Part shown: piece after piece, positions 1 through 64,000 of the stretch
Numbering within the stretch: position 1 is the first letter of the stretch
Layout of the letters: the number at the start of each line of letters is the position of its first letter
DNA from: Ferrovibrio sp. MS7
GTDB taxonomy: Bacteria > Pseudomonadota > Alphaproteobacteria > Ferrovibrionales > Ferrovibrionaceae
Direction: 5' to 3'
Assembly: GCF_038404985.1 (NCBI RefSeq)
Contig: NZ_JBBKBA010000001.1
Coordinates: 2,384,001 to 2,448,000 of the forward strand
Length of the DNA: 64,000 nucleotides
The notes under the pieces: model-generated
Databases searched by the model: none
What the model was told of the DNA's origin: nothing
The model's input: only the letters and a program-made list of their open reading frames with translations
Made by a program: the position numbers and the translations under genes

Positions 1-194
1 CCGGTGAACAGGGCGGTGAGGCCGACCACGGGCAGCGAGTAATAACCGATCACCATCATCTGGCGCAGGATCAGCCGGCCGTAGAAGGGCGGGGTGAGGC
101 AATGGCGCAGCCCGGTGCCGGCGAACATCGCCAGACGGCCAATCGCGGCAAGGAAATCGAGGAAGATGCGGCCGACGATGGCAAGCGGGTTCAT
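1..194 (-). CDS. mlaE: MlaE-type ABC transporter permease, N-terminal part (cut by window edge)
   Basis: The N-terminal 64 or so residues of a minus-strand protein are visible; the rest lies outside the window. The start MNPLAIVGRIF and the later run RQMMVIGYYSLPVV followed by GLTALFTG match the beginning of MlaE/YrbE-type permeases, the inner-membrane subunit of the ABC system that moves phospholipids between the envelope membranes. The ATG overlaps the stop of the upstream alanine racemase gene by 4 bases (ATGA), so the two are probably translationally coupled. Family assignment rests on a short stretch, but the conserved GYYSLPVVG-like segment is characteristic. Confidence 0.75.
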   Translation of the reverse strand, partial: MNPLAIVGRIFLDFLAAIGRLAMFAGTGLRHCLTPPFYGRLILRQMMVIGYYSLPVVGLTALFT

Positions 195-1324
195 CGGTAG
201 ACTCGTGCGTAGCGCTTGCCGAGATCGGTGAGCAGTTCGTAGGCGATGGTGCCGGCATGGCCGGCCTGCTCATCGAGCGGCACGGCGCCGCCGATCAGCG
301 TGGCGCGCATGCCAGGGCGGCAATGCTCCGGCGGCAGGGCGGAAACGTCGAGCGTGATCATGTCCATGGAGACCCGTCCGACCAGCGGCACCCGCATTTC
401 GCCCGCTTGCCCATCCGGTCCAATTCCCTTGAGCGCGGCAAAGCCACGGTTGGAGAGAGAGCGGAGAAAACCGTCCGCGTAACCCACCGCCAGGGTGGCA
501 ATTCGGCTCGGTTTTTCAACGCGATACGCGGCACCGTAGCCAACCGTTTCGGGGAAGTCAATGTCGCGTACCTGCAGGATCGCAGCTTCCAGCCGCACCA
601 CTTCGCGCATGCTGATTCCGGGCCCCGGACTGGCCCCATAAAGCGCAATGCCGGGGCGCAGGATATCGTGATGGTAGGGCTTGCCCAGGAAGATGCCGGC
701 GGAATTGGCGAAGCTGGCCTTGAGGCCGGGGAAGCAGGCGCGCAAGGCATTGAAACGCAGCCGCTGGGCCTCGTTGAGCGGATGCTCCGGCTCGTCGGCG
801 CAGGCCAGGTGGCTCATCACGAAATCCAGCGTGATTCCATCCAGCGCCTTGGGATCGGCAAGCAGGGCATCCACTTCGCTGGGCTGCAGGCCTAAGCGGT
901 TCATGCCGGTATCGGCCTGCAAGGCAGCGGGCAGGGCGCGGCCGGCTTTGCGTGCCGCTTCGCGCCAGCGCGTGATCTGCTCGGGCGTGGAAAGCACCGG
1001 CACGATGCCGGCGATCAGGCAATCGGTTTCGGCCCCGGCGGGAATGCCATGCAGGCAATAAATCGTCGCCTTGGGCAGGGCCTGGCGCAGCTTTATGGCT
1101 TCTTCCATATGCGCCACGAAGAAGCGGCGGCAGCCGGCCTCGAACAGCGCCTGGCCAACTTTGTCAGCGCCCAGGCCATAGCCATCGGCCTTCACCACGG
1201 CGGCGCATTCGGCCTCGGGCGCCATGGCACCGAGGCGGCGCCAATTGGCCACCAGGGCAGCGAGGTCGATGGTCAGGATGCCCCGATCACCGAAAATGGC
1301 CGGGGTGCCGGAAATGCTGGTCAT
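191..1324 (-). CDS. alr: Alanine racemase (PLP-dependent)
   Basis: Interconverts L- and D-alanine, supplying D-Ala for peptidoglycan, in the cytoplasm. The 377-residue length is typical. The PLP-lysine motif AVVKADGYGLG is present with Lys45, and the second catalytic region GYGAAYR, holding the conserved tyrosine, lies at residues 262-268. The MNRLGL segment (141-146) and the C-terminal RVSMDMITLD segment are also standard. The ATG at 1322-1324 is the natural start for MTSISGTPAIF. The gene reads into the MlaE-type permease with a 4-base overlap. In many alphaproteobacteria alr follows dnaB; here dnaB is about 6 kb away, so the usual block has been split. Confidence 0.97.
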   Translation of the reverse strand: MTSISGTPAIFGDRGILTIDLAALVANWRRLGAMAPEAECAAVVKADGYGLGADKVGQALFEAGCRRFFVAHMEEAIKLRQALPKATIYCLHGIPAGAETDCLIAGIVPVLSTPEQITRWREAARKAGRALPAALQADTGMNRLGLQPSEVDALLADPKALDGITLDFVMSHLACADEPEHPLNEAQRLRFNALRACFPGLKASFANSAGIFLGKPYHHDILRPGIALYGASPGPGISMREVVRLEAAILQVRDIDFPETVGYGAAYRVEKPSRIATLAVGYADGFLRSLSNRGFAALKGIGPDGQAGEMRVPLVGRVSMDMITLDVSALPPEHCRPGMRATLIGGAVPLDEQAGHAGTIAYELLTDLGKRYARVYR

Positions 1325-1365
1325 GGGCTGTGTTTATCCTGAAAGCAGCGGGGTTAAAACCCTTG

Positions 1366-1440
1366 GCATTGCTTGCCCGGGTACAGCTAGCCCAGGCACA
1401 GCTTGCCCAGGCACAGCTTGCTCTGGCAGGTCGGGCAGGG
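1366..1440. repeat. 15-bp tandem repeat, about five units
   Basis: Five consecutive 15-base units can be read from 1366 to 1440. The best copies are GCACAGCTTGCCCAG (1396-1410) and its near-identical neighbours at 1381-1395 and 1411-1425; the flanking units at 1366 and 1426 are more diverged. The array lies between alr and the divergent DMT transporter gene, where the promoters of both should be. Its role is unknown. Confidence 0.75.
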
Positions 1441-1538
1441 CAGACTGGCCGGGTCGGGGGACCGGCCCCGGAAGAGGGCTGCCACTACATACTATTCCAG
1501 TTGTCAGGACGGCATCCGGCCGGCCAGTCCGAGGTTTC

Positions 1539-2501
1539 ATGTCCGCCCCGTCTTCCAATTCTGGCCCGTCTTCCGCCTCTGGCCCGCCCTCAGCTTCCCC
1601 TCCAGGCCTGTTCGCGCGCCTCAATGGCAATGCCTATCTGCTGCTGACCCTGACCATGATGATGTGGGCGGGCCATGCCTCGGTCAGCCGTCTGGCGGTC
1701 GGCGAAATCTCGCCGGCCTCGCTCACCTTCCTGCGCTGGTTCGTCGTCGCCGGCATCATGTACGGCCTGTGCCGCCAGGGCCTGCGCGAGCATTGGCCGG
1801 TGCTGAAGCCGCGGATGTTCTATCTCGCCCTCATGGGGGCGCTGGGCTACACCAGCTACAACATCCTGCTCTACTGGTCAGCGCATAGCACCACCGCGAT
1901 CAACATCAGCATCATCAACGGCGCCATGCCGGCGCTGATCTTCATTTTCGCCCTGGTGTTTTTCGGCCAGCGGGTTTCGGCGCTGCAATGGATCGGCATG
2001 CTGGTTTCGATGGCCGGCGTGATCCTCACCGGCGCCAAGGGCGATTTGCAGCATCTGCTCGAGTTGCGCATCAACCATGGCGACCTGCTGATCCTGATCG
2101 CCGCCATCCTCTATTCCGGCTATTCGGTGCTGCTGCGCAAGCGGCCCATCGTGCCGAGCCTGGTATTCTTCGCTGCGATGACGCCGGCGGCGCTGGTCTC
2201 ATCCTTCATTCCGCTGGCCATCGAGATCGCGGCGGGCGAGTTCTACTGGCCCAGCACCAAGGGCTGGCTGCTGCTGCTCTATGTCGCGATCTTCCCGTCG
2301 CTATTGTCGCAGATCTTCTTCATCCGCTCGGTGGAATTGATCGGCGCCGGGCGTGCCGGCCTGTTCACCAACCTGGTGCCGCTGTTCGGCGCCGGCTTCG
2401 CCATGCTGATCCTGGGCGAGGAACTTGCGCTGTATCACATCGTGGCGCTGGTGCTGGTGCTGGGCGGCATCCTGCTGGCGGAATGGCGCGCAAATCGCTA
2501 G
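1539..2501 (+). CDS. DMT-superfamily (EamA) metabolite exporter
   Basis: A 320-residue inner-membrane protein with about ten hydrophobic segments arranged as two EamA repeats, the family plan for drug/metabolite exporters of amino acids, purines or similar solutes. Typical signs are MMMWAGHASVSRLAVG near the first helix, the FLRWFVV helix, and the C-terminal GEELALYHIVALVLVLGGI. The ATG at 1539 gives the start MSAPSSNSGP, a Ser/Pro/Gly-rich leader of about 25 residues before the first helix; the frame is open further upstream, but that stretch runs through the 15-bp repeat and looks non-coding. A GAGG at 1531-1534 could serve as ribosome-binding site. The substrate cannot be predicted. Confidence 0.88.
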   Translation: MSAPSSNSGPSSASGPPSASPPGLFARLNGNAYLLLTLTMMMWAGHASVSRLAVGEISPASLTFLRWFVVAGIMYGLCRQGLREHWPVLKPRMFYLALMGALGYTSYNILLYWSAHSTTAINISIINGAMPALIFIFALVFFGQRVSALQWIGMLVSMAGVILTGAKGDLQHLLELRINHGDLLILIAAILYSGYSVLLRKRPIVPSLVFFAAMTPAALVSSFIPLAIEIAAGEFYWPSTKGWLLLLYVAIFPSLLSQIFFIRSVELIGAGRAGLFTNLVPLFGAGFAMLILGEELALYHIVALVLVLGGILLAEWRANR

Positions 2502-2530
2502 GTGGTAGGCGGCGATCAACCCAGCGTCAC

Positions 2531-3346
2531 TCAGCCTAGCGTCACATCCAGGAACAGCATCACCACGAAGCCGCCGAACAGCGAGGCGGTGGCGCCGCGC
2601 TCGGAGCCATGGCGATGCGTCTCCGGGATCACTTCCGATGAGATGATGAACAGCATGGCGCCAGCGGCAAAGGCCAGCGCCCAGGGCAACAAGGCGGCGG
2701 ACATCACGATGGCGCCGGCACCGACCAGGCCGCCCAACGGCTCGACCACACCGCTCAGGAAAGCCACCAGGAAGCTGCGGCCCTGGCTGTAGCCTTCGCC
2801 ACGCAAGGCCACCGCCACGGCGAGGCCTTCCGGCATGTTCTGCAGGCCGATGCCGAGCATGACGCCGACGCCGGCAACCGGATCGTTGCTTGCCGCTGCC
2901 AGGCCGACCGCCAGCCCTTCCGGGAAATTGTGGATGGCGATGGCGGCAACGAACAGCCAGATGCGGCTCAGGCGCGAGGCGTCGGCATTCTCGCGGCCTT
3001 TCTGGAAATGCTCATGCGGCACCAGGCCATGCGCCAGATGCATCAGCAGGGCACCGACCAGCAGGGCGGCGATGACGCCGCCGGCCGCACTTGGCCGGCT
3101 GCCAAGGCCGATTTCGGCAGCATCAAGCGCCGGCAGCAGCAGCGAGAAGAAGGTGGCGGCCAGCATCACCCCGGCGGCGAAGGCCAGCATGGCGTTCTGC
3201 ACCGCCGGATTGATGCGCTGGATGAAGAATACTGGCGCGGCGCCGAGCCCGGTCATCACCACGCCGGCAAACACGCTGGCGCTCACGCCGGCCCAGAAGG
3301 GCGGCAGGGCGGCGAGCGGCGCGGCAAGGGCGGAGACGAAATCCAT
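2531..3346 (-). CDS. ZIP-family divalent metal transporter
   Basis: A 271-residue membrane protein of the ZIP family (ZupT/GufA type), which takes up zinc or other divalent metals. The two metal-site motifs of helices IV and V are clear: HNFPEGLAVG at 139-148 and QNMPEGLAV at 169-177. A His/Glu stretch (HGLVPHEHFQ, about 106-115) in the variable loop is also typical, as is the late SSEVIPETHRHG segment. It is transcribed away from the IS element and converges with the DMT exporter. Metal specificity is not visible from the sequence. Confidence 0.92.
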   Translation of the reverse strand: MDFVSALAAPLAALPPFWAGVSASVFAGVVMTGLGAAPVFFIQRINPAVQNAMLAFAAGVMLAATFFSLLLPALDAAEIGLGSRPSAAGGVIAALLVGALLMHLAHGLVPHEHFQKGRENADASRLSRIWLFVAAIAIHNFPEGLAVGLAAASNDPVAGVGVMLGIGLQNMPEGLAVAVALRGEGYSQGRSFLVAFLSGVVEPLGGLVGAGAIVMSAALLPWALAFAAGAMLFIISSEVIPETHRHGSERGATASLFGGFVVMLFLDVTLG

Positions 3347-3429
3347 TTTTAGTTCCGGCAGGGAGAGGCGTTCCGGTATGGCGTCTAGCGCCCGCTGCCG
3401 TCAAGGGCGGGGTTGGGGAGGCCGGCTTG

Positions 3430-3438
3430 GCTGTGTTT
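3430..3438. repeat. Left copy of the 9-bp direct repeat flanking the IS (probable target duplication)
   Basis: GCTGTGTTT at 3430-3438 is repeated exactly at 5484-5492, just outside the opposite end of the IS1595-type element. Members of this family usually duplicate 8 bases on insertion, so 8 of these 9 bases are probably the target duplication and the ninth may match by chance. Confidence 0.75.
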
Positions 3439-3443
3439 GCGAG

Positions 3444-3472
3444 CTATCCCCTTGACGAATGTAAGAGCTTGG
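3444..3472 (+). repeat. Left terminal inverted repeat of the IS element
   Basis: 29 bases that match the right end (5451-5479, reverse strand) at 25 positions. The differences are at the 8th, 11th, 13th and 25th bases. The repeat contains the -35 box of the transposase promoter. Confidence 0.85.
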
Positions 3473-3480
3473 CCTATATT
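3452..3480 (+). promoter_or_regulatory. Transposase promoter inside the left inverted repeat
   Basis: TTGACG at 3452-3457 and TATATT at 3475-3480 are separated by exactly 17 bases, a strong sigma-70-type promoter. The -35 box and most of the spacer lie within the terminal inverted repeat, so a transposase bound at the end would be expected to repress its own gene (inference). Confidence 0.8.
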
Positions 3481-3500
3481 CTCTGCAACAGGAGGCAATC

Positions 3501-4370
3501 ATGGCTAAGCAATTCACTGTACAGGACTTTTTCCGCCGCTTTGGTACGGACGATGCCTGTCTTGACCACCTTATGATGGTCCGGTTTGGTGAGCGGCTGG
3601 CGTGCCCGAAGTGTTCCAAGGTTGGCCGCTTTGTGCGGATCAAGGGCATCCCTGCTTACGGCTGCCCGCAGCCCCATTGCGGCTATCACATTCACCCCAT
3701 GGCCGGCACCCCGTTTACCCGGTCGCATATGCCGCTGCAAAAGTGGTTCTACGCCATGTACCTGTTCACCACGTCCCGGCATGGCGTGTCCGCCAAGGAA
3801 CTACAGCGCCAGCTAGGCGTGACCTACAAGACCGCGTGGCGCATCGCGCACGAAATCCGCAAGTACATGGCCGAGGTTGACGGCACCCCGCCGATGGGCG
3901 GTCACGTCGAAATGGACGAAACCTTTATCGGTGGTGAGAACCGTGGCGAAGGCTCCGGCTCGGGCCGTAAGGGTAAGTCTGTGGTGTTCGGCATGATCGA
4001 GCGTGAAGGCGTGCTTTACACCCGGGTCATTCCCAATGTGAAGCAGGCGACGATTGAGCCGATTGTCCGTGAACTGGTGGCAGATGGCAGCACGATCAGC
4101 ACCGACGAAGCCCCGGCCTATCAGGGCCTGTCCAACGGCTACGACCACGGCGCCGTCAACCACCGCAAGGACGAGTGGGTCCGTGGCAAGCACCACACGA
4201 ACACCATTGAGAATTTCTGGGCGATCTTGAAGCGGTCAATCCGCAGCACGCATATCAGCGTTTCCGCGAAGCATCTTCCGAAGTATCTAGGCGAGTTTGA
4301 GTATCGCCACAATATGCGGAACCATCCGGAGAAGATGTTTGGCCGTCTGCTGCTTTCGTTTTCGTCATAG
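3501..4370 (+). CDS. IS1595-family transposase
   Basis: A full-length 289-residue transposase. The N-terminal zinc ribbon is formed by Cys35, Cys38, Cys55 and Cys60 (ACPKCSKVG ... YGCPQPHCG). It is followed by a helix-turn-helix-like region near residues 95-120 (GVSAKELQRQLGVTYKTAWR) and the DDE-type catalytic core, with Asp139 in EMDETFIGG, Asp202 in STDEAPAY and Glu237 in NTIENFW. All expected residues are present and no frameshift is seen, so the enzyme may be active. An AGGAGG ribosome-binding site at 3490-3495 precedes the ATG. Its 3' end is overlapped on the opposite strand by the tail of the 77-residue passenger gene. Confidence 0.95.
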   Translation: MAKQFTVQDFFRRFGTDDACLDHLMMVRFGERLACPKCSKVGRFVRIKGIPAYGCPQPHCGYHIHPMAGTPFTRSHMPLQKWFYAMYLFTTSRHGVSAKELQRQLGVTYKTAWRIAHEIRKYMAEVDGTPPMGGHVEMDETFIGGENRGEGSGSGRKGKSVVFGMIEREGVLYTRVIPNVKQATIEPIVRELVADGSTISTDEAPAYQGLSNGYDHGAVNHRKDEWVRGKHHTNTIENFWAILKRSIRSTHISVSAKHLPKYLGEFEYRHNMRNHPEKMFGRLLLSFSS

Positions 4371-4488
4371 CACCTAGCAGACGGTCAAACGCATCCTCGT
4401 CACCTATAGAGCGATGTTCTTGTGCGAACTTCCCCAGCTTATTCTCGCGGCGAGCTTCTTCCAGATTCAGATAGCCGTCTATCGGCAT
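4255..4488 (-). CDS. Small passenger protein of the IS element, unknown function
   Basis: A 77-residue ORF that starts 7 bases after the stop of the 298-residue gene, with a GAGGA ribosome-binding site in the gap, so the two form an operon. The first 50 residues (MPIDGYLNLEEARRENKLGKF onward, then FDRLLGAMTK) look like a real charged helical protein. The last third is antisense to the transposase 3' end (4255-4370) and may be a run-on tail. I recall similar short proteins beside IS1595-type transposases in other alphaproteobacteria, but this is unverified memory. No function can be assigned. Confidence 0.6.
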   Translation of the reverse strand: MPIDGYLNLEEARRENKLGKFAQEHRSIGDEDAFDRLLGAMTKTKAADGQTSSPDGSAYCGDTQTRLDTSEDASRKR

Positions 4489-4495
4489 GTGATCC

Positions 4496-5392
4496 TCACT
4501 GTTCGGCCAACTTTGCGTCCATTACCGTCAAACGATGAATGGCGCCCCCTTTAAATGTTGGCTTGGCCGTAATCTCCAGCATCTTGTGTCGAATATTCTG
4601 CGTGTAGATATTCGGATATACCTTAGCCTGTGGATCGGCAAGATCACCCGTAATATGAGATTTATCGTCTCCATTTATGAACATCTGCACGGTCATATTA
4701 TGGGCTACAAAGCCGTCTATCACCACCCGATACTGAGTAAGATCACCAATCTCCACTTTGTCCGGCGAACGGATAGATTGGGCAGTAGGAATGTCAATTA
4801 CAACGCCGCCAGTACGCAGCTCACCGAGCTGCATTTGAGAGCAAGTATTACCTATTGCCGTGGTGGCCTCGATGACAAATTTCTGATTTTCTTTCGTTAA
4901 GTGTTTAACAAGATCAATGAGCCGAGACTCGGACTCGGCATTGCGTGCCAAAAGCAATTGCTGGGATGCCGCAGCATCTTCCCTAATCTTTTGGGTCAGT
5001 TCCATCAGTGCTGCAAAGTGCGCGTCCACTTCATTGCTCCTTGCGCTTGATGATAGCATGACGATAGAAAAGAGCCGCTGAATAGCCTCTGATCCCAACG
5101 CAGCCAACCATTCCGACATCAAGTTTATTGTACTTGGGTCTGTGAAAAGAGCTTCGACGGGGATGGGGTACGAGCCAGGTTTTTCTACCGGCGCGGCATA
5201 AAATTTTATCCGAGGAATAGCCTTTTTCTTCGGGACCTCTCCCCACAAAAGCGTTGAAGCGGCAGAGTTCAGAATCTTGCTCACACCCGATATGGAGACG
5301 CCCAACGTCCGCAAATCCATGCGGTTGTGGTGAGCATCCAACCCGTCGAATTTGATAGTGAATGGCGTGAAAACCGGTTGTGTCGCAGCCAT
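4496..5392 (-). CDS. IS passenger protein, 298 residues, unknown function
   Basis: An uncharacterised soluble protein encoded inside the IS element and driven from its right inverted repeat. The N-terminal part (about 1-100) begins with a beta-type segment, FTIKFDGLDAHHNRMDLRTL, and resembles the start of poorly described proteins found on mobile DNA (DUF7946-like by memory, unconfirmed). Residues about 120-185 are charged and helical (NEVDAHFAALMELTQKIRED and following), a probable coiled coil. The C-terminal 100 residues look beta-rich. There is no signal peptide or membrane segment. GC is visibly below that of the core genes. No catalytic motif was recognised. Confidence 0.7.
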   Translation of the reverse strand: MAATQPVFTPFTIKFDGLDAHHNRMDLRTLGVSISGVSKILNSAASTLLWGEVPKKKAIPRIKFYAAPVEKPGSYPIPVEALFTDPSTINLMSEWLAALGSEAIQRLFSIVMLSSSARSNEVDAHFAALMELTQKIREDAAASQQLLLARNAESESRLIDLVKHLTKENQKFVIEATTAIGNTCSQMQLGELRTGGVVIDIPTAQSIRSPDKVEIGDLTQYRVVIDGFVAHNMTVQMFINGDDKSHITGDLADPQAKVYPNIYTQNIRHKMLEITAKPTFKGGAIHRLTVMDAKLAEQ

Positions 5393-5441
5393 ACATTTCC
5401 CCCGATGCCTTTGGCACCACCTTAGCGGGCCAAGCGAGGGG

Positions 5442-5471
5442 ATTATACTCCCAATCTCTTACATTCTTAAA
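5442..5471 (-). promoter_or_regulatory. Promoter of the passenger operon inside the right inverted repeat
   Basis: On the minus strand, TTTAAG (5466-5471) and a perfect TATAAT (5442-5447) are separated by 18 bases, reading into the 298-residue gene about 50 bases downstream. The -35 box and most of the spacer fall inside the right terminal repeat, mirroring the arrangement at the left end. Confidence 0.7.
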
Positions 5472-5479
5472 AGGGATAG
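5451..5479 (-). repeat. Right terminal inverted repeat of the IS element
   Basis: The partner of the left repeat at 3444-3472, with 25 of 29 identical positions read inward. Confidence 0.85.
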
Positions 5480-5483
5480 TCAT

Positions 5484-5492
5484 GCTGTGTTT
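5484..5492. repeat. Right copy of the 9-bp direct repeat; overlaps parS
   Basis: GCTGTGTTT, identical to 3430-3438. The last five bases (5488-5492) are also the first five bases of the parS palindrome, so the duplication restored an intact site on the right-hand side. Confidence 0.75.
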
Positions 5493-5503
5493 CACGTGAA
5501 ACA
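5488..5503. other. parS centromere-like site (ParB binding)
   Basis: TGTTTCACGTGAAACA is a perfect 16-bp palindrome and equals the canonical bacterial parS sequence bound by ParB in chromosome segregation. It lies in the intergenic space between the IS element and the M24-like gene. Such sites normally cluster near the replication origin, which suggests the window is origin-proximal (inference). Confidence 0.9.
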
Positions 5504-5544
5504 CTACAGGAACACTTCCCGGTTTCGGGCCGTTTTCGGCTGTT

Positions 5545-6762
5545 TCACACCGGAATGACTTGGCGCGGCGTCTTGAGTGCCCAGCGGTTGGCGTCCGGTT
5601 CCACCAGCAGCATGTCGCCCTGGGCGATCAGGCCGAGGCCGGGCAGTTGCAGGCTCGGATGCAGTTCGAACAGGCTCGGCGCTGTCAGGGTTTCCGGCTG
5701 CGCTGCCTGGTTGCTGAGGTTGCTGGCGCGGTCGAAGGGCTGCTGGAACAGGGCGGAAAGCGGCGGGTCCTCGTAGGCATAGCCGAGCGCATGGCCGAGG
5801 CGGAAGGCGAAGCCTTGGGAATAGCCGCGTGCCGCCAGTTCGGCGCGGGCCTCGGCTTCCAGGGCGGCGATACGCTGGGCGGCGTCCGGGCCCGGACCCG
5901 TATTAGGGCGCAGGCCCAGGAACAGCAGGTCGCCAGCCGCGCGCAGGGCCTCGTGGGCGGCCAGCAGGGCGGCGGGCGCGGGGCCGATGCTGTAGCTGCG
6001 GATGGCATGGCCGAAGGCGCCATCCAGGGTCAGCATCAGGCCGACCGTGACACTGCTGGCGGCAGCGCCAAGCTGTGCCGGATCGGGTGCCATGATGTCG
6101 GCATCGGTGCCGGCCGGACCATAGGAAATCCACGAGCGGCAATCATTGCAGCCCTGGTCATAGGCCTCGCGGCGCAGTGATTCCTGCAGGCGTGGCGCGT
6201 TCGGCTGTTTCACGAGAAACCGGGGCACGGCGGCAAACAGATGGTCGCAAAGCGCGGCGGCGGCTTCGTGGCGTTTGAGGTCGCGCGGTGCCTTGGCCTG
6301 GCGCAGGCGGTGCGCTTCGGCATCCAGCGCCAGCCATGCGGTTTGCGACAACGCGGCCTGCAAGCCGGTGAACAGCCAGGCCGGCATCTCGCCGCCGCCG
6401 ATCAGGCCGACGCGGTGCGGCTGGTCGATCCGCGCCGCGATCCAGCCGGCGAGTTCCGGCGTCGCCACATAGGAGACGCCGAGATCGGGGCGATGCTTGG
6501 CGAGATGGGCGGCGAGGAAATAGTTCGGCGTTGCCAGCGCGGCGAAATGATTGGCGCCGGGCAGCAGCAGGCCGAGCAGCCAGCCATCCAGCGCATCGGC
6601 ATCGAGCAGGAAACGGCCATGGGCGCGGGCTGCGGAGCCGAGGCCGGCACCACTGCCGGGCATGAAGACCAGTGCCGCGCCGCACGCCGCTGGCGGCAGC
6701 AGGCCGGCATAGGCGGCGATGGCCTCGGACGGGGCTGTGGCCTTGGAAAGAAGTGCGGCCAT
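5545..6762 (-). CDS. M24-family (creatinase/aminopeptidase-fold) protein with degenerate metal site
   Basis: A 405-residue protein whose C-terminal half (about 190-405) has the pita-bread fold pattern of M24 enzymes. GHALGYAYEDPP supplies the conserved histidine region, FELHP one glutamate and GDMLLVEPD the last glutamate. The segment LTLDGAFGHAIRSYSIG corresponds to the part that normally carries two aspartates; only the first is kept and the second position reads His. The N-terminal half looks like the variable creatinase-type domain. It may therefore be a non-peptidase M24 enzyme, such as a creatinase- or ectoine-hydrolase-like amidohydrolase, rather than a metallopeptidase. It is intact, with a normal ATG start. 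Confidence 0.65.
   Translation of the reverse strand: MAALLSKATAPSEAIAAYAGLLPPAACGAALVFMPGSGAGLGSAARAHGRFLLDADALDGWLLGLLLPGANHFAALATPNYFLAAHLAKHRPDLGVSYVATPELAGWIAARIDQPHRVGLIGGGEMPAWLFTGLQAALSQTAWLALDAEAHRLRQAKAPRDLKRHEAAAALCDHLFAAVPRFLVKQPNAPRLQESLRREAYDQGCNDCRSWISYGPAGTDADIMAPDPAQLGAAASSVTVGLMLTLDGAFGHAIRSYSIGPAPAALLAAHEALRAAGDLLFLGLRPNTGPGPDAAQRIAALEAEARAELAARGYSQGFAFRLGHALGYAYEDPPLSALFQQPFDRASNLSNQAAQPETLTAPSLFELHPSLQLPGLGLIAQGDMLLVEPDANRWALKTPRQVIPV
6206..6221. other. Degenerate parS-like site inside the M24-like gene
   Basis: TGTTTCACGAGAAACC matches the parS consensus at 14 of 16 bases, about 700 bp from the perfect site. It lies within coding sequence (FLVKQ codons), so it may be a weak ParB site or chance. 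Confidence 0.35.
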
Positions 6763-6868
6763 GATGGCTCCGGCAGGATGAAGGGCGTAAGCCCAGCATC
6801 GGCCAGAGACCAGGGGATGTGCAAATCGTTCCTTGCTATGGCCCGCGATAAGCCGGGCTTATCGCAGC

Positions 6869-7267
6869 TTATGCCGGCTGTGCCAGCAGCGGCCGCATCC
6901 GGTCCTCGGCGATGAAATACTTGCGCGCATAGGCAACGATCTGGCCGTCGGTGGGATGGTCCACGGTCTCGACACCAGCGATGCGTGCTTCAAGCTGCGG
7001 CTTGGCGCGATGGGCGTAGCGGATGAATTCCAGCTTGGCATTGCCGGGACCGAGTACCAGGATTTCGCCGCTGCCATCGAGCGACGCGGCAATGGCGTCG
7101 AAGAAGCCGGTGTCGATGGCCTGCTTGCCGGCGCCGGGTTGGCCGGCCTTGTGATGCAGGTGATGCTTGTGGCCGTGCACGGTGAGCTTTTCCGCTTCCT
7201 CGCGATTGAACTGGAAGACGCGGGCCTCGGCATGGTCGAGCCAGACAACGGCGTGGTAATGCGACAT
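6869..7267 (-). CDS. eRF1-domain-like small conserved protein
   Basis: A 132-residue soluble protein, start MSHYHAVVWLDHAEARVF, matching a family of proteobacterial proteins usually annotated as translational machinery or eRF1-like proteins. Recognisable parts are the His-rich HGHKHHLHHKAG, GEILVLGPGNAK, GVETVDHPTDGQIVAYARKYF and the acidic-basic helices between. The ATG at 7265-7267 has an AAGGAAG ribosome-binding site; the frame continues 7 codons further upstream but has no better start. The family fold resembles archaeal eRF1 N-domains. The cellular role is not established, and a role in ribosome rescue or stress is only a guess. Confidence 0.75.
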   Translation of the reverse strand: MSHYHAVVWLDHAEARVFQFNREEAEKLTVHGHKHHLHHKAGQPGAGKQAIDTGFFDAIAASLDGSGEILVLGPGNAKLEFIRYAHRAKPQLEARIAGVETVDHPTDGQIVAYARKYFIAEDRMRPLLAQPA

Positions 7268-7333
7268 GGGCTGCTTCCTTTGCTGCAATGGAAGCAGGCT
7301 AGCGCGGCGCTCTCCGCCGCGCCTTGACGCAGG

Positions 7334-8818
7334 TCAATCGCCGTAGCTTTCGGGCAGGTGATCCGGGCCGGCATAATCGCTGAAGCGGGTCAGGTTCGGC
7401 TCGAAATGCAGCACCACGCGGCCGATCGGGCCGTGGCGCTGCTTGCCGACGATGACTTCGGCGAGGTTGGCGATGCGCGCCATCTTGTCCTGCCACACGG
7501 CATGCTCGGGCGTGCCTTCCGTGGGCTGCTTGCGCATCTCGTAATATTCCTCGCGGTAGACGAACATCACCACGTCGGCGTCCTGCTCGATGGCGCCCGA
7601 TTCACGCAAGTCGGAAAGCTGCGGCCGCTTGTCGTCGCGGCTCTCAACGGCGCGGCTGAGCTGGGACAGCGCCACCACCGGCACGTTCAGGTCCTTGGCC
7701 AGCGCCTTCAGCGCCTGGGTCACTTCCGAGATTTCCTGCACGCGGTTGTCGTTGCGGCGCGAATTCGAGCCGCGCACGAGCTGCAGGTAGTCGACGACGA
7801 TCAGCCCGATATTGGCGGTACGTTTCAGGCGCCGCGCGCGGCTGCGCAGCAGCGAGATCGAGATGGCGCCGGTATCGTCGATATAGAACGGCACCTGGCT
7901 CAACAGCTTGGCCGTCGGCACGATCTGGCGGCTGAATTCCTCTTCCGAGATTTCGCCGCGGCGCAGCTTCTCGGACGTGACGCCGCTCTGCTCGGAGAGA
8001 ATACGCGTGGCGAGCTGTTCCGCCGACATTTCTAGGCTGAAGAAGGCGACCGGGGCGCCGCGCTCGCCGCCGCTCTCGAAATAAAGCTTGGCGGCGTTGA
8101 ACGCCATGTTGGTGGCCAACGCGGTCTTGCCCATGGAGGGGCGGCCGGCGAGGATCAGCAGGTCGCTCTTGTGCAGGCCGCCGAGCTTGCCATCGAGATC
8201 CTTCAGCAAGGTCTCGACGCCGCTCATGCCGCCCTTCTTCCAGGCGGCGTCGATCATCTCGATCGACTGGCGCATGGAATCCTTGAAGGCGATGAAGCCG
8301 CCTTCGGCGTTGCCTTCATCGGCGAGCTTGAACAACTGCTGCTCGGCATCCTCGATCTGGCCGCGCGCTGCTTCGTCCACCTTGGGATCATAGGCGCGGT
8401 TCACCATGTCCTCGCCGACGCGGATCAGTTCGCGCCGCATGGCGAGATCGTGGATCACGCGGGCGTAATCCTCGGCATTGATCACCGTGGTGGCAGCGGC
8501 GGCGAGGCGGGCGAGGTAGGAGGTGCCGCCGACCTGCGCCAGCAATTCATCGCGCTCGAAATACGCCTTCAGCGTCACCGGGTTGGCGATCTCGCCGCGC
8601 TCCACCAGGGTCAGCGCCGCTTCATAGATGCGGCGATGCGCTTCGTTGTGGAAATGCTCCGGCCTTAAGAATCCCGAGACGCGGTGCGCCGCGTCGTTAT
8701 TCACCAGGATGGCGCCAAGCAGTTCCTGCTCCGCATCCAGGTTGTGCGGCGGCACGCGGTAGATCGGCTCGTCGCTATTGGCGGCGGGGGAGGCGGGGAG
8801 CGAAACGGGTGCGTTCAT
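7334..8818 (-). CDS. dnaB: Replicative DNA helicase DnaB
   Basis: The hexameric helicase that unwinds DNA ahead of the replisome. Residue numbers are from the ATG at 8816-8818. The DnaB N-terminal domain (about 20-125) begins VPPHNLDAEQELLGA, followed by the linker and the RecA-like motor with Walker A GRPSMGKT at 225-232, then LIVVDYLQL and the SQLSRAVE motif. An in-frame TTG at 8837-8839 would add 7 residues; neither start has a strong ribosome-binding site, so the start is uncertain by that amount. The gene is downstream of, and co-oriented with, rpsF-rpsR-DUF2232-rplI but separated from them by a terminator. No intein is seen. Confidence 0.96.
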   Translation of the reverse strand: MNAPVSLPASPAANSDEPIYRVPPHNLDAEQELLGAILVNNDAAHRVSGFLRPEHFHNEAHRRIYEAALTLVERGEIANPVTLKAYFERDELLAQVGGTSYLARLAAAATTVINAEDYARVIHDLAMRRELIRVGEDMVNRAYDPKVDEAARGQIEDAEQQLFKLADEGNAEGGFIAFKDSMRQSIEMIDAAWKKGGMSGVETLLKDLDGKLGGLHKSDLLILAGRPSMGKTALATNMAFNAAKLYFESGGERGAPVAFFSLEMSAEQLATRILSEQSGVTSEKLRRGEISEEEFSRQIVPTAKLLSQVPFYIDDTGAISISLLRSRARRLKRTANIGLIVVDYLQLVRGSNSRRNDNRVQEISEVTQALKALAKDLNVPVVALSQLSRAVESRDDKRPQLSDLRESGAIEQDADVVMFVYREEYYEMRKQPTEGTPEHAVWQDKMARIANLAEVIVGKQRHGPIGRVVLHFEPNLTRFSDYAGPDHLPESYGD

Positions 8819-9007
8819 GACGGCGGAATGACTAACCAATGACAGGAGAGGCCGGGCGGGGCATTAAGACGGATTGAAGAAGCGGGCGCCATGCTGGCGT
8901 GTTTTCATTCACACCAAATATTCCGGTGGATAAACCGCCCTCGAATATCAATGCTTTGCGGATGCTTATCCACAGCTACAACAACAGCGTGCGCTTGCTT
9001 GCCTAAG

Positions 9008-9078
9008 ATCCTCGGCTCGGAGGCCGAGGATGACGATGCTGTAATTTTCATCGCCATGCCCGGACTTGCCCCGGGCAT
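9008..9078. repeat. Paired intergenic palindromes (REP-like) upstream of dnaB
   Basis: Two hairpins: ATCCTCGGC pairing with GCCGAGGAT at 9008-9031, and ATGCCCGG pairing with CCGGGCAT at 9056-9078. They belong to the family also seen at 19.5, 51.7 and 55.6 kb. In the remaining dnaB-rplI gap (8819-9161) I see an AT-richer stretch at 8900-8990 that could hold the dnaB promoter, and the rplI terminator, but no gene. Confidence 0.7.
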
Positions 9079-9099
9079 CTCGAGGAGATTGAGGCAAAG

Positions 9100-9127
9100 A
9101 AAAACCCGCCGGAAAAGTTCCGGCGGG
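9100..9127 (-). terminator. Rho-independent terminator after rplI
   Basis: A 10-bp perfect stem (CCCGCCGGAA with TTCCGGCGGG, 9105-9127, 3-base loop) followed on the minus strand by five T residues at 9100-9104 and more just beyond. Confidence 0.9.
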
Positions 9128-9161
9128 CTGATCTTGAGCGCCGACGCGCGGTTGTCGAAGC

Positions 9162-9698
9162 TTAGGCTTCGGCTTCCTCGGTCTCTTCGGCTTCCTCGGC
9201 TTCCGGCTGCTCGAAGAAAGCCTCGCCGGTGCCGGCCTGGGCTTCGGCTTCGGACGCCGAGCGGGCGACGTTCACCTTGACCGAGACGCTGACTTCCGGA
9301 TGCAGGGTGACCTGCACTTCCGAGATGCCGATGGCCTTGATCGGGGTGGTGAGCACCACCTGACCGCGGCTGATGGTGAAGCCGGCCTCGGTGGCGGCTT
9401 CGGCGATGTCGCGGGCGCTGACCGAGCCGTAGAGCTGGCCGCTGTCGCCAGCCTGGCGCAGGATGGTGACCGACAGGCCGGTCATCTTCTCGGCAACCTT
9501 CTCGGCTTCGCCGCGCTGCGCGAGGTTCTGCGCCTCGAGCTGGGCGCGCTGCTTCTCGAACTGGGCCTTGTTGGCGGCAGTGGCGCGCAGCGCCTTCTTG
9601 CGCGGCAGCAGGAAGTTACGGGCAAAGCCGTCCTTCACCTTCACCACATCGCCCATCTGGCCGAGCTTCTCGACCCGCTGCAAAAGGATCACGTCCAT
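9162..9698 (-). CDS. rplI: 50S ribosomal protein L9
   Basis: A 178-residue L9 with the canonical N-terminal domain [21 protein letters not shown] and [13 protein letters not shown], a central helix and the rRNA-binding C-domain (about 75-150). It has a Glu/Ala-rich acidic tail ([13 protein letters not shown]), common in alphaproteobacteria. The ATG overlaps the stop of the preceding DUF2232-type gene by one base (TGATG), showing tight coupling in the rpsF operon. Confidence 0.98.
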
Positions 9699-10660
9699 CA
9701 GTCACTCTCCCGGCTGGTTCCTGCCCCGGCGCCACGCCGGCGGAAACCCGCCCATTCCTCGATCAATCCCAGGCCCACCACCAGTATTCCAACCAGTGCG
9801 CTGGCCACCACCAAGGCAGCGTAGAACGCCGCCAAAATCAAACCCGTCGCTGGCGCCCTGCCGGCCAGCGCATGCACCACCGCCAGCCCCTGCAAAAAAT
9901 AGGGGAAGGCGAGGATCGCCGCCGCCGTGGCAGCGATGAAACGCGTCTCCTGCGGCAGCAGCAGCGCCAGCCCGACCGCGCCCGCCAGTGCTATGGCAAG
10001 GAAGCGCGGCAAGGTCAACGCGGCGTATTGCGGCGTCGGCCGGGCATTCTGCTTCACCAGCACCGCCAGCCCCTGGGCCAGGGTGCCGTTGATGGTCAGC
10101 ATGGTCAGCCAGCTCATGGCCACCACCGCCGGCATCAACCGTGAGGCCGTTGCCGCCAGGTCCTTCGCCGTCTGCTGCCCGCCTTCGGGCTGCATCACCG
10201 AGAAGAACTGCGCCAGCACCGGCTGCAGCACGCCCGGCAAGCCGCCTTCGCGGCCCGCCGTGGCAAGCAGGGCAAGGGCAAACAGAAGCCCAGCCCAACC
10301 TGCCAACCGCATAATCAGGCCGCCGACCGGATACCAGTCGAGGCCATCAACCACATTGGCGCCGCTATCCGCTTCCTCTGCCGGGCGGGCAAGCAAGGCC
10401 TGCCGCACCAGCCAGAGCGCCGGCAGACCGAACAGCAGCGCGAACACCACTGCGGCCTGCAGGCCATTGAAGCCCGACACCAATGTGCCGGCAGCCACCG
10501 CCCACCCTGCTGCACCGACGCCCTTGGTGAGGCCGGCAAAGAACAGCGGCAGCGGGGCCAGATACCCGAGCATCAATCCCAGCGGACCAGCGGCGGCAGT
10601 CATCACCAGCAGGGCGCTGGCTATGCCGGCAAGCAGGCCGAAGACGAGACTGCGAGTCAT
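9698..10660 (-). CDS. DUF2232-type polytopic membrane protein
   Basis: A 320-residue inner-membrane protein with about eight hydrophobic helices. Its length, start ([19 protein letters not shown]) and position between rpsR and rplI identify it as the DUF2232-type membrane protein found at this place in alphaproteobacteria. The function is unknown; the fold is thought to resemble ECF S-components or YybS-type proteins. Its stop overlaps the rplI start, so its expression is tied to ribosomal protein synthesis. The gap to rpsR is about 57 bases. Confidence 0.8.
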
Positions 10661-10717
10661 CGCGACGCCATACCAACCGGGCGGAACCAGAAAAGGTGCC
10701 GCCCGGCCTTACTCACA

Positions 10718-11032
10718 TCACTTGATGACGAAGGGCAGCAGAGCCAGGTTGCGCGCGCGCTTGATGGCGGTCGCCAGCTCGCGCTGCTTCTTGGCCGAAA
10801 CTGCGGTGATGCGCGACGGCACGATCTTGCCGCGCTCGGAGATGAAGCGCGACAGCAGCTTCACATCCTTGTAGTCGATCTTCGGGGCATTGGCGCCGGA
10901 GAACGGGCAGGTCTTGCGACGGCGGAAGAACGGACGGCGCGCGCCGCCAGCACCACCAGCCGCGCCACCGGCACCGCCGGCGCCGCCACGACGCTCACCA
11001 CCCTGCGAGGAACCACGCTGCTGGAAAGCCAT
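10718..11032 (-). CDS. rpsR: 30S ribosomal protein S18
   Basis: A 104-residue S18. The core [20 protein letters not shown] and [20 protein letters not shown] is canonical. The N-terminus carries an extra Gly/Ala/Arg-rich extension (residues about 8-34, [20 protein letters not shown]) not found in E. coli S18. Its ATG overlaps the rpsF stop by one base (TAATG). Confidence 0.97.
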
Positions 11033-11493
11033 TATTCAGTCTCCCCGGTGGAGTCTTCACGGTCGCGCGGACGACGGTCGCCACGATCACCACGGTCGCC
11101 GCGGTCACCACGATCGAAACGGTCGCCACGATCGAAGCGGTCGCCTTCGCGGCGCGGACGATCTTCGCGGTTCTTGTTCTGCAGCATCACGGAGGGGCCT
11201 TCCTCCAAAGCTTCCACGCGCACGGTCATGTAGCGCAGGATGTCTTCGTTGATGCGCATGTTGCGCTCCAACTCGGCCACAGCGCCGCCCTCGGCGGTGA
11301 TGTTCAGAAGGACGTAGTGGCCCTTCTTGTTCTTCTTGATGCGGTAGGTCAGGTTGCGCAGGCCCCAATTCTCAGTCTTGGTGACTTCGCCGCCCTGGCC
11401 CTTGATGATATCGGTGAATTGCGCCGCCATTGCCTCGACCTGAGCGGTCGAGATATCCTGGCGCGCGATGAAAACGTTCTCGTAGAACGCCAT
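11032..11493 (-). CDS. rpsF: 30S ribosomal protein S6
   Basis: A 153-residue S6, beginning [21 protein letters not shown], with the ferredoxin-like core in the first 95 or so residues. The C-terminal tail is a run of RGD/FDRGD repeats (about 115-147), encoded by a 9-base DNA repeat, followed by an acidic end. An AAGGAGAG ribosome-binding site lies 9 bases before the ATG. It is the first gene of the operon rpsF-rpsR-DUF2232-rplI. Confidence 0.97.
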
Positions 11494-11609
11494 CGTGCAG
11501 CTCTCCTTCTGGCTGTTAGCGGTCCGGTGCCGGGCGCCCCATGCGCTGGCGGGTCGGACCTAGCCGGAATTCCATGCGGAACCCCAGCAAGGAGCTATGT
11601 AGGCGGCGG

Positions 11610-11637
11610 ACTATACACATCGGCGGACGGCCCGCAA
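11610..11637 (-). promoter_or_regulatory. Promoter of the rpsF operon
   Basis: Minus strand TTGCGG (11632-11637) and TATAGT (11610-11615) with a 16-base spacer. This gives a 5' leader of a little over 100 bases before rpsF, long enough to hold a ribosomal-protein regulatory structure, though I did not recognise one. Confidence 0.6.
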
Positions 11638-11679
11638 GCGCTTTTTACCCTCTTTTGTACCCGGATTAACGATCTGCGC

Positions 11680-11707
11680 TTGCCTCGGGGGCGGGCCACC
11701 CTATAGT
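11680..11707 (+). promoter_or_regulatory. mnmA promoter, probably giving a leaderless mRNA
   Basis: TTGCCT (11680-11685) and TATAGT (11702-11707) with a 16-base spacer. The mnmA ATG begins only 9 bases after the -10 box, so transcription would start at or within about 2 bases of the start codon. No ribosome-binding site is present. Confidence 0.55.
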
Positions 11708-11715
11708 GCGCCCCC

Positions 11716-12840
11716 ATGAATTCCCTCGGTTTCGCCAAGCCCGAAGGCCAGACCCGCGTGGTTGTGGCCATGTCCGGTGGTGTCGACAGTTCGGTGGTGG
11801 CCGGGCTGCTGAAGCGCCAGGGCTATGACGTGGTCGGCATCACGCTGCAGCTTTACGACCATGGCGAGGCGATCCGCCGCAAGGGCGCCTGCTGCGCGGG
11901 CCAGGATATCCACGATGCCCGCACGGTCGCCGCCCGGCTCGACATGCCGCATTACGTGCTGGATTACGAAAGCCGCTTCCGCCAGAGCGTGATCGACGAT
12001 TTCGCCGATTCCTATATGCGCGGCGAAACCCCGATCCCCTGCATCCGTTGCAACCAGACGGTCAAGTTCCGCGACCTGCTGGCCGCCGCCCGCGACCTCG
12101 ATGCCGATTGCCTGGCCACCGGGCATTATGTCCGCCGCGTGCTGGGGGCGGATGGCGCGGAAATGCACCGGGGCCGTGATCCGCGCCGCGACCAGAGCTA
12201 TTTCCTCTACACGACGACGCGCGAACAGCTCGATTACCTGCGCTTTCCGCTCGGCGACATGGAAAAGCCCGCCGTGCGCGCCATTGCCGCCGATCTCGGC
12301 CTCTTGGTGGCCGAGAAGCCGGACAGCCAGGATATCTGCTTCGTGCCGGAAGGCGACTATGCCAGCGTGGTGACGCGGCTGCGCCCGGCCGCCGCCGAGC
12401 CCGGCGATATCGTGCATGTCGATGGCAGCATTCTCGGTCGCCACCAGGGCGTGATCCATTTCACCGTCGGCCAGCGCAAGGGGATCGGCATCGCGCATCA
12501 CGAGCCGCTTTATGTGGTGCGGATCGAGGCCGGCCAGCGCCGCGTCATCGTCGGCCCGAAGCCGGCCCTGGCGCAAAGCCGCGTGCGGCTTACCGGCCTC
12601 AACTGGCTGGCCGCCGAGCCGCTCAGCGAACAGGGCCGCGCCGTGCAGGTGAAACTGCGCTCGGCGCAGCCGGCAGTGGCGGCAATGGTCCATCCCGGCC
12701 AGGCGCCCGGCGAGGCGCTGTTGCTGCTCGATCAGCCGGAATACGGCGTGGCACCGGGCCAGGCCGGCGTGATGTATGACGGCGACCGCCTGCTCGGCGG
12801 CGGCTGGATCGCGCGCGAGGCGGCGGCGCAGGCGGCATAA
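11716..12840 (+). CDS. mnmA: tRNA-specific 2-thiouridylase MnmA
   Basis: Adds sulfur to U34 of tRNA-Lys, -Glu and -Gln using ATP. The 374-residue protein has the PP-loop AMSGGVDSS at 18-26, the catalytic Cys112 in RCNQTVKF and the second cysteine Cys208 in [11 protein letters not shown], with the C-terminal beta-barrel domain from about residue 220 (VGQRKGIGI). All catalytic residues are present. The gene stands alone, divergent from the rpsF operon and followed by a tRNA gene on the other strand. The start has no Shine-Dalgarno, which fits a leaderless transcript. Confidence 0.97.
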
Positions 12841-12891
12841 AGCTGACTGCTTGAGCATTCTGGATTTTCAGGGGAAATCGGCGCCTGAGGC

Positions 12892-12966
12892 TGGTAGCGG
12901 GGGGCGGGATTGAACCGCCGACCCAAGGCTTATGAGTCCTTTGCTCTACCACTGAGCTACCCCGCC
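12892..12966 (-). tRNA. tRNA-Met (CAT anticodon), 75 nt with encoded CCA
   Basis: Read on the minus strand, a full cloverleaf forms. The acceptor stem GGCGGGG pairs with CCCCGCT (one G-U), the D-arm is GCTC-loop-GAGC, the anticodon loop is CTCATAA, the T-arm is GGCGG-TTCAATC-CCGCC, and the end is ACCA. The last anticodon-stem pair is an A-G mismatch. A CAT anticodon could also be tRNA-Ile2 with lysidine; the acceptor sequence favours elongator Met. Confidence 0.88.
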
Positions 12967-13087
12967 ATAGGCAGCCTCAGGCGCGGCGGCAGACATAAGA
13001 GTCCGGCGCCGCCTTGTCAAGCGACCTTGGCCGCTGCCAGGGGACAAAAAGCCAGCAATCAGCGACAAAGAATGCGAGGGCAGCGAC

Positions 13088-13113
13088 AAAAAAAGCCGGG
13101 GTTGCCCCCGGCT
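13088..13113 (-). terminator. Rho-independent terminator after the aldolase gene
   Basis: The stem AGCCGGGG/CCCCGGCT (13094-13113, 4-base loop) is followed on the minus strand by seven T residues, 30 bases after the aldolase stop. Confidence 0.9.
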
Positions 13114-13142
13114 TTTCGGTTCCGCGCCCGAGGCGGCGGAAA

Positions 13143-14207
13143 TCAGTTCACGGTCTGCTTCAGCTTGCCGGTGGCGTAGCGGCGCGACATCTCTTCCAGA
13201 TCGACCGGGGTGATCTTGCCGGCCATGCCGGCGCAGCCGAACGAGATGTAGCGCGCCTTGCACACTTCGGTCGCCGCCTTCTGGGCGTCGGCGAGATACT
13301 TGCGCGGGTCGAACTCGCTCTTCTTGGTGGCGAGGTGCTTACGGATCGCGGCGGTCATGGCGAGGCGGATATCGGTGTCGATATTCACCTTGCGCACGCC
13401 ATACTTGATGGCTTCCTGAATCTCGCTCACCGGCACGCCGTAGGTTTCCTTCAGCTCGCCGCCATACTGGCGGATCTCGGCCAGCAATTCCTGCGGCACC
13501 GAGGAGGAGCCGTGCATCACCAGATGGGTGTTCGGGATGCGCTTGTTGATTTCCTTGATGCGGTCGATGGCGAGGATGTCGCCGGTCGGCTGGCGCGAGA
13601 ATTTGTAGGCGCCATGCGAGGTGCCGATGGCGATGGCGAGCGCGTCGCACTGGGTCTCGGCGACGAAATTCGCCGCTTCGGTCGGATCGGTCAGCAGCAT
13701 CTCGCGGGTCATGGTACCTTCGGCGCCATGGCCGTCTTCCTTGTCGCCGCGCATGGTCTCGAGCGAGCCAAGGCAGCCGAGTTCGCCTTCCACGGTGACG
13801 CCGATGCTATGCGCCAGGTCGGTCACCTTCTTGGTCACGGCGACGTTGTATTCGTAATCCGACGGCGTCTTGGCGTCTTCCTTGAGCGAGCCGTCCATCA
13901 TCACCGAGGAGAAGCCCGAGCGGATCGCGGCGATGCAGATCGCCGGCGAGGCGCCATGGTCCTGGTGCATCACCACCGGGATATGCGGATAGGCTTCGAC
14001 GGCGGCGACCACCAGATGGCGCAGGAAATGCTCGCCGGCATATTTGCGCGCACCGGCCGAGCCCTGCAGGATCACCGGGCTGTTGGTCTCGTTGGCCGCT
14101 TCCATGATGGCGCGGACCTGTTCCATGTTGTTGACGTTGAAAGCCGGCAGACCGTAGCCGTGCTCGGCCGCGTGATCCAAAAGCTGCCGCATCGACACCA
14201 ACGCCAT
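13143..14207 (-). CDS. fba: Class II fructose-bisphosphate aldolase
   Basis: Zinc-dependent aldolase of glycolysis, gluconeogenesis and the Calvin cycle. The 354-residue length and sequence match the class IIB/CbbA-type subfamily. Metal and substrate residues are visible: HQDHG (81-85), His198 in GTSHGAYK, His232 in VMHGSSSVP, and NIDTDIRLA. It is monocistronic, with its own terminator, and is followed at the 5' side by a co-oriented DMT transporter gene about 150 bases away. No other Calvin-cycle gene is nearby, so the cbb-type resemblance does not prove autotrophy. Confidence 0.95.
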
Positions 14208-14354
14208 GATTTCCTCCGAAGATAAAGTGAAACTGCCCGGGTCCCTCCGGGTGCGGGCGGAAGGTATTGCAAAACGGCTGTCATATCCAGCCTGATCAGG
14301 GGAAACCCCGCCAGGAACCGCGACGCTCCCGGGTGTGGCGGAAAACCGCCGGAA

Positions 14355-15260
14355 TTAACGCAGCTTCTGGCGCTGTTCCAGGCGGCGGACACGTTCCCGG
14401 TGCAGCACGTAGAGGCCGGAGCCGACCACCACCACGATGCCGATCCAGGCCAGCATGTTGGGCCAGTCACCCCAGATCAGGTAGCCGAACAGCAGCGAGA
14501 AGATCAGCGCCACATAGCGGAACGGCGAAACCAGCGACAGGTCGCCATGCCGCATGGCGTCGATCACCATCTGGTAGCCGCCGATCAGGAAACAGGCGGC
14601 GCAGCAGAGCAAGGCCACGCTATGCAGGTTCATCGGCTGCCAGCCTTCCGCCACCGTCATGATGCCGCCGCCCAGCATCACCAGCACCGAAGTGCCCAGG
14701 GTGACGATCAGGGAGGGGATGCCGAGGCTGACCTGGCGGGTGATCATGTCGCGCGCGACGATGAACACCACCGAACCCAGCGCCACCAGCGACCAGCCAT
14801 TGAAGCCCTCGGCACTCGGCTGCACGATCAGCAGCACGCCACCAAAGCCGCAGACTACCGCCGTCCAGCGCCGCCAGCCGACGCTTTCGCGCAGCACGAT
14901 TGCCGCCACGGCGGTCAGCGCCAGCGGCGAGGTCATGCCGATGGCGCTGATATTGGCGATTGGCATGTGGAACAGGGCGGCGAGGTAAAGCACGGAGGCC
15001 AGCAGGTCGAGGATGCCGCGGCCGATCACGATCTTCTGCAGCACCAGGCCGAGCTGCGGCAGCAGGCCGTTGCTCCAGGCCAGCAGCAGGATCAGCACAT
15101 TGGCGACAATGCCGCGCACCAGCAGCACCTGCCCGAGTGAGGTATGCTCGCCGGCCAGCTTGATCAGCGTGTCGTTGGCGACGAACAGCATCATGCCGAG
15201 GATCATCGACATGACGCCACGGCGGTTGCCTTGGCCGAACAGCGGGGCGAGCAGGGACAT
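14355..15260 (-). CDS. DMT-superfamily (EamA) transporter
   Basis: A 301-residue inner-membrane protein with ten predicted helices in two EamA halves. Signs include FVANDTLIKLAGEH near the first helix, LYLAALFHMPIANISAIG in the first repeat and FRYVALIFSLLFGYLIWGDWP in the second. It ends with a basic tail (HRERVRRLEQRQKLR). It is the second of three EamA-type transporters in the window. Substrate unknown. Confidence 0.88.
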   Translation of the reverse strand: MSLLAPLFGQGNRRGVMSMILGMMLFVANDTLIKLAGEHTSLGQVLLVRGIVANVLILLLAWSNGLLPQLGLVLQKIVIGRGILDLLASVLYLAALFHMPIANISAIGMTSPLALTAVAAIVLRESVGWRRWTAVVCGFGGVLLIVQPSAEGFNGWSLVALGSVVFIVARDMITRQVSLGIPSLIVTLGTSVLVMLGGGIMTVAEGWQPMNLHSVALLCCAACFLIGGYQMVIDAMRHGDLSLVSPFRYVALIFSLLFGYLIWGDWPNMLAWIGIVVVVGSGLYVLHRERVRRLEQRQKLR

Positions 15261-15390
15261 TTCTCGGGCGGGGGTAAGCGTCGGAACGGGAGCGGGCGAG
15301 GGGGTAGAACGAACGGAGGGTCGTTTGTATGCACCCTAACCCCGGCAGCGGACCCTGACCAGGGCTCGGGCTGTGGAAAAGACTACTTCC

Positions 15391-15420
15391 AGTATGTAAC
15401 TGGCCAGTGTGTAACTGGCA
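15391..15420. repeat. Two-unit 15-bp direct repeat upstream of msrA
   Basis: AGTATGTAACTGGCC (15391-15405) and AGTGTGTAACTGGCA (15406-15420) are adjacent and agree at 13 of 15 bases. They lie about 75 bases upstream of msrA, a plausible place for a regulator-binding site. No function is known. Confidence 0.5.
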
Positions 15421-15494
15421 TGTGAGCGCAAAGGGTGCTTGACCCTGGCCGGCCAAGGGCCACATTGGCACAGCAACGCCCCAGGAGGCCCGCC

Positions 15495-16154
15495 ATGTTC
15501 TTCATGACCCCGCGCCACAAGACTGCGATGCCCGAGCCGGCCCGTGCCCTGAAGGGGCGGGCGGAAGCCATGCCGGTGCCAGGGAAGCACTTCATCAATG
15601 GCCGGCCGCTGCAGGCACCGTTCCCTGAGGGCCTGGAACAGGTGATCTTCGGGCTTGGCTGTTTCTGGGGCGCCGAGCGCAAATTCTGGCAATTGCCTGG
15701 CGTCTACTCCACGGCGGTCGGCTATGCCGCCGGCTACACCCCGAACCCGACCTATGAAGAGGTGTGCAGCGGCCTGACCGGGCATAATGAAGTGGTGCTG
15801 GTGGTCTATGATCCCAAGCTGGTCAGCTTCGATACCCTGCTCAAGACCTTCTGGGAAAGCCATGACCCGACTCAAGGCATGCGCCAGGGCAATGATGTCG
15901 GCACGCAATACCGCTCCGGCATCTATGTCACCACGCCCGAGCAGCGCCGCGCGGCGGAAGCTTCAGCGAAAGCCTACCAGGGTGCGCTGAGCGCCGCCCG
16001 GCGTGGCCGCATCACCACCGAGATCCTGGAGGCGCCGCGCTTTTACTATGCCGAGGATTATCACCAGCAGTATCTGGGCAAGAATCCGGGCGGCTATTGC
16101 GGCCTCGGCGGCACCGGCGTGTCCTGTCCCATCGGTACCGGGGTAGGGGCCTGA
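15495..16154 (+). CDS. msrA: Peptide-methionine (S)-S-oxide reductase MsrA
   Basis: Repairs oxidised methionine in proteins. The ATG at 15495 is preceded by an AGGAGG at 15482-15487, giving 219 residues. The active-site motif GCFWG has the catalytic Cys56. Conserved segments [21 protein letters not shown] and [13 protein letters not shown] follow, and the resolving cysteines lie in the C-terminal [13 protein letters not shown]. An N-terminal extension of about 40 residues before the core has no clear signal peptide, so the enzyme is probably cytoplasmic. It stands alone. Confidence 0.95.
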
Positions 16155-16256
16155 TTCATTTACCGGGGCCGGTCTGGGCTCTTGTATTCACCAGCGGGGC
16201 TGGGGCAATCTTCTAGTAACTGGCGCATAAACGCGCCCTGACAGGAGGTTGTAACG

Positions 16257-17864
16257 ATGCGACGCCACCCGACCCGCAGGTCTTTCCATTTGCTCGCCAG
16301 CACGGCCGTTTTCGGCCTCGGCATGGCGCTTTCCGTGCTGCCGGCCCAGGCCCAGGCGCAGGAACTGAAGATCGGCCTGTCGGCCGAGCCGAGCGCGCTC
16401 GACCCGCATTACCACAACCTGACGCCGAACCATCAGATCGCGCAGCATCTGTTCGACACCCTGACCTTCCAGGACGAGAACCAGAAGCTGGTGCCGGGCC
16501 TGGCCGAGAGCTGGAAGCCGGTCAGCGAGACGACCTGGGAATTCAAGCTGCGCAAGGGCGTGAAGTTCCATGACGGTTCGCCCTTCACCGCCGCCGATGT
16601 GGTGTTCTCGCTGAATCGCCCGCCGAAGGTGCCGAACAGCCCGTCGTCGCTGTCGATCTACACGCGCCCGATCACCGAGATCAAGGTGGTGGACGAGTTC
16701 ACCCTGCATCTCTCCACCAAGGCGGCCTATCCGCTGCTGCCGACCGACATGAGCCGCGTCTACATCATGTCGTCCAAGGCCGCGAAGGCCGATGTGGCGG
16801 AAGGCATGACCACGGAAGCCCTCTCCAAGGGCGAGGGCCTGATCGGCACCGGTCCGTACAAGTTCGTCGAATGGGTGCGCGGCAATCGCCTGGTGCTGGC
16901 CGGCAACAAGGATTACTGGGGCGAAAAGCCGCGCTGGGAGAAGGTGACCTTCCGCCCGATGTCGAATGACGCCGCGCGCGTTGCCGCCCTGCTGGCGGGC
17001 GATGTCGACATGGTGGAGAATCCGCCGCCGGCCGATATGAAGAAGCTGCGCGAGAATCCGAATGTGAAGATCAGCCAGGCGGTGTCGAACCGTCTGATCT
17101 ATATCCATCTCGACACCTTCACCGATGCGCCGGTGACTGTCTCCGACGTGCCGGCGGGCAAGAACCCGCTGAAGGACCGCCGCGTGCGTCAGGCGCTGTC
17201 GCAGGCGATCAACCGCGATGCCATCGCCAGCCGCATCATGGAAGGCCTCGGCCAGCCGACCGCCGACTTCATCCCGTATCCGATGTATGGCACCCGCAAG
17301 GATGCCAAGCTGGATCCGTATAACGCCGATGCCGCCAAGAAGCTGCTCGCCGATGCCGGTTATCCGAACGGCTTCTCGATCACGCTCGGCACGCCGAATG
17401 ACCGCTACATCAACGATGCCGAAGTGGCGCAGGCGGTGGCCTCGCAATGGACCCGCATCGGCGTCAAGACCAAGGTCGATGCCGTGACCCGCAACGTGTT
17501 CTTCAAGAACCGCGACGAGTTCAAGTATTCGGCCTATCTCGCGGGCTGGGGCGCGGGCACCGGCGAAATGTCCGATCCGCTGCGCGCGCTGGTCGCCACG
17601 CCGAACCGTGAAAAGGGCATGGGCACCACCAACAAGGGCCGCTATTCCAACCCGGCGCTGGACGCCGTGCTGGAAGAGGCGCTCTCGACCGTGGACGACA
17701 AGAAGCGCGAGGAGCTGCTGCAGAAGGGCTCCAAGATCGCCATGGACGATTACGCCCTGATCCCGCTGCATATCGAAGTGACGCCCTGGGCCACCCGCAA
17801 GGGCCTGACCTACAAGGCGCGCGCCGACCAGTTCACGCTGGCCAACGGCGTGGTCAAGGACTAA
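16257..17864 (+). CDS. Periplasmic substrate-binding protein of a dipeptide/oligopeptide ABC transporter (SBP family 5)
   Basis: A 535-residue exported binding protein. The N-terminus TRRSFHLLASTAVFGL has a twin-arginine-like motif, then a hydrophobic stretch and an AQAQA-type cleavage region near residue 37. The mature part has the family-5 hallmarks: LSAEPSALDPHYHN, GLAESWKPVSETTWEFKLRKG, VKFHDGSPFTAADVVFSL and GTGPYKFVEW. An AGGAGG ribosome-binding site is at 16240-16250. No permease or ATPase genes flank it, so it is an orphan binding protein that must pair with a transporter elsewhere. The ligand cannot be told. Confidence 0.93.
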   Translation: MRRHPTRRSFHLLASTAVFGLGMALSVLPAQAQAQELKIGLSAEPSALDPHYHNLTPNHQIAQHLFDTLTFQDENQKLVPGLAESWKPVSETTWEFKLRKGVKFHDGSPFTAADVVFSLNRPPKVPNSPSSLSIYTRPITEIKVVDEFTLHLSTKAAYPLLPTDMSRVYIMSSKAAKADVAEGMTTEALSKGEGLIGTGPYKFVEWVRGNRLVLAGNKDYWGEKPRWEKVTFRPMSNDAARVAALLAGDVDMVENPPPADMKKLRENPNVKISQAVSNRLIYIHLDTFTDAPVTVSDVPAGKNPLKDRRVRQALSQAINRDAIASRIMEGLGQPTADFIPYPMYGTRKDAKLDPYNADAAKKLLADAGYPNGFSITLGTPNDRYINDAEVAQAVASQWTRIGVKTKVDAVTRNVFFKNRDEFKYSAYLAGWGAGTGEMSDPLRALVATPNREKGMGTTNKGRYSNPALDAVLEEALSTVDDKKREELLQKGSKIAMDDYALIPLHIEVTPWATRKGLTYKARADQFTLANGVVKD

Positions 17865-17886
17865 GCAGCCACGCGCTGTACCGAAG

Positions 17887-17919
17887 ACGCCGCGGGAGCG
17901 ATCCCGCGGCGTTTTTTTG
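17887..17919 (+). terminator. Rho-independent terminator after the binding-protein gene
   Basis: A 10-bp stem (ACGCCGCGGG with CCCGCGGCGT, 17887-17912, 6-base loop) followed by a run of T residues to 17919. Confidence 0.92.
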
Positions 17920-17947
17920 TTTTTGGGAGCTAACTAATAAGGCCGTC

Positions 17948-18044
17948 ACCCTCGCGAAAGCGAGGGTCCCATTTCATCTGACAATCCATTCTGTCTGACA
18001 ATAATGGGATGCCCTGTAAGCGCGCGAACGCCTGACGGCGTTCG
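17948..18044. repeat. Intergenic palindromes between the binding-protein gene and nadK
   Basis: One hairpin, ACCCTCGC-GAAA-GCGAGGGT (17948-17967), resembles the REP-like family of this window. A second, CGAACGCC-TGAC-GGCGTTCG (18025-18044), lies just downstream of nadK and could help end its transcript. TCTGACAAT occurs twice between them. Confidence 0.6.
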
Positions 18045-18099
18045 TGGGCGCACAGACCCGAGGGGGCGCGGGCATGATGATGACTAGGGTGTGAACGTG

Positions 18100-18870
18100 T
18101 TACGGCGCGAACTGCTCGGCGAGGATGCGTTCCTCGAGGTCGTGGCCGGGATCGAACAGCAGTTGCAGCGCGATGTCGCGCGCCTCGGCGATTTCCACTT
18201 CCACCACGTCGCGCACCTCGAAGGCATCGGCGGTGGCGCTGACCGGGCGCTTGAAATTATCCAGCACTTCGAACTTCACCTGGGCGGTGCGCGGCAGCAG
18301 GGCGCCGCGCCAGCGGCGCGGGCGGAAGGCACTGATCGGCGTCAGCGCCAGCACGCCAGCGGAAAGCGGCAGGATCGGGCCATGGGCGGAAAGATTATAG
18401 GCCGTCGAGCCGGCCGGCGTGGAGAGCAGGGCGCCATCGCAGACCAGTTCATCGACGCGCACGCGGCCGTCCACGGTGATGCGCAGCTTGGCCGCCTGGC
18501 GGGTCTGGCGCAGCAGCGACACTTCATTGATCGCCAGCGCTTCGCGCTCGCCGCCGGATTCCGACTGCACCTTCATGCGCAGCGGATGCAGCGTCGCCGC
18601 CTTCGCCGAGGCAACGCGGGCGGGCAGATCGTCCTCGTCATACTCGTTCATCAGGAAGCCGATGGTGCCCTGGTTCATGCCGTAGATCGGCAGTTTCCGG
18701 GTCATGTAGCGGTGCAGGGTCTGCAGCATGAAGCCATCGCCGCCAAGCGCCACGATGACCTCGGCTTCGTCCGGCTTCACCCCGCCATAGCGCGCGATCA
18801 GGCGTTCGCGCGCTGCCTCGGCGGGTCCGCCCTTGGCGGCCACGAAGGCGATCCGGTGCAACTGGGTCAT
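18100..18870 (-). CDS. nadK: NAD kinase
   Basis: Phosphorylates NAD to NADP. It is 256 residues from the ATG at 18868-18870 ([15 protein letters not shown]), the usual start for this family. The NAD-kinase GGDG motif is at residues 43-46 ([10 protein letters not shown]), followed by [13 protein letters not shown] and the second conserved block [14 protein letters not shown] with GGP-like substitutions (HGPILP). It is monocistronic and divergent from the exported protein next to it. Confidence 0.95.
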
Positions 18871-18984
18871 GGGGTATCCGGCGATTGAGGTCAAATCACC
18901 GGCTCGCAACCGCCGGCAAAGGCAGTATAACCATAGGCTTGGGGCAAGCCAGCCCCGCCAGGGGATCGATACAGGAGCGGGCGT

Positions 18985-19524
18985 ATGCTTGGGGGCAGGG
19001 TGAAGCGGATACTGGGGGCTTTGGCGGCACTGTTGCTGGTTGGTGCCGGCACGGCCGTGGCGCAGACCAAGGCCAATGAGGCCAAGGCCAGCGCGCCGAC
19101 GCTAAACAACGAGGATAGCCGCCATGCCGGCTATTACTACCCGCCGCTGACCTCCACCGAAGTCTACAAGGCGCGCGGCCAGGTGTTGCAGCAGGCGACG
19201 CGGGAAACCCGGCTGGCCTTCGTCACCGGCCTGACGCAGCAGCAGATGAGCCGGCCCTATCCGCCGAACTTCGCCATCTTCGCCAAGGGGGAGGATGCCG
19301 AGAAGATGATCATCGTGTCGATCGGCGATACCGGCTTCCGCGGCCTCTATCAGGCGCGCGCGCTGCTGGCGCAGCTTACCGCCGTGTCGCGCACCAGCCA
19401 GTTGCTGCGCGATTTCGCGGTGGAGGACCTGTTCACTTTCCTCGATCTCGCGCGCATGCTTGGCTTCGAGCAGCTTACCATCTCGGATGGCGATACGTTC
19501 GCGCATCAGATCGATATTCGATAG
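18985..19524 (+). CDS. Conserved exported alphaproteobacterial protein, function unknown
   Basis: A 179-residue protein with a signal peptide ([20 protein letters not shown], cleavage after about residue 26). The mature domain has the conserved strings [28 protein letters not shown] and [12 protein letters not shown] recognise this as a family often placed beside moaA and sometimes annotated as molybdopterin-guanine dinucleotide biosynthesis protein A; nothing in the sequence supports that activity, since MobA is a cytoplasmic nucleotidyltransferase and this protein is exported. It converges with moaA. Confidence 0.72.
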
Positions 19525-19548
19525 GGTGTCACTATCAAATACGTCGTC

Positions 19549-19615
19549 ACCCTCGGGCTTGACCCGAGGGTCTCATGGAATGTTGTCGGGAGATGCCCGG
19601 GTCAAGCCCGGGCAT
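19549..19615. repeat. Paired REP-like palindromes between the exported protein and moaA
   Basis: ACCCTCGGG-CTTGA-CCCGAGGGT (19549-19571) and ATGCCCGGG-TCAAG-CCCGGGCAT (19593-19615), flanked by CGTC and GACGATG. The two loops are complementary to each other (CTTGA and TCAAG), as in the copies at 51.7 kb. Confidence 0.8.
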
Positions 19616-19651
19616 GACGATGAAGTTGGGCATGACTATGGCGCAGGGCGT

Positions 19652-20638
19652 TCAGCCCCCGGTCACGCTCATGTGGCGCGGCACGGAAACCGCCGGGCGG
19701 CGGCGGTCGATGACGAAATCATGGCCCTTGGGCTTGCGCGCGATGGCATCCAGGATGGCGCGGTCGAGCCGTTCGTCGCTTTCCGAGGAGCGCAGCGCGC
19801 TGCGCAGATCGGCGGAATCGTCCTGCCCTAAGCACATATAGAGCATGCCGGTGCAGGTCAGACGCACGCGGTTGCAGCTTTCGCAGAAATTATGCGTCAT
19901 CGGCGTGATGAAGCCCAGCCGGCGCCCGGTCTCGCGCACGGTATAATAGCGCGCCGGGCCGCCGGTGCGGTAATCGGTCTCATCCAGGGTCCAGGATTTC
20001 TGGATCTGGGTGCGGGCCATGGAGAGCGGCAGGTATTGATCGACGCGCTGCTCGCCGATATCGCCCATCGGCATCACCTCGATCAGCACAAGATCGAAGC
20101 CTTCCTCGCCGCACCACCGGATCAGGTGGTCGAATTCCATGTCGTTGACGCCGCGCAGGGCCACGGCATTGATCTTCACCGCCAGGCCGGCGGCCTTGGC
20201 CGCCTGCAACCCGGCCATCACCTTCTCCAGCTTGCCCCAGCGGGTCAGCTCGGTGAATTTCACCGGATCGAGGCTGTCGAGCGACACGTTGATGCGGCGC
20301 ATGCCGGCGCGGTAGAGGCCTTCGGCATATTTCTCAAGCTGGCTGCCATTGGTGGTCAGCGTCAATTCATCAAGCCCATGGCCCAGCTTCTGCCCCAGGC
20401 TGTCGATCAGGGTCATGATGCCGCGCCTGACCAGCGGCTCGCCGCCGGTCAGGCGCAGCTTGCGCACGCCATTGCGGATGAAGGCGGTGCAGAGCCGGTC
20501 GAGTTCCTCGAGGCTCAGCACCTCGGCCTTGGGCAGGAAGGTCATGTCTTCCGCCATGCAATAGACGCAGCGGAAGTCGCAGCGGTCGGTGACCGAGACG
20601 CGCAGGTAGCTGATGCTGCGGCCAAACGGATCGATCAT
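19652..20638 (-). CDS. moaA: GTP 3',8-cyclase MoaA (molybdenum cofactor synthesis)
   Basis: A radical-SAM enzyme for the first step of molybdopterin synthesis, 328 residues. The N-terminal cluster cysteines are Cys20, Cys24 and Cys27 (RCDFRCVYC). The C-terminal cluster motif [13 protein letters not shown], with a further Cys in MCLGQ, is intact, and the protein ends in the functional GG. No other moa genes are adjacent. Confidence 0.97.
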
Positions 20639-20716
20639 GGCGTCACGGGGGCGGAACGGGGCATGTCCATGGGACCCAAGATAGGGCCGCCCAGGCCCCC
20701 CGGCAACAGCATCGGT

Positions 20717-23443
20717 TCAGGATATTTTCCCATCCACCGCCCGTTGGCCATCGGCCGGCTTGGGATGCAATGGCAGCCGCACCTCGATGGCGTCGCTGCC
20801 CATCACCGGCAGGGTCTGGAACCCGAGTTCGGCGGCCAGGGTACGCATCGCCTGGTTCTCGCGCAGGATGTCGCCGATGATCTCGGCCGTGCCGCGCTGG
20901 CGGCAATAGGCGATGATCTTGCGCATCAAGGCATCGCCCAGGCCTAAGCCCTTCATGTCGCTGCGCACCAGCACGGCGAATTCGGCGCGGATATTGTCCG
21001 GGTCGGTGATGGCGCGCACCACGCCCAGCGTTTCACTGCCATTACCGCCAGAAACCGGTCGTGTGGCGATGAAGGCCATTTCGCGCTCGTAGTCGATCTG
21101 GGTGAAGCGCGCCAGCTCGCGGTGCGGCAGGCGGCGCATCGGCGAAAAGAAGCGCAGGCGGAAATCCTCCGGCGAGACGCGGGCGAGGAAATCCTGGTGC
21201 GCCGGTTCGTCCTCGGGCCGGATCGGGCGCAGCAGCACGCGGCTGCCATCGCGCAATTCGATGGTTTCCTCCAGCGCCGTCGGATAAGGCCGGATCGCCA
21301 GATGGTCCGGACCATGCAGGCTGCTCGGGCTCACCACCATGCGGGCATCCAGCGCCACCAGGCCCTGGTCGTCGGCATAGAGCGGGTTGATGTCGAGTTC
21401 CTTGATCTCGGCATGATCGGAAACGAGCTGCGCCACCCGCACCAGCAATTGCGCCAGTTCGGCGCGGTCGACAACGGGGAAGTCGCGGTATCCCGACAGC
21501 AGCCGGCTGACCTTGGTGCGCTCGATCAGGTCGTTGGCCAGATGCATGTTCAGTGGCGGCAGCGCGATGGCACGGTCGCCGATCACCTCGACGCCGACGC
21601 CGCCCTGGCCGAACATGATCGCCGGGCCGAAGATCGGATCGGTGAGCGCGCCGACGATCAGTTCATGCGCGCGGGCACGGCGCACCATCGGCTGGATGGT
21701 GAAGCCGTCGATACGCGCATCGGGCTTCAGGCGCTTCACGCGCGCCAGCATGCCTTCGGCCGCCGCGCGCACTTCCGCCAGATCATCGAGATTGAGCGCC
21801 ACGCCGCCGACATCGGATTTATGCGTGATGTCGGGCGACAGGATTTTCAGCGCCACCGGGAAGCCCAGGCGCCGCGCCGCGCTCATCGCCGCCTGCGAGG
21901 TCTCCGCCTTCTCGGTCGGCACCGTGGGGATGCCATAGGCGGCGAGGATGCGCTTGCCCTCGATCTCGTTCAGCATGCTGCGGCCTTCGCTCAAGGCCGC
22001 CGTGATCACCGCGCGGGTTGCCGCATGATCGGGGATGAAATCCTCCGGCAGCTCGGCCGGAATTTCCATCAGGTTCTTCTGGTTGCGGCGGTAGTCGATC
22101 ATGTGCTGGAAGGCGCGCGCCGCTGCATCCGGGGTTTCGTAGGAGGGCACATTCGCTGCCGCGAAAGCGCGCCGCGCCGATTGCACCGCTTCGCCGCCGG
22201 ACCAGCAGGCCAGCAGGTTCTTGTCGGTCTTGGCCGCTGCCGCCACCACCGCCTTGGCCGGCTCGATCGGCGGCACGATGGCGGTGGGCGCATACATTGC
22301 CAGCACCGCATCGACATTGGGATCGGCCAGCACGATATCGAGCGCGGCGGTGTAGCGTTCCGCCGGGGCGTCGCCGATCACATCGACGGGATTGCCATGC
22401 GACCAGGTGGCTGGCAGGGCGGCATCCAGCGCTGCCAGGGTTTCGGGCGAGAGATCGGCCAGCCGCCCGCCATAAGCGATCAGCTTGTCCACCGCCATCA
22501 CGCCGGGACCGCCGCCATTGGTGATGATCGCCAGCCGCTCGCCGGGCAGTTTGCGCATATGCGCCAGGGTTTCCACCGCGTCGAACAATTCCTCCACGCC
22601 ATCCACACGCACGATGCCGGCGCGGCGCAAGGCGGCGGTGTAAACGTCGTCGCCGCCAGCCAGCGCGCCGGTATGCGAGGCGGCGGCCTGGGCGGCGCGG
22701 GCATTGCGGCCCGATTTCACCGCCACGATCGGCTTGGTGCGCGCCGCCGCGCGGGCCGCGGAGATGAACTTGCGCGCGTGTTTCACGCTTTCGATGTAGA
22801 GCAGGATGGCGCGGGTATTGGCATCGTTGGCGAGATAATCCAGCACATCGCCGAAATCGACGTCGGCTGAGTCGCCGAGTGAGATGAAGTGGCTGAAGCC
22901 GATGCCGCGCTCGCGGGCCCAGTCCAGCACCATGGTGCAGAGCGCGCCGGACTGGCTGACGAAGGCCAGCCGGCCCGGCTCGGCGGAAGTATGGGCAAAG
23001 CTGGCATTCAGCTTGATGCCGGGAATCAATTGCCCGACGCAGTTCGGCCCCAGGACGCGCAGCAGGTGCGGCCGCGCGGCATCCAGCATCGCCTGCGCCA
23101 GGCTGCGGCCATCGGGTGTCTTGTTGTTGCCAAGGCCGGCGGTGAGCACCACGGCTGCCTTGCAGCCCTTTGCGCCCAGTTCGGCGATCACCTGCGGCAC
23201 TGCTTCCGGCGGCACGCTCACTACCGCCAGGTCTGGCGCGGCTGGAAGGGCTGAGATGGTTGGGAAGCAGGGCAGGCCGCCGAGCAGGCGGTATTTCGGA
23301 TTCACCGGCCAGATCGGCCCGGCGAAACCACCGTCGATCAGGTTTTTCAGCAGCACGGTGCCGACGCGGGCCGGGCGCTCGGAGGCGCCGATCACGGCAA
23401 CGGATTGCGGCGCGAACAGTTTGTCGAGATTGCGGATGGTCAT
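20717..23443 (-). CDS. ADP-forming acyl-CoA synthetase-like protein fused to a GNAT acetyltransferase (Pat-like)
   Basis: A 908-residue fusion. Domains in order: CoA-binding Rossmann domain (about 8-135, VAVIGASERP); succinyl-CoA-synthetase-like domain (about 150-300) with the phosphohistidine motif ASHTGALAGG at His257; second ligase domain (about 300-470); ATP-grasp (about 480-700, with KILSPDITHKSDVGGVALN); and a C-terminal GNAT domain (about 730-890, RPIRPEDEPAHQDF and GLGLGDALMRKII). This is the architecture of Pat/YfiQ protein lysine acetyltransferases. Unlike the enteric Pat, where the catalytic histidine is lost, His257 is kept, so the synthetase half may still be active. Confidence 0.85.
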   Translation of the reverse strand: MTIRNLDKLFAPQSVAVIGASERPARVGTVLLKNLIDGGFAGPIWPVNPKYRLLGGLPCFPTISALPAAPDLAVVSVPPEAVPQVIAELGAKGCKAAVVLTAGLGNNKTPDGRSLAQAMLDAARPHLLRVLGPNCVGQLIPGIKLNASFAHTSAEPGRLAFVSQSGALCTMVLDWARERGIGFSHFISLGDSADVDFGDVLDYLANDANTRAILLYIESVKHARKFISAARAAARTKPIVAVKSGRNARAAQAAASHTGALAGGDDVYTAALRRAGIVRVDGVEELFDAVETLAHMRKLPGERLAIITNGGGPGVMAVDKLIAYGGRLADLSPETLAALDAALPATWSHGNPVDVIGDAPAERYTAALDIVLADPNVDAVLAMYAPTAIVPPIEPAKAVVAAAAKTDKNLLACWSGGEAVQSARRAFAAANVPSYETPDAAARAFQHMIDYRRNQKNLMEIPAELPEDFIPDHAATRAVITAALSEGRSMLNEIEGKRILAAYGIPTVPTEKAETSQAAMSAARRLGFPVALKILSPDITHKSDVGGVALNLDDLAEVRAAAEGMLARVKRLKPDARIDGFTIQPMVRRARAHELIVGALTDPIFGPAIMFGQGGVGVEVIGDRAIALPPLNMHLANDLIERTKVSRLLSGYRDFPVVDRAELAQLLVRVAQLVSDHAEIKELDINPLYADDQGLVALDARMVVSPSSLHGPDHLAIRPYPTALEETIELRDGSRVLLRPIRPEDEPAHQDFLARVSPEDFRLRFFSPMRRLPHRELARFTQIDYEREMAFIATRPVSGGNGSETLGVVRAITDPDNIRAEFAVLVRSDMKGLGLGDALMRKIIAYCRQRGTAEIIGDILRENQAMRTLAAELGFQTLPVMGSDAIEVRLPLHPKPADGQRAVDGKIS

Positions 23444-23450
23444 GGCGCCA

Positions 23451-24881
23451 CTATACCCCGTCGCCTGTTACACTGGCATGGCCAGATTGCCACATCTCCC
23501 AGCCGGCGAGCAGCAGCAAGGGCAGTGGCAACCAGAGCGGCAGGCCGCCGTACCAGAGCGCGAACGGTGCCAGCAGTACCAGCAGGGCGAGCAGTATCCA
23601 GGCGCCTACCGCCGGCTGTTGCGGACAGAGCTTGCGGCCCTGGAGATACAGGATCAGGCCGGTGATCAGATTCACCACGGCGATGGCCAGGGCGGCGCCG
23701 CCAGCGCCGCTGAGCTGCATCAGCGGCCAGGCCAGCGGCACATAGAGCGCCAGGGCCAGCAGGTTATTCTGTGCTGCCCAGGTGGTGTCTGGCAGCCGCA
23801 GCAGGCCGGCGCCGAGGGGCGATTTGATCAGGATGAGATATTGGCTCAGCAGCAGGGCGGCGAAGAGCGGCGCCAGATCGAGCCGTTTTTCGCCGGTGAA
23901 GAGCAGGAACAGCCAGGGTTGCAGCAGCACCAGCAGCAGGTAAAGCAGCCCGCCGGCGGCAATGCTGAGATTGGACACCAGGCCGATGATCGCGGCGGCG
24001 CGCGGGCGCTGCAGCGCATGATGCACCAGCCCGCCCCAGGCCATGAAGAAAGGCAGCGCCAGCAGGGCATCGAACAGCACCGCGATGCGGGCGGCGATCA
24101 GATAATCGGCGGCGGCCTCGATGCCGACCCAGGCGGCAAGCAGAAAGCGGCTGAGGGAATCGAGCGAATAGCGCAGCAGCAGGCCGGCCATCAGCGGGAT
24201 GCCATAGCGCAGCAGCGGCTGCACCTGTGCGCCATCCCAGGCAAACAGCGGACGGCGCCGGATGCCGGCGAGCCCGATCAGCGCCGCGAGCGTCTGGCCG
24301 CAGGTCTGGCCGATCAGCAGGCCGGGCAGGCCGAGACCAGCCCATAATACGAGGACACAACTGGCGAGCAGCCAGACCGCCAGATTGCCCACCGCCAGGA
24401 AGCCGGCCAGCGCCACCCGGCGCTCGGCGCGCAATTCGGTGATCAGCAGGGTCTGCACCGCGCCGCTGAGCATCAAGGGCAGCAGCAGCCAGGCGGAGTC
24501 GAGCGGTGCGGCATCGAACAGCGCCATCGCCTTGGCGCTGCCATAGAACAGCGCCAGCAGGCTGCCGGTGACGATGCCGGAGGCCAGCGCCACCAGCAGC
24601 ACGGTGCCGAGCAGGGCCGGGCGGGCCGATTCGGGCTGGCGCGCATGGTGGTAGAGATAGGCGAATTTCAGGCCCAGCAGGCTTAAGGTGAGGCCCGGCG
24701 TGGCGCCAGCCTCCACCAGGCTGTAGAGCCCGATCTCTTCCGGCGACAAGGCCGTGATCATCAGCGGCAGCAGCAGCAGGTTGCCCAGCGCCAGCAGGCC
24801 GATGGAGACCAGATAGCCGCCAAAATCGCGGTAGAGTGCGTGGCGGAAATCCTCCGGGCTGTGCAGATCGGCGGTATTCAT
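23451..24881 (-). CDS. Polysaccharide/oligosaccharide flippase-like (MOP superfamily) membrane protein
   Basis: A 476-residue protein made almost entirely of hydrophobic helices (12-14), with a short hydrophilic N-terminus (MNTADLHSPEDFRHALYRDF). The first helix region YLVSIGLLALGNLLLLPLMI and the following ALSPEEIGLYSLVEAG match Wzx/RfbX-like flippases, which move lipid-linked sugars across the inner membrane. It is divergent from three glycosyltransferase-like genes around flagellin, so it may belong to surface-sugar export or to flagellin decoration. The exact substrate is unknown. Confidence 0.75.
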   Translation of the reverse strand: MNTADLHSPEDFRHALYRDFGGYLVSIGLLALGNLLLLPLMITALSPEEIGLYSLVEAGATPGLTLSLLGLKFAYLYHHARQPESARPALLGTVLLVALASGIVTGSLLALFYGSAKAMALFDAAPLDSAWLLLPLMLSGAVQTLLITELRAERRVALAGFLAVGNLAVWLLASCVLVLWAGLGLPGLLIGQTCGQTLAALIGLAGIRRRPLFAWDGAQVQPLLRYGIPLMAGLLLRYSLDSLSRFLLAAWVGIEAAADYLIAARIAVLFDALLALPFFMAWGGLVHHALQRPRAAAIIGLVSNLSIAAGGLLYLLLVLLQPWLFLLFTGEKRLDLAPLFAALLLSQYLILIKSPLGAGLLRLPDTTWAAQNNLLALALYVPLAWPLMQLSGAGGAALAIAVVNLITGLILYLQGRKLCPQQPAVGAWILLALLVLLAPFALWYGGLPLWLPLPLLLLAGWEMWQSGHASVTGDGV

Positions 24882-24957
24882 TTTTCCTGCCCGTTTTCCG
24901 GCCCTGGCGATTCAAGGTTTACCATTCGTTACAGGTTATGGCCTATTCGGTCGAGAG

Positions 24958-26490
24958 ATGCCCACCGAATTGCACAGCGCGATTGCCGAGGCCCTGGCCG
25001 CGGCGAAACAGATGATCCGAGTCGGCGATTTCGTCGGCGCCTCCAAGTTGTGCGACAAGCTGCTGCGGGCAGCGCCGCGCCATGGCGAAGTGCTGCTGCT
25101 GCTCGGCCATGTGAAACTCTGCCAGGAAGATGCCGCCGCCGCCTCGCAGGCCCTGCGCGACGGCCTGGCGATCCGCCCCGATATCGCCGAAGGCTGGGTG
25201 CATCTCGGCCTTGTCAGCCGCATGCTGGGCGATAGCAATGGCGCCGCTGCGGCGTTTGGTTATGCGCTGAAGCTGGATCCGAAGAATTACCAGGCGATGA
25301 ATGGCCTCGGCTCGCTGGCGCAGGATGACAGCGATGTGTCCACTGCCGCGCAATGGTTTGCCCGCGCCAGCGAAGCCGCGCCGCTGGATCCGGTGCCGCG
25401 CAAGAATCACGCCTTCAACCTTGGAGTCATGGGGCGACTGGACGAAGCCGAAGCACAATTCGCCAAGGCCCTGGCGATCGATCCGAAGAATTACGAAACG
25501 CGCATGGATTTCGGCATGTTCCAACTGTCGCGCGGCGATTTCGCAAGCGGCTGGGATCTTTATGAAGGCCGCTGGCGCAGCCGCGCCTTCAAGGAGCCCG
25601 ATTGGGGCGGAGCCAAGCCGCGCTGGCAGGGCGAAGCCTTGGCCGGGCGCTCGCTGCTGCTCTGGGGCGAGCAGGGCATCGGCGATCAGGTCCTGCACGG
25701 CACCATGCTGCGCGATGCGATCCGCCGCGTCGATGCGGCAGGCAGTGGCAGCGGCCACGTCATCATTGCCGTGACCGACCGGCTAGTGCCGCTGTTCGAG
25801 CGGGCGCTCGCCGATCTATCGCTACCTGGTATCACCCTGGCCGTGACGCAGCGCCAGGGCGCGGCGGCAGCGGCCGATCTGCAATGTCCCTTCGGCAGCC
25901 TCGGGGGCATCCTGCGCCGCTCGGCAGCCGATTTCGCGACGCATGATGATGGTGCTTATCTGCGCGCCGACCCGGCGCGGCGCGATGCTTTGCGCCAGCG
26001 CTATCAGGCCTTGGCGCCGGGCAACCGGCTGCTTGGCGTCGCCTGGCGCAGCATCAACCCATTCCTGGCCAAGTCGAAGAATCTGTCGCTGGCCGATCTG
26101 GCGCCGGTTTTCGCACTGCCCGGCATTACCTGGGTGAACCTGCAGCATGGCGATGTGGCCGCGGAAATCGCCGCAAGCGGCGTGCCGCTGCATAACGACA
26201 CTACAATCGACACATTCCGCGATCTCGATGGCCATGCGGCCCAGCTTGCCGCGCTCGATGGCGTCGTTGCCATTAGCTGTTCCACGGTGCATCTCGCCGC
26301 GGCCCTCGGCGTGCGCGTCGATCTGCTGCTGCCGCGCGGGCCGGGCCGGCTGTGGTACTGGTCGCGGCCGGAACTGCCGGGGGCCGAGCGCAGCCGCTGG
26401 TACAAGTCGGTGCGGCTGTGGCATCAGCAGCAGCCGGGTGAGTGGCAACAACCGGTCGCGGCCGTGGCCGAGGCGCTGCGCCATGGCTGA
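24958..26490 (+). CDS. TPR-glycosyltransferase fusion, FlmG-like (copy 1)
   Basis: A 510-residue cytoplasmic protein. Residues about 10-200 are tetratricopeptide repeats (for example GWVHLGLVSRMLGDSNGAAA and LDEAEAQFAKALAIDPKN). Residues about 205-510 are a GT-B-type glycosyltransferase domain with LLLWGEQGIGDQVLHGTML, GVAWRSINPFLAKSKNLSL and a C-terminal sugar-nucleotide-type site VAISCSTVHLAAALGV. The plan is that of FlmG, the Caulobacter flagellin glycosyltransferase, and flagellin lies 1.7 kb downstream. The next paralogue starts 8 bases before this stop. Substrate sugar unknown. Confidence 0.82.
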   Translation: MPTELHSAIAEALAAAKQMIRVGDFVGASKLCDKLLRAAPRHGEVLLLLGHVKLCQEDAAAASQALRDGLAIRPDIAEGWVHLGLVSRMLGDSNGAAAAFGYALKLDPKNYQAMNGLGSLAQDDSDVSTAAQWFARASEAAPLDPVPRKNHAFNLGVMGRLDEAEAQFAKALAIDPKNYETRMDFGMFQLSRGDFASGWDLYEGRWRSRAFKEPDWGGAKPRWQGEALAGRSLLLWGEQGIGDQVLHGTMLRDAIRRVDAAGSGSGHVIIAVTDRLVPLFERALADLSLPGITLAVTQRQGAAAAADLQCPFGSLGGILRRSAADFATHDDGAYLRADPARRDALRQRYQALAPGNRLLGVAWRSINPFLAKSKNLSLADLAPVFALPGITWVNLQHGDVAAEIAASGVPLHNDTTIDTFRDLDGHAAQLAALDGVVAISCSTVHLAAALGVRVDLLLPRGPGRLWYWSRPELPGAERSRWYKSVRLWHQQQPGEWQQPVAAVAEALRHG

Positions 26491-28015
26491 TGCTGTTATG
26501 GTCCGGCTGCAGGCGGCATTGATGCAGCATCAGGCCGGCGACCTCGCGGCGGCACGGGCCGGCTATGAAGCCGTGCTGGCAATGCAGCCGGAACAGGCTG
26601 ATGCATTGCATCTGCTCGGCGTGCTGGAGGATCAGCAGGGACACCATGCCGAAGCCGTGGCGCTGATCCGCCGCGCCGTTGCCGCCAGTCCGCGCGCCGC
26701 GAATTTCCAGGGCAATCTCGGCAACGCCTTGCGGGCGCTGGGCGACCATGCCGAGGCCGAGGCCGCCTATCGCGAGGCCAACCGGCTAGATCCGGGTGAT
26801 CCCGAGGCGCTCTATAACCTCGGCAACCTGCTGCGCGACATGCGCAGGCTGGGTGAGGCGGAAGCTGCCTTCCACGCCACCCTGCGCCTGGCACCGAGGC
26901 ATCGCGATGCGCTGCATAACCTCGCCATGCTGCTGTGGGAAGAATATGACGCGCCGGAAGCCGATGCCTTTTTCGCGCAGGCACTTGCTCTCACCCCGCA
27001 GGATCATGCACTGCGCATGCATTACGGCCTCTATTGTCTGGGACGCGACCGCTTCGATCCCGGCTGGGCGCTCTATGAGTCGCGCTGGCAGAGTGGCCTC
27101 TATCCCGAACGCGACTGGGGCATGGGCAAGCCGCTGTGGCGCGGCGAACCGCTCGCGGGCCGCCATCTGCTGCTGTGGGGCGAGCAGGGTGTCGGCGACC
27201 AGATGCTGTATGGCACCATGCTGCGCGAGGCGATTCAGCGGGCTGGTGCGGGCCGTGTAACGATTGCCGTCAGCGACCGTCTGGTGCCGCTCTATGCCCG
27301 TGCCTTCAGCGCTCTCGGTGTTGCCGTGACCACGCGCGAAGGCGCGGCGGCGGCAGCCGATCTGCAATGCCCCTTCGCCAGCCTCGGCGGCATCCTGCGC
27401 CGTGCGCCGGCGGATTTCGCCGGGCATGACGGCGCCTATTTGCGCGCCGATCCGCAGCAGCGCGATACGTTGCGTCAGCGCTATGCTGCCTGGGCGAAAC
27501 CCGGCGACCGCCTGCTCGGCATTTCCTGGCGCAGCACCAATGCGCGGCTGGCGGATCACAAGAGCATTCCGCTGCCGCTGCTGGCGCCGCTTTTCGCGCT
27601 GCCCGGCATCACCTGGATCAGCGTGCAATATGGCGATGTGGCCGCAGATATCGCCGCCGCCGGTGCACCGGTGCGGATTGATGACAGCATCGACGCCATG
27701 CGTGACATGGATGGCTTCGCGGCGCAGCTTGGCGCTCTGGATGGCGTGGTCTCGATCAGCAACAGCGCCGTGCATATGGCCGGCGCGCTGGGGCTGCCCT
27801 GCGATCTACTGCTGCCGCTCGGGGCAGGGCGGCTATGGTACTGGCCGCGACCAGCCCCCGTACCGACGGCTGTACGGGCGGCAGTATCGGATAGCGATAC
27901 CGAATCTGACGCGAAAAGCCGCTGGTATGGCTCACTGCGGCTCTGGCATCAAACTGTCACGTGCGATTGGCGCGCGCCAATAGCGAACCTGGCGGGTTGC
28001 CTCAACCCGGGTTAG
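26483..28015 (+). CDS. TPR-glycosyltransferase fusion, FlmG-like (copy 2)
   Basis: A 510-residue paralogue of the preceding gene, overlapping it by 8 bases. The start MADAVMVRLQAALMQHQAGD is chosen because it fits the first TPR; the frame is open upstream only as a shadow of copy 1. TPRs cover about 5-200 (EALYNLGNLLRDMRRLGEAE). The transferase domain contains LLLWGEQGVGDQMLYGTMLR, GISWRSTNARLADHKSIPL and VSISNSAVHMAGALGLP. An insertion rich in Ser/Asp (SDSDTESDAKS, about 463-473) is absent from copy 1. It ends about 160 bases before flagellin and probably acts on flagellin before export (inference from family and position). Confidence 0.82.
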   Translation: MADAVMVRLQAALMQHQAGDLAAARAGYEAVLAMQPEQADALHLLGVLEDQQGHHAEAVALIRRAVAASPRAANFQGNLGNALRALGDHAEAEAAYREANRLDPGDPEALYNLGNLLRDMRRLGEAEAAFHATLRLAPRHRDALHNLAMLLWEEYDAPEADAFFAQALALTPQDHALRMHYGLYCLGRDRFDPGWALYESRWQSGLYPERDWGMGKPLWRGEPLAGRHLLLWGEQGVGDQMLYGTMLREAIQRAGAGRVTIAVSDRLVPLYARAFSALGVAVTTREGAAAAADLQCPFASLGGILRRAPADFAGHDGAYLRADPQQRDTLRQRYAAWAKPGDRLLGISWRSTNARLADHKSIPLPLLAPLFALPGITWISVQYGDVAADIAAAGAPVRIDDSIDAMRDMDGFAAQLGALDGVVSISNSAVHMAGALGLPCDLLLPLGAGRLWYWPRPAPVPTAVRAAVSDSDTESDAKSRWYGSLRLWHQTVTCDWRAPIANLAGCLNPG

Positions 28016-28092
28016 AGGCTTGATTCTCTAAAACAATTCCGGTTTTCGGGGATATTTCGGGCGAGACGTTAACCAAACTGTTAAAAAATCGC

Positions 28093-28121
28093 TTGACGGG
28101 TGTGTTCCCCGCCACTAATCT
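28093..28121 (+). promoter_or_regulatory. Flagellin promoter (sigma-70-like)
   Basis: TTGACG (28093-28098) and TAATCT (28116-28121) with a 17-base spacer. I found no sigma-54 (GG-N10-GC) site, which many alphaproteobacterial flagellins use. The start of transcription would be near 28128. Confidence 0.65.
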
Positions 28122-28126
28122 CACTC

Positions 28127-28146
28127 CGACTTCCAAAAGGGAGTCG
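28127..28146 (+). promoter_or_regulatory. Stem-loop at the 5' end of the flagellin mRNA
   Basis: CGACTTCC-AAAA-GGGAGTCG forms an 8-bp stem (one G-U) with an AAAA loop. It coincides with the predicted transcription start, so it would be the very 5' end of the mRNA, in a leader of about 48 bases. FlbT acts on the flagellin 5' leader in Caulobacter, which makes this a candidate target (inference). Confidence 0.6.
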
Positions 28147-28175
28147 ACCTCAATCCTAGAACAGGAGTGACTACT

Positions 28176-28997
28176 ATGGCCAATTCAGTAAATACCAACA
28201 TCGGTGCCCTCGTCGCGCTTTCCTCGCTGCGCTCGACCAACGCCGACCTCGACAAGACCTCCAAGCGCATCCAGACCGGCTTCCGCGTTGCGGACGCGCA
28301 GGATGATGCCGCCGTTTTCGCCGTTGCCCAGGGTATTCGTGGCAACGTTAAGGCCTACGCCTCGGTGCAGTCCTCGCTGGCTGCCGGTGAAGGCCTCGGC
28401 CAGGTGACTGGCGCCGCTCTGACCGGCATCTCGAACCTCGTGGGTGACCTCAAGGCCAAGTTCGCCAACCTGGCGGACGGCTCGCTGACCGCTGAGCAGC
28501 GCACCACCTACCAGAACGACGCCAACCAGATCCTGAGCCAGATCACCAACTTCGTGAATCAGGCCACCTACAACGGCAAGAACCTGCTGAACACCACCGC
28601 CACGGTGACCTTCGTGGCCGACGTGTCCGGCACCACCTTGACGCTGCAGACCGGCAACAACACGCTGAACGGCGCGACCGACCTCGGCCAGGTGATCACT
28701 GACTTCACCGACGCCTCGCAGTACTCGACCTCGCTCGCCAGCCTGAACACCTTCGAAGGCCTGGTGAACTCGATCTCCGCGCAGGTTGCCGCGCAGAGCC
28801 GTTCGCTGTCGCTGCAGCGCAGCTTCGTGAACGACCTGGTGGACGCGACCAAGAAGGGCCTCGGCGCCCTGGTGGACGCGGACGTCGCCGCCGAATCCGC
28901 TGCCCTGCAGTCCCTGCAGGTTCGTCAGCAGCTCGGCGTCCAGGCGCTCTCGATCGCCAACCAGCAGCCGAACACCCTGCTCAGCCTGTTCCGCTAA
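28176..28997 (+). CDS. Flagellin (short form)
   Basis: A 273-residue filament protein. The conserved D0/D1 N-terminal domain (MANSVNTNIGALVALSSL, then QTGFRVADAQDDAAVFAVAQ) and C-terminal domain (SLQVRQQLGVQALSIANQQ, ending LLSLFR) are present. The variable middle is only about 60 residues (about 135-195), as in Caulobacter-type flagellins. The middle is rich in Thr/Ser (TATVTFVADVSGTTLTLQTG), which would offer O-glycosylation sites. The ATG at 28176 follows an ACAGGAG ribosome-binding site at 28161-28167. Confidence 0.95.
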   Translation: MANSVNTNIGALVALSSLRSTNADLDKTSKRIQTGFRVADAQDDAAVFAVAQGIRGNVKAYASVQSSLAAGEGLGQVTGAALTGISNLVGDLKAKFANLADGSLTAEQRTTYQNDANQILSQITNFVNQATYNGKNLLNTTATVTFVADVSGTTLTLQTGNNTLNGATDLGQVITDFTDASQYSTSLASLNTFEGLVNSISAQVAAQSRSLSLQRSFVNDLVDATKKGLGALVDADVAAESAALQSLQVRQQLGVQALSIANQQPNTLLSLFR

Positions 28998-29037
28998 TAG
29001 CGGTCAAGCTAAACCGATTGCCGGCAGCAGCCGGCGG

Positions 29038-29068
29038 AAAAGGGGCCGCAAGGCCCCTTTTCTTTTTG
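29038..29068 (+). terminator. Terminator after flagellin
   Basis: The stem AAAAGGGGCC-GCAA-GGCCCCTTTT (29038-29061) is followed by CTTTTTG. Confidence 0.92.
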
Positions 29069-29198
29069 CCATAATGTGACGGTGGGGAGGTAAACCGCGC
29101 AGGGAGCTTCCATAAGCGCGGACAATCGTCTAGCGTCCAGCCAATAACGTCCATGCAGAAAGAGGACCGGGGGCCTTCATGGCGCCCGGAGGTTGTCC

Positions 29199-29615
29199 GT
29201 GCCGCTCATCATCACGCTTAAAGCAGGCGAGAAGTTCATCCTGAATCGGGCAGTGCTGAGTCTGTCCAAGTCAGCCAGCATCGTGATCGAAAACAAGGCT
29301 TCCTTCCTGCGCGAAAAGCATATCATGCGCCTGGAAGACGCAGTCACCCCAGCCAAGAAAATCTACTATCTATGCCAGCTCACATATTTGTGGGAAGATC
29401 GCTTCGAAGAATTTTATCCCCAGATCAAGCAGCTTTGTTTGGACTTCGTTAATGCCGCCCCGAGTACCAATGCCTTGATCGCGAGTATCGGTGCGGCCTT
29501 GGCGCAACAGGACTTTTTCCGCCTCCTGAAGCATGCCCGCCGGCTGATTGAAGTGGAGAGGAGATTGCTCGATGTCGGGAATAAATCCGTACACCAAAGC
29601 CCAGAACGTCCTTGA
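29199..29615 (+). CDS. flbT: FlbT, post-transcriptional regulator of flagellin
   Basis: A 138-residue protein of the FlbT family, which binds flagellin mRNA leaders and couples flagellin synthesis to filament assembly in alphaproteobacteria. The GTG start at 29199 gives PLIITLKAGEKFILNRAVL, the usual family beginning, and has a GGAGG ribosome-binding site 7 bases upstream; an in-frame TTG at 29193 overlaps that site and is rejected. Conserved parts include IVIENKASFLREKHIM and KKIYYLCQLTYL. The 3' end overlaps flaF by 44 bases, so the two are co-translated. Confidence 0.92.
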   Translation: MPLIITLKAGEKFILNRAVLSLSKSASIVIENKASFLREKHIMRLEDAVTPAKKIYYLCQLTYLWEDRFEEFYPQIKQLCLDFVNAAPSTNALIASIGAALAQQDFFRLLKHARRLIEVERRLLDVGNKSVHQSPERP

Positions 29616-29934
29616 GACGCCGCGCCAGATTGAATATCGGCTGTTCTCGTCGGTGACGCGTGCGCTGATGGATGTGCGCCAGCTGATGCAGAGCAAACAT
29701 CCCGGCGATGTTGCCCGCGTCGCCTATGCTATCGGCTGGAACCGCGATGTTTGGAACCATCTGATGCCGGAAGTGCTGGACGAGAAGAATCCGATGAACC
29801 GCGACCTCAAGCTGTCGCTGATCAACATCTGTATTTTCGTCAACAAGCGCACCGACGAGATCACCGAAGGCCGCTCCACCGATATCGAGCCGCTGATCGC
29901 GGTCAACCGCAATATCATGGAAGGCCTGAAGTAA
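29572..29934 (+). CDS. flaF: FlaF, flagellin secretion/assembly regulator
   Basis: A 120-residue member of the FlaF family, which partners FlbT and acts positively on flagellin production or secretion. The ATG at 29572 (MSGINPYTKAQNVLETPRQIE) lies inside flbT and has a GGAGAGGAG-type ribosome-binding site. RDLKLSLINICIFVNKRTDEI near the C-terminus is the family signature. The next gene starts 6 bases after its stop, which ties the third TPR-glycosyltransferase to this regulatory operon. Confidence 0.92.
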   Translation: MSGINPYTKAQNVLETPRQIEYRLFSSVTRALMDVRQLMQSKHPGDVARVAYAIGWNRDVWNHLMPEVLDEKNPMNRDLKLSLINICIFVNKRTDEITEGRSTDIEPLIAVNRNIMEGLK

Positions 29935-29940
29935 GGCCCG

Positions 29941-31584
29941 ATGAATGGCGTGCCGGAGGAAGCCGCAGCCATAGGCAAGCTGTGGCTGGAAGCCAAGAGC
30001 GCGCGCCAGTCCGGCAATCTTGCCGCCTCTACCGAACATCTGCGCCGGGCGCTCGCCATCGCGCCTGACAATCCACTCATCCTGCGCCAACTGGCGGTGC
30101 AGTTGCGCCATGCTGGCGCGCTGCAGGAAGCTCTGGCCTTGCTCGAACCCGCCTTGCCGCTGGCCATCGAGCATCCCGACCTGGCTTTGACCCTTGCCGA
30201 TTGTCTGCTGCAGCAGGGTGGCCCGCGCGCCGCGCTTGCCACGCTTGACTATGTGCTGCGCCAGCGCGGGGACCAGCCGGCAGAACTGCTGCTTGGCAAG
30301 GCGCGGCTGCATTACATGCAGCATGAATTCCCCGCCGCCGAAGCCGCCTTGCGCGACGTGGTGCGCCAGTCGCCGCAGCGGGCGGAAGCCTGGTCCTTGC
30401 TCAGCGCCATTGCCATCGAACTCGGCCGCGATGAGGAAGCCGGCACCGCCAGCCGGCTGGCGCTGAAAATCGACCCGAAGCAGGTGATTGCACTCGGCAC
30501 CAAGGGGCAGCTTGCCGCCGAGGCCGGCGATAGCGATGCGGCGCGGCATTTCTTCGATCGTGCCCTGGCGCTGGAGCCGGATAACGCCCGCATCCACTAC
30601 ATGCTCGGCCTGCTCGATCTCTCGCTCGGCAATTATGCCGCGGGCTGGCGCGGCTTTGCCTGGCGTCACCGGGTGACACCGCGCATCGCTGCCGATTTCA
30701 GCTACGGCCTGCCAGCCTGGCAGCCGGCGGAGACCGCGCCGCAGGGCCGCCTGCTGATCTGGGGTGAGCAGGGCATCGGCGACGAGATCATGTTTGCCGG
30801 CATGGTAAGTGGGTTGCTGGTGCGCGAGGTGCGGCCGCTGCTGCTCACCGATCCGCGCCTGGCGCCGCTGTTTTCACGGTCGCTGCCGGGCATCGATGTG
30901 GCCGCGCGCCACCCTGGATTTGCCCCGCGCAGCGAAGGCATCACGCGCCAGATAGCGGCTGGCGATCTCGGTGCGCTGCTGCGCCCAGACCGCGCGGCGT
31001 TTCCGGTGCGCAGCCGCTACCTTGCCGCAGACCCGGCAAGGGTACGCCACTTCCGCGCCAAATATGCCGAATTGGCGCGCGGCAACAAACTGGTCGGCAT
31101 TGCCTGGCGCAGCAGCAACGCGGCGCAGGGGCCTTACAAGTCGCTGGCGCTCGACGATTTCGCCCCGCTGCTGCGGCAGCCGGGCTGCTGCTTCATCAAT
31201 CTCCAGTATGGCAATAACGCCGCCGAGATCGCGGCCTTGCGTGAGACGCATGGCCTTGTGCTGCATGACGACGACGAGGTCGATCCTTTGCGCTCGCTTG
31301 AAGACCAGGCGGCACAGATCGCGGCGCTGGATTGCGTGGTCAGTACGTCGAATTCCGCCGTGCATCTGGCCGGCGCGCTGGGGGTGCCGACCTGGCTGCT
31401 GCTGCCGCACCGGGGGCGTGGCGTGCAGTGGTATTGGGGGCAGGCCGGTGCCGAGACGCCATGGTACAGCAGCCTCCGGTTGTTGCGATCTGCCGCCAGC
31501 GAAACCCTGGCCGTGCAGCTCCAGCGGAGAATGGCCGAGTTCGCCGCCTGGCTGGCCGATTTCCGCGCTGTAACCGCTAATTGA
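29941..31584 (+). CDS. TPR-glycosyltransferase fusion, FlmG-like (copy 3)
   Basis: A 547-residue protein with a longer TPR array (about 10-230, HLRRALAIAPDNPLILRQLA and further repeats) and the same C-terminal transferase-like domain: LLIWGEQGIGDEIMFAGMVS, GIAWRSSNAAQGPYKSLAL and VSTSNSAVHLAGALGVPTW. It is more diverged from copies 1 and 2 than they are from each other: the ADLQCPF-type segment that follows the first motif in copies 1 and 2 is not evident. It starts 6 bases after flaF, so it is the last gene of flbT-flaF-TPR. It may modify flagellin with a different sugar or act at a different step (inference). Confidence 0.8.
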   Translation: MNGVPEEAAAIGKLWLEAKSARQSGNLAASTEHLRRALAIAPDNPLILRQLAVQLRHAGALQEALALLEPALPLAIEHPDLALTLADCLLQQGGPRAALATLDYVLRQRGDQPAELLLGKARLHYMQHEFPAAEAALRDVVRQSPQRAEAWSLLSAIAIELGRDEEAGTASRLALKIDPKQVIALGTKGQLAAEAGDSDAARHFFDRALALEPDNARIHYMLGLLDLSLGNYAAGWRGFAWRHRVTPRIAADFSYGLPAWQPAETAPQGRLLIWGEQGIGDEIMFAGMVSGLLVREVRPLLLTDPRLAPLFSRSLPGIDVAARHPGFAPRSEGITRQIAAGDLGALLRPDRAAFPVRSRYLAADPARVRHFRAKYAELARGNKLVGIAWRSSNAAQGPYKSLALDDFAPLLRQPGCCFINLQYGNNAAEIAALRETHGLVLHDDDEVDPLRSLEDQAAQIAALDCVVSTSNSAVHLAGALGVPTWLLLPHRGRGVQWYWGQAGAETPWYSSLRLLRSAASETLAVQLQRRMAEFAAWLADFRAVTAN

Positions 31585-31697
31585 ATGGTAATCTCGGGAA
31601 GGTTAACCGTATTTACAAATGGTCAACTAGTTTGTGGGAAGAAGAGGGCGTAGGCTCTGCACCGAGCCGGGAATAACTTGAAAAGGGGGCTTGGCCC

Positions 31698-31919
31698 ATG
31701 GCGATGTCGGAAGAGGAACAGAGCAAGGTGACGCGCGAAGCCTTTGTGGCTTCGTGGGAAGCGCTGGTGAATGGCGGCGTGTCGCGCGAGATCGTGGCGG
31801 CGATTGCCATGAGCATGGCGTTGGCTGAGCTCACGGCCATCTTCGGCAAGGCGGTGACCGCCCATGGCTTGGAGAAGCTGCCCGATACCATCCGCTCGGG
31901 TGCCTTTGATCCCAAGTAA
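31698..31919 (+). CDS. Small helical protein downstream of the flagellin locus, unknown
   Basis: A 73-residue ORF (MAMSEEEQSKVTREAFVASW, then IVAAIAMSMALAELTAIFGK) with a G-rich ribosome-binding region about 10 bases upstream and a terminator 55 bases after the stop. It is predicted fully helical and has no signal peptide. An alternative ATG is at codon 3. I do not recognise the family. Its place between the third TPR-glycosyltransferase and a motility-like small protein suggests a flagellar or surface role, without proof. Confidence 0.6.
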   Translation: MAMSEEEQSKVTREAFVASWEALVNGGVSREIVAAIAMSMALAELTAIFGKAVTAHGLEKLPDTIRSGAFDPK

Positions 31920-31973
31920 GGGTGATCCCAAGTCAGGGGTGAGCTGACTTAACAGTTCCTGCGAATTTTTCAA

Positions 31974-32005
31974 ACGGCACCGGCTGCAGACGCAGCCGGT
32001 GCCGT
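31974..32005 (+). terminator. Strong hairpin after the small protein
   Basis: A 14-bp perfect stem with loop AGAC (31974-32005), followed by TCGTCTTTTCG. It probably ends plus-strand transcription. Confidence 0.7.
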
Positions 32006-32044
32006 TCGTCTTTTCGTCAGCAGGCTGGGCGAGGCACAAACATT

Positions 32045-32067
32045 AAGGGCGGCCATTGGCCGCCCTT
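32045..32067 (-). terminator. Hairpin downstream of the 66-residue gene
   Basis: AAGGGCGGCC pairs with GGCCGCCCTT across a 3-base loop, just downstream of the minus-strand small gene. The T-run is poor, so termination is likely but not certain. Confidence 0.5.
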
Positions 32068-32090
32068 GACGCTTGCGCAGGACTCCGGCT

Positions 32091-32291
32091 TTACGCCGAC
32101 ACATCCACCTGACCACCAACACCTTCGGGCAACGGGCCCGCTGATGCACTGGTGCCGCCGCCCTGGTTGGCAGCAGCGGTGATCTGCTTGATGTTGTCGA
32201 GGCTGGCGGAGACGGCGCTGAGCACGCTGAGCTGCGTATCGCGGGCGACTTTAAGCCCGACCAACTGCAGTTCCTGGGAAATCGCGGTCAT
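32091..32291 (-). CDS. Small YjfB-like putative motility protein
   Basis: 66 residues from the ATG at 32289-32291, which has an AGGAGG ribosome-binding site. The helical N-terminal part MTAISQELQLVGLKVARDTQ followed by LSVLSAVSASLDNIKQI has the spacing of YjfB-like putative motility proteins; the tail is Gly/Ser-rich. The match is weak and made by eye. It is encoded opposite to the flagellin genes and shares the intergenic space with the monooxygenase gene. Confidence 0.55.
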   Translation of the reverse strand: MTAISQELQLVGLKVARDTQLSVLSAVSASLDNIKQITAAANQGGGTSASAGPLPEGVGGQVDVSA

Positions 32292-32421
32292 CGATGCCTC
32301 CTTCTGAAGCGACGTGGGAATTTTACGACTCACCGCCCAGCGGCGGCAAGGGGCTGTTTAGCGCTTTATTGTGTCGGGTATCACGCCTATTTTTGTTTCA
32401 ATTGTTTCACGGGAGGAAGCC

Positions 32422-34035
32422 ATGCTGGGGCCGACGCAGTTCGCGGCCACGCCAAAACCGGCGCTGCCGCACGGTGCGGTGGAACAGCGCCAAGTGGTGA
32501 TCGTGGGCGGCGGGCCGGTGGGGCTTACGGCGGCGCTGGATCTGGCCCGCCACGGCATTGCCGTGCTGCTGCTGGATGACGACGACACGGTCAGCACCGG
32601 CAGTCGCGCCATCTGCTACGCCAAGCGCACGCTGGAAATCTGGGATCGCCTGGGCGTGGCGCAGCCGATGCTGGAACACGGTGTCACCTGGCAGGTCGGC
32701 AAGGTGTTTCATGGCGAGCGCGAGCTTTATCGTTTCGACCTGCTGCCGGAAAGCGGCCATTGCTTCCCGGCCTTTATCAACCTGCAGCAATATCATGCCG
32801 AGTCCGCTCTTGTTGCGGCGGCGCAACGCGAACCGCTGATCGACTTGCGCTGGCGCCACAAGGCTGTTGCCGTGCAGCCGCGCAACGATGGCGCGCGGCT
32901 GAGCATCGAAGCGCCCGATGGCGCCTATGAGATCGACGCCGAGTATGTGTTGGCCGCCGATGGTGCGCGCTCCACCTTGCGCCGCAGCCTTGGCCTCGAT
33001 TTCCACGGCCAGGTATTCGAAGACCGCTTCCTCATCGCCGATGTGAAGATGCAGGCCAGCTTTCCGACTGAACGCTGGTTCTGGTTCGAGCCGCCGTTTC
33101 ATGGCGGCGGCTCGGCCCTGCTGCACAAACAGCCCGACGATGTGTGGCGCATCGACCTGCAATTGGGCCGCGATGCCGACCCGGAAATCGAACGCCAGCC
33201 GGAGCGCGTGCTGCCGCGTCTGCGCCAGATGCTGGGGCCGGCGGCGCGGTTCGAACTGGAATGGGTCAGCGTCTACACGTTTCAATGCCGCCGGCTGGAG
33301 CGTTTCCGCCATGGCCGGGTATTCTTCATCGGCGATGCCGCGCACCAGGTTTCGCCCTTCGGCGCACGCGGCGCCAATTCCGGCGTGCAGGATGCCGATA
33401 ACCTGGCGTGGAAGCTGGCGGCTGTGCTGCGCGGCGAGGCGGATGACGCCTTGCTCGACAGCTACGATACGGAGCGCGTGGCGGCGGCGGACGAGAATAT
33501 CCTGAACTCGACGCGCTCGACCGATTTCATCGCGCCCCAGGGCGAGGCGGCGCGGCTGTGGCGCGATGCGGTGCTCGAACTGGCCGCCAGCCAGCCCTTC
33601 GCCCGCCGCCTGGTCAATTCCGGCCGCCTGTCGCTGCCGACGGCCTATGCCGGTTCAGGCTTTTTCGCGCCGGACGATCCCGGCTTCCAGGCCGGCCCGC
33701 CGCCCGGCGCCCCGGCCCTGGATGCCCCTCTGGAGGATGGTTCCTGGCTGCTCAGCCACTGCCAGGCGGGCCGGTTCATCCTGCTGCGCTTCGGCCCCGG
33801 CGGCCCGGAGGCTCCCCAGGGGATGACCGTCCTGGACCTGCCCACGGACGGAGCGGCGGCCCAGCGGTATGGTGCCCAGGCAGGCAGCGCCTATCTGCTC
33901 AGGCCAGATCAGCATGTGGTGGCCCGCTGGCTGGCGCCGGTTCCGGTGGCGGCGGTCGTTGCGGCCCGGAACCAGGCCCTGGGAGCCGCCACCGGAACCG
34001 GGCAAGAGCCGGGCAGGCTTGCAGGCGAGGGTTGA
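32422..34035 (+). CDS. FAD-dependent aromatic-type monooxygenase
   Basis: A 537-residue flavoprotein of the PHBH-like (UbiH/MhpA) class. The start ATG at 32422 has a GGGAGGA ribosome-binding site. The dinucleotide-binding motif VVIVGGGPVGLTAALDLA is near residue 25, the DG motif YVLAADGARSTLRRSLGL is near 180, and the second FAD motif FFIGDAAHQVSPFGARGANS is near 300. The C-terminal thioredoxin-like domain is Pro/Gly-rich. By family these enzymes hydroxylate phenolic substrates such as 3-(3-hydroxyphenyl)propionate, but no aromatic degradation genes flank it, so its substrate is unknown. Confidence 0.85.
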   Translation: MLGPTQFAATPKPALPHGAVEQRQVVIVGGGPVGLTAALDLARHGIAVLLLDDDDTVSTGSRAICYAKRTLEIWDRLGVAQPMLEHGVTWQVGKVFHGERELYRFDLLPESGHCFPAFINLQQYHAESALVAAAQREPLIDLRWRHKAVAVQPRNDGARLSIEAPDGAYEIDAEYVLAADGARSTLRRSLGLDFHGQVFEDRFLIADVKMQASFPTERWFWFEPPFHGGGSALLHKQPDDVWRIDLQLGRDADPEIERQPERVLPRLRQMLGPAARFELEWVSVYTFQCRRLERFRHGRVFFIGDAAHQVSPFGARGANSGVQDADNLAWKLAAVLRGEADDALLDSYDTERVAAADENILNSTRSTDFIAPQGEAARLWRDAVLELAASQPFARRLVNSGRLSLPTAYAGSGFFAPDDPGFQAGPPPGAPALDAPLEDGSWLLSHCQAGRFILLRFGPGGPEAPQGMTVLDLPTDGAAAQRYGAQAGSAYLLRPDQHVVARWLAPVPVAAVVAARNQALGAATGTGQEPGRLAGEG

Positions 34036-34059
34036 CACCACCCGGTAGCCGTCTATCAC
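34032..34059 (+). promoter_or_regulatory. Promoter of the fabD operon
   Basis: TTGACA (34032-34037, perfect -35) and TATCAC (34054-34059) with a 16-base spacer, just after the monooxygenase stop and about 40 bases before fabD. Confidence 0.6.
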
Positions 34060-34099
34060 TGGCGCCGGTTTTTCGACGCTTCAGAGGGAGTCCGCGGTA

Positions 34100-35059
34100 A
34101 TGACACGCGCCTTTTTGTTTCCCGGCCAGGGCAGCCAGGCCGTCGGCATGGGCAAGGATCTGGCGGGGGCCTTCGCGGCGGCCCGGCTGGTATTCCAGGA
34201 AGTGGACGACGCCCTATCGCAGAAGCTCTCCAGCCTGATGTTCGAAGGCCCGGAAGCCGACCTGACCCTGACCGAGAATGCCCAGCCGGCCCTGATGGCG
34301 GTGAGCGTGGCCGTCGCCCGGGTGCTGGAGCAGGATTTCGGCGTCAACCTGGCGGCCAAGGGCGCCTATGCCGCCGGCCATAGCCTGGGTGAATATTCCG
34401 CGCTCTGCGCCATGGGAGCGATTTCTTTGAGCGACACCGCGAAGCTTTTGAAGCTGCGCGGCCAGTCGATGCAGAAGGCGGTGCCGGTGGGCGAGGGCGC
34501 CATGGCGGCCCTGCTTGGCGCCGAACTGGAGCAGGCGCTGACCGTGGTGGCCGAGGCTGCCCATAATCAAGAGACAGGGCAGAGTGAAATCGTCGGTTGC
34601 GCCAACGACAATGGCGGCGGCCAGGTGGTGATCTCGGGCAAGAAGACCGCCGTTGAGCGTGCCATCGAGGTGGCCAAGACCAAGGGTATCAAGCGCGCCA
34701 TGCTGCTGCCGGTGAGCGCCCCGTTCCATTGCGCCATGATGCAGCCCGCCGCCGATGCCATGGCGGAGGCGCTGGCGAATGCCAATGTGCAGCCGCCGAG
34801 GCTGCCGATCGTGTCCAACGTCACCGCCAAGGGCGAGACCAACCCGGCCGATATCCGCAAGCTGCTGGTGCAGCAGGTGACCGGCCTGGTGCGCTGGCGC
34901 GAGAGCATGCAATGGCTGAAGGGCCAGGGCGTGACCCAGGCCGTCGAGCTTGGCTCGGGCAAGGTGCTGGCCGGCCTGCTGAAGCGCATCGACAAGGATA
35001 TCGAGCCGCTGAGCCTCGGCCAGCCGGCCGAAATCGAAGCCTGGGCCAAGACGGTCTAA
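34100..35059 (+). CDS. fabD: Malonyl-CoA:ACP transacylase
   Basis: Loads malonate onto ACP for fatty acid synthesis. It is 319 residues, with MTRAFLFPGQGSQAVGMG at the start, the nucleophile Ser95 in GHSLGEYS and the catalytic histidine in SAPFHCAMM. It has its own promoter and is followed by fabG after 17 bases. Confidence 0.97.
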   Translation: MTRAFLFPGQGSQAVGMGKDLAGAFAAARLVFQEVDDALSQKLSSLMFEGPEADLTLTENAQPALMAVSVAVARVLEQDFGVNLAAKGAYAAGHSLGEYSALCAMGAISLSDTAKLLKLRGQSMQKAVPVGEGAMAALLGAELEQALTVVAEAAHNQETGQSEIVGCANDNGGGQVVISGKKTAVERAIEVAKTKGIKRAMLLPVSAPFHCAMMQPAADAMAEALANANVQPPRLPIVSNVTAKGETNPADIRKLLVQQVTGLVRWRESMQWLKGQGVTQAVELGSGKVLAGLLKRIDKDIEPLSLGQPAEIEAWAKTV

Positions 35060-35076
35060 CGAAAAGGAAGCCGACG

Positions 35077-35814
35077 ATGTTCGATCTTACTGGCAAGACC
35101 GCGCTGGTCACCGGCGCCACCGGCGGCATCGGCGGCGCCATCGCCGCCGCTTTGCATGCCCAGGGCGCCACCGTGGCGCTTTCCGGCACCCGCGAGGCGG
35201 TGCTGCAGGAAGCCGCCGCGAAGCTCGGGAGCCGTGTGCATGTGCTGCCGTGCAATCTCGCCGATGCCGCCGCCGTGGATGCGCTGATCGGCCAGGGCGA
35301 GGCGGCAATGGGCCAGGTGGATATCCTGGTGAACAATGCTGGCATCACCCGCGACGGCCTCGCCATGCGCATGAAGGACGAGGATTGGCAGAGCGTGCTG
35401 GACGTCAACCTCACCGCCGCCTTTCGTCTGGGTCGCGCCGCGCTCAAGGGCATGATGAAGCGCCGCTGGGGCCGCATCATCTCGATCACCTCGGTGGTTG
35501 GCGTCACCGGCAATCCGGGCCAGGTCAACTATTCCGCCGCCAAGGCCGGCCTGATCGGCTTCTCCAAGTCGCTGGCCCAGGAAGTCGCCTCGCGCAACAT
35601 CACGGTGAACTGCGTCGCCCCTGGTTTCATCGAAACCGCGATGACCGACGCCCTTAATGAACAGCAGAAGACCGCCATCCTGACCAAGGTGCCGGCCGGC
35701 CGGCTGGGCCAGAGCCCGGAAATCGCCTCGGCGGTGGTTTACCTGGCCTCCACGGAAGCCGCCTATGTCACCGGCCAGACCTTGCACGTAAACGGCGGAA
35801 TGGCCATGATTTAG
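35077..35814 (+). CDS. fabG: 3-oxoacyl-ACP reductase
   Basis: NADPH-dependent reductase of the fatty acid elongation cycle, 245 residues. The Rossmann motif TGATGGIGGAI is at 12-22, and the catalytic Ser-Tyr-Lys set lies in ITSVVG and NYSAAKAG (about 139, 152, 156). The typical end is YVTGQTLHVNGGMAMI. The ATG at 35077 is preceded by AAAAGGAAG. The frame is open far upstream, but that is the shadow of fabD. Confidence 0.97.
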   Translation: MFDLTGKTALVTGATGGIGGAIAAALHAQGATVALSGTREAVLQEAAAKLGSRVHVLPCNLADAAAVDALIGQGEAAMGQVDILVNNAGITRDGLAMRMKDEDWQSVLDVNLTAAFRLGRAALKGMMKRRWGRIISITSVVGVTGNPGQVNYSAAKAGLIGFSKSLAQEVASRNITVNCVAPGFIETAMTDALNEQQKTAILTKVPAGRLGQSPEIASAVVYLASTEAAYVTGQTLHVNGGMAMI

Positions 35815-35959
35815 GCCGGAACAGCCGGGGAATCGCCCGGCGGACCGGGGTAACAGGGTGCTTGGAAGCCCCGGCGTTCTATGCTAAGGGAGGCCCCCAA
35901 CTGCCGGCCAGCCTGCATAAGACGGCCCAGGCAGCAACGAAACACAAGGACTTAGGACA

Positions 35960-36196
35960 ATGAGCGACATTGGTGAGCGCGTTAAGAAGATCGTCGTCGA
36001 GCATCTCGGCGTCGAGGCCGAGAAGGTCACTGAGAACGCGAGCTTCATCGACGATCTGGGCGCTGACAGCCTCGACACGGTCGAGCTGGTCATGGCGTTC
36101 GAAGAAGAATTCGGCGTCGAAATCCCGGACGATGCGGCCGAGAAGATCCTCACCGTGAAGGACGCGATCGACTTCATCACCGAGAAGTCCGCCTGA
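35960..36196 (+). CDS. acpP: Acyl carrier protein
   Basis: A 78-residue acidic carrier. The phosphopantetheine attachment Ser37 lies in [10 protein letters not shown]. It is separated from fabG by 145 bases that may contain its own promoter, and has a clear terminator, as expected for this highly expressed gene. Confidence 0.98.
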
Positions 36197-36231
36197 GGGA
36201 TTGCCGGTTGGCTTCCTGCCAATCGCTTGAG

Positions 36232-36265
36232 CCGGCGCGGGCCACCGCGCCGGTTTCCCGTTTTT
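36232..36265 (+). terminator. Terminator between acpP and fabF
   Basis: The 9-bp GC stem CCGGCGCGG-GCCA-CCGCGCCGG (36232-36253) is followed by TTTCCCGTTTTT. It probably attenuates rather than fully separates acpP from fabF. Confidence 0.85.
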
Positions 36266-36293
36266 ACCAGCATGTTTTAAAAGAGGCTCCGCC

Positions 36294-37571
36294 ATGCGTC
36301 GTGTCGTCGTCACCGGCCTAGGCTTGGTCACGCCGCTGGCTAGCGGCGTTGAAGCCACCTGGACCCGCCTGATCAATGGCGAGTCGGGTCTTGGCCCGAT
36401 CACCCGCTTCGATGCCAGCGAAATGCCGGCGAAGATTGCCGGCCAGGTGCCGCTCAAGGCGGATCACCCGGATCGCGCCGATGCCTTCGATCCCGATCAG
36501 TGGATGGAAGCCAAGGAGCGCAAGCGGGTCGACGATTTCATCGTCTACGGCCTTGCCGCCGCCAAGCAGGCGGTGATCGATTCCGGCTGGGTGCCCCAGG
36601 ATGAAGAACAGCGTTGCCGCACCGGCGTGCTGATCGGTTCCGGCATCGGTGGCCTCAACGGCATCGAAGAAGCGGCGATCACGCTGAAGGAAAAGGGCCA
36701 TCGCCGCATCAGCCCGTTCTTCGTGCCCGGCCGCCTGATCAATCTGGTCTCCGGCCATGTTTCCATTGAATACGGCTTCAAGGGTCCGAACCACGCGGTG
36801 GTGACGGCCTGCTCCACTGGCGCCCACGCCATCGGCGATGCCGCCCGGCTGATCATGCTGGACGATGCCGACGTGATGGTGGCCGGCGGTGCCGAAGCCA
36901 CCATCGGCCCGCTCGGCGTTGCCGGCTTCGCCGCTGCCCGCGCGCTGTCCACCGGCTTCAACGACAACCCGACCGCCGGTTCGCGCCCCTGGGACAAGGG
37001 CCGCGACGGCTTCGTGATGGGCGAAGGTGCCGGCTGCGTGGTGCTCGAGGAACTCGAGCATGCCAAGGCGCGTGGCGCCAAGATCTATGCCGAAGTGGTC
37101 GGCTATGGCCTTTCCGGCGATGCTCACCACATTACCGCGCCGCATGAGAGTGGCGATGGCGCCTTCCGCTGCATGCAGATGGCGCTGAAGCGCGCCGGCA
37201 TGACGCCGGGCGATATCGACTATGTGAATGCGCATGGTACCTCGACGCCGCTCGGCGACGAGATCGAACTCAAGGCCGTGAAGCGCCTGTTCGGCAATGC
37301 CGTCGCCAACCTGTCGATGTCCTCGACCAAGTCGGCTATCGGCCACCTGCTCGGTGCCGCTGGTGCGGTTGAAGCGATCTTCTCGATCCTGGCGATCAAG
37401 ACCGGCACCGTGCCGCCGACGCTCAACCTCGACGATCCCTGCGATGGCGCCGAGGGTATGGACCTGGTGCCGAAGCAGGCGAAGCAGCGCGAGGTGCGTG
37501 CCGCGCTCTCCAACTCGTTTGGCTTCGGCGGCACCAACGCCTCGCTGGTGCTGAAGCGCTACGACGCCTGA
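36294..37571 (+). CDS. fabF: 3-oxoacyl-ACP synthase II
   Basis: Condensing enzyme of fatty acid elongation, 425 residues. The catalytic triad is visible: Cys173 in TACSTGAHA, His in NAHGTSTPLGD (about 315) and His in SAIGHLLGAAG (about 352). The C-terminal NSFGFGGTNASLV gate segment is standard. An AAGAGG-type ribosome-binding site precedes the ATG. mltG follows after 13 bases. Confidence 0.97.
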   Translation: MRRVVVTGLGLVTPLASGVEATWTRLINGESGLGPITRFDASEMPAKIAGQVPLKADHPDRADAFDPDQWMEAKERKRVDDFIVYGLAAAKQAVIDSGWVPQDEEQRCRTGVLIGSGIGGLNGIEEAAITLKEKGHRRISPFFVPGRLINLVSGHVSIEYGFKGPNHAVVTACSTGAHAIGDAARLIMLDDADVMVAGGAEATIGPLGVAGFAAARALSTGFNDNPTAGSRPWDKGRDGFVMGEGAGCVVLEELEHAKARGAKIYAEVVGYGLSGDAHHITAPHESGDGAFRCMQMALKRAGMTPGDIDYVNAHGTSTPLGDEIELKAVKRLFGNAVANLSMSSTKSAIGHLLGAAGAVEAIFSILAIKTGTVPPTLNLDDPCDGAEGMDLVPKQAKQREVRAALSNSFGFGGTNASLVLKRYDA

Positions 37572-37584
37572 TGTCGCGCCCAGA

Positions 37585-38559
37585 ATGATCCGTCTGGTGC
37601 GCCTGCTGCTGGCTTTAGTGCTGGTGGCTGGTGCAGCCAGCGGCGGCGCGCTTCTCTGGTTTCAATCCTGGCTTGATAATCCAGGGCCGCTGAAAGCGCC
37701 GGCCCTGGTGCAGCTGCCGCGCGGCAGCGGCGTCGATGGCATCGCGCTGCGGCTGGAAGCGGCGGGGGCCGTGGGCGACCACCGCCTGTGGCAACTGGCG
37801 GCGCATTGGACCGGCAAGGCGGCTTTGCTCAAGGCCGGCGAATATGCGCTCGAGCCCGGCGACAGCCCGCGCGCCCTGATCGACCGCATCGCGGCGGGCC
37901 GCGTGCATTTCCGCAAATTCACCCTGGTTGAAGGCTGGCGCAGCGCCGAGATCATCCAGGCCCTGGCCCAGGCCGAGGCCTTGCAGGGTGCGGTGGCGCA
38001 GCCGCCGGCAGAAGGCACGCTGCTGCCGGAAACCTATCTCTATACCTGGGGCGATACGCGGCCTGAGCTGCTGCAGCGCATGGCCAAGGCGCGCGACGAA
38101 TTGCTCAATCGCCTGTGGGCGCAGCGGGCGCGCGACCTGCCGCTCGAGACGCCGGCCCAGGCGGTGATCCTGGCGTCGATCATCGAGGCCGAGACACCGG
38201 TGGCCGCCGAGCGCGCCCAGGTGGCTGGCGTGTTCGTCAACCGGTTGCGGCTGCGCATGAAGCTGCAATCCGATCCCACGGTCGCCTATGGCATCACCAA
38301 GGGCTTGACCGAACTCGACCGCCCGCTCAGCCGCGCCGACCTGGCGCAGCCGAGCCCCTGGAATACCTACACGATTGATGCGTTGCCGCCGACACCGATA
38401 AACCATCCCGGCCGCGCCAGCCTCAGTGCGGCGCTCAATCCGGCGGCGACCAAGGCGCTGTATTTCGTCGCCGATGGCAAGGGCGGGCATGTCTTTGCCG
38501 AGACCTACGAACAGCATCTGCGCAACGTGGCCGCCTACCGCGCCAGCCAAGGGCGCTGA
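37585..38559 (+). CDS. mltG: Endolytic murein transglycosylase MltG
   Basis: Cuts nascent glycan strands in the periplasm and helps set glycan length. It is 324 residues with a single N-terminal membrane anchor (LVRLLLALVLVAGAASGGALLW). LysM-like and YceG domains follow, with the catalytic Glu201 in ASIIEAETP and the conserved KLQSDPTVAYG and PSPWNTYTIDALPPTPINHP. It is co-transcribed with fabF. Confidence 0.96.
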   Translation: MIRLVRLLLALVLVAGAASGGALLWFQSWLDNPGPLKAPALVQLPRGSGVDGIALRLEAAGAVGDHRLWQLAAHWTGKAALLKAGEYALEPGDSPRALIDRIAAGRVHFRKFTLVEGWRSAEIIQALAQAEALQGAVAQPPAEGTLLPETYLYTWGDTRPELLQRMAKARDELLNRLWAQRARDLPLETPAQAVILASIIEAETPVAAERAQVAGVFVNRLRLRMKLQSDPTVAYGITKGLTELDRPLSRADLAQPSPWNTYTIDALPPTPINHPGRASLSAALNPAATKALYFVADGKGGHVFAETYEQHLRNVAAYRASQGR

Positions 38560-38613
38560 CCTTCCAGCGGTTTTGCACTGTCATAATAGCTTCATTTGAG
38601 TTCGCGATTTTAT

Positions 38614-38637
38614 TTTCATATTTATCGAAATATGAAA
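38614..38637. promoter_or_regulatory. Perfect palindromic operator overlapping the arsR start
   Basis: TTTCATATTT and AAATATGAAA are separated by ATCG (38614-38637), a perfect 10+4+10 palindrome. It has the AT-rich, 10-bp-arm design of ArsR-family operators. The arsR ATG (38632-38634) is inside the right arm. Confidence 0.85.
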
Positions 38638-38949
38638 ACGACTCAGGCAGTACGCGCCCTGGCGGCGCTGGCACAGGATGACCGGCTGAAACTCTACCGC
38701 CTGTTGGTCAAGGCTGGGCCGCAAGGCATGCCGGCAGGCCAGTTGGCACGCAGCAGCCGCATGCCGGCACCGACGGTCAGTTTCCATCTGGCCAAGCTGG
38801 TGGCGGCGGATCTGGCCTGGAGCCGCAAGGAAGGCCGCTTCGTGATCTATGGCCCGGATATCGCGGCCATGAACCGGCTGCTGGGTTATCTCACCGATGA
38901 ATGTTGCGGCGGCCAGCCGGCATTGTGTTGTCCTCCAGGAGAGCAATGA
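38632..38949 (+). CDS. arsR: ArsR-family arsenic-responsive repressor
   Basis: A 105-residue winged-helix repressor. The DNA-recognition helix is MPAPTVSFHLAKLVAADL, and the N-terminal part RALAALAQDDRLKLYRLL is typical. The metal-binding cysteines are not in the usual helix-3 position; four cysteines cluster at the C-terminus in ECCGGQPALCC, a layout seen in some alphaproteobacterial ArsR proteins. It probably represses itself and the downstream arsC and aquaporin genes and is released by As(III). There is no Shine-Dalgarno; the start codon lies within the operator, so a leaderless mRNA is possible. Confidence 0.88.
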   Translation: MKTTQAVRALAALAQDDRLKLYRLLVKAGPQGMPAGQLARSSRMPAPTVSFHLAKLVAADLAWSRKEGRFVIYGPDIAAMNRLLGYLTDECCGGQPALCCPPGEQ

Positions 38950-38950
38950 G

Positions 38951-39433
38951 ATGAAGAACGTGCTGTTTCTCTGCACCGGCAATTCGGCGCGCAGTATTCT
39001 GGCGGAAAGCCTGATGAATCACTGGGGTGGGGGCCGTTTGCGCGGCTTCAGCGCCGGCAGTTTCCCGAAAGCCGAGCCGCATCCGATGGCCCTGGATCTG
39101 CTGCGTTCCCTGCAGTTGCCGGTGGAAGGCCTGCGCAGCAAGAGCTGGGATGAATTCGCCGTCCCCGGTGCGCCGGCAATGGATTTCATCTTCACCGTCT
39201 GCGATGCGGCGGCCGGCGAGGTCTGTCCGATCTGGCCCGGCAAACCGATCACGGCGCATTGGGGGCTGCCTGATCCGGCGGCGGTGGAGGGCGATGAGAT
39301 GACCCGTCGCGCCGCTTTCCGCGAGGCGTTCCGCCTGTTGGAAAACCGCATCAAGATTTTCGCCAGCCTGCGCTTCGATGATCTCGACCGGAATGCCCTG
39401 ACAGCCGAGACCAAACGCATCGGCCGCGAGTAA
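38951..39433 (+). CDS. arsC: Arsenate reductase (thioredoxin-coupled, LMW-phosphatase fold)
   Basis: Reduces arsenate to arsenite. It is 160 residues. The P-loop CTGNSARS begins at Cys8, and further cysteines in FTVCDAAAGEVC would take part in the disulfide relay of the ArsC2 type. The gene starts 1 base after the arsR stop, with a CAGGAGAG ribosome-binding site. Confidence 0.92.
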   Translation: MKNVLFLCTGNSARSILAESLMNHWGGGRLRGFSAGSFPKAEPHPMALDLLRSLQLPVEGLRSKSWDEFAVPGAPAMDFIFTVCDAAAGEVCPIWPGKPITAHWGLPDPAAVEGDEMTRRAAFREAFRLLENRIKIFASLRFDDLDRNALTAETKRIGRE

Positions 39434-39438
39434 CCCCG

Positions 39439-40119
39439 GTGACGCTCGCCCGCCGACTTGCCGCCGAAGCCCTGGGTAGCGGCCTGCTGCTGGCCGCCGT
39501 GGTCGGTTCCGGCATCATGGCCGAGCGCCTGGCGGGCGGTCAGGTCGGTCTGGCGCTGCTGGCCAATACCCTGGCGACGCAAGGTGCGCTGGTGGCGTTG
39601 ATCCTGGCTTTCGCACCGATCAGCGGGGCGCAGTTCAATCCTGCCGTCAGCCTGTTTCTCGCCCTGCGCGGCTTATTGCCCTGGCCGCATCTGCCGCTTT
39701 ATGCCCTGGCCCAGATTGGTGGCGCCATCCTCGGTGTCTGGCTGGCGCATGGCATGTTCGGCGAGGCGATCTGGCAATGGGGCGTGAAGGCGCGCGCCAC
39801 GCCGGGCGAATGGCTGAGCGAGATCGTGGCGGCTTTTGGCCTGATCCTGACCATCGGTCTGCTCGAGCGCCAGCGACCGGAGGCGATACCCTATGCCGTG
39901 GCCGGCTATATCGGCGCCGCCTATTGGTTCACGGCTTCCACATCCTTCGCCAATCCTGCCGCGGCCATCGCACGCGGCCTGACCGCCAGCTTTTCCAGCA
40001 TCCGGCCCGAGGACGTGCCGGCATTCGTGCTGGCGGAACTGCTCGGCACGCTGCTGGCGGCGGCTGCCGTTGTCTATTTCTGCGGTGCGCGGCGCAGCAG
40101 CCAGTCGGTGAGCGGGTAG
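39439..40119 (+). CDS. aqpS: Aquaporin-type channel (MIP family; probable AqpS-like arsenite exporter)
   Basis: A 226-residue channel with six helices and both NPA boxes, QFNPAVS and FANPAAAIARG. The GTG start lies 5 bases after the arsC stop. Arsenite leaves the cell through AqpS in Sinorhizobium, where the gene also sits in an arsR operon with arsC; no ArsB or Acr3 pump is present here, so this channel probably takes that role. The last 46 bases overlap the 3' end of the SDR gene on the other strand. Confidence 0.85.
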   Translation: MTLARRLAAEALGSGLLLAAVVGSGIMAERLAGGQVGLALLANTLATQGALVALILAFAPISGAQFNPAVSLFLALRGLLPWPHLPLYALAQIGGAILGVWLAHGMFGEAIWQWGVKARATPGEWLSEIVAAFGLILTIGLLERQRPEAIPYAVAGYIGAAYWFTASTSFANPAAAIARGLTASFSSIRPEDVPAFVLAELLGTLLAAAAVVYFCGARRSSQSVSG

Positions 40120-40829
40120 GGCAGGGATTCCAGGATGCGGAGCAAGGCCAGCATGCGCCAGGGGAAGGCAATGCGGCCCTGATCGCGTGCCAGCCCCTTG
40201 GCGATGATGCGCGCGGCGCGTTCGGCATCCATCAGGAACGGCATCGGAAAGCGGTTCTTCGCTGTCATGCGGCTGACCACGAAACCGGGGCAGACGGCGG
40301 AGACGCGCACGCCATGGCGTGCCAGTTGCCCGCGCAGGCTTTCGGCATAGAAGCGGGCGAAGGCCTTGGAGGCGGAGTAGATCGCGGCGCCCGGCATGCT
40401 GACGAAACTGGCCATCGAGGCGATCACCGCGATCTGGCCATGGCCCTGCGCCACCAGCAGCCGTGCCGCCGGGTTCACGGTGTTGAACACGCCATCGATA
40501 TTCACCGCCGCGATGCCGCGCACATGGGCATCGAATTCGTCCCATGACTTGAAGTTGCCCGAGACGCCGGCATTTGCGACCACGAGGTCGAGCGGCATGC
40601 TGGCCTCGATCAATGCTGCCATTGCCTCACGGTCGGTGACGGCGGTTGTATGGCCGCTGGCCTCGGCACCCTTGGCGCTGCAGGCAGCCACCACGGCCTG
40701 CAGCCGATCGGCATCGCGGCCGGTCAGCACCAGGCGCACGCCGGGGGCGGCGTAGTGCAGTGCCATGGCTTCGCCGATGCCGCTGGAACCACCGGTAATC
40801 AGGATATTGCGCGGTGCCGATTCGGCCAT
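40074..40829 (-). CDS. Short-chain dehydrogenase/reductase
   Basis: A 251-residue SDR enzyme. The cofactor motif LITGGSSGIGEAMAL is near residue 9, VVANAGVSG near 85, and the active-site Ser, Tyr and Lys lie in IASMASFVS and YSASKAFA. The end (LLRRAPQK) suggests membrane association like other DltE-type SDRs. The ATG at 40827-40829 fits the family start. It is divergent from the YicC gene and overlaps the aquaporin gene tail-to-tail. Substrate unknown. Confidence 0.88.
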   Translation of the reverse strand: MAESAPRNILITGGSSGIGEAMALHYAAPGVRLVLTGRDADRLQAVVAACSAKGAEASGHTTAVTDREAMAALIEASMPLDLVVANAGVSGNFKSWDEFDAHVRGIAAVNIDGVFNTVNPAARLLVAQGHGQIAVIASMASFVSMPGAAIYSASKAFARFYAESLRGQLARHGVRVSAVCPGFVVSRMTAKNRFPMPFLMDAERAARIIAKGLARDQGRIAFPWRMLALLRILESLPYPLTDWLLRRAPQK

Positions 40830-40889
40830 GGCTTCGCCTCGTTTCCCTGCGATATACTTAGGTTCGCAGATTACCAGGGAGGCGCTTGC

Positions 40890-41792
40890 GTGTCGCTGCA
40901 GAGTATGACCGGGTTTGCCCGCGCCGATGGCCGCGTGCCGGGTCCGCCAGGCCGCGCCTGGATCTGGGAGTTGAAATCGGTGAATGGCCGTGGCCTGGAA
41001 CTGCGCTTCCGGCTGCCTTCCGGCCTCGAAGCCGTGGAAGCCGAGGCCCGCGCCCTGGCGCAGCAGAAGCTTGGGCGCGGCAATGTCACGCTCAATCTGA
41101 ATTTCCTCGACGATGCCGCCTCGGCGCCGAGCTACCGGCTGAACGAGGCACTGCTTGATCAGCTCATCGCGCTGGGGAGCAAGCTGGCTGAGCGCGGCGT
41201 TGGTGCGCCGAGCCTGGATGGCCTGCTGGCGGTGCGCGGCGTGGTCGAACCGGTGGCGGAAGCCGCCGATGCCGAGGCCCAGGCGAAGCTTGAGAAGGCG
41301 TTGAGCGCCAGCTTCGCGGAGGCCATCGACAAGCTGGCCGCCACCCGCGCGGCGGAAGGCGCCAAGCTTGCAACGCTGCTGGCCGGCCTGCTGGACGAAA
41401 TCGAAGGCTTTGTAGCCAAGGCGGCGGAAACCGAAGCGGCGCGGCCCGATGGCCTGCGCCGCCGGCTGCAGCAGCAGATGGAAGAATTGCTCGGCCTCAA
41501 TCCGCCGGTGGCGCCCGAGCGCCTGGCGCAGGAACTGGCGATGCAGATAACGCGGCTGGATGTGCGCGAGGAACTGGATCGCTTGCGCGCCCATATCCAG
41601 GCGGCGCGCGCCCTGCTCTCGGGCAAGGAAGCCAAGGGGGCCGGGCGCAAGCTGGATTTCCTGGCGCAGGAATTCAATCGCGAAGCAAATACGCTCTGCT
41701 CCAAGGCGTTCGATCCGGCGTTGACCCGGATCGGCCTTGACCTCAAGCTGGTGGTCGACCGCCTGCGCGAGCAGGCACAGAACGTGGAATAG
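40890..41792 (+). CDS. YicC/YloC-family endoribonuclease
   Basis: A 300-residue protein starting with GTG (VSLQSMTGFARADG), with GGGAGG 10 bases upstream. The N-terminal signature LQSMTGFAR and WELKSVNGRGLELRFRLP are typical; the C-terminal DUF1732 part ends GRKLDFLAQEFNREANTLCS. The family has metal-dependent RNA cleavage activity in E. coli. It sits 11 bases upstream of gmk, the standard pair. Confidence 0.92.
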   Translation: MSLQSMTGFARADGRVPGPPGRAWIWELKSVNGRGLELRFRLPSGLEAVEAEARALAQQKLGRGNVTLNLNFLDDAASAPSYRLNEALLDQLIALGSKLAERGVGAPSLDGLLAVRGVVEPVAEAADAEAQAKLEKALSASFAEAIDKLAATRAAEGAKLATLLAGLLDEIEGFVAKAAETEAARPDGLRRRLQQQMEELLGLNPPVAPERLAQELAMQITRLDVREELDRLRAHIQAARALLSGKEAKGAGRKLDFLAQEFNREANTLCSKAFDPALTRIGLDLKLVVDRLREQAQNVE

Positions 41793-41803
41793 GGGCCGCT
41801 TCG

Positions 41804-42445
41804 ATGAGCGAACCGATGCAATTGGCACGGCGCGGCCTGATGCTGGTGCTGTCCTCGCCCTCCGGTGCCGGCAAGACCACGATTTCCCGCCGCCTGCTGG
41901 AAGCCGACAAGGAGCTGCATCTCTCGGTTTCGGTGACGACACGCAAGCCGCGTCCCGGCGAGGTGCATGGCACGCATTATCACTTCATCAGCAACGAGGA
42001 ATTCGGGCTGATGGTGAACCGCCAGGAATTGCTCGAACACGCCAAGGTGTTCGACTATTACTACGGCACGCCGAAGGATCAGGTGGAGAAGCGGCTATCC
42101 AGCGGCCAGGATATTCTGTTCGATATCGACTGGCAGGGCACGCAGCAACTGCGCCAGCATGCCCGCGACGATCTGGTCAGCGTGTTCATCCTGCCGCCTT
42201 CCACGCGCGACCTGGAAAAGCGTCTCAAGACCCGCGCCCAGGATTCAGCCGAAGTGGTGGCCAAGCGCATGTCCAAGGCCGCCGACGAGATGAGCCATTG
42301 GGCGGAATACGATTACGTGGTGGTGAACCACGATATCGAGCAATGCCTGGCGGAAGTAGATGCCATCCTGCGCGCCGAGCGGCTGAAGCGCCACCGTGGC
42401 GTCGGCCTGGTCGATTTCGTCAAGCGGCTGCGCGAAGGCTACTGA
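41804..42445 (+). CDS. gmk: Guanylate kinase
   Basis: Converts GMP to GDP. It is 213 residues with P-loop SPSGAGKTT at 18-26, SVSVTTRKPRPGEVHG and the GMP-binding YGTPKDQVE segment. It converges with rsmA. Confidence 0.97.
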   Translation: MSEPMQLARRGLMLVLSSPSGAGKTTISRRLLEADKELHLSVSVTTRKPRPGEVHGTHYHFISNEEFGLMVNRQELLEHAKVFDYYYGTPKDQVEKRLSSGQDILFDIDWQGTQQLRQHARDDLVSVFILPPSTRDLEKRLKTRAQDSAEVVAKRMSKAADEMSHWAEYDYVVVNHDIEQCLAEVDAILRAERLKRHRGVGLVDFVKRLREGY

Positions 42446-42448
42446 GCC

Positions 42449-43279
42449 TTATAGCTGCCGAGCAATCTGGCAGAATTCTTCGATGGAGAGCGTTTCGGCG
42501 CGGCGCGTGGCATCGATGCCAAGCGCCTGCAGCCGCGCTTCGGCATCGGGCCACAGGCTTTTCAGCGAGGCGCGCAGCATCTTGCGGCGCTGGCCGAAGG
42601 CTGCCGCCGTGACGCGCTCGAGTTTCGCCGTTTCCGCTTCCGCCAGCGGCTGGCGGCGTGGCACCAGTTCCACCACGGTGGAGGTGACTTTCGGCGCCGG
42701 CACGAAGGCCTTGGGGCCGATATCGAACAGCATCCGCACCTCCGCGCGCCATTGCACGATCACCGAGAGCCGGCCATAAGCCTCGCTGTTCGGCGCCGCC
42801 GCCAGGCGCTCGGCCACTTCCTTCTGCACCAGCAAAGTCAGCTTGGCCGGTGGCTCTGGCCCCAGCAGCCAGCGCAGGATCAGCACGGTGGCGATGTTGT
42901 AGGGCAGGTTGGCGGCGATCTGGTAGGGGCTGCCCGCAAGGACAGGAAGATCGGCTTCCATGGCATCGCCTTCGATCACCGAGAGGCGCTCGGCCGATGC
43001 CGCAACCAGTGGTGCGAGTGCAGCGATGCAGCGTTCGTCACGCTCAATAGCCGTGACGCGTGGCGCGTCTTCCAGCAGCAGGGCGCGGGTCAGGCCACCG
43101 GGGCCTGGGCCGATCTCGATCACCGTGCCGCCGCACCACGGCATGGCGGCGCGGGCGATCTTGCGGGTCAGGTTGAGATCGAGCAGGAAATTCTGTCCGA
43201 GCGACTTCTTCGCCGCCAGGTCATGGGCGGCGATCACCTCGCGCAGCGGCGGCAATGCCTCGATTGCACTGTTATCCAT
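42449..43279 (-). CDS. rsmA: 16S rRNA (adenine1518/1519-N6) dimethyltransferase
   Basis: Ribosome biogenesis methyltransferase (KsgA). It is 276 residues; the SAM motif IEIGPGPGGLTRALL is at 54-68 and the catalytic NLPYN at 124-128. It is the last gene of the lptF-lptG-lptD-surA-pdxA-rsmA operon, 8 bases after pdxA. Confidence 0.97.
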   Translation of the reverse strand: MDNSAIEALPPLREVIAAHDLAAKKSLGQNFLLDLNLTRKIARAAMPWCGGTVIEIGPGPGGLTRALLLEDAPRVTAIERDERCIAALAPLVAASAERLSVIEGDAMEADLPVLAGSPYQIAANLPYNIATVLILRWLLGPEPPAKLTLLVQKEVAERLAAAPNSEAYGRLSVIVQWRAEVRMLFDIGPKAFVPAPKVTSTVVELVPRRQPLAEAETAKLERVTAAAFGQRRKMLRASLKSLWPDAEARLQALGIDATRRAETLSIEEFCQIARQL

Positions 43280-43287
43280 GGCGGCCG

Positions 43288-44337
43288 CTATCCACGCAGC
43301 CGGTGCCGGGCCATCTCGCCAGCCAATTGCAGTGCCGCGATCAGGCTGTCCGGCTTGGCGATGCCCTTGCCGGCGATATCAAAGGCGGTGCCGTGGTCGG
43401 GCGAGGTGCGGATGATCGGCAGGCCGATAGTGACATTCACGCCACGGTCGAAATCCAGTGTCTTGAGTGGGATCAGGCCCTGGTCGTGATACATGCAGAT
43501 GGCGGCGTCATAGCCTTGCCGGGCCTCGGCATGAAACATGGTGTCGGGCGGCATCGGGCCTTCGGCAGCAATGCCGAGGCGGCGCAGTTCGGCGACTGCG
43601 GACGCCACAATGGTGGCATCTTCGTGGCCCATGCTGCCGGCCTCGCCGGCATGCGGGTTCAGCCCGGCAATGCCAAGGCGCGGCTTGGCAAGGCCAAAAT
43701 CACGGCGCAGGGCGGCATCGGCAATGCGGGCGATCTTCACGATACCGGCGGTGGTCAGGGTTTCGATGGCCTGGCGCAGGGAGACATGGATCGACACCAG
43801 CACGACGCGAAGCTGCGGCGAGGCCAGCATCATCGCCACGTCGGCATTATCGCAGAGCGCGGCGACGAATTCGGTATGGCCGGGATACTTGAAACCGGCG
43901 CCATAGAGCGCCGCCTTGTGGATCGGATTGGTCACCACAGCCGCCGTTTCGCCGGCCTGGGTCAGGCGTACCGCCTGTTCGATCGCGGCGATCACCATGG
44001 GCGCGTTGGCGTCAGCCGGCTGGCCAGGCGTGACCGGCGCCGCCAGTTGCAGCGGCAGTACCGGCAATGCCGTGCCGAAACAGGCCAGGGCCTCCGCCGG
44101 CCTGGCGATGGCCGTCACCGGCACATCAAGGCCGAGGGTCTTGGCCAGGGCGGTGAGGCGCGCGGGATCGTCGAGCAGCAGGAAAGCCGGCAAGGCGGCG
44201 GCGTTACGCAACGCCCAGGCTTTCAGCGCGATCTCGCCGCCGATTCCGGCCGGCTCACCCATGGTGAGGGCGAGCGGCAGCGGCAGACGTTCAGCGGAAT
44301 TCACCACAGCGTCAGCGGAACTCAATAGTTGCGTCAC
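43288..44337 (-). CDS. pdxA: 4-hydroxythreonine-4-phosphate dehydrogenase
   Basis: Pyridoxal phosphate synthesis enzyme, 349 residues. [15 protein letters not shown] is the family start, and the metal-binding histidines lie in [17 protein letters not shown] and [11 protein letters not shown]. Its 5' end overlaps surA by 26 bases. Confidence 0.96.
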
Positions 44338-45595
44338 GGCGCAGGTCCTGCAGGTAGCGCTGGCTCATCAGCGCCAGGCGCTGCTGCAGGATGGTGCCGC
44401 GCACCTGGTTGCGGTCGATGCCGGATTTCGGCTCCTCGCGGTCGCAGACGGTGAAGAGATGCACCGCGCGCGGCACGGCCACCGGCTGCGATGTCTCGTT
44501 CACTTTGAGATCACTGACAGCGGCGCGGAAATTATCCGGCAGGTCGGCCAGGCGCACAACACCGACGCTGCCCGAGCCCTGGGCTTTCAGTTCGCGCGCC
44601 AGCGGCTCGATATCTTCGCATTTGGTGATGGTCTCCCGCACGGTGCGGGCCAATGCCACGGTTGCTTCCACATCGCTCGGCTGAGCATTTGGCGCCAGGC
44701 CGAGCATGATCTGGCTGAGATTGACCTTGATGTCCTCGGGCGAGGCCTCGGCGACCCGGCGGCGGTCACGCAGGCCCATGATGTAATAGCCGCCTGTGGA
44801 GCGCGTCGGTTCCGAGAAGCTGTTGCGCTCCAGCTTCGCCACCACAGCATCGAGTTCATCCGGCAGGCTGCCGCGCGTCACCCAGCCGATATCGCCACCG
44901 TTGGCTGCCGTGGCGCCACGGCTGAACTGTTGTGCCAGGGCGGCGAAGTTGCCACGCTGGCGCAACTGCTCGGATACTTGGGTGGCGGTCTGGCGGGCGC
45001 TCTCTTCCTGATCGGGGCTATCCACCGGAATCACGATCTCGGAAAGCAGGTCCTCTGTCTGGCCGGCGGTGGCGCGCAGCTTGGCCATGGCCTCGTCGAT
45101 CTCCGCCTCGGAAATAGTGTTGGAGGCAAAAAAGCGGGCGCGCACCAGGCGGCTCCAGGTCAGGTTGGCACGCACATTCTCGATGAAGGCATTCGGATCG
45201 ATGCCCATGCGCGGCGCCACCTGCTCGAAACGGCCCGGCGGAATGTTCATCTGCCGCTCGATTGACTCGATGGTGCGGTCCAGTTCTTCCTGCGGCACGC
45301 TGAGGCCACGCTTCTTGGCTTCCTGCATGTAGAGGCGTTCATCGACCAGCACGCGCAAGGCCTGCTCGCGCAGCCGGCGGCGGATTTCCGGCGTATCGGG
45401 AATGCCCGTGGTGGCGAAGGTCATGCGCATGCGCTCGACCACGTCGCGCACCGTCACCACCTCGTCATTCACCACGGCAACGATGCGCAGGCTGCCATCC
45501 TGGGCCATGGCTGGCACCGATATGGCAGTGAACAGGGCCGCAGTCAAAAAGACCTTGCGGGTCATCTGCGGAAGGGATTTGAGCAGGGATCGCAT
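44312..45595 (-). CDS. surA: Periplasmic chaperone/PPIase SurA
   Basis: Chaperone for outer-membrane proteins, 427 residues from [14 protein letters not shown]. The signal peptide ([18 protein letters not shown]) is cleaved near residue 32. The SurA N-domain follows ([16 protein letters not shown]), then a parvulin-type region (about 195-300, with [16 protein letters not shown] and [14 protein letters not shown]). The reading frame is open upstream, but the family start fits the ATG at 45593-45595. It lies between lptD, its client, and pdxA. Confidence 0.93.
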
Positions 45596-45608
45596 CGGCC
45601 GCCTCGAC

Positions 45609-47801
45609 TCAATTGAAATTGGCCAGCCGGAAGCGCAGCCCGAACGTCGTGGCTGGCTGCACATCGCGGTTAACCGTGAAGGTACGCTCGGCGAAGAACA
45701 TGATGTCGAAACACTCGTCGGTGTAACGCAGGCCGAGGAAGTTTAGCAACGAGCCGCCGCGCTCACCAAGATCGCGGATATGGCGGGCCTCGAAGTTCCA
45801 GAATTGGCCGAGCCGGGCCTTGAACGTGCCGGATACCGCCTCGCGTTCGCCAATATCCCCAGTGAAGGTATTATTGGCGATGTCGGCATAGGAAAGTGTC
45901 AGGCGCGACGCCTTGGGGCCGATGCCGAGACTGATTTCCTGCCGCTGCACCTCGGATTGGCTGTTCGGCGAGATGCGCAGGCGGTCGGTGAACGTAAGGT
46001 ACTCGTTCGGCGAGATGGTGATGCGGGCAACATAGTCGGACATCTGTTCGCTGATGCCGGTGCCGGGACCGAATGTATCGTCGCTTTTCAGCCGGTAGGA
46101 CTGGCCAACCAGTACTTCCGAATAGCCGCCACGGCTGCCATAGACGGCGCTGCGCAGGGCGTAGTTCAGTTTCGGCCCGCCATCGACGCGGTCGGAACCG
46201 GGGAAGCGGTTGAAGGCGAAAAGGTTGGTTTCGTCGAATTCAAAACTCAGCGAATCCTCGTTCGGGATCCCGCGCGGATTGCCGCCATAGGGTGCCAGCA
46301 CCACGCCGACGATCGGTTCCACCAGTTGGCGGATGCTGCCGCTGTCGCGCACCAGCGGATAGCGCCAGTCCAGCGCCAGCATCGGAATGGCGCGACCGGC
46401 AAACTGCGTGTCGGCCTCGTTGGTGGCGAGATAGGGGCGGTCCTGCAATTCGTTGACCCAGTAGCCATCGGTCTTGAGCAGGGCGGTGGCCGTATAGACT
46501 TCGCCCGATGGCGCGAAATAGGGCTGCGACCACGATACCGTGGTGGAAAGCCGCCGGCTGTCGGTGCCGCCGGTGCGGTAGAGCGCAGCCAGGCTGCTGT
46601 CGATGGCCCAGCGGCCGCCATAGGCACCCGGCTGGCCGATAAAGGAGTAGTCGAGCAGCGGCACCACGAAGGGCGTCAGGCCCGGCACATCGGTAGAGCG
46701 CAGGCCCTGGAAGCTATAGGCATTCGCCGCCATGAAGCTGCGGTTGTTGATATTCTCGGCGAACAGCCGGCTGGTCAGCACGTTGTTGTTGCCGCGATCC
46801 GGGATCTGGTAGCGCGACAGGTAGGTGTCGTCGCTGGAGCGGAACAGGTTGAAACCGTAGGTCAGGTCGCTGCTGTTGCGGAAGATGCCATCGGCGCGAA
46901 GGTGGCCGCGGAAATATTCATCCTCGGTACGGTCGCCATTGTTGTTGCGCACATGGGCCCGCGTCACCGACGCATCCATGCGCAGCTCGCCCTTGGCGGT
47001 GCGCTGGCGATACTCGCCCATCAGGAAGGCACCTTCCTTGGTCGAGTATTGCGGCGTCATAGTCAGGTCAGCGCTGTCGTCGATCACGTAGTAATAGGGC
47101 GTGCGCACAGCAACGCCGAAATAATTGTTGGTGCTGGCGCTGGGCGACAGGAAGCCGCTCTTGCGCCGCACGGTCGGGTCGGGATGGCTGAAATACGGCG
47201 TGTAGAGCACCGGGATGCCGAACATCTCGAGCGTCGCATCCTGATAGGTAATCTGCTGTTCCTGTTCGTCATGCGTAACGCGCTCACCCTTGAGCTGCCA
47301 CAGCGGCGGCTTCGTCGGGTCGGCGGCGCAGAGCGTGCAGGAGGTGTAGACCGCCTTATTCATCACTGTCTTGTTGCCGCCAGTGCGCGTGGCGGAGGCG
47401 GCAGCGGCGCGCGAGTTGTCGGAAAGCAGGATGCCGATGTCGCGGATGAAACCGTTGCGCATGCCGTCGGTGAGTTCGACATAGTCGGCGAACAGCACCG
47501 TGCCATCATCCTGCATGATGCTGACATTGCCCGATGCCGTGACCTTGCCGTCGCGCTCGCTGTAGCTCACCGTATCGGCCAGCAGGGTACGGCCTTCCTG
47601 CACCAGTTCAACATTGTCACGCGCGGTGACGATGCCGAGATTCTGGTCGTAGCTTAGGCTGCCGGCGGTAAGCAGCACCGGATCGCGGTTGCCGAGCGAC
47701 ATCTGTGCCATGGCCGGTCCGGCCAGCAATGTGGCGGCGAATATGCCGGCGGCGAGCAGGGCGGCGGCGAAAATCGGAGGCTGGGCCATGGTCTCAGCCA
47801 T
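45609..47801 (-). CDS. lptD: LPS-assembly outer-membrane protein LptD
   Basis: Inserts lipopolysaccharide into the outer leaflet. It is about 730 residues. A signal peptide (IFAAALLAAGIFAATLLAGP, then AMAQ) is followed by an OstA jelly-roll domain (about 40-200, LLTAGSLSYDQNLGIVTARD) and a beta-barrel. Conserved barrel parts include PVLYTPYFSHPDPTVRRKSG. Two starts are possible: the ATG at 47801, which overlaps the lptG stop, or the ATG at 47789, with GGAGG 12 bases upstream. Residues CSLC-type pair CTLCAAD near the N-domain could form the structural disulfide. Confidence 0.92.
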   Translation of the reverse strand: MAETMAQPPIFAAALLAAGIFAATLLAGPAMAQMSLGNRDPVLLTAGSLSYDQNLGIVTARDNVELVQEGRTLLADTVSYSERDGKVTASGNVSIMQDDGTVLFADYVELTDGMRNGFIRDIGILLSDNSRAAAASATRTGGNKTVMNKAVYTSCTLCAADPTKPPLWQLKGERVTHDEQEQQITYQDATLEMFGIPVLYTPYFSHPDPTVRRKSGFLSPSASTNNYFGVAVRTPYYYVIDDSADLTMTPQYSTKEGAFLMGEYRQRTAKGELRMDASVTRAHVRNNNGDRTEDEYFRGHLRADGIFRNSSDLTYGFNLFRSSDDTYLSRYQIPDRGNNNVLTSRLFAENINNRSFMAANAYSFQGLRSTDVPGLTPFVVPLLDYSFIGQPGAYGGRWAIDSSLAALYRTGGTDSRRLSTTVSWSQPYFAPSGEVYTATALLKTDGYWVNELQDRPYLATNEADTQFAGRAIPMLALDWRYPLVRDSGSIRQLVEPIVGVVLAPYGGNPRGIPNEDSLSFEFDETNLFAFNRFPGSDRVDGGPKLNYALRSAVYGSRGGYSEVLVGQSYRLKSDDTFGPGTGISEQMSDYVARITISPNEYLTFTDRLRISPNSQSEVQRQEISLGIGPKASRLTLSYADIANNTFTGDIGEREAVSGTFKARLGQFWNFEARHIRDLGERGGSLLNFLGLRYTDECFDIMFFAERTFTVNRDVQPATTFGLRFRLANFN

Positions 47802-48888
47802 CCTCCAGATGGAACAGCATCGAAAGGCCAAGCATCAGGCAGATGCCGGTGGGGGCCCAGGCTGCCAGCACCACGGGCAGGGTGCCGTTGAGGCCGAAGG
47901 GCTGTACCAGTTCGATGGTGAAATAAAGCAGGAAGCCGACGCCGACGCCCAGGCCGAGCATGACACCAACGCCACCGCGCCGGGTCAGGCGCAGCGAAAA
48001 GCTGGCGGCGATCAGCAGCATGGCGCAGAGCAGGAAGGGCGCCGCCAGCAGGGTCTGGAAATGCAGCCGGTGGCGCAGGGCCGAGAAGCCGGCCTGTTCC
48101 AGCGTGGTGATGAAGGATGGCAATTGCCAGAACGGAATCGTGTTCGGCGAGGCAAAGCTGTCCTGGATGCGGTCGAAGGTCAGCGTGGTCGGCACTTCCA
48201 GCACCGCGTTGAAACTGCTAGCGCGGTCCGGATAGCTGGTGGTGGCGTTGTGCAATTCCCAGAAGCCATCGCGCAGATAGGCTTCGGTGGCATCGATGCG
48301 GCGCACGAACTCGTCCGTACCTTCATAGTAGAACAGGATCACGTCACGCAATTCCACGCCCTGCTGCGCTACGCGCAAAGCATGCACCACGATCTGGCCT
48401 TGAGCATCGGCCTCGCGCAGCCACAGGCCGGTATTCGATACCGCCATCATCGAGGCGCGGCCGCGCAGCACGCGGGCCTCGATGGCCTCGTAGCGCGACA
48501 GCAGCGCAGCCGCCAACGGGTTGTAGACGGTGATGACGAAGCTGCCGACCAGGATCGCCAGCGCCATCGCGGGCGCCAGGAATTGCCACACCGAAACCCC
48601 GGCGGCGCGCGTCACGGTCAGTTCCTGGCTGCGGGTGAGGCGGGTGAGTGCCAGCATGCCGCCGAACAGGGCGGCGAACGGAATCAGCTTGATCGACAGG
48701 TTGGGCAGCCGCAGCAGCGACATGGCGAATACGGTATCGACGCCCGCCTCGGGCCGGTTGGCGGAGCGGCGCAGCAATTCGATGGTATCGAAACTGTAGG
48801 CCAGCACCACCAGCACGGCGAACACCATGGCGATGGCTGCCAGGTAATGCCGGCCGAGATACAGCGCGAGGGTCCAGGAGATCCGCAT
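47794..48888 (-). CDS. lptG: LPS export ABC transporter permease LptG
   Basis: Inner-membrane half of the LptBFG extractor, 364 residues. It has six helices, with the periplasmic beta-jellyroll between helix 3 and 4 (about 130-255). LYLGRHYLAAIAMVFAVLVV is the first helix. Its start overlaps the lptF stop by one base and its end overlaps lptD. Confidence 0.95.
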   Translation of the reverse strand: MRISWTLALYLGRHYLAAIAMVFAVLVVLAYSFDTIELLRRSANRPEAGVDTVFAMSLLRLPNLSIKLIPFAALFGGMLALTRLTRSQELTVTRAAGVSVWQFLAPAMALAILVGSFVITVYNPLAAALLSRYEAIEARVLRGRASMMAVSNTGLWLREADAQGQIVVHALRVAQQGVELRDVILFYYEGTDEFVRRIDATEAYLRDGFWELHNATTSYPDRASSFNAVLEVPTTLTFDRIQDSFASPNTIPFWQLPSFITTLEQAGFSALRHRLHFQTLLAAPFLLCAMLLIAASFSLRLTRRGGVGVMLGLGVGVGFLLYFTIELVQPFGLNGTLPVVLAAWAPTGICLMLGLSMLFHLEDG

Positions 48889-50009
48889 CAGGTGGCATCC
48901 ACCGGCGGCAATGCCGGGGTGCGGCGGCTATCGGGTTCGCGCAGCAGCCATAGCGCGCCGGCCAGGAAACCCAGCGGCGCCAGATAGAGCAGCGGGACCA
49001 GCAGCGGCTGGCGCATTGCCGCCTGGGCAACGCCGAGGCTGGCAAGCTGCACCACTATGGCAACGCCGGCGGTGCCGAGCAGGCGCAGGCCCTGGCCGCG
49101 GCGATTGAACTGGCCGCCGATCACGCCGGCGATGGCGATCATCATCAGTGCCGGGGTATAGAGCGGTGAGGCGAGGCGGCGGTGGCCCTCCACCATCAGC
49201 TTGGTGCGGTTGGCGACATCGTCCAGATCCTTCTCGTTGATCCAGAACAGTTCATGCAGGTAGCGTTCGGAAGGCTCGCGCCAGCCTTCGCCATCCTGCT
49301 TGCTGTAGGTCGAGAGATCGAGGCTGTAATTGTCGAAGTAGAGAATGCTCAGGCTGCGGCGGCCCTGTTCCACCTGCTGGCGGTTGCCTTTCGCCATCAC
49401 CAGGCGCGGCCCCTGCGCGGTGAGTACCAGCATGGCGCGTTCCGCCATCATCGTAACCGGGCGCTGCGCATCGCGGCTGTCATGCACCAGGATGCCGCGC
49501 ATCTCGCCTTCGGCATTGCGTTCGCGCACATAGACGGTGAGATTGTTCGACAGCGTGTTGAACACGCCTTCCATGATCACCATGCCGGCCAGCGCGGTGC
49601 GGAATTCGTATTGCGTGGTGCGCAGCGTGCGGGCGCTTAAAGGCCCGAGGAACAGGCCGATGGTATAAAGCAGCAGCACCAGGCCGCCGGCCAGGATCCA
49701 GGCCGGGCGGGTGAGGCTGAGGCGGCTGAAGCCGGAGCCGGAAAGCACCACCAGTTCGGAATCGCCGGCCAGGCGGTTATAGGCATAGAGCGTGGCGCAG
49801 AAGGCGGCGATGGGCAGGATGATGGCGGTGACGCCCGGCAGCACCAGCATCGTGAGATAGAAAAATGACCCGATCGAGAGGTTGTTGTTGACGATGCGGT
49901 CGATGAAGCGCAACGACTGCGTCAGCCAGATCACCCCGACCAGGGTGAGCGACGCGAACAGCAATGGCCAGGCGACCTGCCGGATGATGTATTGGGTGAT
50001 GCCCCGCAT
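48888..50009 (-). CDS. lptF: LPS export ABC transporter permease LptF
   Basis: The partner of LptG, 373 residues. MRGITQYIIRQVAWPLLFAS starts the first helix, and GDSELVVLSGSGFSRLSLTRP is the coupling segment facing the LptB ATPase. It heads the outer-membrane biogenesis operon. A minus-strand TATACT at 50018-50023 lies only 8 bases before the ATG, so the transcript may be nearly leaderless; the -35 is weak. Confidence 0.95.
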   Translation of the reverse strand: MRGITQYIIRQVAWPLLFASLTLVGVIWLTQSLRFIDRIVNNNLSIGSFFYLTMLVLPGVTAIILPIAAFCATLYAYNRLAGDSELVVLSGSGFSRLSLTRPAWILAGGLVLLLYTIGLFLGPLSARTLRTTQYEFRTALAGMVIMEGVFNTLSNNLTVYVRERNAEGEMRGILVHDSRDAQRPVTMMAERAMLVLTAQGPRLVMAKGNRQQVEQGRRSLSILYFDNYSLDLSTYSKQDGEGWREPSERYLHELFWINEKDLDDVANRTKLMVEGHRRLASPLYTPALMMIAIAGVIGGQFNRRGQGLRLLGTAGVAIVVQLASLGVAQAAMRQPLLVPLLYLAPLGFLAGALWLLREPDSRRTPALPPVDAT

Positions 50010-50091
50010 GGGGCGGGAGTATAGCCATTTCCAGGGGTTATGCCACCCGCCAGGGGCTTTTTCGGGGCTGCTCGGCCGGGCCCTGGCTGCG

Positions 50092-50121
50092 TTGATCCGG
50101 AGGCTTCGGCGCCGCTATAGT
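50092..50121 (+). promoter_or_regulatory. pepA promoter
   Basis: TTGATC (50092-50097) and TATAGT (50116-50121) with an 18-base spacer, about 38 bases before the pepA ATG and divergent from the lptF promoter. Confidence 0.5.
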
Positions 50122-50159
50122 GGCGGCTCGACATCGCTTATCCACCCCGGGATGAAATC

Positions 50160-51656
50160 ATGAAAATCGACCTTGCCTCGCTCGCCCGCCCCAAGCAGGG
50201 CGCCCTTGTCGTCCTGGCCGCCGATGGCGGCAAGCTGAGTGCTTTCGGCACCAGCCTCGACAAGGCTTTGGGCGGCGCCCTGGGCCGCGCCCTTGCCGGC
50301 GCACCGCGCTTCAAGGGCGAGCGTGGCCAGGTGCTGGAAGTGCTGGGGCCGGGCGCCGGGCTTGGCCGGGTGCTGATCGCCGGCCTCGGCAAAGCCGCCG
50401 ATATCAAGCCCGATGCCCTGGAAGCGGTGGCCGGCGAGGCGGTGCGCCGCCTGGCGCTGACCGGCGAAACCGCGCTGGCCATCGCGGTCGAGTTCCCTTC
50501 CGGTGCCAAGGCCGATGCGGCGGAAGCGGCGGCCCGCGCCGCGCTGGGCGCCCGGCTCGGCGGCTATCGTTTCGATAAATACCGCACCACCCGCAAGGAC
50601 CATGAGAAGCCGTCGCTGAAAACCGTGACCGTGCTGACCGATTCGGTGCCGGCGGCCAAGAAGGCCTATGCCCCGTTGGCGGCGCTGGCCGATGGCGTCA
50701 CCCTGACCCGTGACCTGGTGAGCGAGCCGGCCAACATCATCTATCCGGAGACGCTCGCCGCCGAATGCCGCAAGCTTTCGAAGCTCGGCGTCAAGGTCGA
50801 GGTGCTGGGCGAGAAGGCGATGAAGAAGCTCGGCATGGGCGCGCTGCTTGGCGTCGGCCAGGGTTCCGTGCGCGAATCGCAGCTCGTCGTCATGCAGTGG
50901 AACGGCGCCAAGAAGGGCACCAAGCCGGTGGCCTTCGTCGGCAAGGGCGTCTGCTTCGATACCGGCGGCATCTCGATCAAGCCGTCCGCCGGCATGGAGG
51001 AGATGAAGTGGGATATGGGCGGTGCCGGCGCGGTGATCGGTGCCATGGCGGCGCTCGCCGGCCGCAAGGCCAAGGCCAATGTGGTCGGCGTGGTCGCGCT
51101 GGTGGAAAACATGCCGGATGGCAACGCGCAGCGCCCCGGCGACGTGGTCACCTCGATGTCCGGCCAGACCATCGAAGTGCTGAACACCGATGCCGAAGGC
51201 CGCCTGATCCTCTGCGACGCGCTGTGGTATTGCCAGGAGCGTTTCAAGCCGCAATTCATGGTCGATCTCGCCACGCTCACCGGCGCCATCATCATCGCGC
51301 TGGGCCATGAGCATGCCGGTCTGTTCTCCAACGACGACAAGCTGGCCGAGCAGCTCACCAAGGCCGGCAAGGAAGAGGGCGAGGCGCTGTGGCGCCTGCC
51401 GCTGTCGGATGCCTATGACCGCGCCATCAACTCGCCCATCGCCGATGTGCAGAACATCGCCGGCCCGGGCGCCGGCGCCGGTTCGATCACGGCGGCGCAG
51501 TTCCTGCAGCGTTTCGTCAACAAGTACCCTTGGGCGCATCTCGACATCGCCGGCACCGCCTGGAGCAAGGCCGACAAGCCGACCGTGCCGCGCGGCGCCA
51601 CCGCCTTCGGCGTGCGCCTGCTGAACCGCCTGGTGCAGGACAATTACGAAGGCTGA
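50160..51656 (+). CDS. pepA: Leucyl aminopeptidase (M17)
   Basis: Cytosolic two-metal aminopeptidase, 498 residues. The N-terminal macro-like domain covers about 1-160. The catalytic domain has FVGKGVCFDTGGISIKPS, KWDMGGAGAV and the signature NTDAEGRLIL. All metal ligands appear present. Some PepA proteins also bind DNA at recombination sites, but nothing here shows that. Confidence 0.97.
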   Translation: MKIDLASLARPKQGALVVLAADGGKLSAFGTSLDKALGGALGRALAGAPRFKGERGQVLEVLGPGAGLGRVLIAGLGKAADIKPDALEAVAGEAVRRLALTGETALAIAVEFPSGAKADAAEAAARAALGARLGGYRFDKYRTTRKDHEKPSLKTVTVLTDSVPAAKKAYAPLAALADGVTLTRDLVSEPANIIYPETLAAECRKLSKLGVKVEVLGEKAMKKLGMGALLGVGQGSVRESQLVVMQWNGAKKGTKPVAFVGKGVCFDTGGISIKPSAGMEEMKWDMGGAGAVIGAMAALAGRKAKANVVGVVALVENMPDGNAQRPGDVVTSMSGQTIEVLNTDAEGRLILCDALWYCQERFKPQFMVDLATLTGAIIIALGHEHAGLFSNDDKLAEQLTKAGKEEGEALWRLPLSDAYDRAINSPIADVQNIAGPGAGAGSITAAQFLQRFVNKYPWAHLDIAGTAWSKADKPTVPRGATAFGVRLLNRLVQDNYEG

Positions 51657-51670
51657 TAATAGGTTTCGTC

Positions 51671-51742
51671 ACCCTCGGGCTTGACCCGAGGGTCTCATTT
51701 TCCCTGGTGGCGGAATGAGATTCGCGGGTCAAGCCCGCGAAT
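51671..51742. repeat. Paired REP-like palindromes between pepA and holC
   Basis: ACCCTCGGG-CTTGA-CCCGAGGGT (51671-51693) and ATTCGCGGG-TCAAG-CCCGCGAAT (51720-51742), with CGTC before and GACGATG after. The element ends 22 bases before the holC start. Confidence 0.8.
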
Positions 51743-51764
51743 GACGATGAAGAAGGGAGTGTCC

Positions 51765-52217
51765 GTGGCCGAGTTGCTCTTCTACCACCTGACGCGCAGG
51801 CGCCTGGAGCAGGTGCTGCCCGATCTGCTCGGGCGGTCGCTGCAGCGCGGCTGGCGCGCGGTGGTGAAATGCGGCAACGCCGAGCGCGTCGAGGCACTGG
51901 CTGGCGAACTCTGGACCTATGACAAGGCGGCTTTCCTGCCGCATGGCACCAAGCTCGATGGCCATCCCGAACGCCAGCCGATCTGGCTGACGGCGGCGGA
52001 TGAACGCCCGAATAATGCCGAGGTGCTGTTCCTGGTCGATGGCGCCGACAGCACGTTGCAGGGCGATTTCACCCGCGTCTGCGACCTGTTCGACGGTAAC
52101 GACGATACAGCCGTGCAGGCGGCGCGCGACCGCTGGAAGCGCGCCAAGGATGCCGGCCACAAGCTGACCTACTGGCAGCAGAATGAAAACGGCTGGGTGA
52201 AGGCGGCGGAGGGCTGA
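51765..52217 (+). CDS. holC: DNA polymerase III chi subunit
   Basis: Links the clamp loader to SSB. It is 150 residues from a GTG start (VAELLFYHLTRRRLEQVLPD) with AAGGGAG 5 bases upstream; in-frame ATGs further upstream lie in the palindromic repeat and are less likely. Family segments LPDLLGRSLQRGWRAVVKCG and NAEVLFLVDGAD are present. It is followed after 2 bases by the PH-domain membrane protein. Confidence 0.92.
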   Translation: MAELLFYHLTRRRLEQVLPDLLGRSLQRGWRAVVKCGNAERVEALAGELWTYDKAAFLPHGTKLDGHPERQPIWLTAADERPNNAEVLFLVDGADSTLQGDFTRVCDLFDGNDDTAVQAARDRWKRAKDAGHKLTYWQQNENGWVKAAEG

Positions 52218-52219
52218 GC

Positions 52220-52810
52220 ATGCTGAATGCGCAGCATCATGCCAGGGTGCCGCCGGCTTTGTCGGCGGCCCTGGATGCCGGCGAGAGATTGCTCTGGTGG
52301 GGTGTGCCGAAACGAGGTTTCGTTCTGCGGCGTACCGATGGCGTGCTGATCCCCTTCTCATTCCTGTTTCTTGGCATCGCCGTCTTCTGGGAGTGGCAGG
52401 TCGTACAGGCCGCGGAGCCGGTTTTCGCCATCTTTGGCATACCGTTCATTCTGGCGGGATTGTACGTCGTTGCCGGCCGTTTCGTTCACGATGCCATGCG
52501 GCGGCGCAGGATCGTGTATGGGATCACGGATAAGCGGGTGCTGATAATTGCTCCCCGCAGTCTGGAAAGCATAGAGCTGTCGTCGCTCGACCAAATTCAT
52601 TTGGAGAAAACGGCGGGCCATGTCGGCTCAGTCGTATTCGGCCCGAAACTGCCCCTTGCCAACGTATTTGCGCAAGATTCATTCTTTCGCACATCACCAC
52701 GGGATATTCGGCTTTGGACTGGAGAGCCGATACTCCCCACCCTTGAGTTCGTCGCGGAAGCCGAGAAAGTGCTGAATACGGTTCGTGCAGCTAAAGCAGC
52801 CGCCCGCTAG
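52220..52810 (+). CDS. PH-like-domain membrane protein
   Basis: A 196-residue protein with two adjacent membrane helices (about 43-85, VLIPFSFLFLGIAVFWEWQV and AGLYVVAGRFVH) and a bacterial PH-like domain after them (YGITDKRVLIIAPRSLESIE, then FGP and the helix at the end). It probably has a role at the inner membrane; function unknown. It starts 2 bases after holC and probably shares its transcript. The second half has lower GC than the neighbours. Confidence 0.68.
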   Translation: MLNAQHHARVPPALSAALDAGERLLWWGVPKRGFVLRRTDGVLIPFSFLFLGIAVFWEWQVVQAAEPVFAIFGIPFILAGLYVVAGRFVHDAMRRRRIVYGITDKRVLIIAPRSLESIELSSLDQIHLEKTAGHVGSVVFGPKLPLANVFAQDSFFRTSPRDIRLWTGEPILPTLEFVAEAEKVLNTVRAAKAAAR

Positions 52811-52813
52811 GCG

Positions 52814-54751
52814 TCACGCCGCGTCCTCAGCCTGAGCCGCTTCCAGCTTCGACTGGGCGTCGAGCCAGGCTTCCTCGGCGGCTTCCAGTTTTTTCGCCAC
52901 ATCGCCATGCTGCTTCTGCAACTCGGCCTGCTTGGCCGGGCTCAGCTTGGTGTAGGTGTCCGGGTCGGCCAGCATGGCATCCAGGCGCATCTTCTCGGCG
53001 CTGAGCTTGGCCATGGCTTTTTCCGCGTTATGCACGGCGACGCGCAACGGCGCCAGCGCCTGCCGCGCGGCGGCGGCGGCCTTGCGGTCTGCCTTGCGGT
53101 CGGCGACGGGGGCGGCAGCCCCACTACCAGTACCGGCGCCGCCCTTCAGCTTCACGCTGGCAGCAGCGCGGCGGCGGTCGGCCAGCAGCTTGGCGTAATC
53201 GTCGAGGTCGCCGTCGAAATCCTTCACCGTGCCGTCGCCCACCAGCCAGAAGCGGTCGGCGCAGGCTTCCGCCATGTGGCGGTCATGGCTCACCAGGATC
53301 ACCGCGCCCTTGAACTCGTTCACCGCCTGCACCAGGGCGTCGCGCGTATCCATGTCGAGATGGTTGGTCGGCTCGTCGAGGATCAGCAGATGCGGTGCAT
53401 GATGCGTCACCATGGCGAACAGCAGCCGCGCACGCTCGCCGCCCGAGAGCTTGCCGGCCACGGTCTGCGCCTTCTCGCGCACCAAGCCGAAGCTGCCGAG
53501 CCGCGTGCGCAACTGCTCGATGGTGGCTTTTTCCATCAGGTCCTGCAGATGCTCCACCGGCGTGCGGTTCTCATCCAGGATGTCGTCCTGATCCTGCGCG
53601 AAATAGCCGACCCGCAGCTTGCCCGAACGCTGCAGCTTGCCGGCCTGCGGCTTCAGCGTGCCGGCCAGGATTTTCGCCAGCGTCGACTTGCCGTTGCCAT
53701 TGGCGCCGAGCATGGCGATGCGGTCTTCCATGTCGATGCGCATATCCAGGTGGCGCAGCACCGGCTTGTCGGCGGTGTAGCCCGCCGTGAGGTTGTCGAG
53801 CACGATCAGCGGCGGCGGCAATTCCTCCGGGTCGGGCAGGCGGAAGATCACGTTGGGATCTTCAATCGCCGCCGCGATCGGCTGCATCTTCGCCAGCATC
53901 TTCAGGCGGCTCTGCGCCTGGCGCGCCTTGGAAGCCTTGGCGCGGAAGCGGTTGACGAAATCCTCCATATGCTTGCGCTGCTCGGCCTGGCGCGCGGCAA
54001 AGGCATTCTGCTGCTCCATGCGGGCGCGGCGCTCGGCCTCGAAGGTGTCGTAATTGCCGCGATAGAGCACCAGCTTGGTGTTGTCGATATGCAGGATATG
54101 TTCGATGGCCGAGTTCAGGAAATGCCGGTCATGGCTGATCAGCAGGAAGGTGCGCGGATAGGTTTTCAGATAGCCTTCCAGCCATAGCGAGGCTTCGAGG
54201 TCGAGATGGTTGGTCGGCTCGTCCAGCAGCAGCAGGTCGGGCTCGGCGAACAGGCAGCCGGCCAAAGCCACGCGCATGCGCCAGCCGCCCGAGAACGTAT
54301 CCAGCGGCCGGTTCTGCATCTCTTCATCGAAACCAAGGCCGGCGAGGATCACGGCGGCGCGGGCCGGTGCGGCATGGGCGTCGATCTCGGCCAGCCGCAT
54401 ATGCACGGCGGCGATGCGCTCGGCATCCTCCATGCTGGAGGAATCTTCCAGTTCCTCGGCCTCGATCAGCAGGGCTTCGCGCTCGGTATCGGCGGCCAGC
54501 ACATAGGCAATCGGCGTCTGCTCGCCGCCCGGCGGCTCCTGCGGCAGCTTGGCAATCTTGCAATCAGCGGGCAGCTCCACGCCGCCGGTTTCGGTCTGCA
54601 AATCGCCGGTGATGATCTTGAACAGCGTCGATTTGCCGGTGCCGTTGCGCCCCACCAGGCCGACTTTATGCCCGGCCGGGATCGTGGCCGACACGTGGTC
54701 GAGCAGCACACGGCCGGCGATGCGGTAGGTCAGGTCGCGAAATACAAGCAT
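52814..54751 (-). CDS. ABC-F family ATPase (ribosome-associated type)
   Basis: A 645-residue soluble protein with two ABC domains and no membrane helices. The first has Walker A GRNGTGKSTL near residue 35, signature FSGGWRMRVALA and LLLDEPTNHLDLE; the second has GANGNGKSTL, LSGGERARLLF and LILDEPTNHLDM. A positively charged linker (about 240-310) and a long C-terminal coiled coil (about 560-645, AVHNAEKAMAKLSAEKMRLD) fit the YheS/Uup type of ABC-F proteins that act on ribosomes. It is not evidently an antibiotic-resistance protein. Confidence 0.92.
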   Translation of the reverse strand: MLVFRDLTYRIAGRVLLDHVSATIPAGHKVGLVGRNGTGKSTLFKIITGDLQTETGGVELPADCKIAKLPQEPPGGEQTPIAYVLAADTEREALLIEAEELEDSSSMEDAERIAAVHMRLAEIDAHAAPARAAVILAGLGFDEEMQNRPLDTFSGGWRMRVALAGCLFAEPDLLLLDEPTNHLDLEASLWLEGYLKTYPRTFLLISHDRHFLNSAIEHILHIDNTKLVLYRGNYDTFEAERRARMEQQNAFAARQAEQRKHMEDFVNRFRAKASKARQAQSRLKMLAKMQPIAAAIEDPNVIFRLPDPEELPPPLIVLDNLTAGYTADKPVLRHLDMRIDMEDRIAMLGANGNGKSTLAKILAGTLKPQAGKLQRSGKLRVGYFAQDQDDILDENRTPVEHLQDLMEKATIEQLRTRLGSFGLVREKAQTVAGKLSGGERARLLFAMVTHHAPHLLILDEPTNHLDMDTRDALVQAVNEFKGAVILVSHDRHMAEACADRFWLVGDGTVKDFDGDLDDYAKLLADRRRAAASVKLKGGAGTGSGAAAPVADRKADRKAAAAARQALAPLRVAVHNAEKAMAKLSAEKMRLDAMLADPDTYTKLSPAKQAELQKQHGDVAKKLEAAEEAWLDAQSKLEAAQAEDAA

Positions 54752-54824
54752 TTCCAGTTACTTAACTGTATGGCCGGGGAGCAGGCCGGGTTTTGCTGAG
54801 GAACCGGGACGCTAACCGGGCGGG

Positions 54825-54853
54825 TTGCGGCTTTCGGGCGGAGCCTCTATATA
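54825..54853 (+). promoter_or_regulatory. ndk promoter
   Basis: TTGCGG (54825-54830) and TATATA (54848-54853) with a 17-base spacer, about 53 bases before the ndk ATG. Confidence 0.65.
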
Positions 54854-54906
54854 CCCGCCACCGATTTTTAGCCAACACCCACCAAACGGATTTAAGGACC
54901 ACATCC

Positions 54907-55329
54907 ATGGCCATCGAGCGCACCTTTTCCATCATCAAGCCGGACGCCACCCGCCGCAACCTGACCGGTGCGATCAATGCCGTGATCGAGAAGGCCGGCC
55001 TGCGCATCGTGGCGCAGAAGCGCATCCAGATGAGCAAGGCCCAGGCCGAGACCTTCTACGGCGTGCACAAGGCCCGTCCGTTCTTCAATGATCTGGTCAG
55101 CTTCATGATCTCCGGGCCGGTCGTCGTGCAGGTGCTGGAAGGCGAGGGCGCCATTGCCAAGTACCGCGAAGTGATGGGCGCCACCAACCCGGCCAATGCC
55201 GCGCCGGGCACCATCCGCAAGGAATTCGCCGAGAGCATCGAAGCCAACTCGGTGCATGGCTCGGATGCCCCGGAAACCGCCGCCGTCGAAATCGCCTATT
55301 TCTTCTCCGGCCTGGAGATCGTCGGCTAA
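54907..55329 (+). CDS. ndk: Nucleoside diphosphate kinase
   Basis: Balances nucleoside triphosphates. It is 140 residues: [21 protein letters not shown] start, [12 protein letters not shown] and [19 protein letters not shown], with the phospho-histidine in [17 protein letters not shown] ribosome-binding site precedes the ATG. Confidence 0.98.
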
Positions 55330-55358
55330 GCCGAGCACTGCTTTATTCCAGTATCGTC

Positions 55359-55390
55359 ATGGCCGGGCACAGTCCCGGCCATTTCTTTTT
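55359..55390 (+). terminator. Palindrome acting as probable ndk terminator
   Basis: ATGGCCGGG-CACAGT-CCCGGCCAT (55359-55382) followed by TTCTTTTT. It looks like a member of the REP-like family with a terminator T-run. Confidence 0.75.
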
Positions 55391-55400
55391 CCGGCATGAG

Positions 55401-55423
55401 ACCCTCGGGTCAAGCCCGAGGGT
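55401..55423. repeat. Single REP-like palindrome downstream of ndk
   Basis: ACCCTCGGG-TCAAG-CCCGAGGGT, a palindrome of the same family as at 19549 and 51671, here in inverted orientation. It is followed by GACGATT. Confidence 0.75.
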
Positions 55424-55438
55424 GACGATTATGGGATC

Positions 55439-55546
55439 GGATTGATCGGCGCCATCGCCCACGCCAACCAGATGGCCGTCTCCACCCGCGATACCGGCCC
55501 GTTCGAGGCAGCGGGTGTGCGCGTGATCAACCCGTGGCGGGAATAG
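55439..55546 (+). pseudogene. 3'-terminal fragment of a vapC/fitB-like toxin gene
   Basis: 35 codons plus stop, reading GLIGAIAHANQMAVSTRDTG and then PFEAAGVRVINPWRE. It matches the last 35 codons of the intact toxin gene at 56528-56635 with only a few changes. The rest of the gene and any start codon are missing, so it is a dead remnant. It sits between two REP-like palindromes, suggesting loss or shuffling of a former toxin-antitoxin copy. Confidence 0.85.
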
Positions 55547-55572
55547 GTGGGAGCGCCAGAAGTCACCTCGTC

Positions 55573-55638
55573 ATGCGCGGACTTGATCCGCGCATCTCGT
55601 GCCAACCTGGCTAAGATGCCCGGGTCAGGCCCGGGCAT
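55573..55638. repeat. Paired REP-like palindromes
   Basis: ATGCGCGG-ACTTGAT-CCGCGCAT (55573-55595) and ATGCCCGGG-TCAGG-CCCGGGCAT (55616-55638), with CGTC before and GACG after. The stretch 55547-55962 holds this element, the CTTA repeat and the toxin-antitoxin promoter, but no gene. Confidence 0.75.
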
Positions 55639-55686
55639 GACGTGTGTGTTTCAGCGCAACGCTGCGCACGAAACACCCTATGGCGG

Positions 55687-55760
55687 CTTATTTTTTCTTA
55701 TTCCGCCTTATTCCTTCTTATTCCGCCTTATTCTTCCTTATTCCGGCTTATTTCCGCTTA
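55687..55760. repeat. 10-bp-period CTTA repeat, eight units
   Basis: CTTA occurs at 55687, 55697, 55707, 55717, 55727, 55737, 55747 and 55757, exactly 10 bases apart. The other six bases vary around TTCCGC. The block is T-rich and unlike the surrounding sequence. A 10-bp period matches one turn of DNA, which favours a curved or protein-wrapped segment. Confidence 0.8.
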
Positions 55761-55914
55761 CCCGGTATTCGCTGCGCGCCCGATCCCGGTACGCGCGGCG
55801 CAGGCCGTCAGCCTGCAATAATGTCGCGCATTCAAGAACATATATGGTACATATCGCGGGTCAAAAGTCAAGCCCGCGCGGTTTTGCGCCGGTTTGTGCA
55901 AGACCGGGTGATTG

Positions 55915-55929
55915 CATTCTGTTAGAATG
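55915..55929. promoter_or_regulatory. Probable operator of the toxin-antitoxin operon
   Basis: CATTCT-GTT-AGAATG is an inverted repeat 34 bases before the antitoxin start, flanked by two TGATTGCA copies (55909-55916 and 55928-55935). RHH antitoxins of FitA type bind such repeats to repress their own operon. Confidence 0.6.
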
Positions 55930-55962
55930 ATTGCAGTGCAAGCATTTTGAGGAAGTGAAATC

Positions 55963-56202
55963 ATGGCCTCGATCACCGTGCGCAATGTGCCGGATGAAAT
56001 TCACCGCGCGCTGCATGTGCGGGCGGCGCGCAAGGGCGTGAGTGCCGAGGCGGAAATGCGCGCCATCCTGGAGCAGGCTCTGCGGCCCGAGGGCAGCGTC
56101 AAGCTCGGCTCGCTGCTGGCGCAGATCGGCCGCGATTTCGGCGGCGATGAGCTGGTAATCCAGCGCGACAAAACGCCGGCTGCACCCCCAGTCTTAGAAT
56201 GA
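55963..56202 (+). CDS. vapB: FitA/VapB-type antitoxin (ribbon-helix-helix)
   Basis: A 79-residue protein. The N-terminal RHH motif ASITVRNVPDEIHRALHVRA and then GVSAEAEMRAILEQAL is characteristic of FitA-like antitoxins. The C-terminal tail (about 45-79) should bind and block the toxin. A GAGGAAG ribosome-binding site precedes the ATG. The toxin gene starts 13 bases after its stop. Confidence 0.9.
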   Translation: MASITVRNVPDEIHRALHVRAARKGVSAEAEMRAILEQALRPEGSVKLGSLLAQIGRDFGGDELVIQRDKTPAAPPVLE

Positions 56203-56215
56203 CACGGGCGTTTGA

Positions 56216-56635
56216 ATGATCATCCTGGATACCAACGTCATCTCCGAACCGCTGCGCCAGCAGGCCAGCGCGGGCGTCATCGCCTGGATCGATCGCCAGC
56301 CGCTCGAGACATTGTTCCTCACCACGTTCACCGTGGCCGAATTGCGCTTCTGCATTCTCGCCATGCCGGCCGGCAAGCGCCGCGCCGGCATGGCATCGCA
56401 GGTCGAGGAGAATGTGCTGCCGCGATTTGCCGGGCGCATCCTGCCCTTCGACATGGCCGCGACATTGTCCTACGCCATCATCATGGCCGGCGCGCGCGCA
56501 GCAGGCGGCGCCATCGCAACAACAGACGGCATGATCGCCGCCATCGCCCACGCCAACCAGATGGCCGTCGCCACCCGCGATACCGGCCCGTTCGAGGCTG
56601 CCGGCGTGCGGGTGATCAATCCGTGGCGGGAATAG
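56216..56635 (+). CDS. vapC: FitB/VapC-type PIN-domain ribonuclease toxin
   Basis: A 139-residue PIN domain. The first acidic residue is Asp5 in MIILDTNVISEPLR, Glu is in TVAELRFCI, and the later acidic residues lie in TTDGMIAAIAHAN and ATRDTGPFEAAG. All four expected acidic positions appear present, so it should cleave RNA when free of antitoxin. A truncated copy of its 3' end lies 1.1 kb upstream. Confidence 0.92.
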   Translation: MIILDTNVISEPLRQQASAGVIAWIDRQPLETLFLTTFTVAELRFCILAMPAGKRRAGMASQVEENVLPRFAGRILPFDMAATLSYAIIMAGARAAGGAIATTDGMIAAIAHANQMAVATRDTGPFEAAGVRVINPWRE

Positions 56636-56784
56636 GCAAGAGCGCCGTGTCATGAACGGACTTGTCTTTGCCGTTTGTTTTACGCATAGAGAGAAAAAAT
56701 TTGCGCCATTACTCGTTCGCCGCAAATCAGCCGTAATTTTATCCGCTACTACAGTGCAGGCGATACATCGGACGAGGCCCGGCC

Positions 56785-57504
56785 GTGCTGCACAAATGGA
56801 TTTTGTCTGCCGTTGCGTTACCCGTTAGTGTGTTACTCGTCTCTCCGGAGGCTAAGGCTCTCACAATCGGAGCCGCGGAGTTCACTTGCCCGCTGACCAA
56901 TGAGAAATTTGTGGCGCAGTCGGTTGCGTCTGGAACCTCGTTTGGAGCCCGCCTGGATTTACGCAGGATTGGGCCCATCGCTTCACCTTGGCCGCTGGTG
57001 AAATGTCCTGATTCCGGTTTGCCGCTATTCGAGCGCGATTTCAGCCCAGAAACAGTGGCATATCTGAAGGCGTATACCGCTACCGAGGAATACCGGAAAC
57101 TCCGCGCGGAACATGCCGATTATTATGTCACGGCGAAGCTGCAATCCGGCCTGGGCTATGCCCCGGACAAAATCATGTTCAGCATTCTGAGTGCGGCCTG
57201 GGAGGTCGAAGGCAAGAATGCCGCCTTGGAAAAGATTTATCTGACCGAGGCGCGCGAACATATACTGGCGCTGCTGCAAGCCATGCCGCACAGCGAAGAG
57301 AGATGGCCTACATACTATTTTCTCAGTGTCGAGCTATCGCGCCGCCTTGGCATGTTTGACGAAGCCGATAATCGCCTCAAAGCGGAGCGCGCGAGGTTGG
57401 CGGGTTCCATTCCGGCTGACTTCATGGAATTGCAAGCGAAGCTGATCGAAACACGGGAGACGAAGCCGGACGCTCCGTACTATCACCGGCAAACCAAGAA
57501 TTAG
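56785..57504 (+). CDS. Exported protein with a cysteine-containing N-terminal domain, unknown
   Basis: 239 residues from a GTG start. A signal peptide is likely (LHKWILSAVALPVSVLLVSP, cleavage after EAKA). The mature N-terminal part has FTCPLTNEKFVAQSV and then LVKCPDSGLPLFERDF, a Cys-Pro pattern resembling DUF2225-type proteins; only one cysteine remains at each site. The C-terminal half is helical and TPR-like. GC is lower than in the neighbours, and it lies directly after the toxin-antitoxin patch, so it may be acquired. Its 3' end overlaps purN by 4 bases. Confidence 0.55.
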   Translation: MLHKWILSAVALPVSVLLVSPEAKALTIGAAEFTCPLTNEKFVAQSVASGTSFGARLDLRRIGPIASPWPLVKCPDSGLPLFERDFSPETVAYLKAYTATEEYRKLRAEHADYYVTAKLQSGLGYAPDKIMFSILSAAWEVEGKNAALEKIYLTEAREHILALLQAMPHSEERWPTYYFLSVELSRRLGMFDEADNRLKAERARLAGSIPADFMELQAKLIETRETKPDAPYYHRQTKN

Positions 57505-58142
57505 GCCGGAGGGTTGGCAATGAGTGTTTTGTTGCCATCCACCCGCAGCCGCCCTTCCGCCAGCAGCTTGAGTGCCTGCGGATAGAGTTTGTGTTCTTCC
57601 GCCAGCACCAGGTCGGCGAGCTGCTCGGGCGTCACGCCATCGGGTACGCCTACTTCGGCTTGGCAAATGACCGGGCCTTCGTCCATTTCGGGGACCACGA
57701 AATGGACGGAACAGCCGGTGAGGCGCGTGCCGCTTTCGATCACCCGTTCATGCACGCGGGTGCCCTTGAAGGCCGGCAGCAGCGAGGGGTGGATGTTGAT
57801 CATGCGGCCATGCCAGCCCTCGACGAAGCCGGGCGTGAGCAGGCGCATGAAGCCGGCGAGGCAGACGATTTCGACGCCATGGCGCTTCAGCGCCGCATCG
57901 AGTTCGGCATCGAATGCGGCGCGGTCCTTGCCCTTGCTCGGGATCACGAGGGTAGTGATGCCGGCGGCCTGCGCGAGGCTAAGCCCTTCGGCATCGGCGC
58001 GGTTCGCAATCACCACGGCGATATGGGCGGGATAGCCGGGCTGCCGGGCGGCCTCGATCAGCGCGGCCATGTTGCTGCCGCGCCCGGAAATCAGGATGCC
58101 GACAGCCTTGGTACTGATTGGCTTAGCTCCCGTCTGACTCAT
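57501..58142 (-). CDS. purN: Phosphoribosylglycinamide formyltransferase
   Basis: Third step of purine synthesis, using 10-formyl-THF. It is 213 residues: GILISGRGSNMAALIEA start, catalytic NIHPSLLPAFKG and HFVVPEMDEGP. It starts 2 bases after the purM stop. Confidence 0.96.
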   Translation of the reverse strand: MSQTGAKPISTKAVGILISGRGSNMAALIEAARQPGYPAHIAVVIANRADAEGLSLAQAAGITTLVIPSKGKDRAAFDAELDAALKRHGVEIVCLAGFMRLLTPGFVEGWHGRMINIHPSLLPAFKGTRVHERVIESGTRLTGCSVHFVVPEMDEGPVICQAEVGVPDGVTPEQLADLVLAEEHKLYPQALKLLAEGRLRVDGNKTLIANPPA

Positions 58143-58144
58143 CG

Positions 58145-59212
58145 TCAGTTCCAGGCGCCCGCCATGTTGGTCATTTCGGTATAGGGCTCGGCCTTGGCGT
58201 CAGACAGCGCCTCGATGCGGCCGATCTGCGCCACGCTCTCGCCGGCAGCGCTGAGCGCCTGGGCCACCGCCTCGGCCTGATCGGCGGCGACAGCCACCAC
58301 CAGACCAATGCCGCAATTGAAGGCGCGCGCCATTTCGGTGTCGCTGATCTTGCCTGCCGCCTTCAGCCACTTGAATACCGGCGGCAGAGTCCAGGCGGTG
58401 GCATCCACCACCGCCTTGGTGCCATCGGGCAGCACGCGCGGGATATTCTCAGTGAGGCCGCCGCCGGTGATATGCGCCATGGCCTTGATCTGGCCGGAGC
58501 GCACCAGCGGCATGCAGCTCTTGATGTAGATGCGGGTCGGCACCATCAGGATATCGGCCAGCGGCTGCGCGGGATTAAAGGGCGCTGGGCTTTCGAAATG
58601 CAGGCCGTTATCGGATATGACCTTGCGCACCAGCGAGAAGCCGTTGGAATGCACGCCCGAGGAGGCGATGCCCAGCAGCACGTCGCCGGGCTGCACATTG
58701 CTGGGCAGCAGGCGGCCGCGCTCGGCGGCGCCGACGGCGAAGCCGGCGAGGTCGTAATCCTTGGCGGCATACATGCCGGGCATTTCGGCGGTCTCGCCGC
58801 CGATCAGGGCGCAGCCGGCCTGGCGGCAGCCCTCGGCGATGCCGGCGACGACGCGCCTGGCGACGTCCACTTCCAGCTTGCCGGTGGCGTAATAGTCGAG
58901 GAAGAACAGCGGCTCGGCGCCCTGCACCAGGATGTCGTTCACCACCATGGCGACGAGATCAATGCCGACGCCGTCATGCCGGCCAGTCTCGATGGCGATT
59001 TTCAGCTTGGTGCCGACGCCATCGGTGGAGGAAACCAGGATCGGATCCTGGAACCCGGCGGCCTTGAGGTCGAACAGCGCGCCAAAACCGCCCAGCGAGG
59101 CATCGGCACCCGTGCGGCGGGTGGAGGCGGCGAGCGGCTTGATCGCATCGACGAGAGCCTCGCCGGCATCGATATCGACCCCGGCGGCTTTATAAAGCGG
59201 CGACGTGTTGAT
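58145..59212 (-). CDS. purM: Phosphoribosylformylglycinamidine cyclo-ligase, with no standard start codon
   Basis: Fifth step of purine synthesis. The full family sequence is present: [15 protein letters not shown] and [20 protein letters not shown] near the N-terminus, [20 protein letters not shown], and [11 protein letters not shown]. The first in-frame ATG is at 58948, deep inside the domain and impossible as a start. Upstream no ATG, GTG or TTG occurs in frame before a stop codon. The likely start is the ATC at 59210-59212 ([15 protein letters not shown]), which has a GAGGG about 6 bases upstream and gives 355 residues. A sequence error is the alternative. Confidence 0.9.
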
Positions 59213-59274
59213 GGCGCCCTCACATATCGGCTAGATTTGACGGCGCCACCATAGCCATTTCACCCCCATTTGCA

Positions 59275-60438
59275 ATGCCCCGTATGATCCTCCCCGCCAT
59301 GCCCTGGCGCACTGCCCTTGCTGCGCTGATGCTCGCGGTTTTCCCGGCTTTTTGCCCGGTGCAAACCGCCCTGGCGCAAGGCGTGCCCCAAGCCCAGCCA
59401 GTGCCCCAGCCCGGCACTGCCCCGGCCTCGGTTTTCGTCGTCAGCGGCGTTGCCGTGGATGCCTCCGCCGATAGCAGCGCCGCCGCCCGGCCGGTTGCCC
59501 TGGCGCAAGGCCAGCGCCGCGCCTTCACCCAGCTGCTGCAGCGCCTGACCCTGATCGAAGACCGTGGCCGCCTGCCGCAGCCGACCGAGGCGCTGCTGAA
59601 CGACACCATCGCCGGTTTCGAGATCGACGAGGAGCGCACCTCGGCCACCCGTTATCTGGGCCGCATCACGGTGCGGTTCCGGCCCGAGGCGGTGCGCCAG
59701 TTGCTGCAGAACCAGCGGCTTGGCTATGCCGAGGTGCAGAGCCGTCCGATCCTGCTGCTGCCGGTATGGCAGACGGCGGAAGGCGCGAAGCTGTGGGAGG
59801 CCGACAATCCCTGGCGCGATGCCTGGAAGCGGCGGGCCGAGCCCGATGGCCTGGTGCCGTTCATGATCGCCGAGGCCAGCACGGCGCCAGAAGCCTTGCC
59901 GATCGACCGCTTGCTGGTGGATAGCGCGCAACTCAGCTTGCTGGCCCGCCAGCGCAATGCCGGCGAGACCCTGGTGGTGGCGGCCAGCCCGGTTTCGCCC
60001 GAAGGCGCCGGCGCGCGGGTGGAAATCTTCCCGTATTTCGATGCCGACGAAGCCAGCGACCACCGGCTGGAGCCTTTCGTCGCTCAAGGGGCGACGATGG
60101 AGGAGGCGCTGGCAAGCGCTGCCAGCGAACTCGCCCGCCGGGTCGAGAACCGCTGGAAGCGCGCCACGCGGCTGGATCTCGACAAGCCCGGCCAGATCAG
60201 TGTTGCCGCCGGCTTCAAGAGCCTGGCCGACTGGGTGAAGCTGCGCGACAAACTTGCCGAAGTGCCGTCGATCCGCCGCCTTGAGGTGCTGCGCCTGACC
60301 CATCGCGATGCCCAGGTGCAGCTCGGCTTTTTTGGCGAGCCGCAGCAGCTCAGCGTCGCCCTGGCGCAGAAGGATGTGGAATTGCGCCAGCGCGACGGCT
60401 TCTGGGAACTCGGCCTGCGGGGAACATGGAAGCCATGA
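59275..60438 (+). CDS. DUF2066-type exported protein
   Basis: 387 residues with a signal peptide (LAALMLAVFPAFCPVQTALAQ region, cleavage near residue 35). The body has the DUF2066-type segments VFVVSGVAVDASADSS, ALAQGQRRAFTQLLQRLTL and FEIDEERTSATRYLGRITVR. It is always found beside PerM and Hda genes in alphaproteobacteria; function unknown, envelope-located. The end overlaps the next gene by 13 bases. Confidence 0.85.
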   Translation: MPRMILPAMPWRTALAALMLAVFPAFCPVQTALAQGVPQAQPVPQPGTAPASVFVVSGVAVDASADSSAAARPVALAQGQRRAFTQLLQRLTLIEDRGRLPQPTEALLNDTIAGFEIDEERTSATRYLGRITVRFRPEAVRQLLQNQRLGYAEVQSRPILLLPVWQTAEGAKLWEADNPWRDAWKRRAEPDGLVPFMIAEASTAPEALPIDRLLVDSAQLSLLARQRNAGETLVVAASPVSPEGAGARVEIFPYFDADEASDHRLEPFVAQGATMEEALASAASELARRVENRWKRATRLDLDKPGQISVAAGFKSLADWVKLRDKLAEVPSIRRLEVLRLTHRDAQVQLGFFGEPQQLSVALAQKDVELRQRDGFWELGLRGTWKP

Positions 60439-61535
60439 CGCGGCAGCAGCATATCGCCATCTGGGCGCTGATCATCTCCGGCTTCCTGCTGGTGCTGATG
60501 GCGCTGAGTTCGGTGCTGCTGCCTTTCGTCGCCGCCATGGCGGTAGCCTATCTGCTCGATCCGGTGGCCGACCGCCTGGAAACCAAGGGTATCAGCCGCA
60601 CGGTGGCGACGGCGCTGATTACGGCGGTGTTCTTCATGGTGCTGCTGATCGTGGTGCTGGCGCTGGTGCCGGTGCTGCTGAGCCAGCTCAATGGCTTCCT
60701 CAGCCGCCTGCCGGGCTATGTCGAGAGTTTCCGCGACAACCTGTTGCCGAACCTGATGGAACTGGCGCAGCAATACGGCATCCCGCTGAAGCTGGATGTG
60801 AAAACCGCCATCGGCCAGCATGCCGGCGAAGCCGCCAGCGTGCTCGGCAAGCTGGTGGCCGGTGTGCTCGGCGGTGGCCAGGCGGTACTCAGCATGCTGT
60901 CGCTGCTGGTGGTGACACCGGTGGTGTCGTTCTATCTGCTGCGCGACTGGGACACCATGATGGCGCTGATCGACGAGCATCTGCCGCGCCGCCAGGCCGA
61001 GGTGATCCGGGCCCAGGCGCGAGCCATTGATGGCGTGCTGGCCGGTTTCGCGCGCGGCCAGATGATGGTGTGTCTCGCGCTCGGCAGCTTCTACGGCATC
61101 GGCCTGTCGCTGGTCGGCCTGGATTTCGGCCTGGTGATCGGCCTGGGTGCCGGCGCGATCTCGTTCATTCCCTATGTCGGTACGATCCTTGGCTTCGTCG
61201 TCAGCATGGGCGTGGCCCTGGTGCAGTTCTGGCCGGACTGGACGATGATTGCCATTGTCGCTGCCGTGTTCGGCGCCGGGCAGTTCATCGAGGGCAATTT
61301 CCTCACGCCCAAGCTGGTCGGCGACCGCGTCGGCCTGCATCCGGTGTGGATCATGTTCGGCCTTTTTGCCGGCGGTGCACTGTTCGGCTTTGTCGGCATG
61401 CTCATCGCCGTGCCGGTCTGCGCCGTGATCGGCGTGCTGACCCGCTTCACGCTGGAACGCTACCGCGCCAGCGCACTCTATCATGGCGGCCCGGCGAAAA
61501 TCGAACCGCCCGCCGAGCCCCCCGCTAGTTCATGA
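60426..61535 (+). CDS. AI-2E/PerM-family membrane protein
   Basis: 369 residues with about eight helices. Conserved parts are SSVLLPFVAAMAVAYLLDPV, PVVSFYLLRDW and the SFIPYVGTILG motif. The family includes putative permeases and ion antiporters; the AI-2 transport label is not supported for most members. It overlaps hdaA by 4 bases (ATGA). Confidence 0.9.
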   Translation: MEAMTRQQHIAIWALIISGFLLVLMALSSVLLPFVAAMAVAYLLDPVADRLETKGISRTVATALITAVFFMVLLIVVLALVPVLLSQLNGFLSRLPGYVESFRDNLLPNLMELAQQYGIPLKLDVKTAIGQHAGEAASVLGKLVAGVLGGGQAVLSMLSLLVVTPVVSFYLLRDWDTMMALIDEHLPRRQAEVIRAQARAIDGVLAGFARGQMMVCLALGSFYGIGLSLVGLDFGLVIGLGAGAISFIPYVGTILGFVVSMGVALVQFWPDWTMIAIVAAVFGAGQFIEGNFLTPKLVGDRVGLHPVWIMFGLFAGGALFGFVGMLIAVPVCAVIGVLTRFTLERYRASALYHGGPAKIEPPAEPPASS

Positions 61536-62221
61536 ACAAGTCACAACTGAGTCTCGGCCTCGCGCTGCCGGTCTCCTGGGCGCGGGAGGATTTCCTCGTG
61601 GCGCCGGGCAATGAAACCGCGCTGGCCTGGATCGACCGCTGGCCGGACTGGCCGAATGGCATCCTGGTGCTGCATGGCCCGGATGGCAGCGGCAAGACTC
61701 ATCTCGGCCATATCTGGGCGACACGTTCCGGCGCGCGTTTCGCGGCTGCCGCCGATCTGCGCGTCGAGAGCGTCGATGCCCTGGCAGAGACAGCCTTGGT
61801 GCTGGAGGATGCGGCCACGGCGGCAGCGGCCGAGCCGGCGGCGTTGTTTCACCTGATCAACCTGATGCGCGAACGCGGCCACGGCCTGTTGCTGTTGAGT
61901 GAGGCGCCGCCGGCCGCCTGGGGTGTCACCTTGGCCGATCTGGCCTCGCGGCTGAAAGCCATGCCGGTCGCCGCCATCGCACCGCCGGACGATGCCTTGC
62001 TTGGTGCCGTGATGGTGAAGCTGTTCGCCGACCGCCAGCTTATCGTCGGCCAGGATGTGATCGCCTATCTGCTGCCGCGCATCGAGCGCTCGTTCCATGC
62101 AGCGCGCCATTGGGTGGCGCGGCTGGATGCGGCGGCCTTGGCCGAACAGCGTGCCATCACCATCGCGCTGGCACGCAAGCTGCTGGAAGCAGACAGCGCG
62201 GCGCAACTCCCTGGACTTTAG
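61532..62221 (+). CDS. hdaA: DnaA-inactivating protein HdaA
   Basis: Promotes hydrolysis of DnaA-ATP after initiation of replication. It is 229 residues: clamp-binding-like QLSLGLALPVSW at the N-terminus, a degenerate AAA+ domain with Walker A HGPDGSGKTHL at 48-58 and a Walker B-like LVLEDA. Coupled translation with the PerM gene. It converges with the DMT gene (4-base overlap). Confidence 0.93.
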   Translation: MNKSQLSLGLALPVSWAREDFLVAPGNETALAWIDRWPDWPNGILVLHGPDGSGKTHLGHIWATRSGARFAAAADLRVESVDALAETALVLEDAATAAAAEPAALFHLINLMRERGHGLLLLSEAPPAAWGVTLADLASRLKAMPVAAIAPPDDALLGAVMVKLFADRQLIVGQDVIAYLLPRIERSFHAARHWVARLDAAALAEQRAITIALARKLLEADSAAQLPGL

Positions 62222-63135
62222 CCGCGCCTCACCAGAAGCAGGCAGCCGCCGATGATCAGGCCGGCGCCGGCCCAGGTCGCGGGGCCGGGCAGGTGGTTGA
62301 AGGCGAGCCAGCCGATCAGCGCGCCGAAGGCGACCGAACTGTAGCCGAACGGCGCCAGCCAGGCGGCATCGGCGAGGCGGTAGGCGCGCACATTGCACAT
62401 TTGCCCCAGGATCGCCATCGGCCCGAGCAGGCAGAGCGCGCCGAGCGTGGTCCAGCTTGCATCGGTCCACAGAAACAGCATCGCCGGCAACAGCAGCAGC
62501 ACGGCAAAGCCGTTCACATGCAGCAGCATGGAAAGCATGGTTTCATGCCGCGTCAGATACTTGATCAGAATGATCTCGCAGGCGGTGAGCAGGGCGCCGA
62601 GGATGGCGGCCAGCGGCGCGATGCCGTGATCAAGCAGATTGGTGAGGTTGCCGTCAGGTGTATTGCCGCGCACGATGACGAAGGCGCCGGCAAGGCAGAT
62701 AATGGCTGCCACGATCTGCGCCCGGCGCAACCGCTCGCCAAGCAGCAGCACCGCCAGCAGCATCACGAACAGGCCCTGCAGCAGCGCGAGTGCTGAAGCG
62801 TCAGCCAGCGGCATATGGGTGGCGCCGTAGATCGAGCAGGCGCCGCCGAACACGCCGCAGCAGGCGCGCAGCAGATGCAGCCAGCGCCGCCCGGTGCCGA
62901 GCGCGCGGGCCGGGGAGAGCCGCTGATAGGCGGCGATGCCCGACACGGTGGCGAAGCCGGAGAGATAGCGGATGAACACGATCTGCAACGCCGGCAGCAT
63001 GCCACCGGTGAGCTTGCCGGAAGCATAAAGCAGCGAGAAGGCGAGCGAGGCGGCCAGCACCCACAAAGCTGCTGAAAGATTCTGGGCTGCAGAAAGCTTG
63101 GGGGCAGTGGCGATTTTGCGGGCTTCGGGTTCCAT
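62218..63135 (-). CDS. DMT-superfamily (EamA) transporter
   Basis: 305 residues from MEPEARKIATAPKL, with two EamA halves and about ten helices (LWVLAASLAFSLLYASGKLT and FIRYLSGFATVSG). In the C-half, GYSSVAFGALIGWLAFNH is typical. The frame is open to 63213, but the shorter start fits better. Third EamA protein in the window; substrate unknown. Confidence 0.87.
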   Translation of the reverse strand: MEPEARKIATAPKLSAAQNLSAALWVLAASLAFSLLYASGKLTGGMLPALQIVFIRYLSGFATVSGIAAYQRLSPARALGTGRRWLHLLRACCGVFGGACSIYGATHMPLADASALALLQGLFVMLLAVLLLGERLRRAQIVAAIICLAGAFVIVRGNTPDGNLTNLLDHGIAPLAAILGALLTACEIILIKYLTRHETMLSMLLHVNGFAVLLLLPAMLFLWTDASWTTLGALCLLGPMAILGQMCNVRAYRLADAAWLAPFGYSSVAFGALIGWLAFNHLPGPATWAGAGLIIGGCLLLVRRG

Positions 63136-63289
63136 CGGCGCCGCGCAGTATAGGCGGCAGCCGGAATCCGGCAACACTGTGGCGGCCACTATTTGGGCGG
63201 GTGAAACTGCCACAATATGGCTTCATTCGCGCCCAGCCCGCGCCTGAATCCAGCGGCGATATCGGATCACCCGCAACCGACTAAACGGG

Positions 63290-64000
63290 ATGATCGTGAT
63301 GTTCGCGCTGCGCTTTCACGGCCGATTCCTGGTTATTTGCTGCGCCATGCTCTGCACGGTTTCAGCCCGGGCTTCGGCGCAGGAAACCATCCGTATGCCG
63401 GTGGAGATCGATGGCGAGCATGTCAGCCTCTCGACGCAGATATACCGCCCCGTCGGCAAAGGGCCGTTTCCGACCTTGATCTTCCATCATGGCTCGACCT
63501 ACCGGGGCACCAAGCCGCAGCAATTCGCCATGGTGTTCGATCCCAAGCCGATGGCGGAATGGTTCGTGGCGCACGGCTGGGCCGTGGTGCTGCCATCGCG
63601 TCGCGGCCGTGGCGGTTCGGATGGGGTTTATGATGAAGGCTTCGCCGAGGACCGCGACTTCGGCTATAGCTGCTCGCCCGCGCGATCCATCCCCGGTGCC
63701 GACCGCGCGCTGCGCGATATCGATGCCGCCACCGACCTGATCCTGAAGATGACCTTCGTCGATGCTGCGCAGGTGGTGGTGGGTGGCCATTCGCGCGGCG
63801 GCATCCTCAGCATCGCCCATGCCGGACGCAACCCCGATATGTATCGCGGCGTACTGAACTTCGTCGGCGGCTGGGTCGGCGAGGATTGCAACCACGTGAT
63901 CTACAAATCCGCGCCCTATATCGACCGCCTGCTGATGGGGCGTGGCACCACCACGGCATTACCGATGCTGTGGCTCTATGCCGAGAATGATTCCTATTGT
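63290..64000 (+). CDS. Exported alpha/beta hydrolase, 5' part (cut by window edge)
   Basis: The first 237 residues are visible. A signal peptide runs to about residue 30 (MIVMFALRFHGRFLVICCAM, cleavage after ASA). The alpha/beta-hydrolase core follows: FHHGSTYRG oxyanion-type loop, VVLPSRRGRGGSDG, nucleophile Ser in GGHSRGGILS (about 165-174), and LYAEND with a candidate acid. It is a dienelactone-hydrolase/prolyl-oligopeptidase-like esterase or peptidase. An alternative ATG is 9 bases downstream at 63299. The catalytic histidine lies beyond the window. Confidence 0.78.
   Translation, partial: MIVMFALRFHGRFLVICCAMLCTVSARASAQETIRMPVEIDGEHVSLSTQIYRPVGKGPFPTLIFHHGSTYRGTKPQQFAMVFDPKPMAEWFVAHGWAVVLPSRRGRGGSDGVYDEGFAEDRDFGYSCSPARSIPGADRALRDIDAATDLILKMTFVDAAQVVVGGHSRGGILSIAHAGRNPDMYRGVLNFVGGWVGEDCNHVIYKSAPYIDRLLMGRGTTTALPMLWLYAENDSYC

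Follow-up and report, generated by a model that had tools for sequence, protein, structure and literature searches.

A candidate FlmG-like flagellin glycosylation locus with three TPR-glycosyltransferases in Ferrovibrio

The alphaproteobacterium Ferrovibrio sp. MS7 carries a candidate flagellin glycosylation locus of the FlmG-like type. Such a locus had been proposed in a sequence-only reading of this DNA, and architecture, synteny and comparison among genomes support it well. We favor, with a probability of about 60%, cytoplasmic O-glycosylation of flagellin by three FlmG-type enzymes (A, B, and C) that use a donor other than a nonulosonic acid made by the cell itself. A and B would share one chemistry and carry two recognition modules, and C would belong to a separate lineage. 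The kind of locus is ordinary. What is unusual is the presence of three enzymes, the lack of a nonulosonic acid pathway, and the module-wise evolution. A literature search found nothing, by title or abstract start, on this locus or on flagellin heptosylation by TPR enzymes.

In the mechanism we propose, the N-terminal TPR superhelix of each enzyme would bind flagellin prior to export. The C-terminal GT-B domain, with its GT9-like fold, would use a soluble nucleotide sugar to glycosylate a serine or threonine in the exposed flagellin region, and FlaF would then assist export. The donor is probably a sugar nucleotide that the cell makes anyway, with ADP-heptose as first choice and CMP-Kdo, dTDP-rhamnose, or a UDP-hexose otherwise. 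The two recognition modules of A and B may direct the same chemistry to different sites or to different flagellin copies. The TPR half of C may be swapped between strains.

FlmG of Caulobacter crescentus transfers pseudaminic acid, in the part of the published account used here (PMC7591256). By that description, FlmG and the enzymes of this locus share an N-terminal TPR region and a C-terminal GT-B domain within about 500-600 aa (PMC7591256). They also share a linkage to the flagellar system, which is made here to the flagellin gene itself, and the three proteins are candidate cytoplasmic flagellin O-glycosyltransferases. The differences are that Ferrovibrio has three enzymes instead of one, and that it lacks NeuB and a pseudaminic acid pathway. 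Donor switching of FlmG between pseudaminic and legionaminic acid is reportedly the subject of a later study.

Layout of the locus and its conservation

The window (the whole stretch of 64,000 nucleotides that was analyzed) holds all the genes named by the sequence-only reading, in the order given there: a divergent flippase, tandem A and B, flagellin, flbT, flaF, and C (ORFs and Pfam; Table 1). The reading frames of A and B share 8 bases, and an alternative ORF start for B at 26147 falls within A. C begins 6 bases past flaF in the flbT-flaF operon, as had been noted. A, B, and C had been described as TPR plus GT-B proteins. Strong TPR repeats are found in all three by Pfam, while the GT-B part, which no Pfam GT family reaches, is assigned from a structural model of B and by alignment for A and C. 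The 73-aa gene downstream has no Pfam or NCBIfam match. A box resembling the TTGAC of the flagellin promoter occurs in four of nine other aligned flagellin upstream regions (L087, G003a, G006a, and G004a). The label pat for the CoA-ligase-type gene is our own assumption.

Table 1. Features of the locus and its borders
Feature	Position	Strand	Basis and remarks
CoA-ligase-type gene ('pat')	20717-23443	-	Pfam domains; precedes flippase
MOP/Wzx-like flippase	23451-24881	-	PF13440 26.6 bits, cut-off 23; just under PF01943 cut-off; divergent from A
TPR-glycosyltransferase A, 510 aa	24958-26490	+	TPR families (Pfam); GT domain by alignment to B
TPR-glycosyltransferase B, 510 aa	26483-28015	+	TPR families; model; GT domain GT9-like by Foldseek
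Sigma-70-like promoter, TTGACG-17 bases-TAATCT, before flagellin	28093-28121	+	Read by eye
Flagellin, 273 aa, best start ATG 28176	28176-28997	+	PF00669 and PF00700 above cut-off
flbT	29199-29615	+	PF07378
flaF	29572-29934	+	PF07309
TPR-glycosyltransferase C, 547 aa	29941-31584	+	TPR families; GT domain in clade separate from A/B
Small conserved gene, 73 aa	31698-31919	+	At the unit's edge in species with and without the unit
66-aa gene	After 73-aa gene	-	

The window genome (4.58 Mb in 5 contigs, 99.89% complete) contains 12 matches to B at E 1e-5. Three of these, A, B, and C, extend into the GT domain, and the remaining nine are confined to the TPR part. A, B, and C are the sole genes found in the genome with this catalytic domain, and all lie inside 6.6 kb. 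Because the only GT-bearing matches sit this close together and the gene order recurs in relatives, chance clustering is ruled out. The flagellin, thought to be single, is so within the window. Elsewhere in the genome there is a second copy, about 171 kb away, that is 97% identical as protein and has nearly the whole variable region in common with the window copy, as well as a further relative at 39% identity.

We compared the window genome (G000) with eight genomes of the same genus (G001-G008) and with a sister strain, Ferrovibrio sp. Gw_Bodden_bin_214 (L087), whose locus matches the region almost exactly and shows 98% identity to B. The order flippase, A-type, B-type, flagellin is present in G000, G003, G004, G006, G008, and L087. 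Linkage of flagellin to flbT and flaF is seen in five Ferrovibrio genomes and the sister strain. G003 has A and B without C, and the small gene comes directly after flaF. A third GT lies upstream in G004 and G008, G004 has two flagellins within the cluster, and G006 has two C-type genes; in G008 the unit is divided over two contigs. G002 and G005 represent the empty site, with pat and flbT spaced by 238 and 276 bases and the flippase, GT, and flagellin genes all missing from the gap. The G001 contig stops right after the flippase and the G007 contig right after flbT, and in G007 no C lies between flaF and the small gene.

At E 1e-8, a flippase ortholog was found in 6 of 41 genomes, namely G001 and the five Ferrovibrio genomes that carry the unit. 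The flippase is therefore gained or lost together with the unit. It has no part in any step of the mechanism proposed above. The remark that a membrane flippase has no explained place in a cytoplasmic pathway holds. Flagellin leaves the cytoplasm through the export channel, and a lipid-linked route to flagellin that employs the flippase was set aside for this reason.

Histories of the recognition and catalytic halves

Between A and B of the window genome, identity is 31% over the TPR halves and 63% over the GT halves. In the tree of TPR halves the B-type proteins form a clade (support 96/98), and the A-type proteins group more weakly (81/89). The GT tree has another shape. There, the A and B halves of G006 are sisters (91/93 in a small tree, 100/93 in a larger one). 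A and B had been assigned from gene position and from similarity over the full length. On that assignment the GT halves reject a B clade (AU p 3e-5), and the TPR halves reject a pairing of A with B of G006 (AU p 8e-5); both p-values are optimistic since the test was posed after the first tree had been seen. The divergence of A from B in G000 and G003 predates the species split. The GT domain of C forms a clade apart from those of A and B.

These trees suggest that the GT halves were homogenized in the G006 and G000/G003 lineages, at some past time and not steadily. The process would be limited to those lineages, because the GT halves of A and of B fall into separate pairs in G004 and G008 and, at 52-53% identity within each genome, are not specially close. 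On the simplest reading, one catalytic type has been retained on two lasting recognition types.

This bears on the earlier suggestion of a multi-sugar or sequential modification, in which A, B, and C would act one after another, each adding a different sugar to a composite glycan. The separate clade of C fits such a scheme, as do the differing TPR halves of the three enzymes, and C could indeed add something else. For A and B, however, the suggestion is weakened. The two resemble each other about twice as much in the GT half as in the TPR half, and the TPR halves sort by gene while the GT halves do not, which argues against different sugars. The presence of A and B without C in G003, and of two C-type genes in G006, also speaks against it. 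We consider this scheme unlikely.

Differences from the sister strain are mosaic. The flanks of the unit differ at 93 of 8328 and 69 of 6316 bases (1.1% each). With tract limits that were set after inspecting the divergence profile, three stretches stand far above this rate: residues 121-460 of A, which comprise the last repeats and the GT domain (42/186 and 163/834 bases, or 22.6% and 19.5%), the flagellin variable region (30/180, 16.7%), and residues 1-213 of C, its TPR half (118/639, 18.5%). Other parts differ at the flank rate (first repeats of A, 0.6%; end of A, 0.0%; TPR half of B, 0.8%; C-terminal part of flagellin, 1.3%). Between these extremes lie the GT half of C (2.2%), flbT-flaF (2.6%), the GT half of B (3.8%), the N-terminal part of flagellin (5.8%), and the flagellin-flbT spacer (8.5%). 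The same picture is seen in dS, which is 0.41 for A, 0.08 for B, 0.25 for C, 0.20 for flagellin, and 0.16 for flaF, compared with 0.014-0.058 for pat, two tested downstream genes, flbT, and the flippase (0.048). For A, B, C, and flagellin, dN/dS is 0.14-0.19. The tracts look like a swap of working alleles centered on flagellin and its enzymes. Gene conversion from A to B was considered as the source of the strain difference in A and found no support, the A-B identities over the tract being alike in the window and the sister strain.

The acceptor and the wider family

Could the enzymes instead modify a target other than flagellin, such as a surface polysaccharide handled with the flippase, with flagellin a mere neighbor? 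The flippase does travel with the unit, and relatives of the enzymes elsewhere sit near type II secretion and pilin genes. Against this, flagellin lies within the conserved unit and C within the flbT-flaF operon. The exchange tracts fall in the flagellin variable region, A, and C, and not in the flippase. TPR-GT genes also adjoin flagellin in other families (G018, G020, G030, L125, L128, and L146). Such a target seems improbable to us, slightly more so than the multi-sugar scheme, and we retain flagellin as the probable acceptor. An excess of serine and threonine in the exposed region was also sought in flagellins of the unit and set aside, since the range in 11 unit flagellins (26-40%) overlaps that of the main flagellins of G001, G002, and G005 (25-29%).

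A search of a named collection returned at least 77 loci with relatives of the enzymes. Apart from the Ferrovibrio unit, 3 of the 74 loci listed (L090-L163) have a flagellin match. We examined 143 of 302 neighboring ORFs, taking up to three per locus of at most 600 aa, nearest first, with two dropped. Among the first 25 of 134 neighbor families are T2SSE (7), N_methyl (6), Glyco_transf_8 (4), T2SSK (4), and Flagellin_N (3). The T2SSE, N_methyl, and T2SSK neighbors place relatives of the enzymes near pilin-type secretion genes as well, some of them in arrays of six.

Other known systems share some of these features. Maf flagellin glycosyltransferases would perform the same cytoplasmic job and form a separate family, whose Pfam entry (PF01973) is unmatched in the nine Ferrovibrio genomes; no bacterial control was positive for it, and three same-family genomes were. 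OGT and SPINDLY (GT41) have the same TPR plus GT-B layout and are the top Foldseek matches to the full-length model of B (pLDDT 94.8, pTM 0.91). Their superposition is poor, however, with TM to the query of 0.31-0.42 and rmsd above 12 among the ten best. They are absent among the 50 matches listed for the GT domain of B alone, which finds GT9 first, and their sequence matches lie in the TPRs. A GT41 relationship for A, B, and C was accordingly rejected.

Catalytic fold and sugar donor

The GT domain of B, modeled alone (pLDDT 93.2, pTM 0.92), has a GT9-type fold. Its nearest Foldseek matches are GT9 proteins (3tov, 7.9e-9; WaaF, 2.1e-7; WaaC, from 1.3e-5), with TM values of 0.37-0.55. Two chloroplast NDH-complex chains (1.2e-6 and 2.9e-5), TibC (from 1.1e-4), and the rhamnosyltransferase EarP (4.4e-4) are also among the matches. 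WaaF and WaaC, heptosyltransferases of LPS, are thus the best fold neighbors and differ in having no TPRs and a lipid acceptor. By sequence the likeness is faint. A, B, and C have no Pfam GT9 match even at E 10, and PF01075 at E 0.01 reaches 13 of the 58 GT domains of the family that were scanned (best 3e-6). Among solved structures without TPRs matched by sequence, WaaF alone is recognizable as a glycosyltransferase, at E 0.0014 with one alignment and 0.4 with a shorter one.

TibC offers a comparison with protein heptosylation, as it puts heptose onto a protein (PMC4358343). Like the enzymes studied here, TibC and other BAHT protein heptosyltransferases are soluble and would meet a protein target in the cytoplasm. 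In the portion of that paper used here, TibC has an N-terminal beta-barrel and an iron finger and modifies autotransporters, whereas the N terminus of B is modeled as TPR helices with no such barrel (PMC4358343). The same source names Asp110 as candidate catalytic base and Lys230 as sugar-binding residue of TibC (PMC4358343). Their counterparts in B may be D239, the D of GxGD, and K360. In a 64-row alignment, 57 rows have D and 7 have E at the former position, and 47 have K and 13 have R at the latter.

The donor had been expected to be made elsewhere, with a search for nonulosonic acid synthesis genes as the check. None is in the window, as stated, and the genome-wide search points away from nonulosonic acids altogether. 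The window genome gives no match to NeuB (PF03102), whereas 9 of 14 control genomes are positive, Caulobacter included. No CMP-nonulosonic acid synthetase scores above cut-off either; of three CTP_transf_3 matches, the one above cut-off is KdsB. With no NeuB, and KdsB as the only CMP-sugar synthetase above cut-off, a self-made nonulosonic acid is very unlikely as donor. G003 (83% complete) and G007 (87% complete) likewise show no NeuB, and the remaining six Ferrovibrio genomes have it. The A/B unit occurs with NeuB in G004, G006, and G008 and without it in G000 and G003; it is therefore independent of NeuB. Two other TPR-GT families, with lengths of about 606 and 568 aa, are present in G001, G002, G004, G005, and G008, all NeuB-bearing, and did not turn up in NeuB-bearing G006 or in the three genomes without NeuB.

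The three enzymes might instead be ordinary FlmG-type nonulosonic acid transferases whose donor pathway was missed, has been replaced, or is bypassed by uptake from outside. Their architecture equals that of FlmG, and three species with NeuB carry the unit. The lack of NeuB in a nearly complete genome, against the positive controls, and the lack of a CMP-nonulosonic acid synthetase above cut-off make this doubtful, more so than a non-flagellin target.

What is left as donor is ADP-heptose, CMP-Kdo, dTDP-rhamnose, or a common UDP-sugar. Since the catalytic domain of B models nearest to GT9 heptosyltransferases, ADP-heptose is a first guess; HldE, which is required for it, is present above cut-off, and two GT9 proteins are encoded elsewhere in the genome (PF01075), with A, B, and C not among the matches. 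The donor cannot be read from the fold, because A, B, and C have no GT9 match and a relative that lies beside NeuB (L081) has the same weak GT9 signal (E 0.059).

A broader reading, which we put forward tentatively, is that O-linked heptose or another non-nonulosonic sugar is added to Ferrovibrio flagellin by a TPR-GT9-like toolkit. Its GT halves would be homogenized in some lineages, its recognition halves would either remain distinct or be swapped between strains, and the flagellin variable region would co-vary with them. The locus would then serve a fast-evolving, mix-and-match marking of the surface and represent one branch of a larger TPR-GT family, other members of which lie near pilin-type secretion genes.

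In the passages used here, the FlmG authors proposed that NeuB can flag genomes producing sugars of this kind, as candidates for probing flagellin glycosylation, and called the programming of acceptor specificity poorly understood (PMC7591256). If our preferred reading of cytoplasmic flagellin glycosylation is true, a NeuB-less genome with three flagellin-linked FlmG-like enzymes means that the architecture serves other donors too, and surveys based on NeuB overlook such systems. Because TPR and catalytic halves have had separate histories, they would provide natural module swaps for probing how acceptor specificity is set.

Finally, at least one of the three enzymes might have no activity and persist solely as a reservoir for recombination. 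The differing copy number among species would agree with this, yet it is highly improbable given the open frames, the motifs shared by all three, and the dN/dS values above.

Small genes and a second flagellin in the source genome

Two small genes of the window are kept at this site in Ferrovibrio species both with and without the unit. The product of the minus-strand gene is, we presume, YjfB-like. A second flagellin gene lies ~171 kb from the window copy. Its upstream region differs from that of the window flagellin, and it is adjoined by a mechanosensitive-channel gene.

Coordinates of the features described in this section
Feature	Position	Strand	Remark
Small gene	window 31698-31919	+	no Pfam or NCBIfam match
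Small gene	window 32091-32291	-	no Pfam or NCBIfam match
Second flagellin	L044:9605-10426 (-); G000:C1:2584423-2585247		97% identical to window flagellin
HldE-like gene in TPR-glycosyltransferase array	L113:16440-17987	-	same gene, same contig as L101:20602-22149
Heptose-kinase-like paralogs	G001:C98:94967; G030:C1:3743672; G017:C97:42791		frames of 534-547 aa

TPR-glycosyltransferase genes in relatives

Outside Ferrovibrio's family, TPR-glycosyltransferase genes adjoin flagellin, flbT and flaF in genomes G020, G030 and G018 (loci L079, L081, L083); the flagellin-to-NeuB distance in G030 is ~8 kb. Among wider relatives, these genes form tandem arrays (L090, L091, L093, L096, L097, L099, L109, L112, L113, L118, L140 and L143), several of six genes each, with proteins of ~1000-1450 aa among the products. 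A type II/IV secretion ATPase adjoins the array in L090 and L099, and an N_methyl pseudopilin is also present at the latter.

HldE-like and heptose-kinase-like genes

The HldE-like gene within one such array has a reversed domain order, with the adenylyltransferase first and the kinase second, both scoring below the NCBIfam cut-offs. The heptose-kinase-like paralogs likewise score below cut-off, at ~110 bits. NeuB is found ~12-19 kb from the paralog in G001 (a Ferrovibrio genome) and G030, and a flagellin gene ~13 kb from that in G017.
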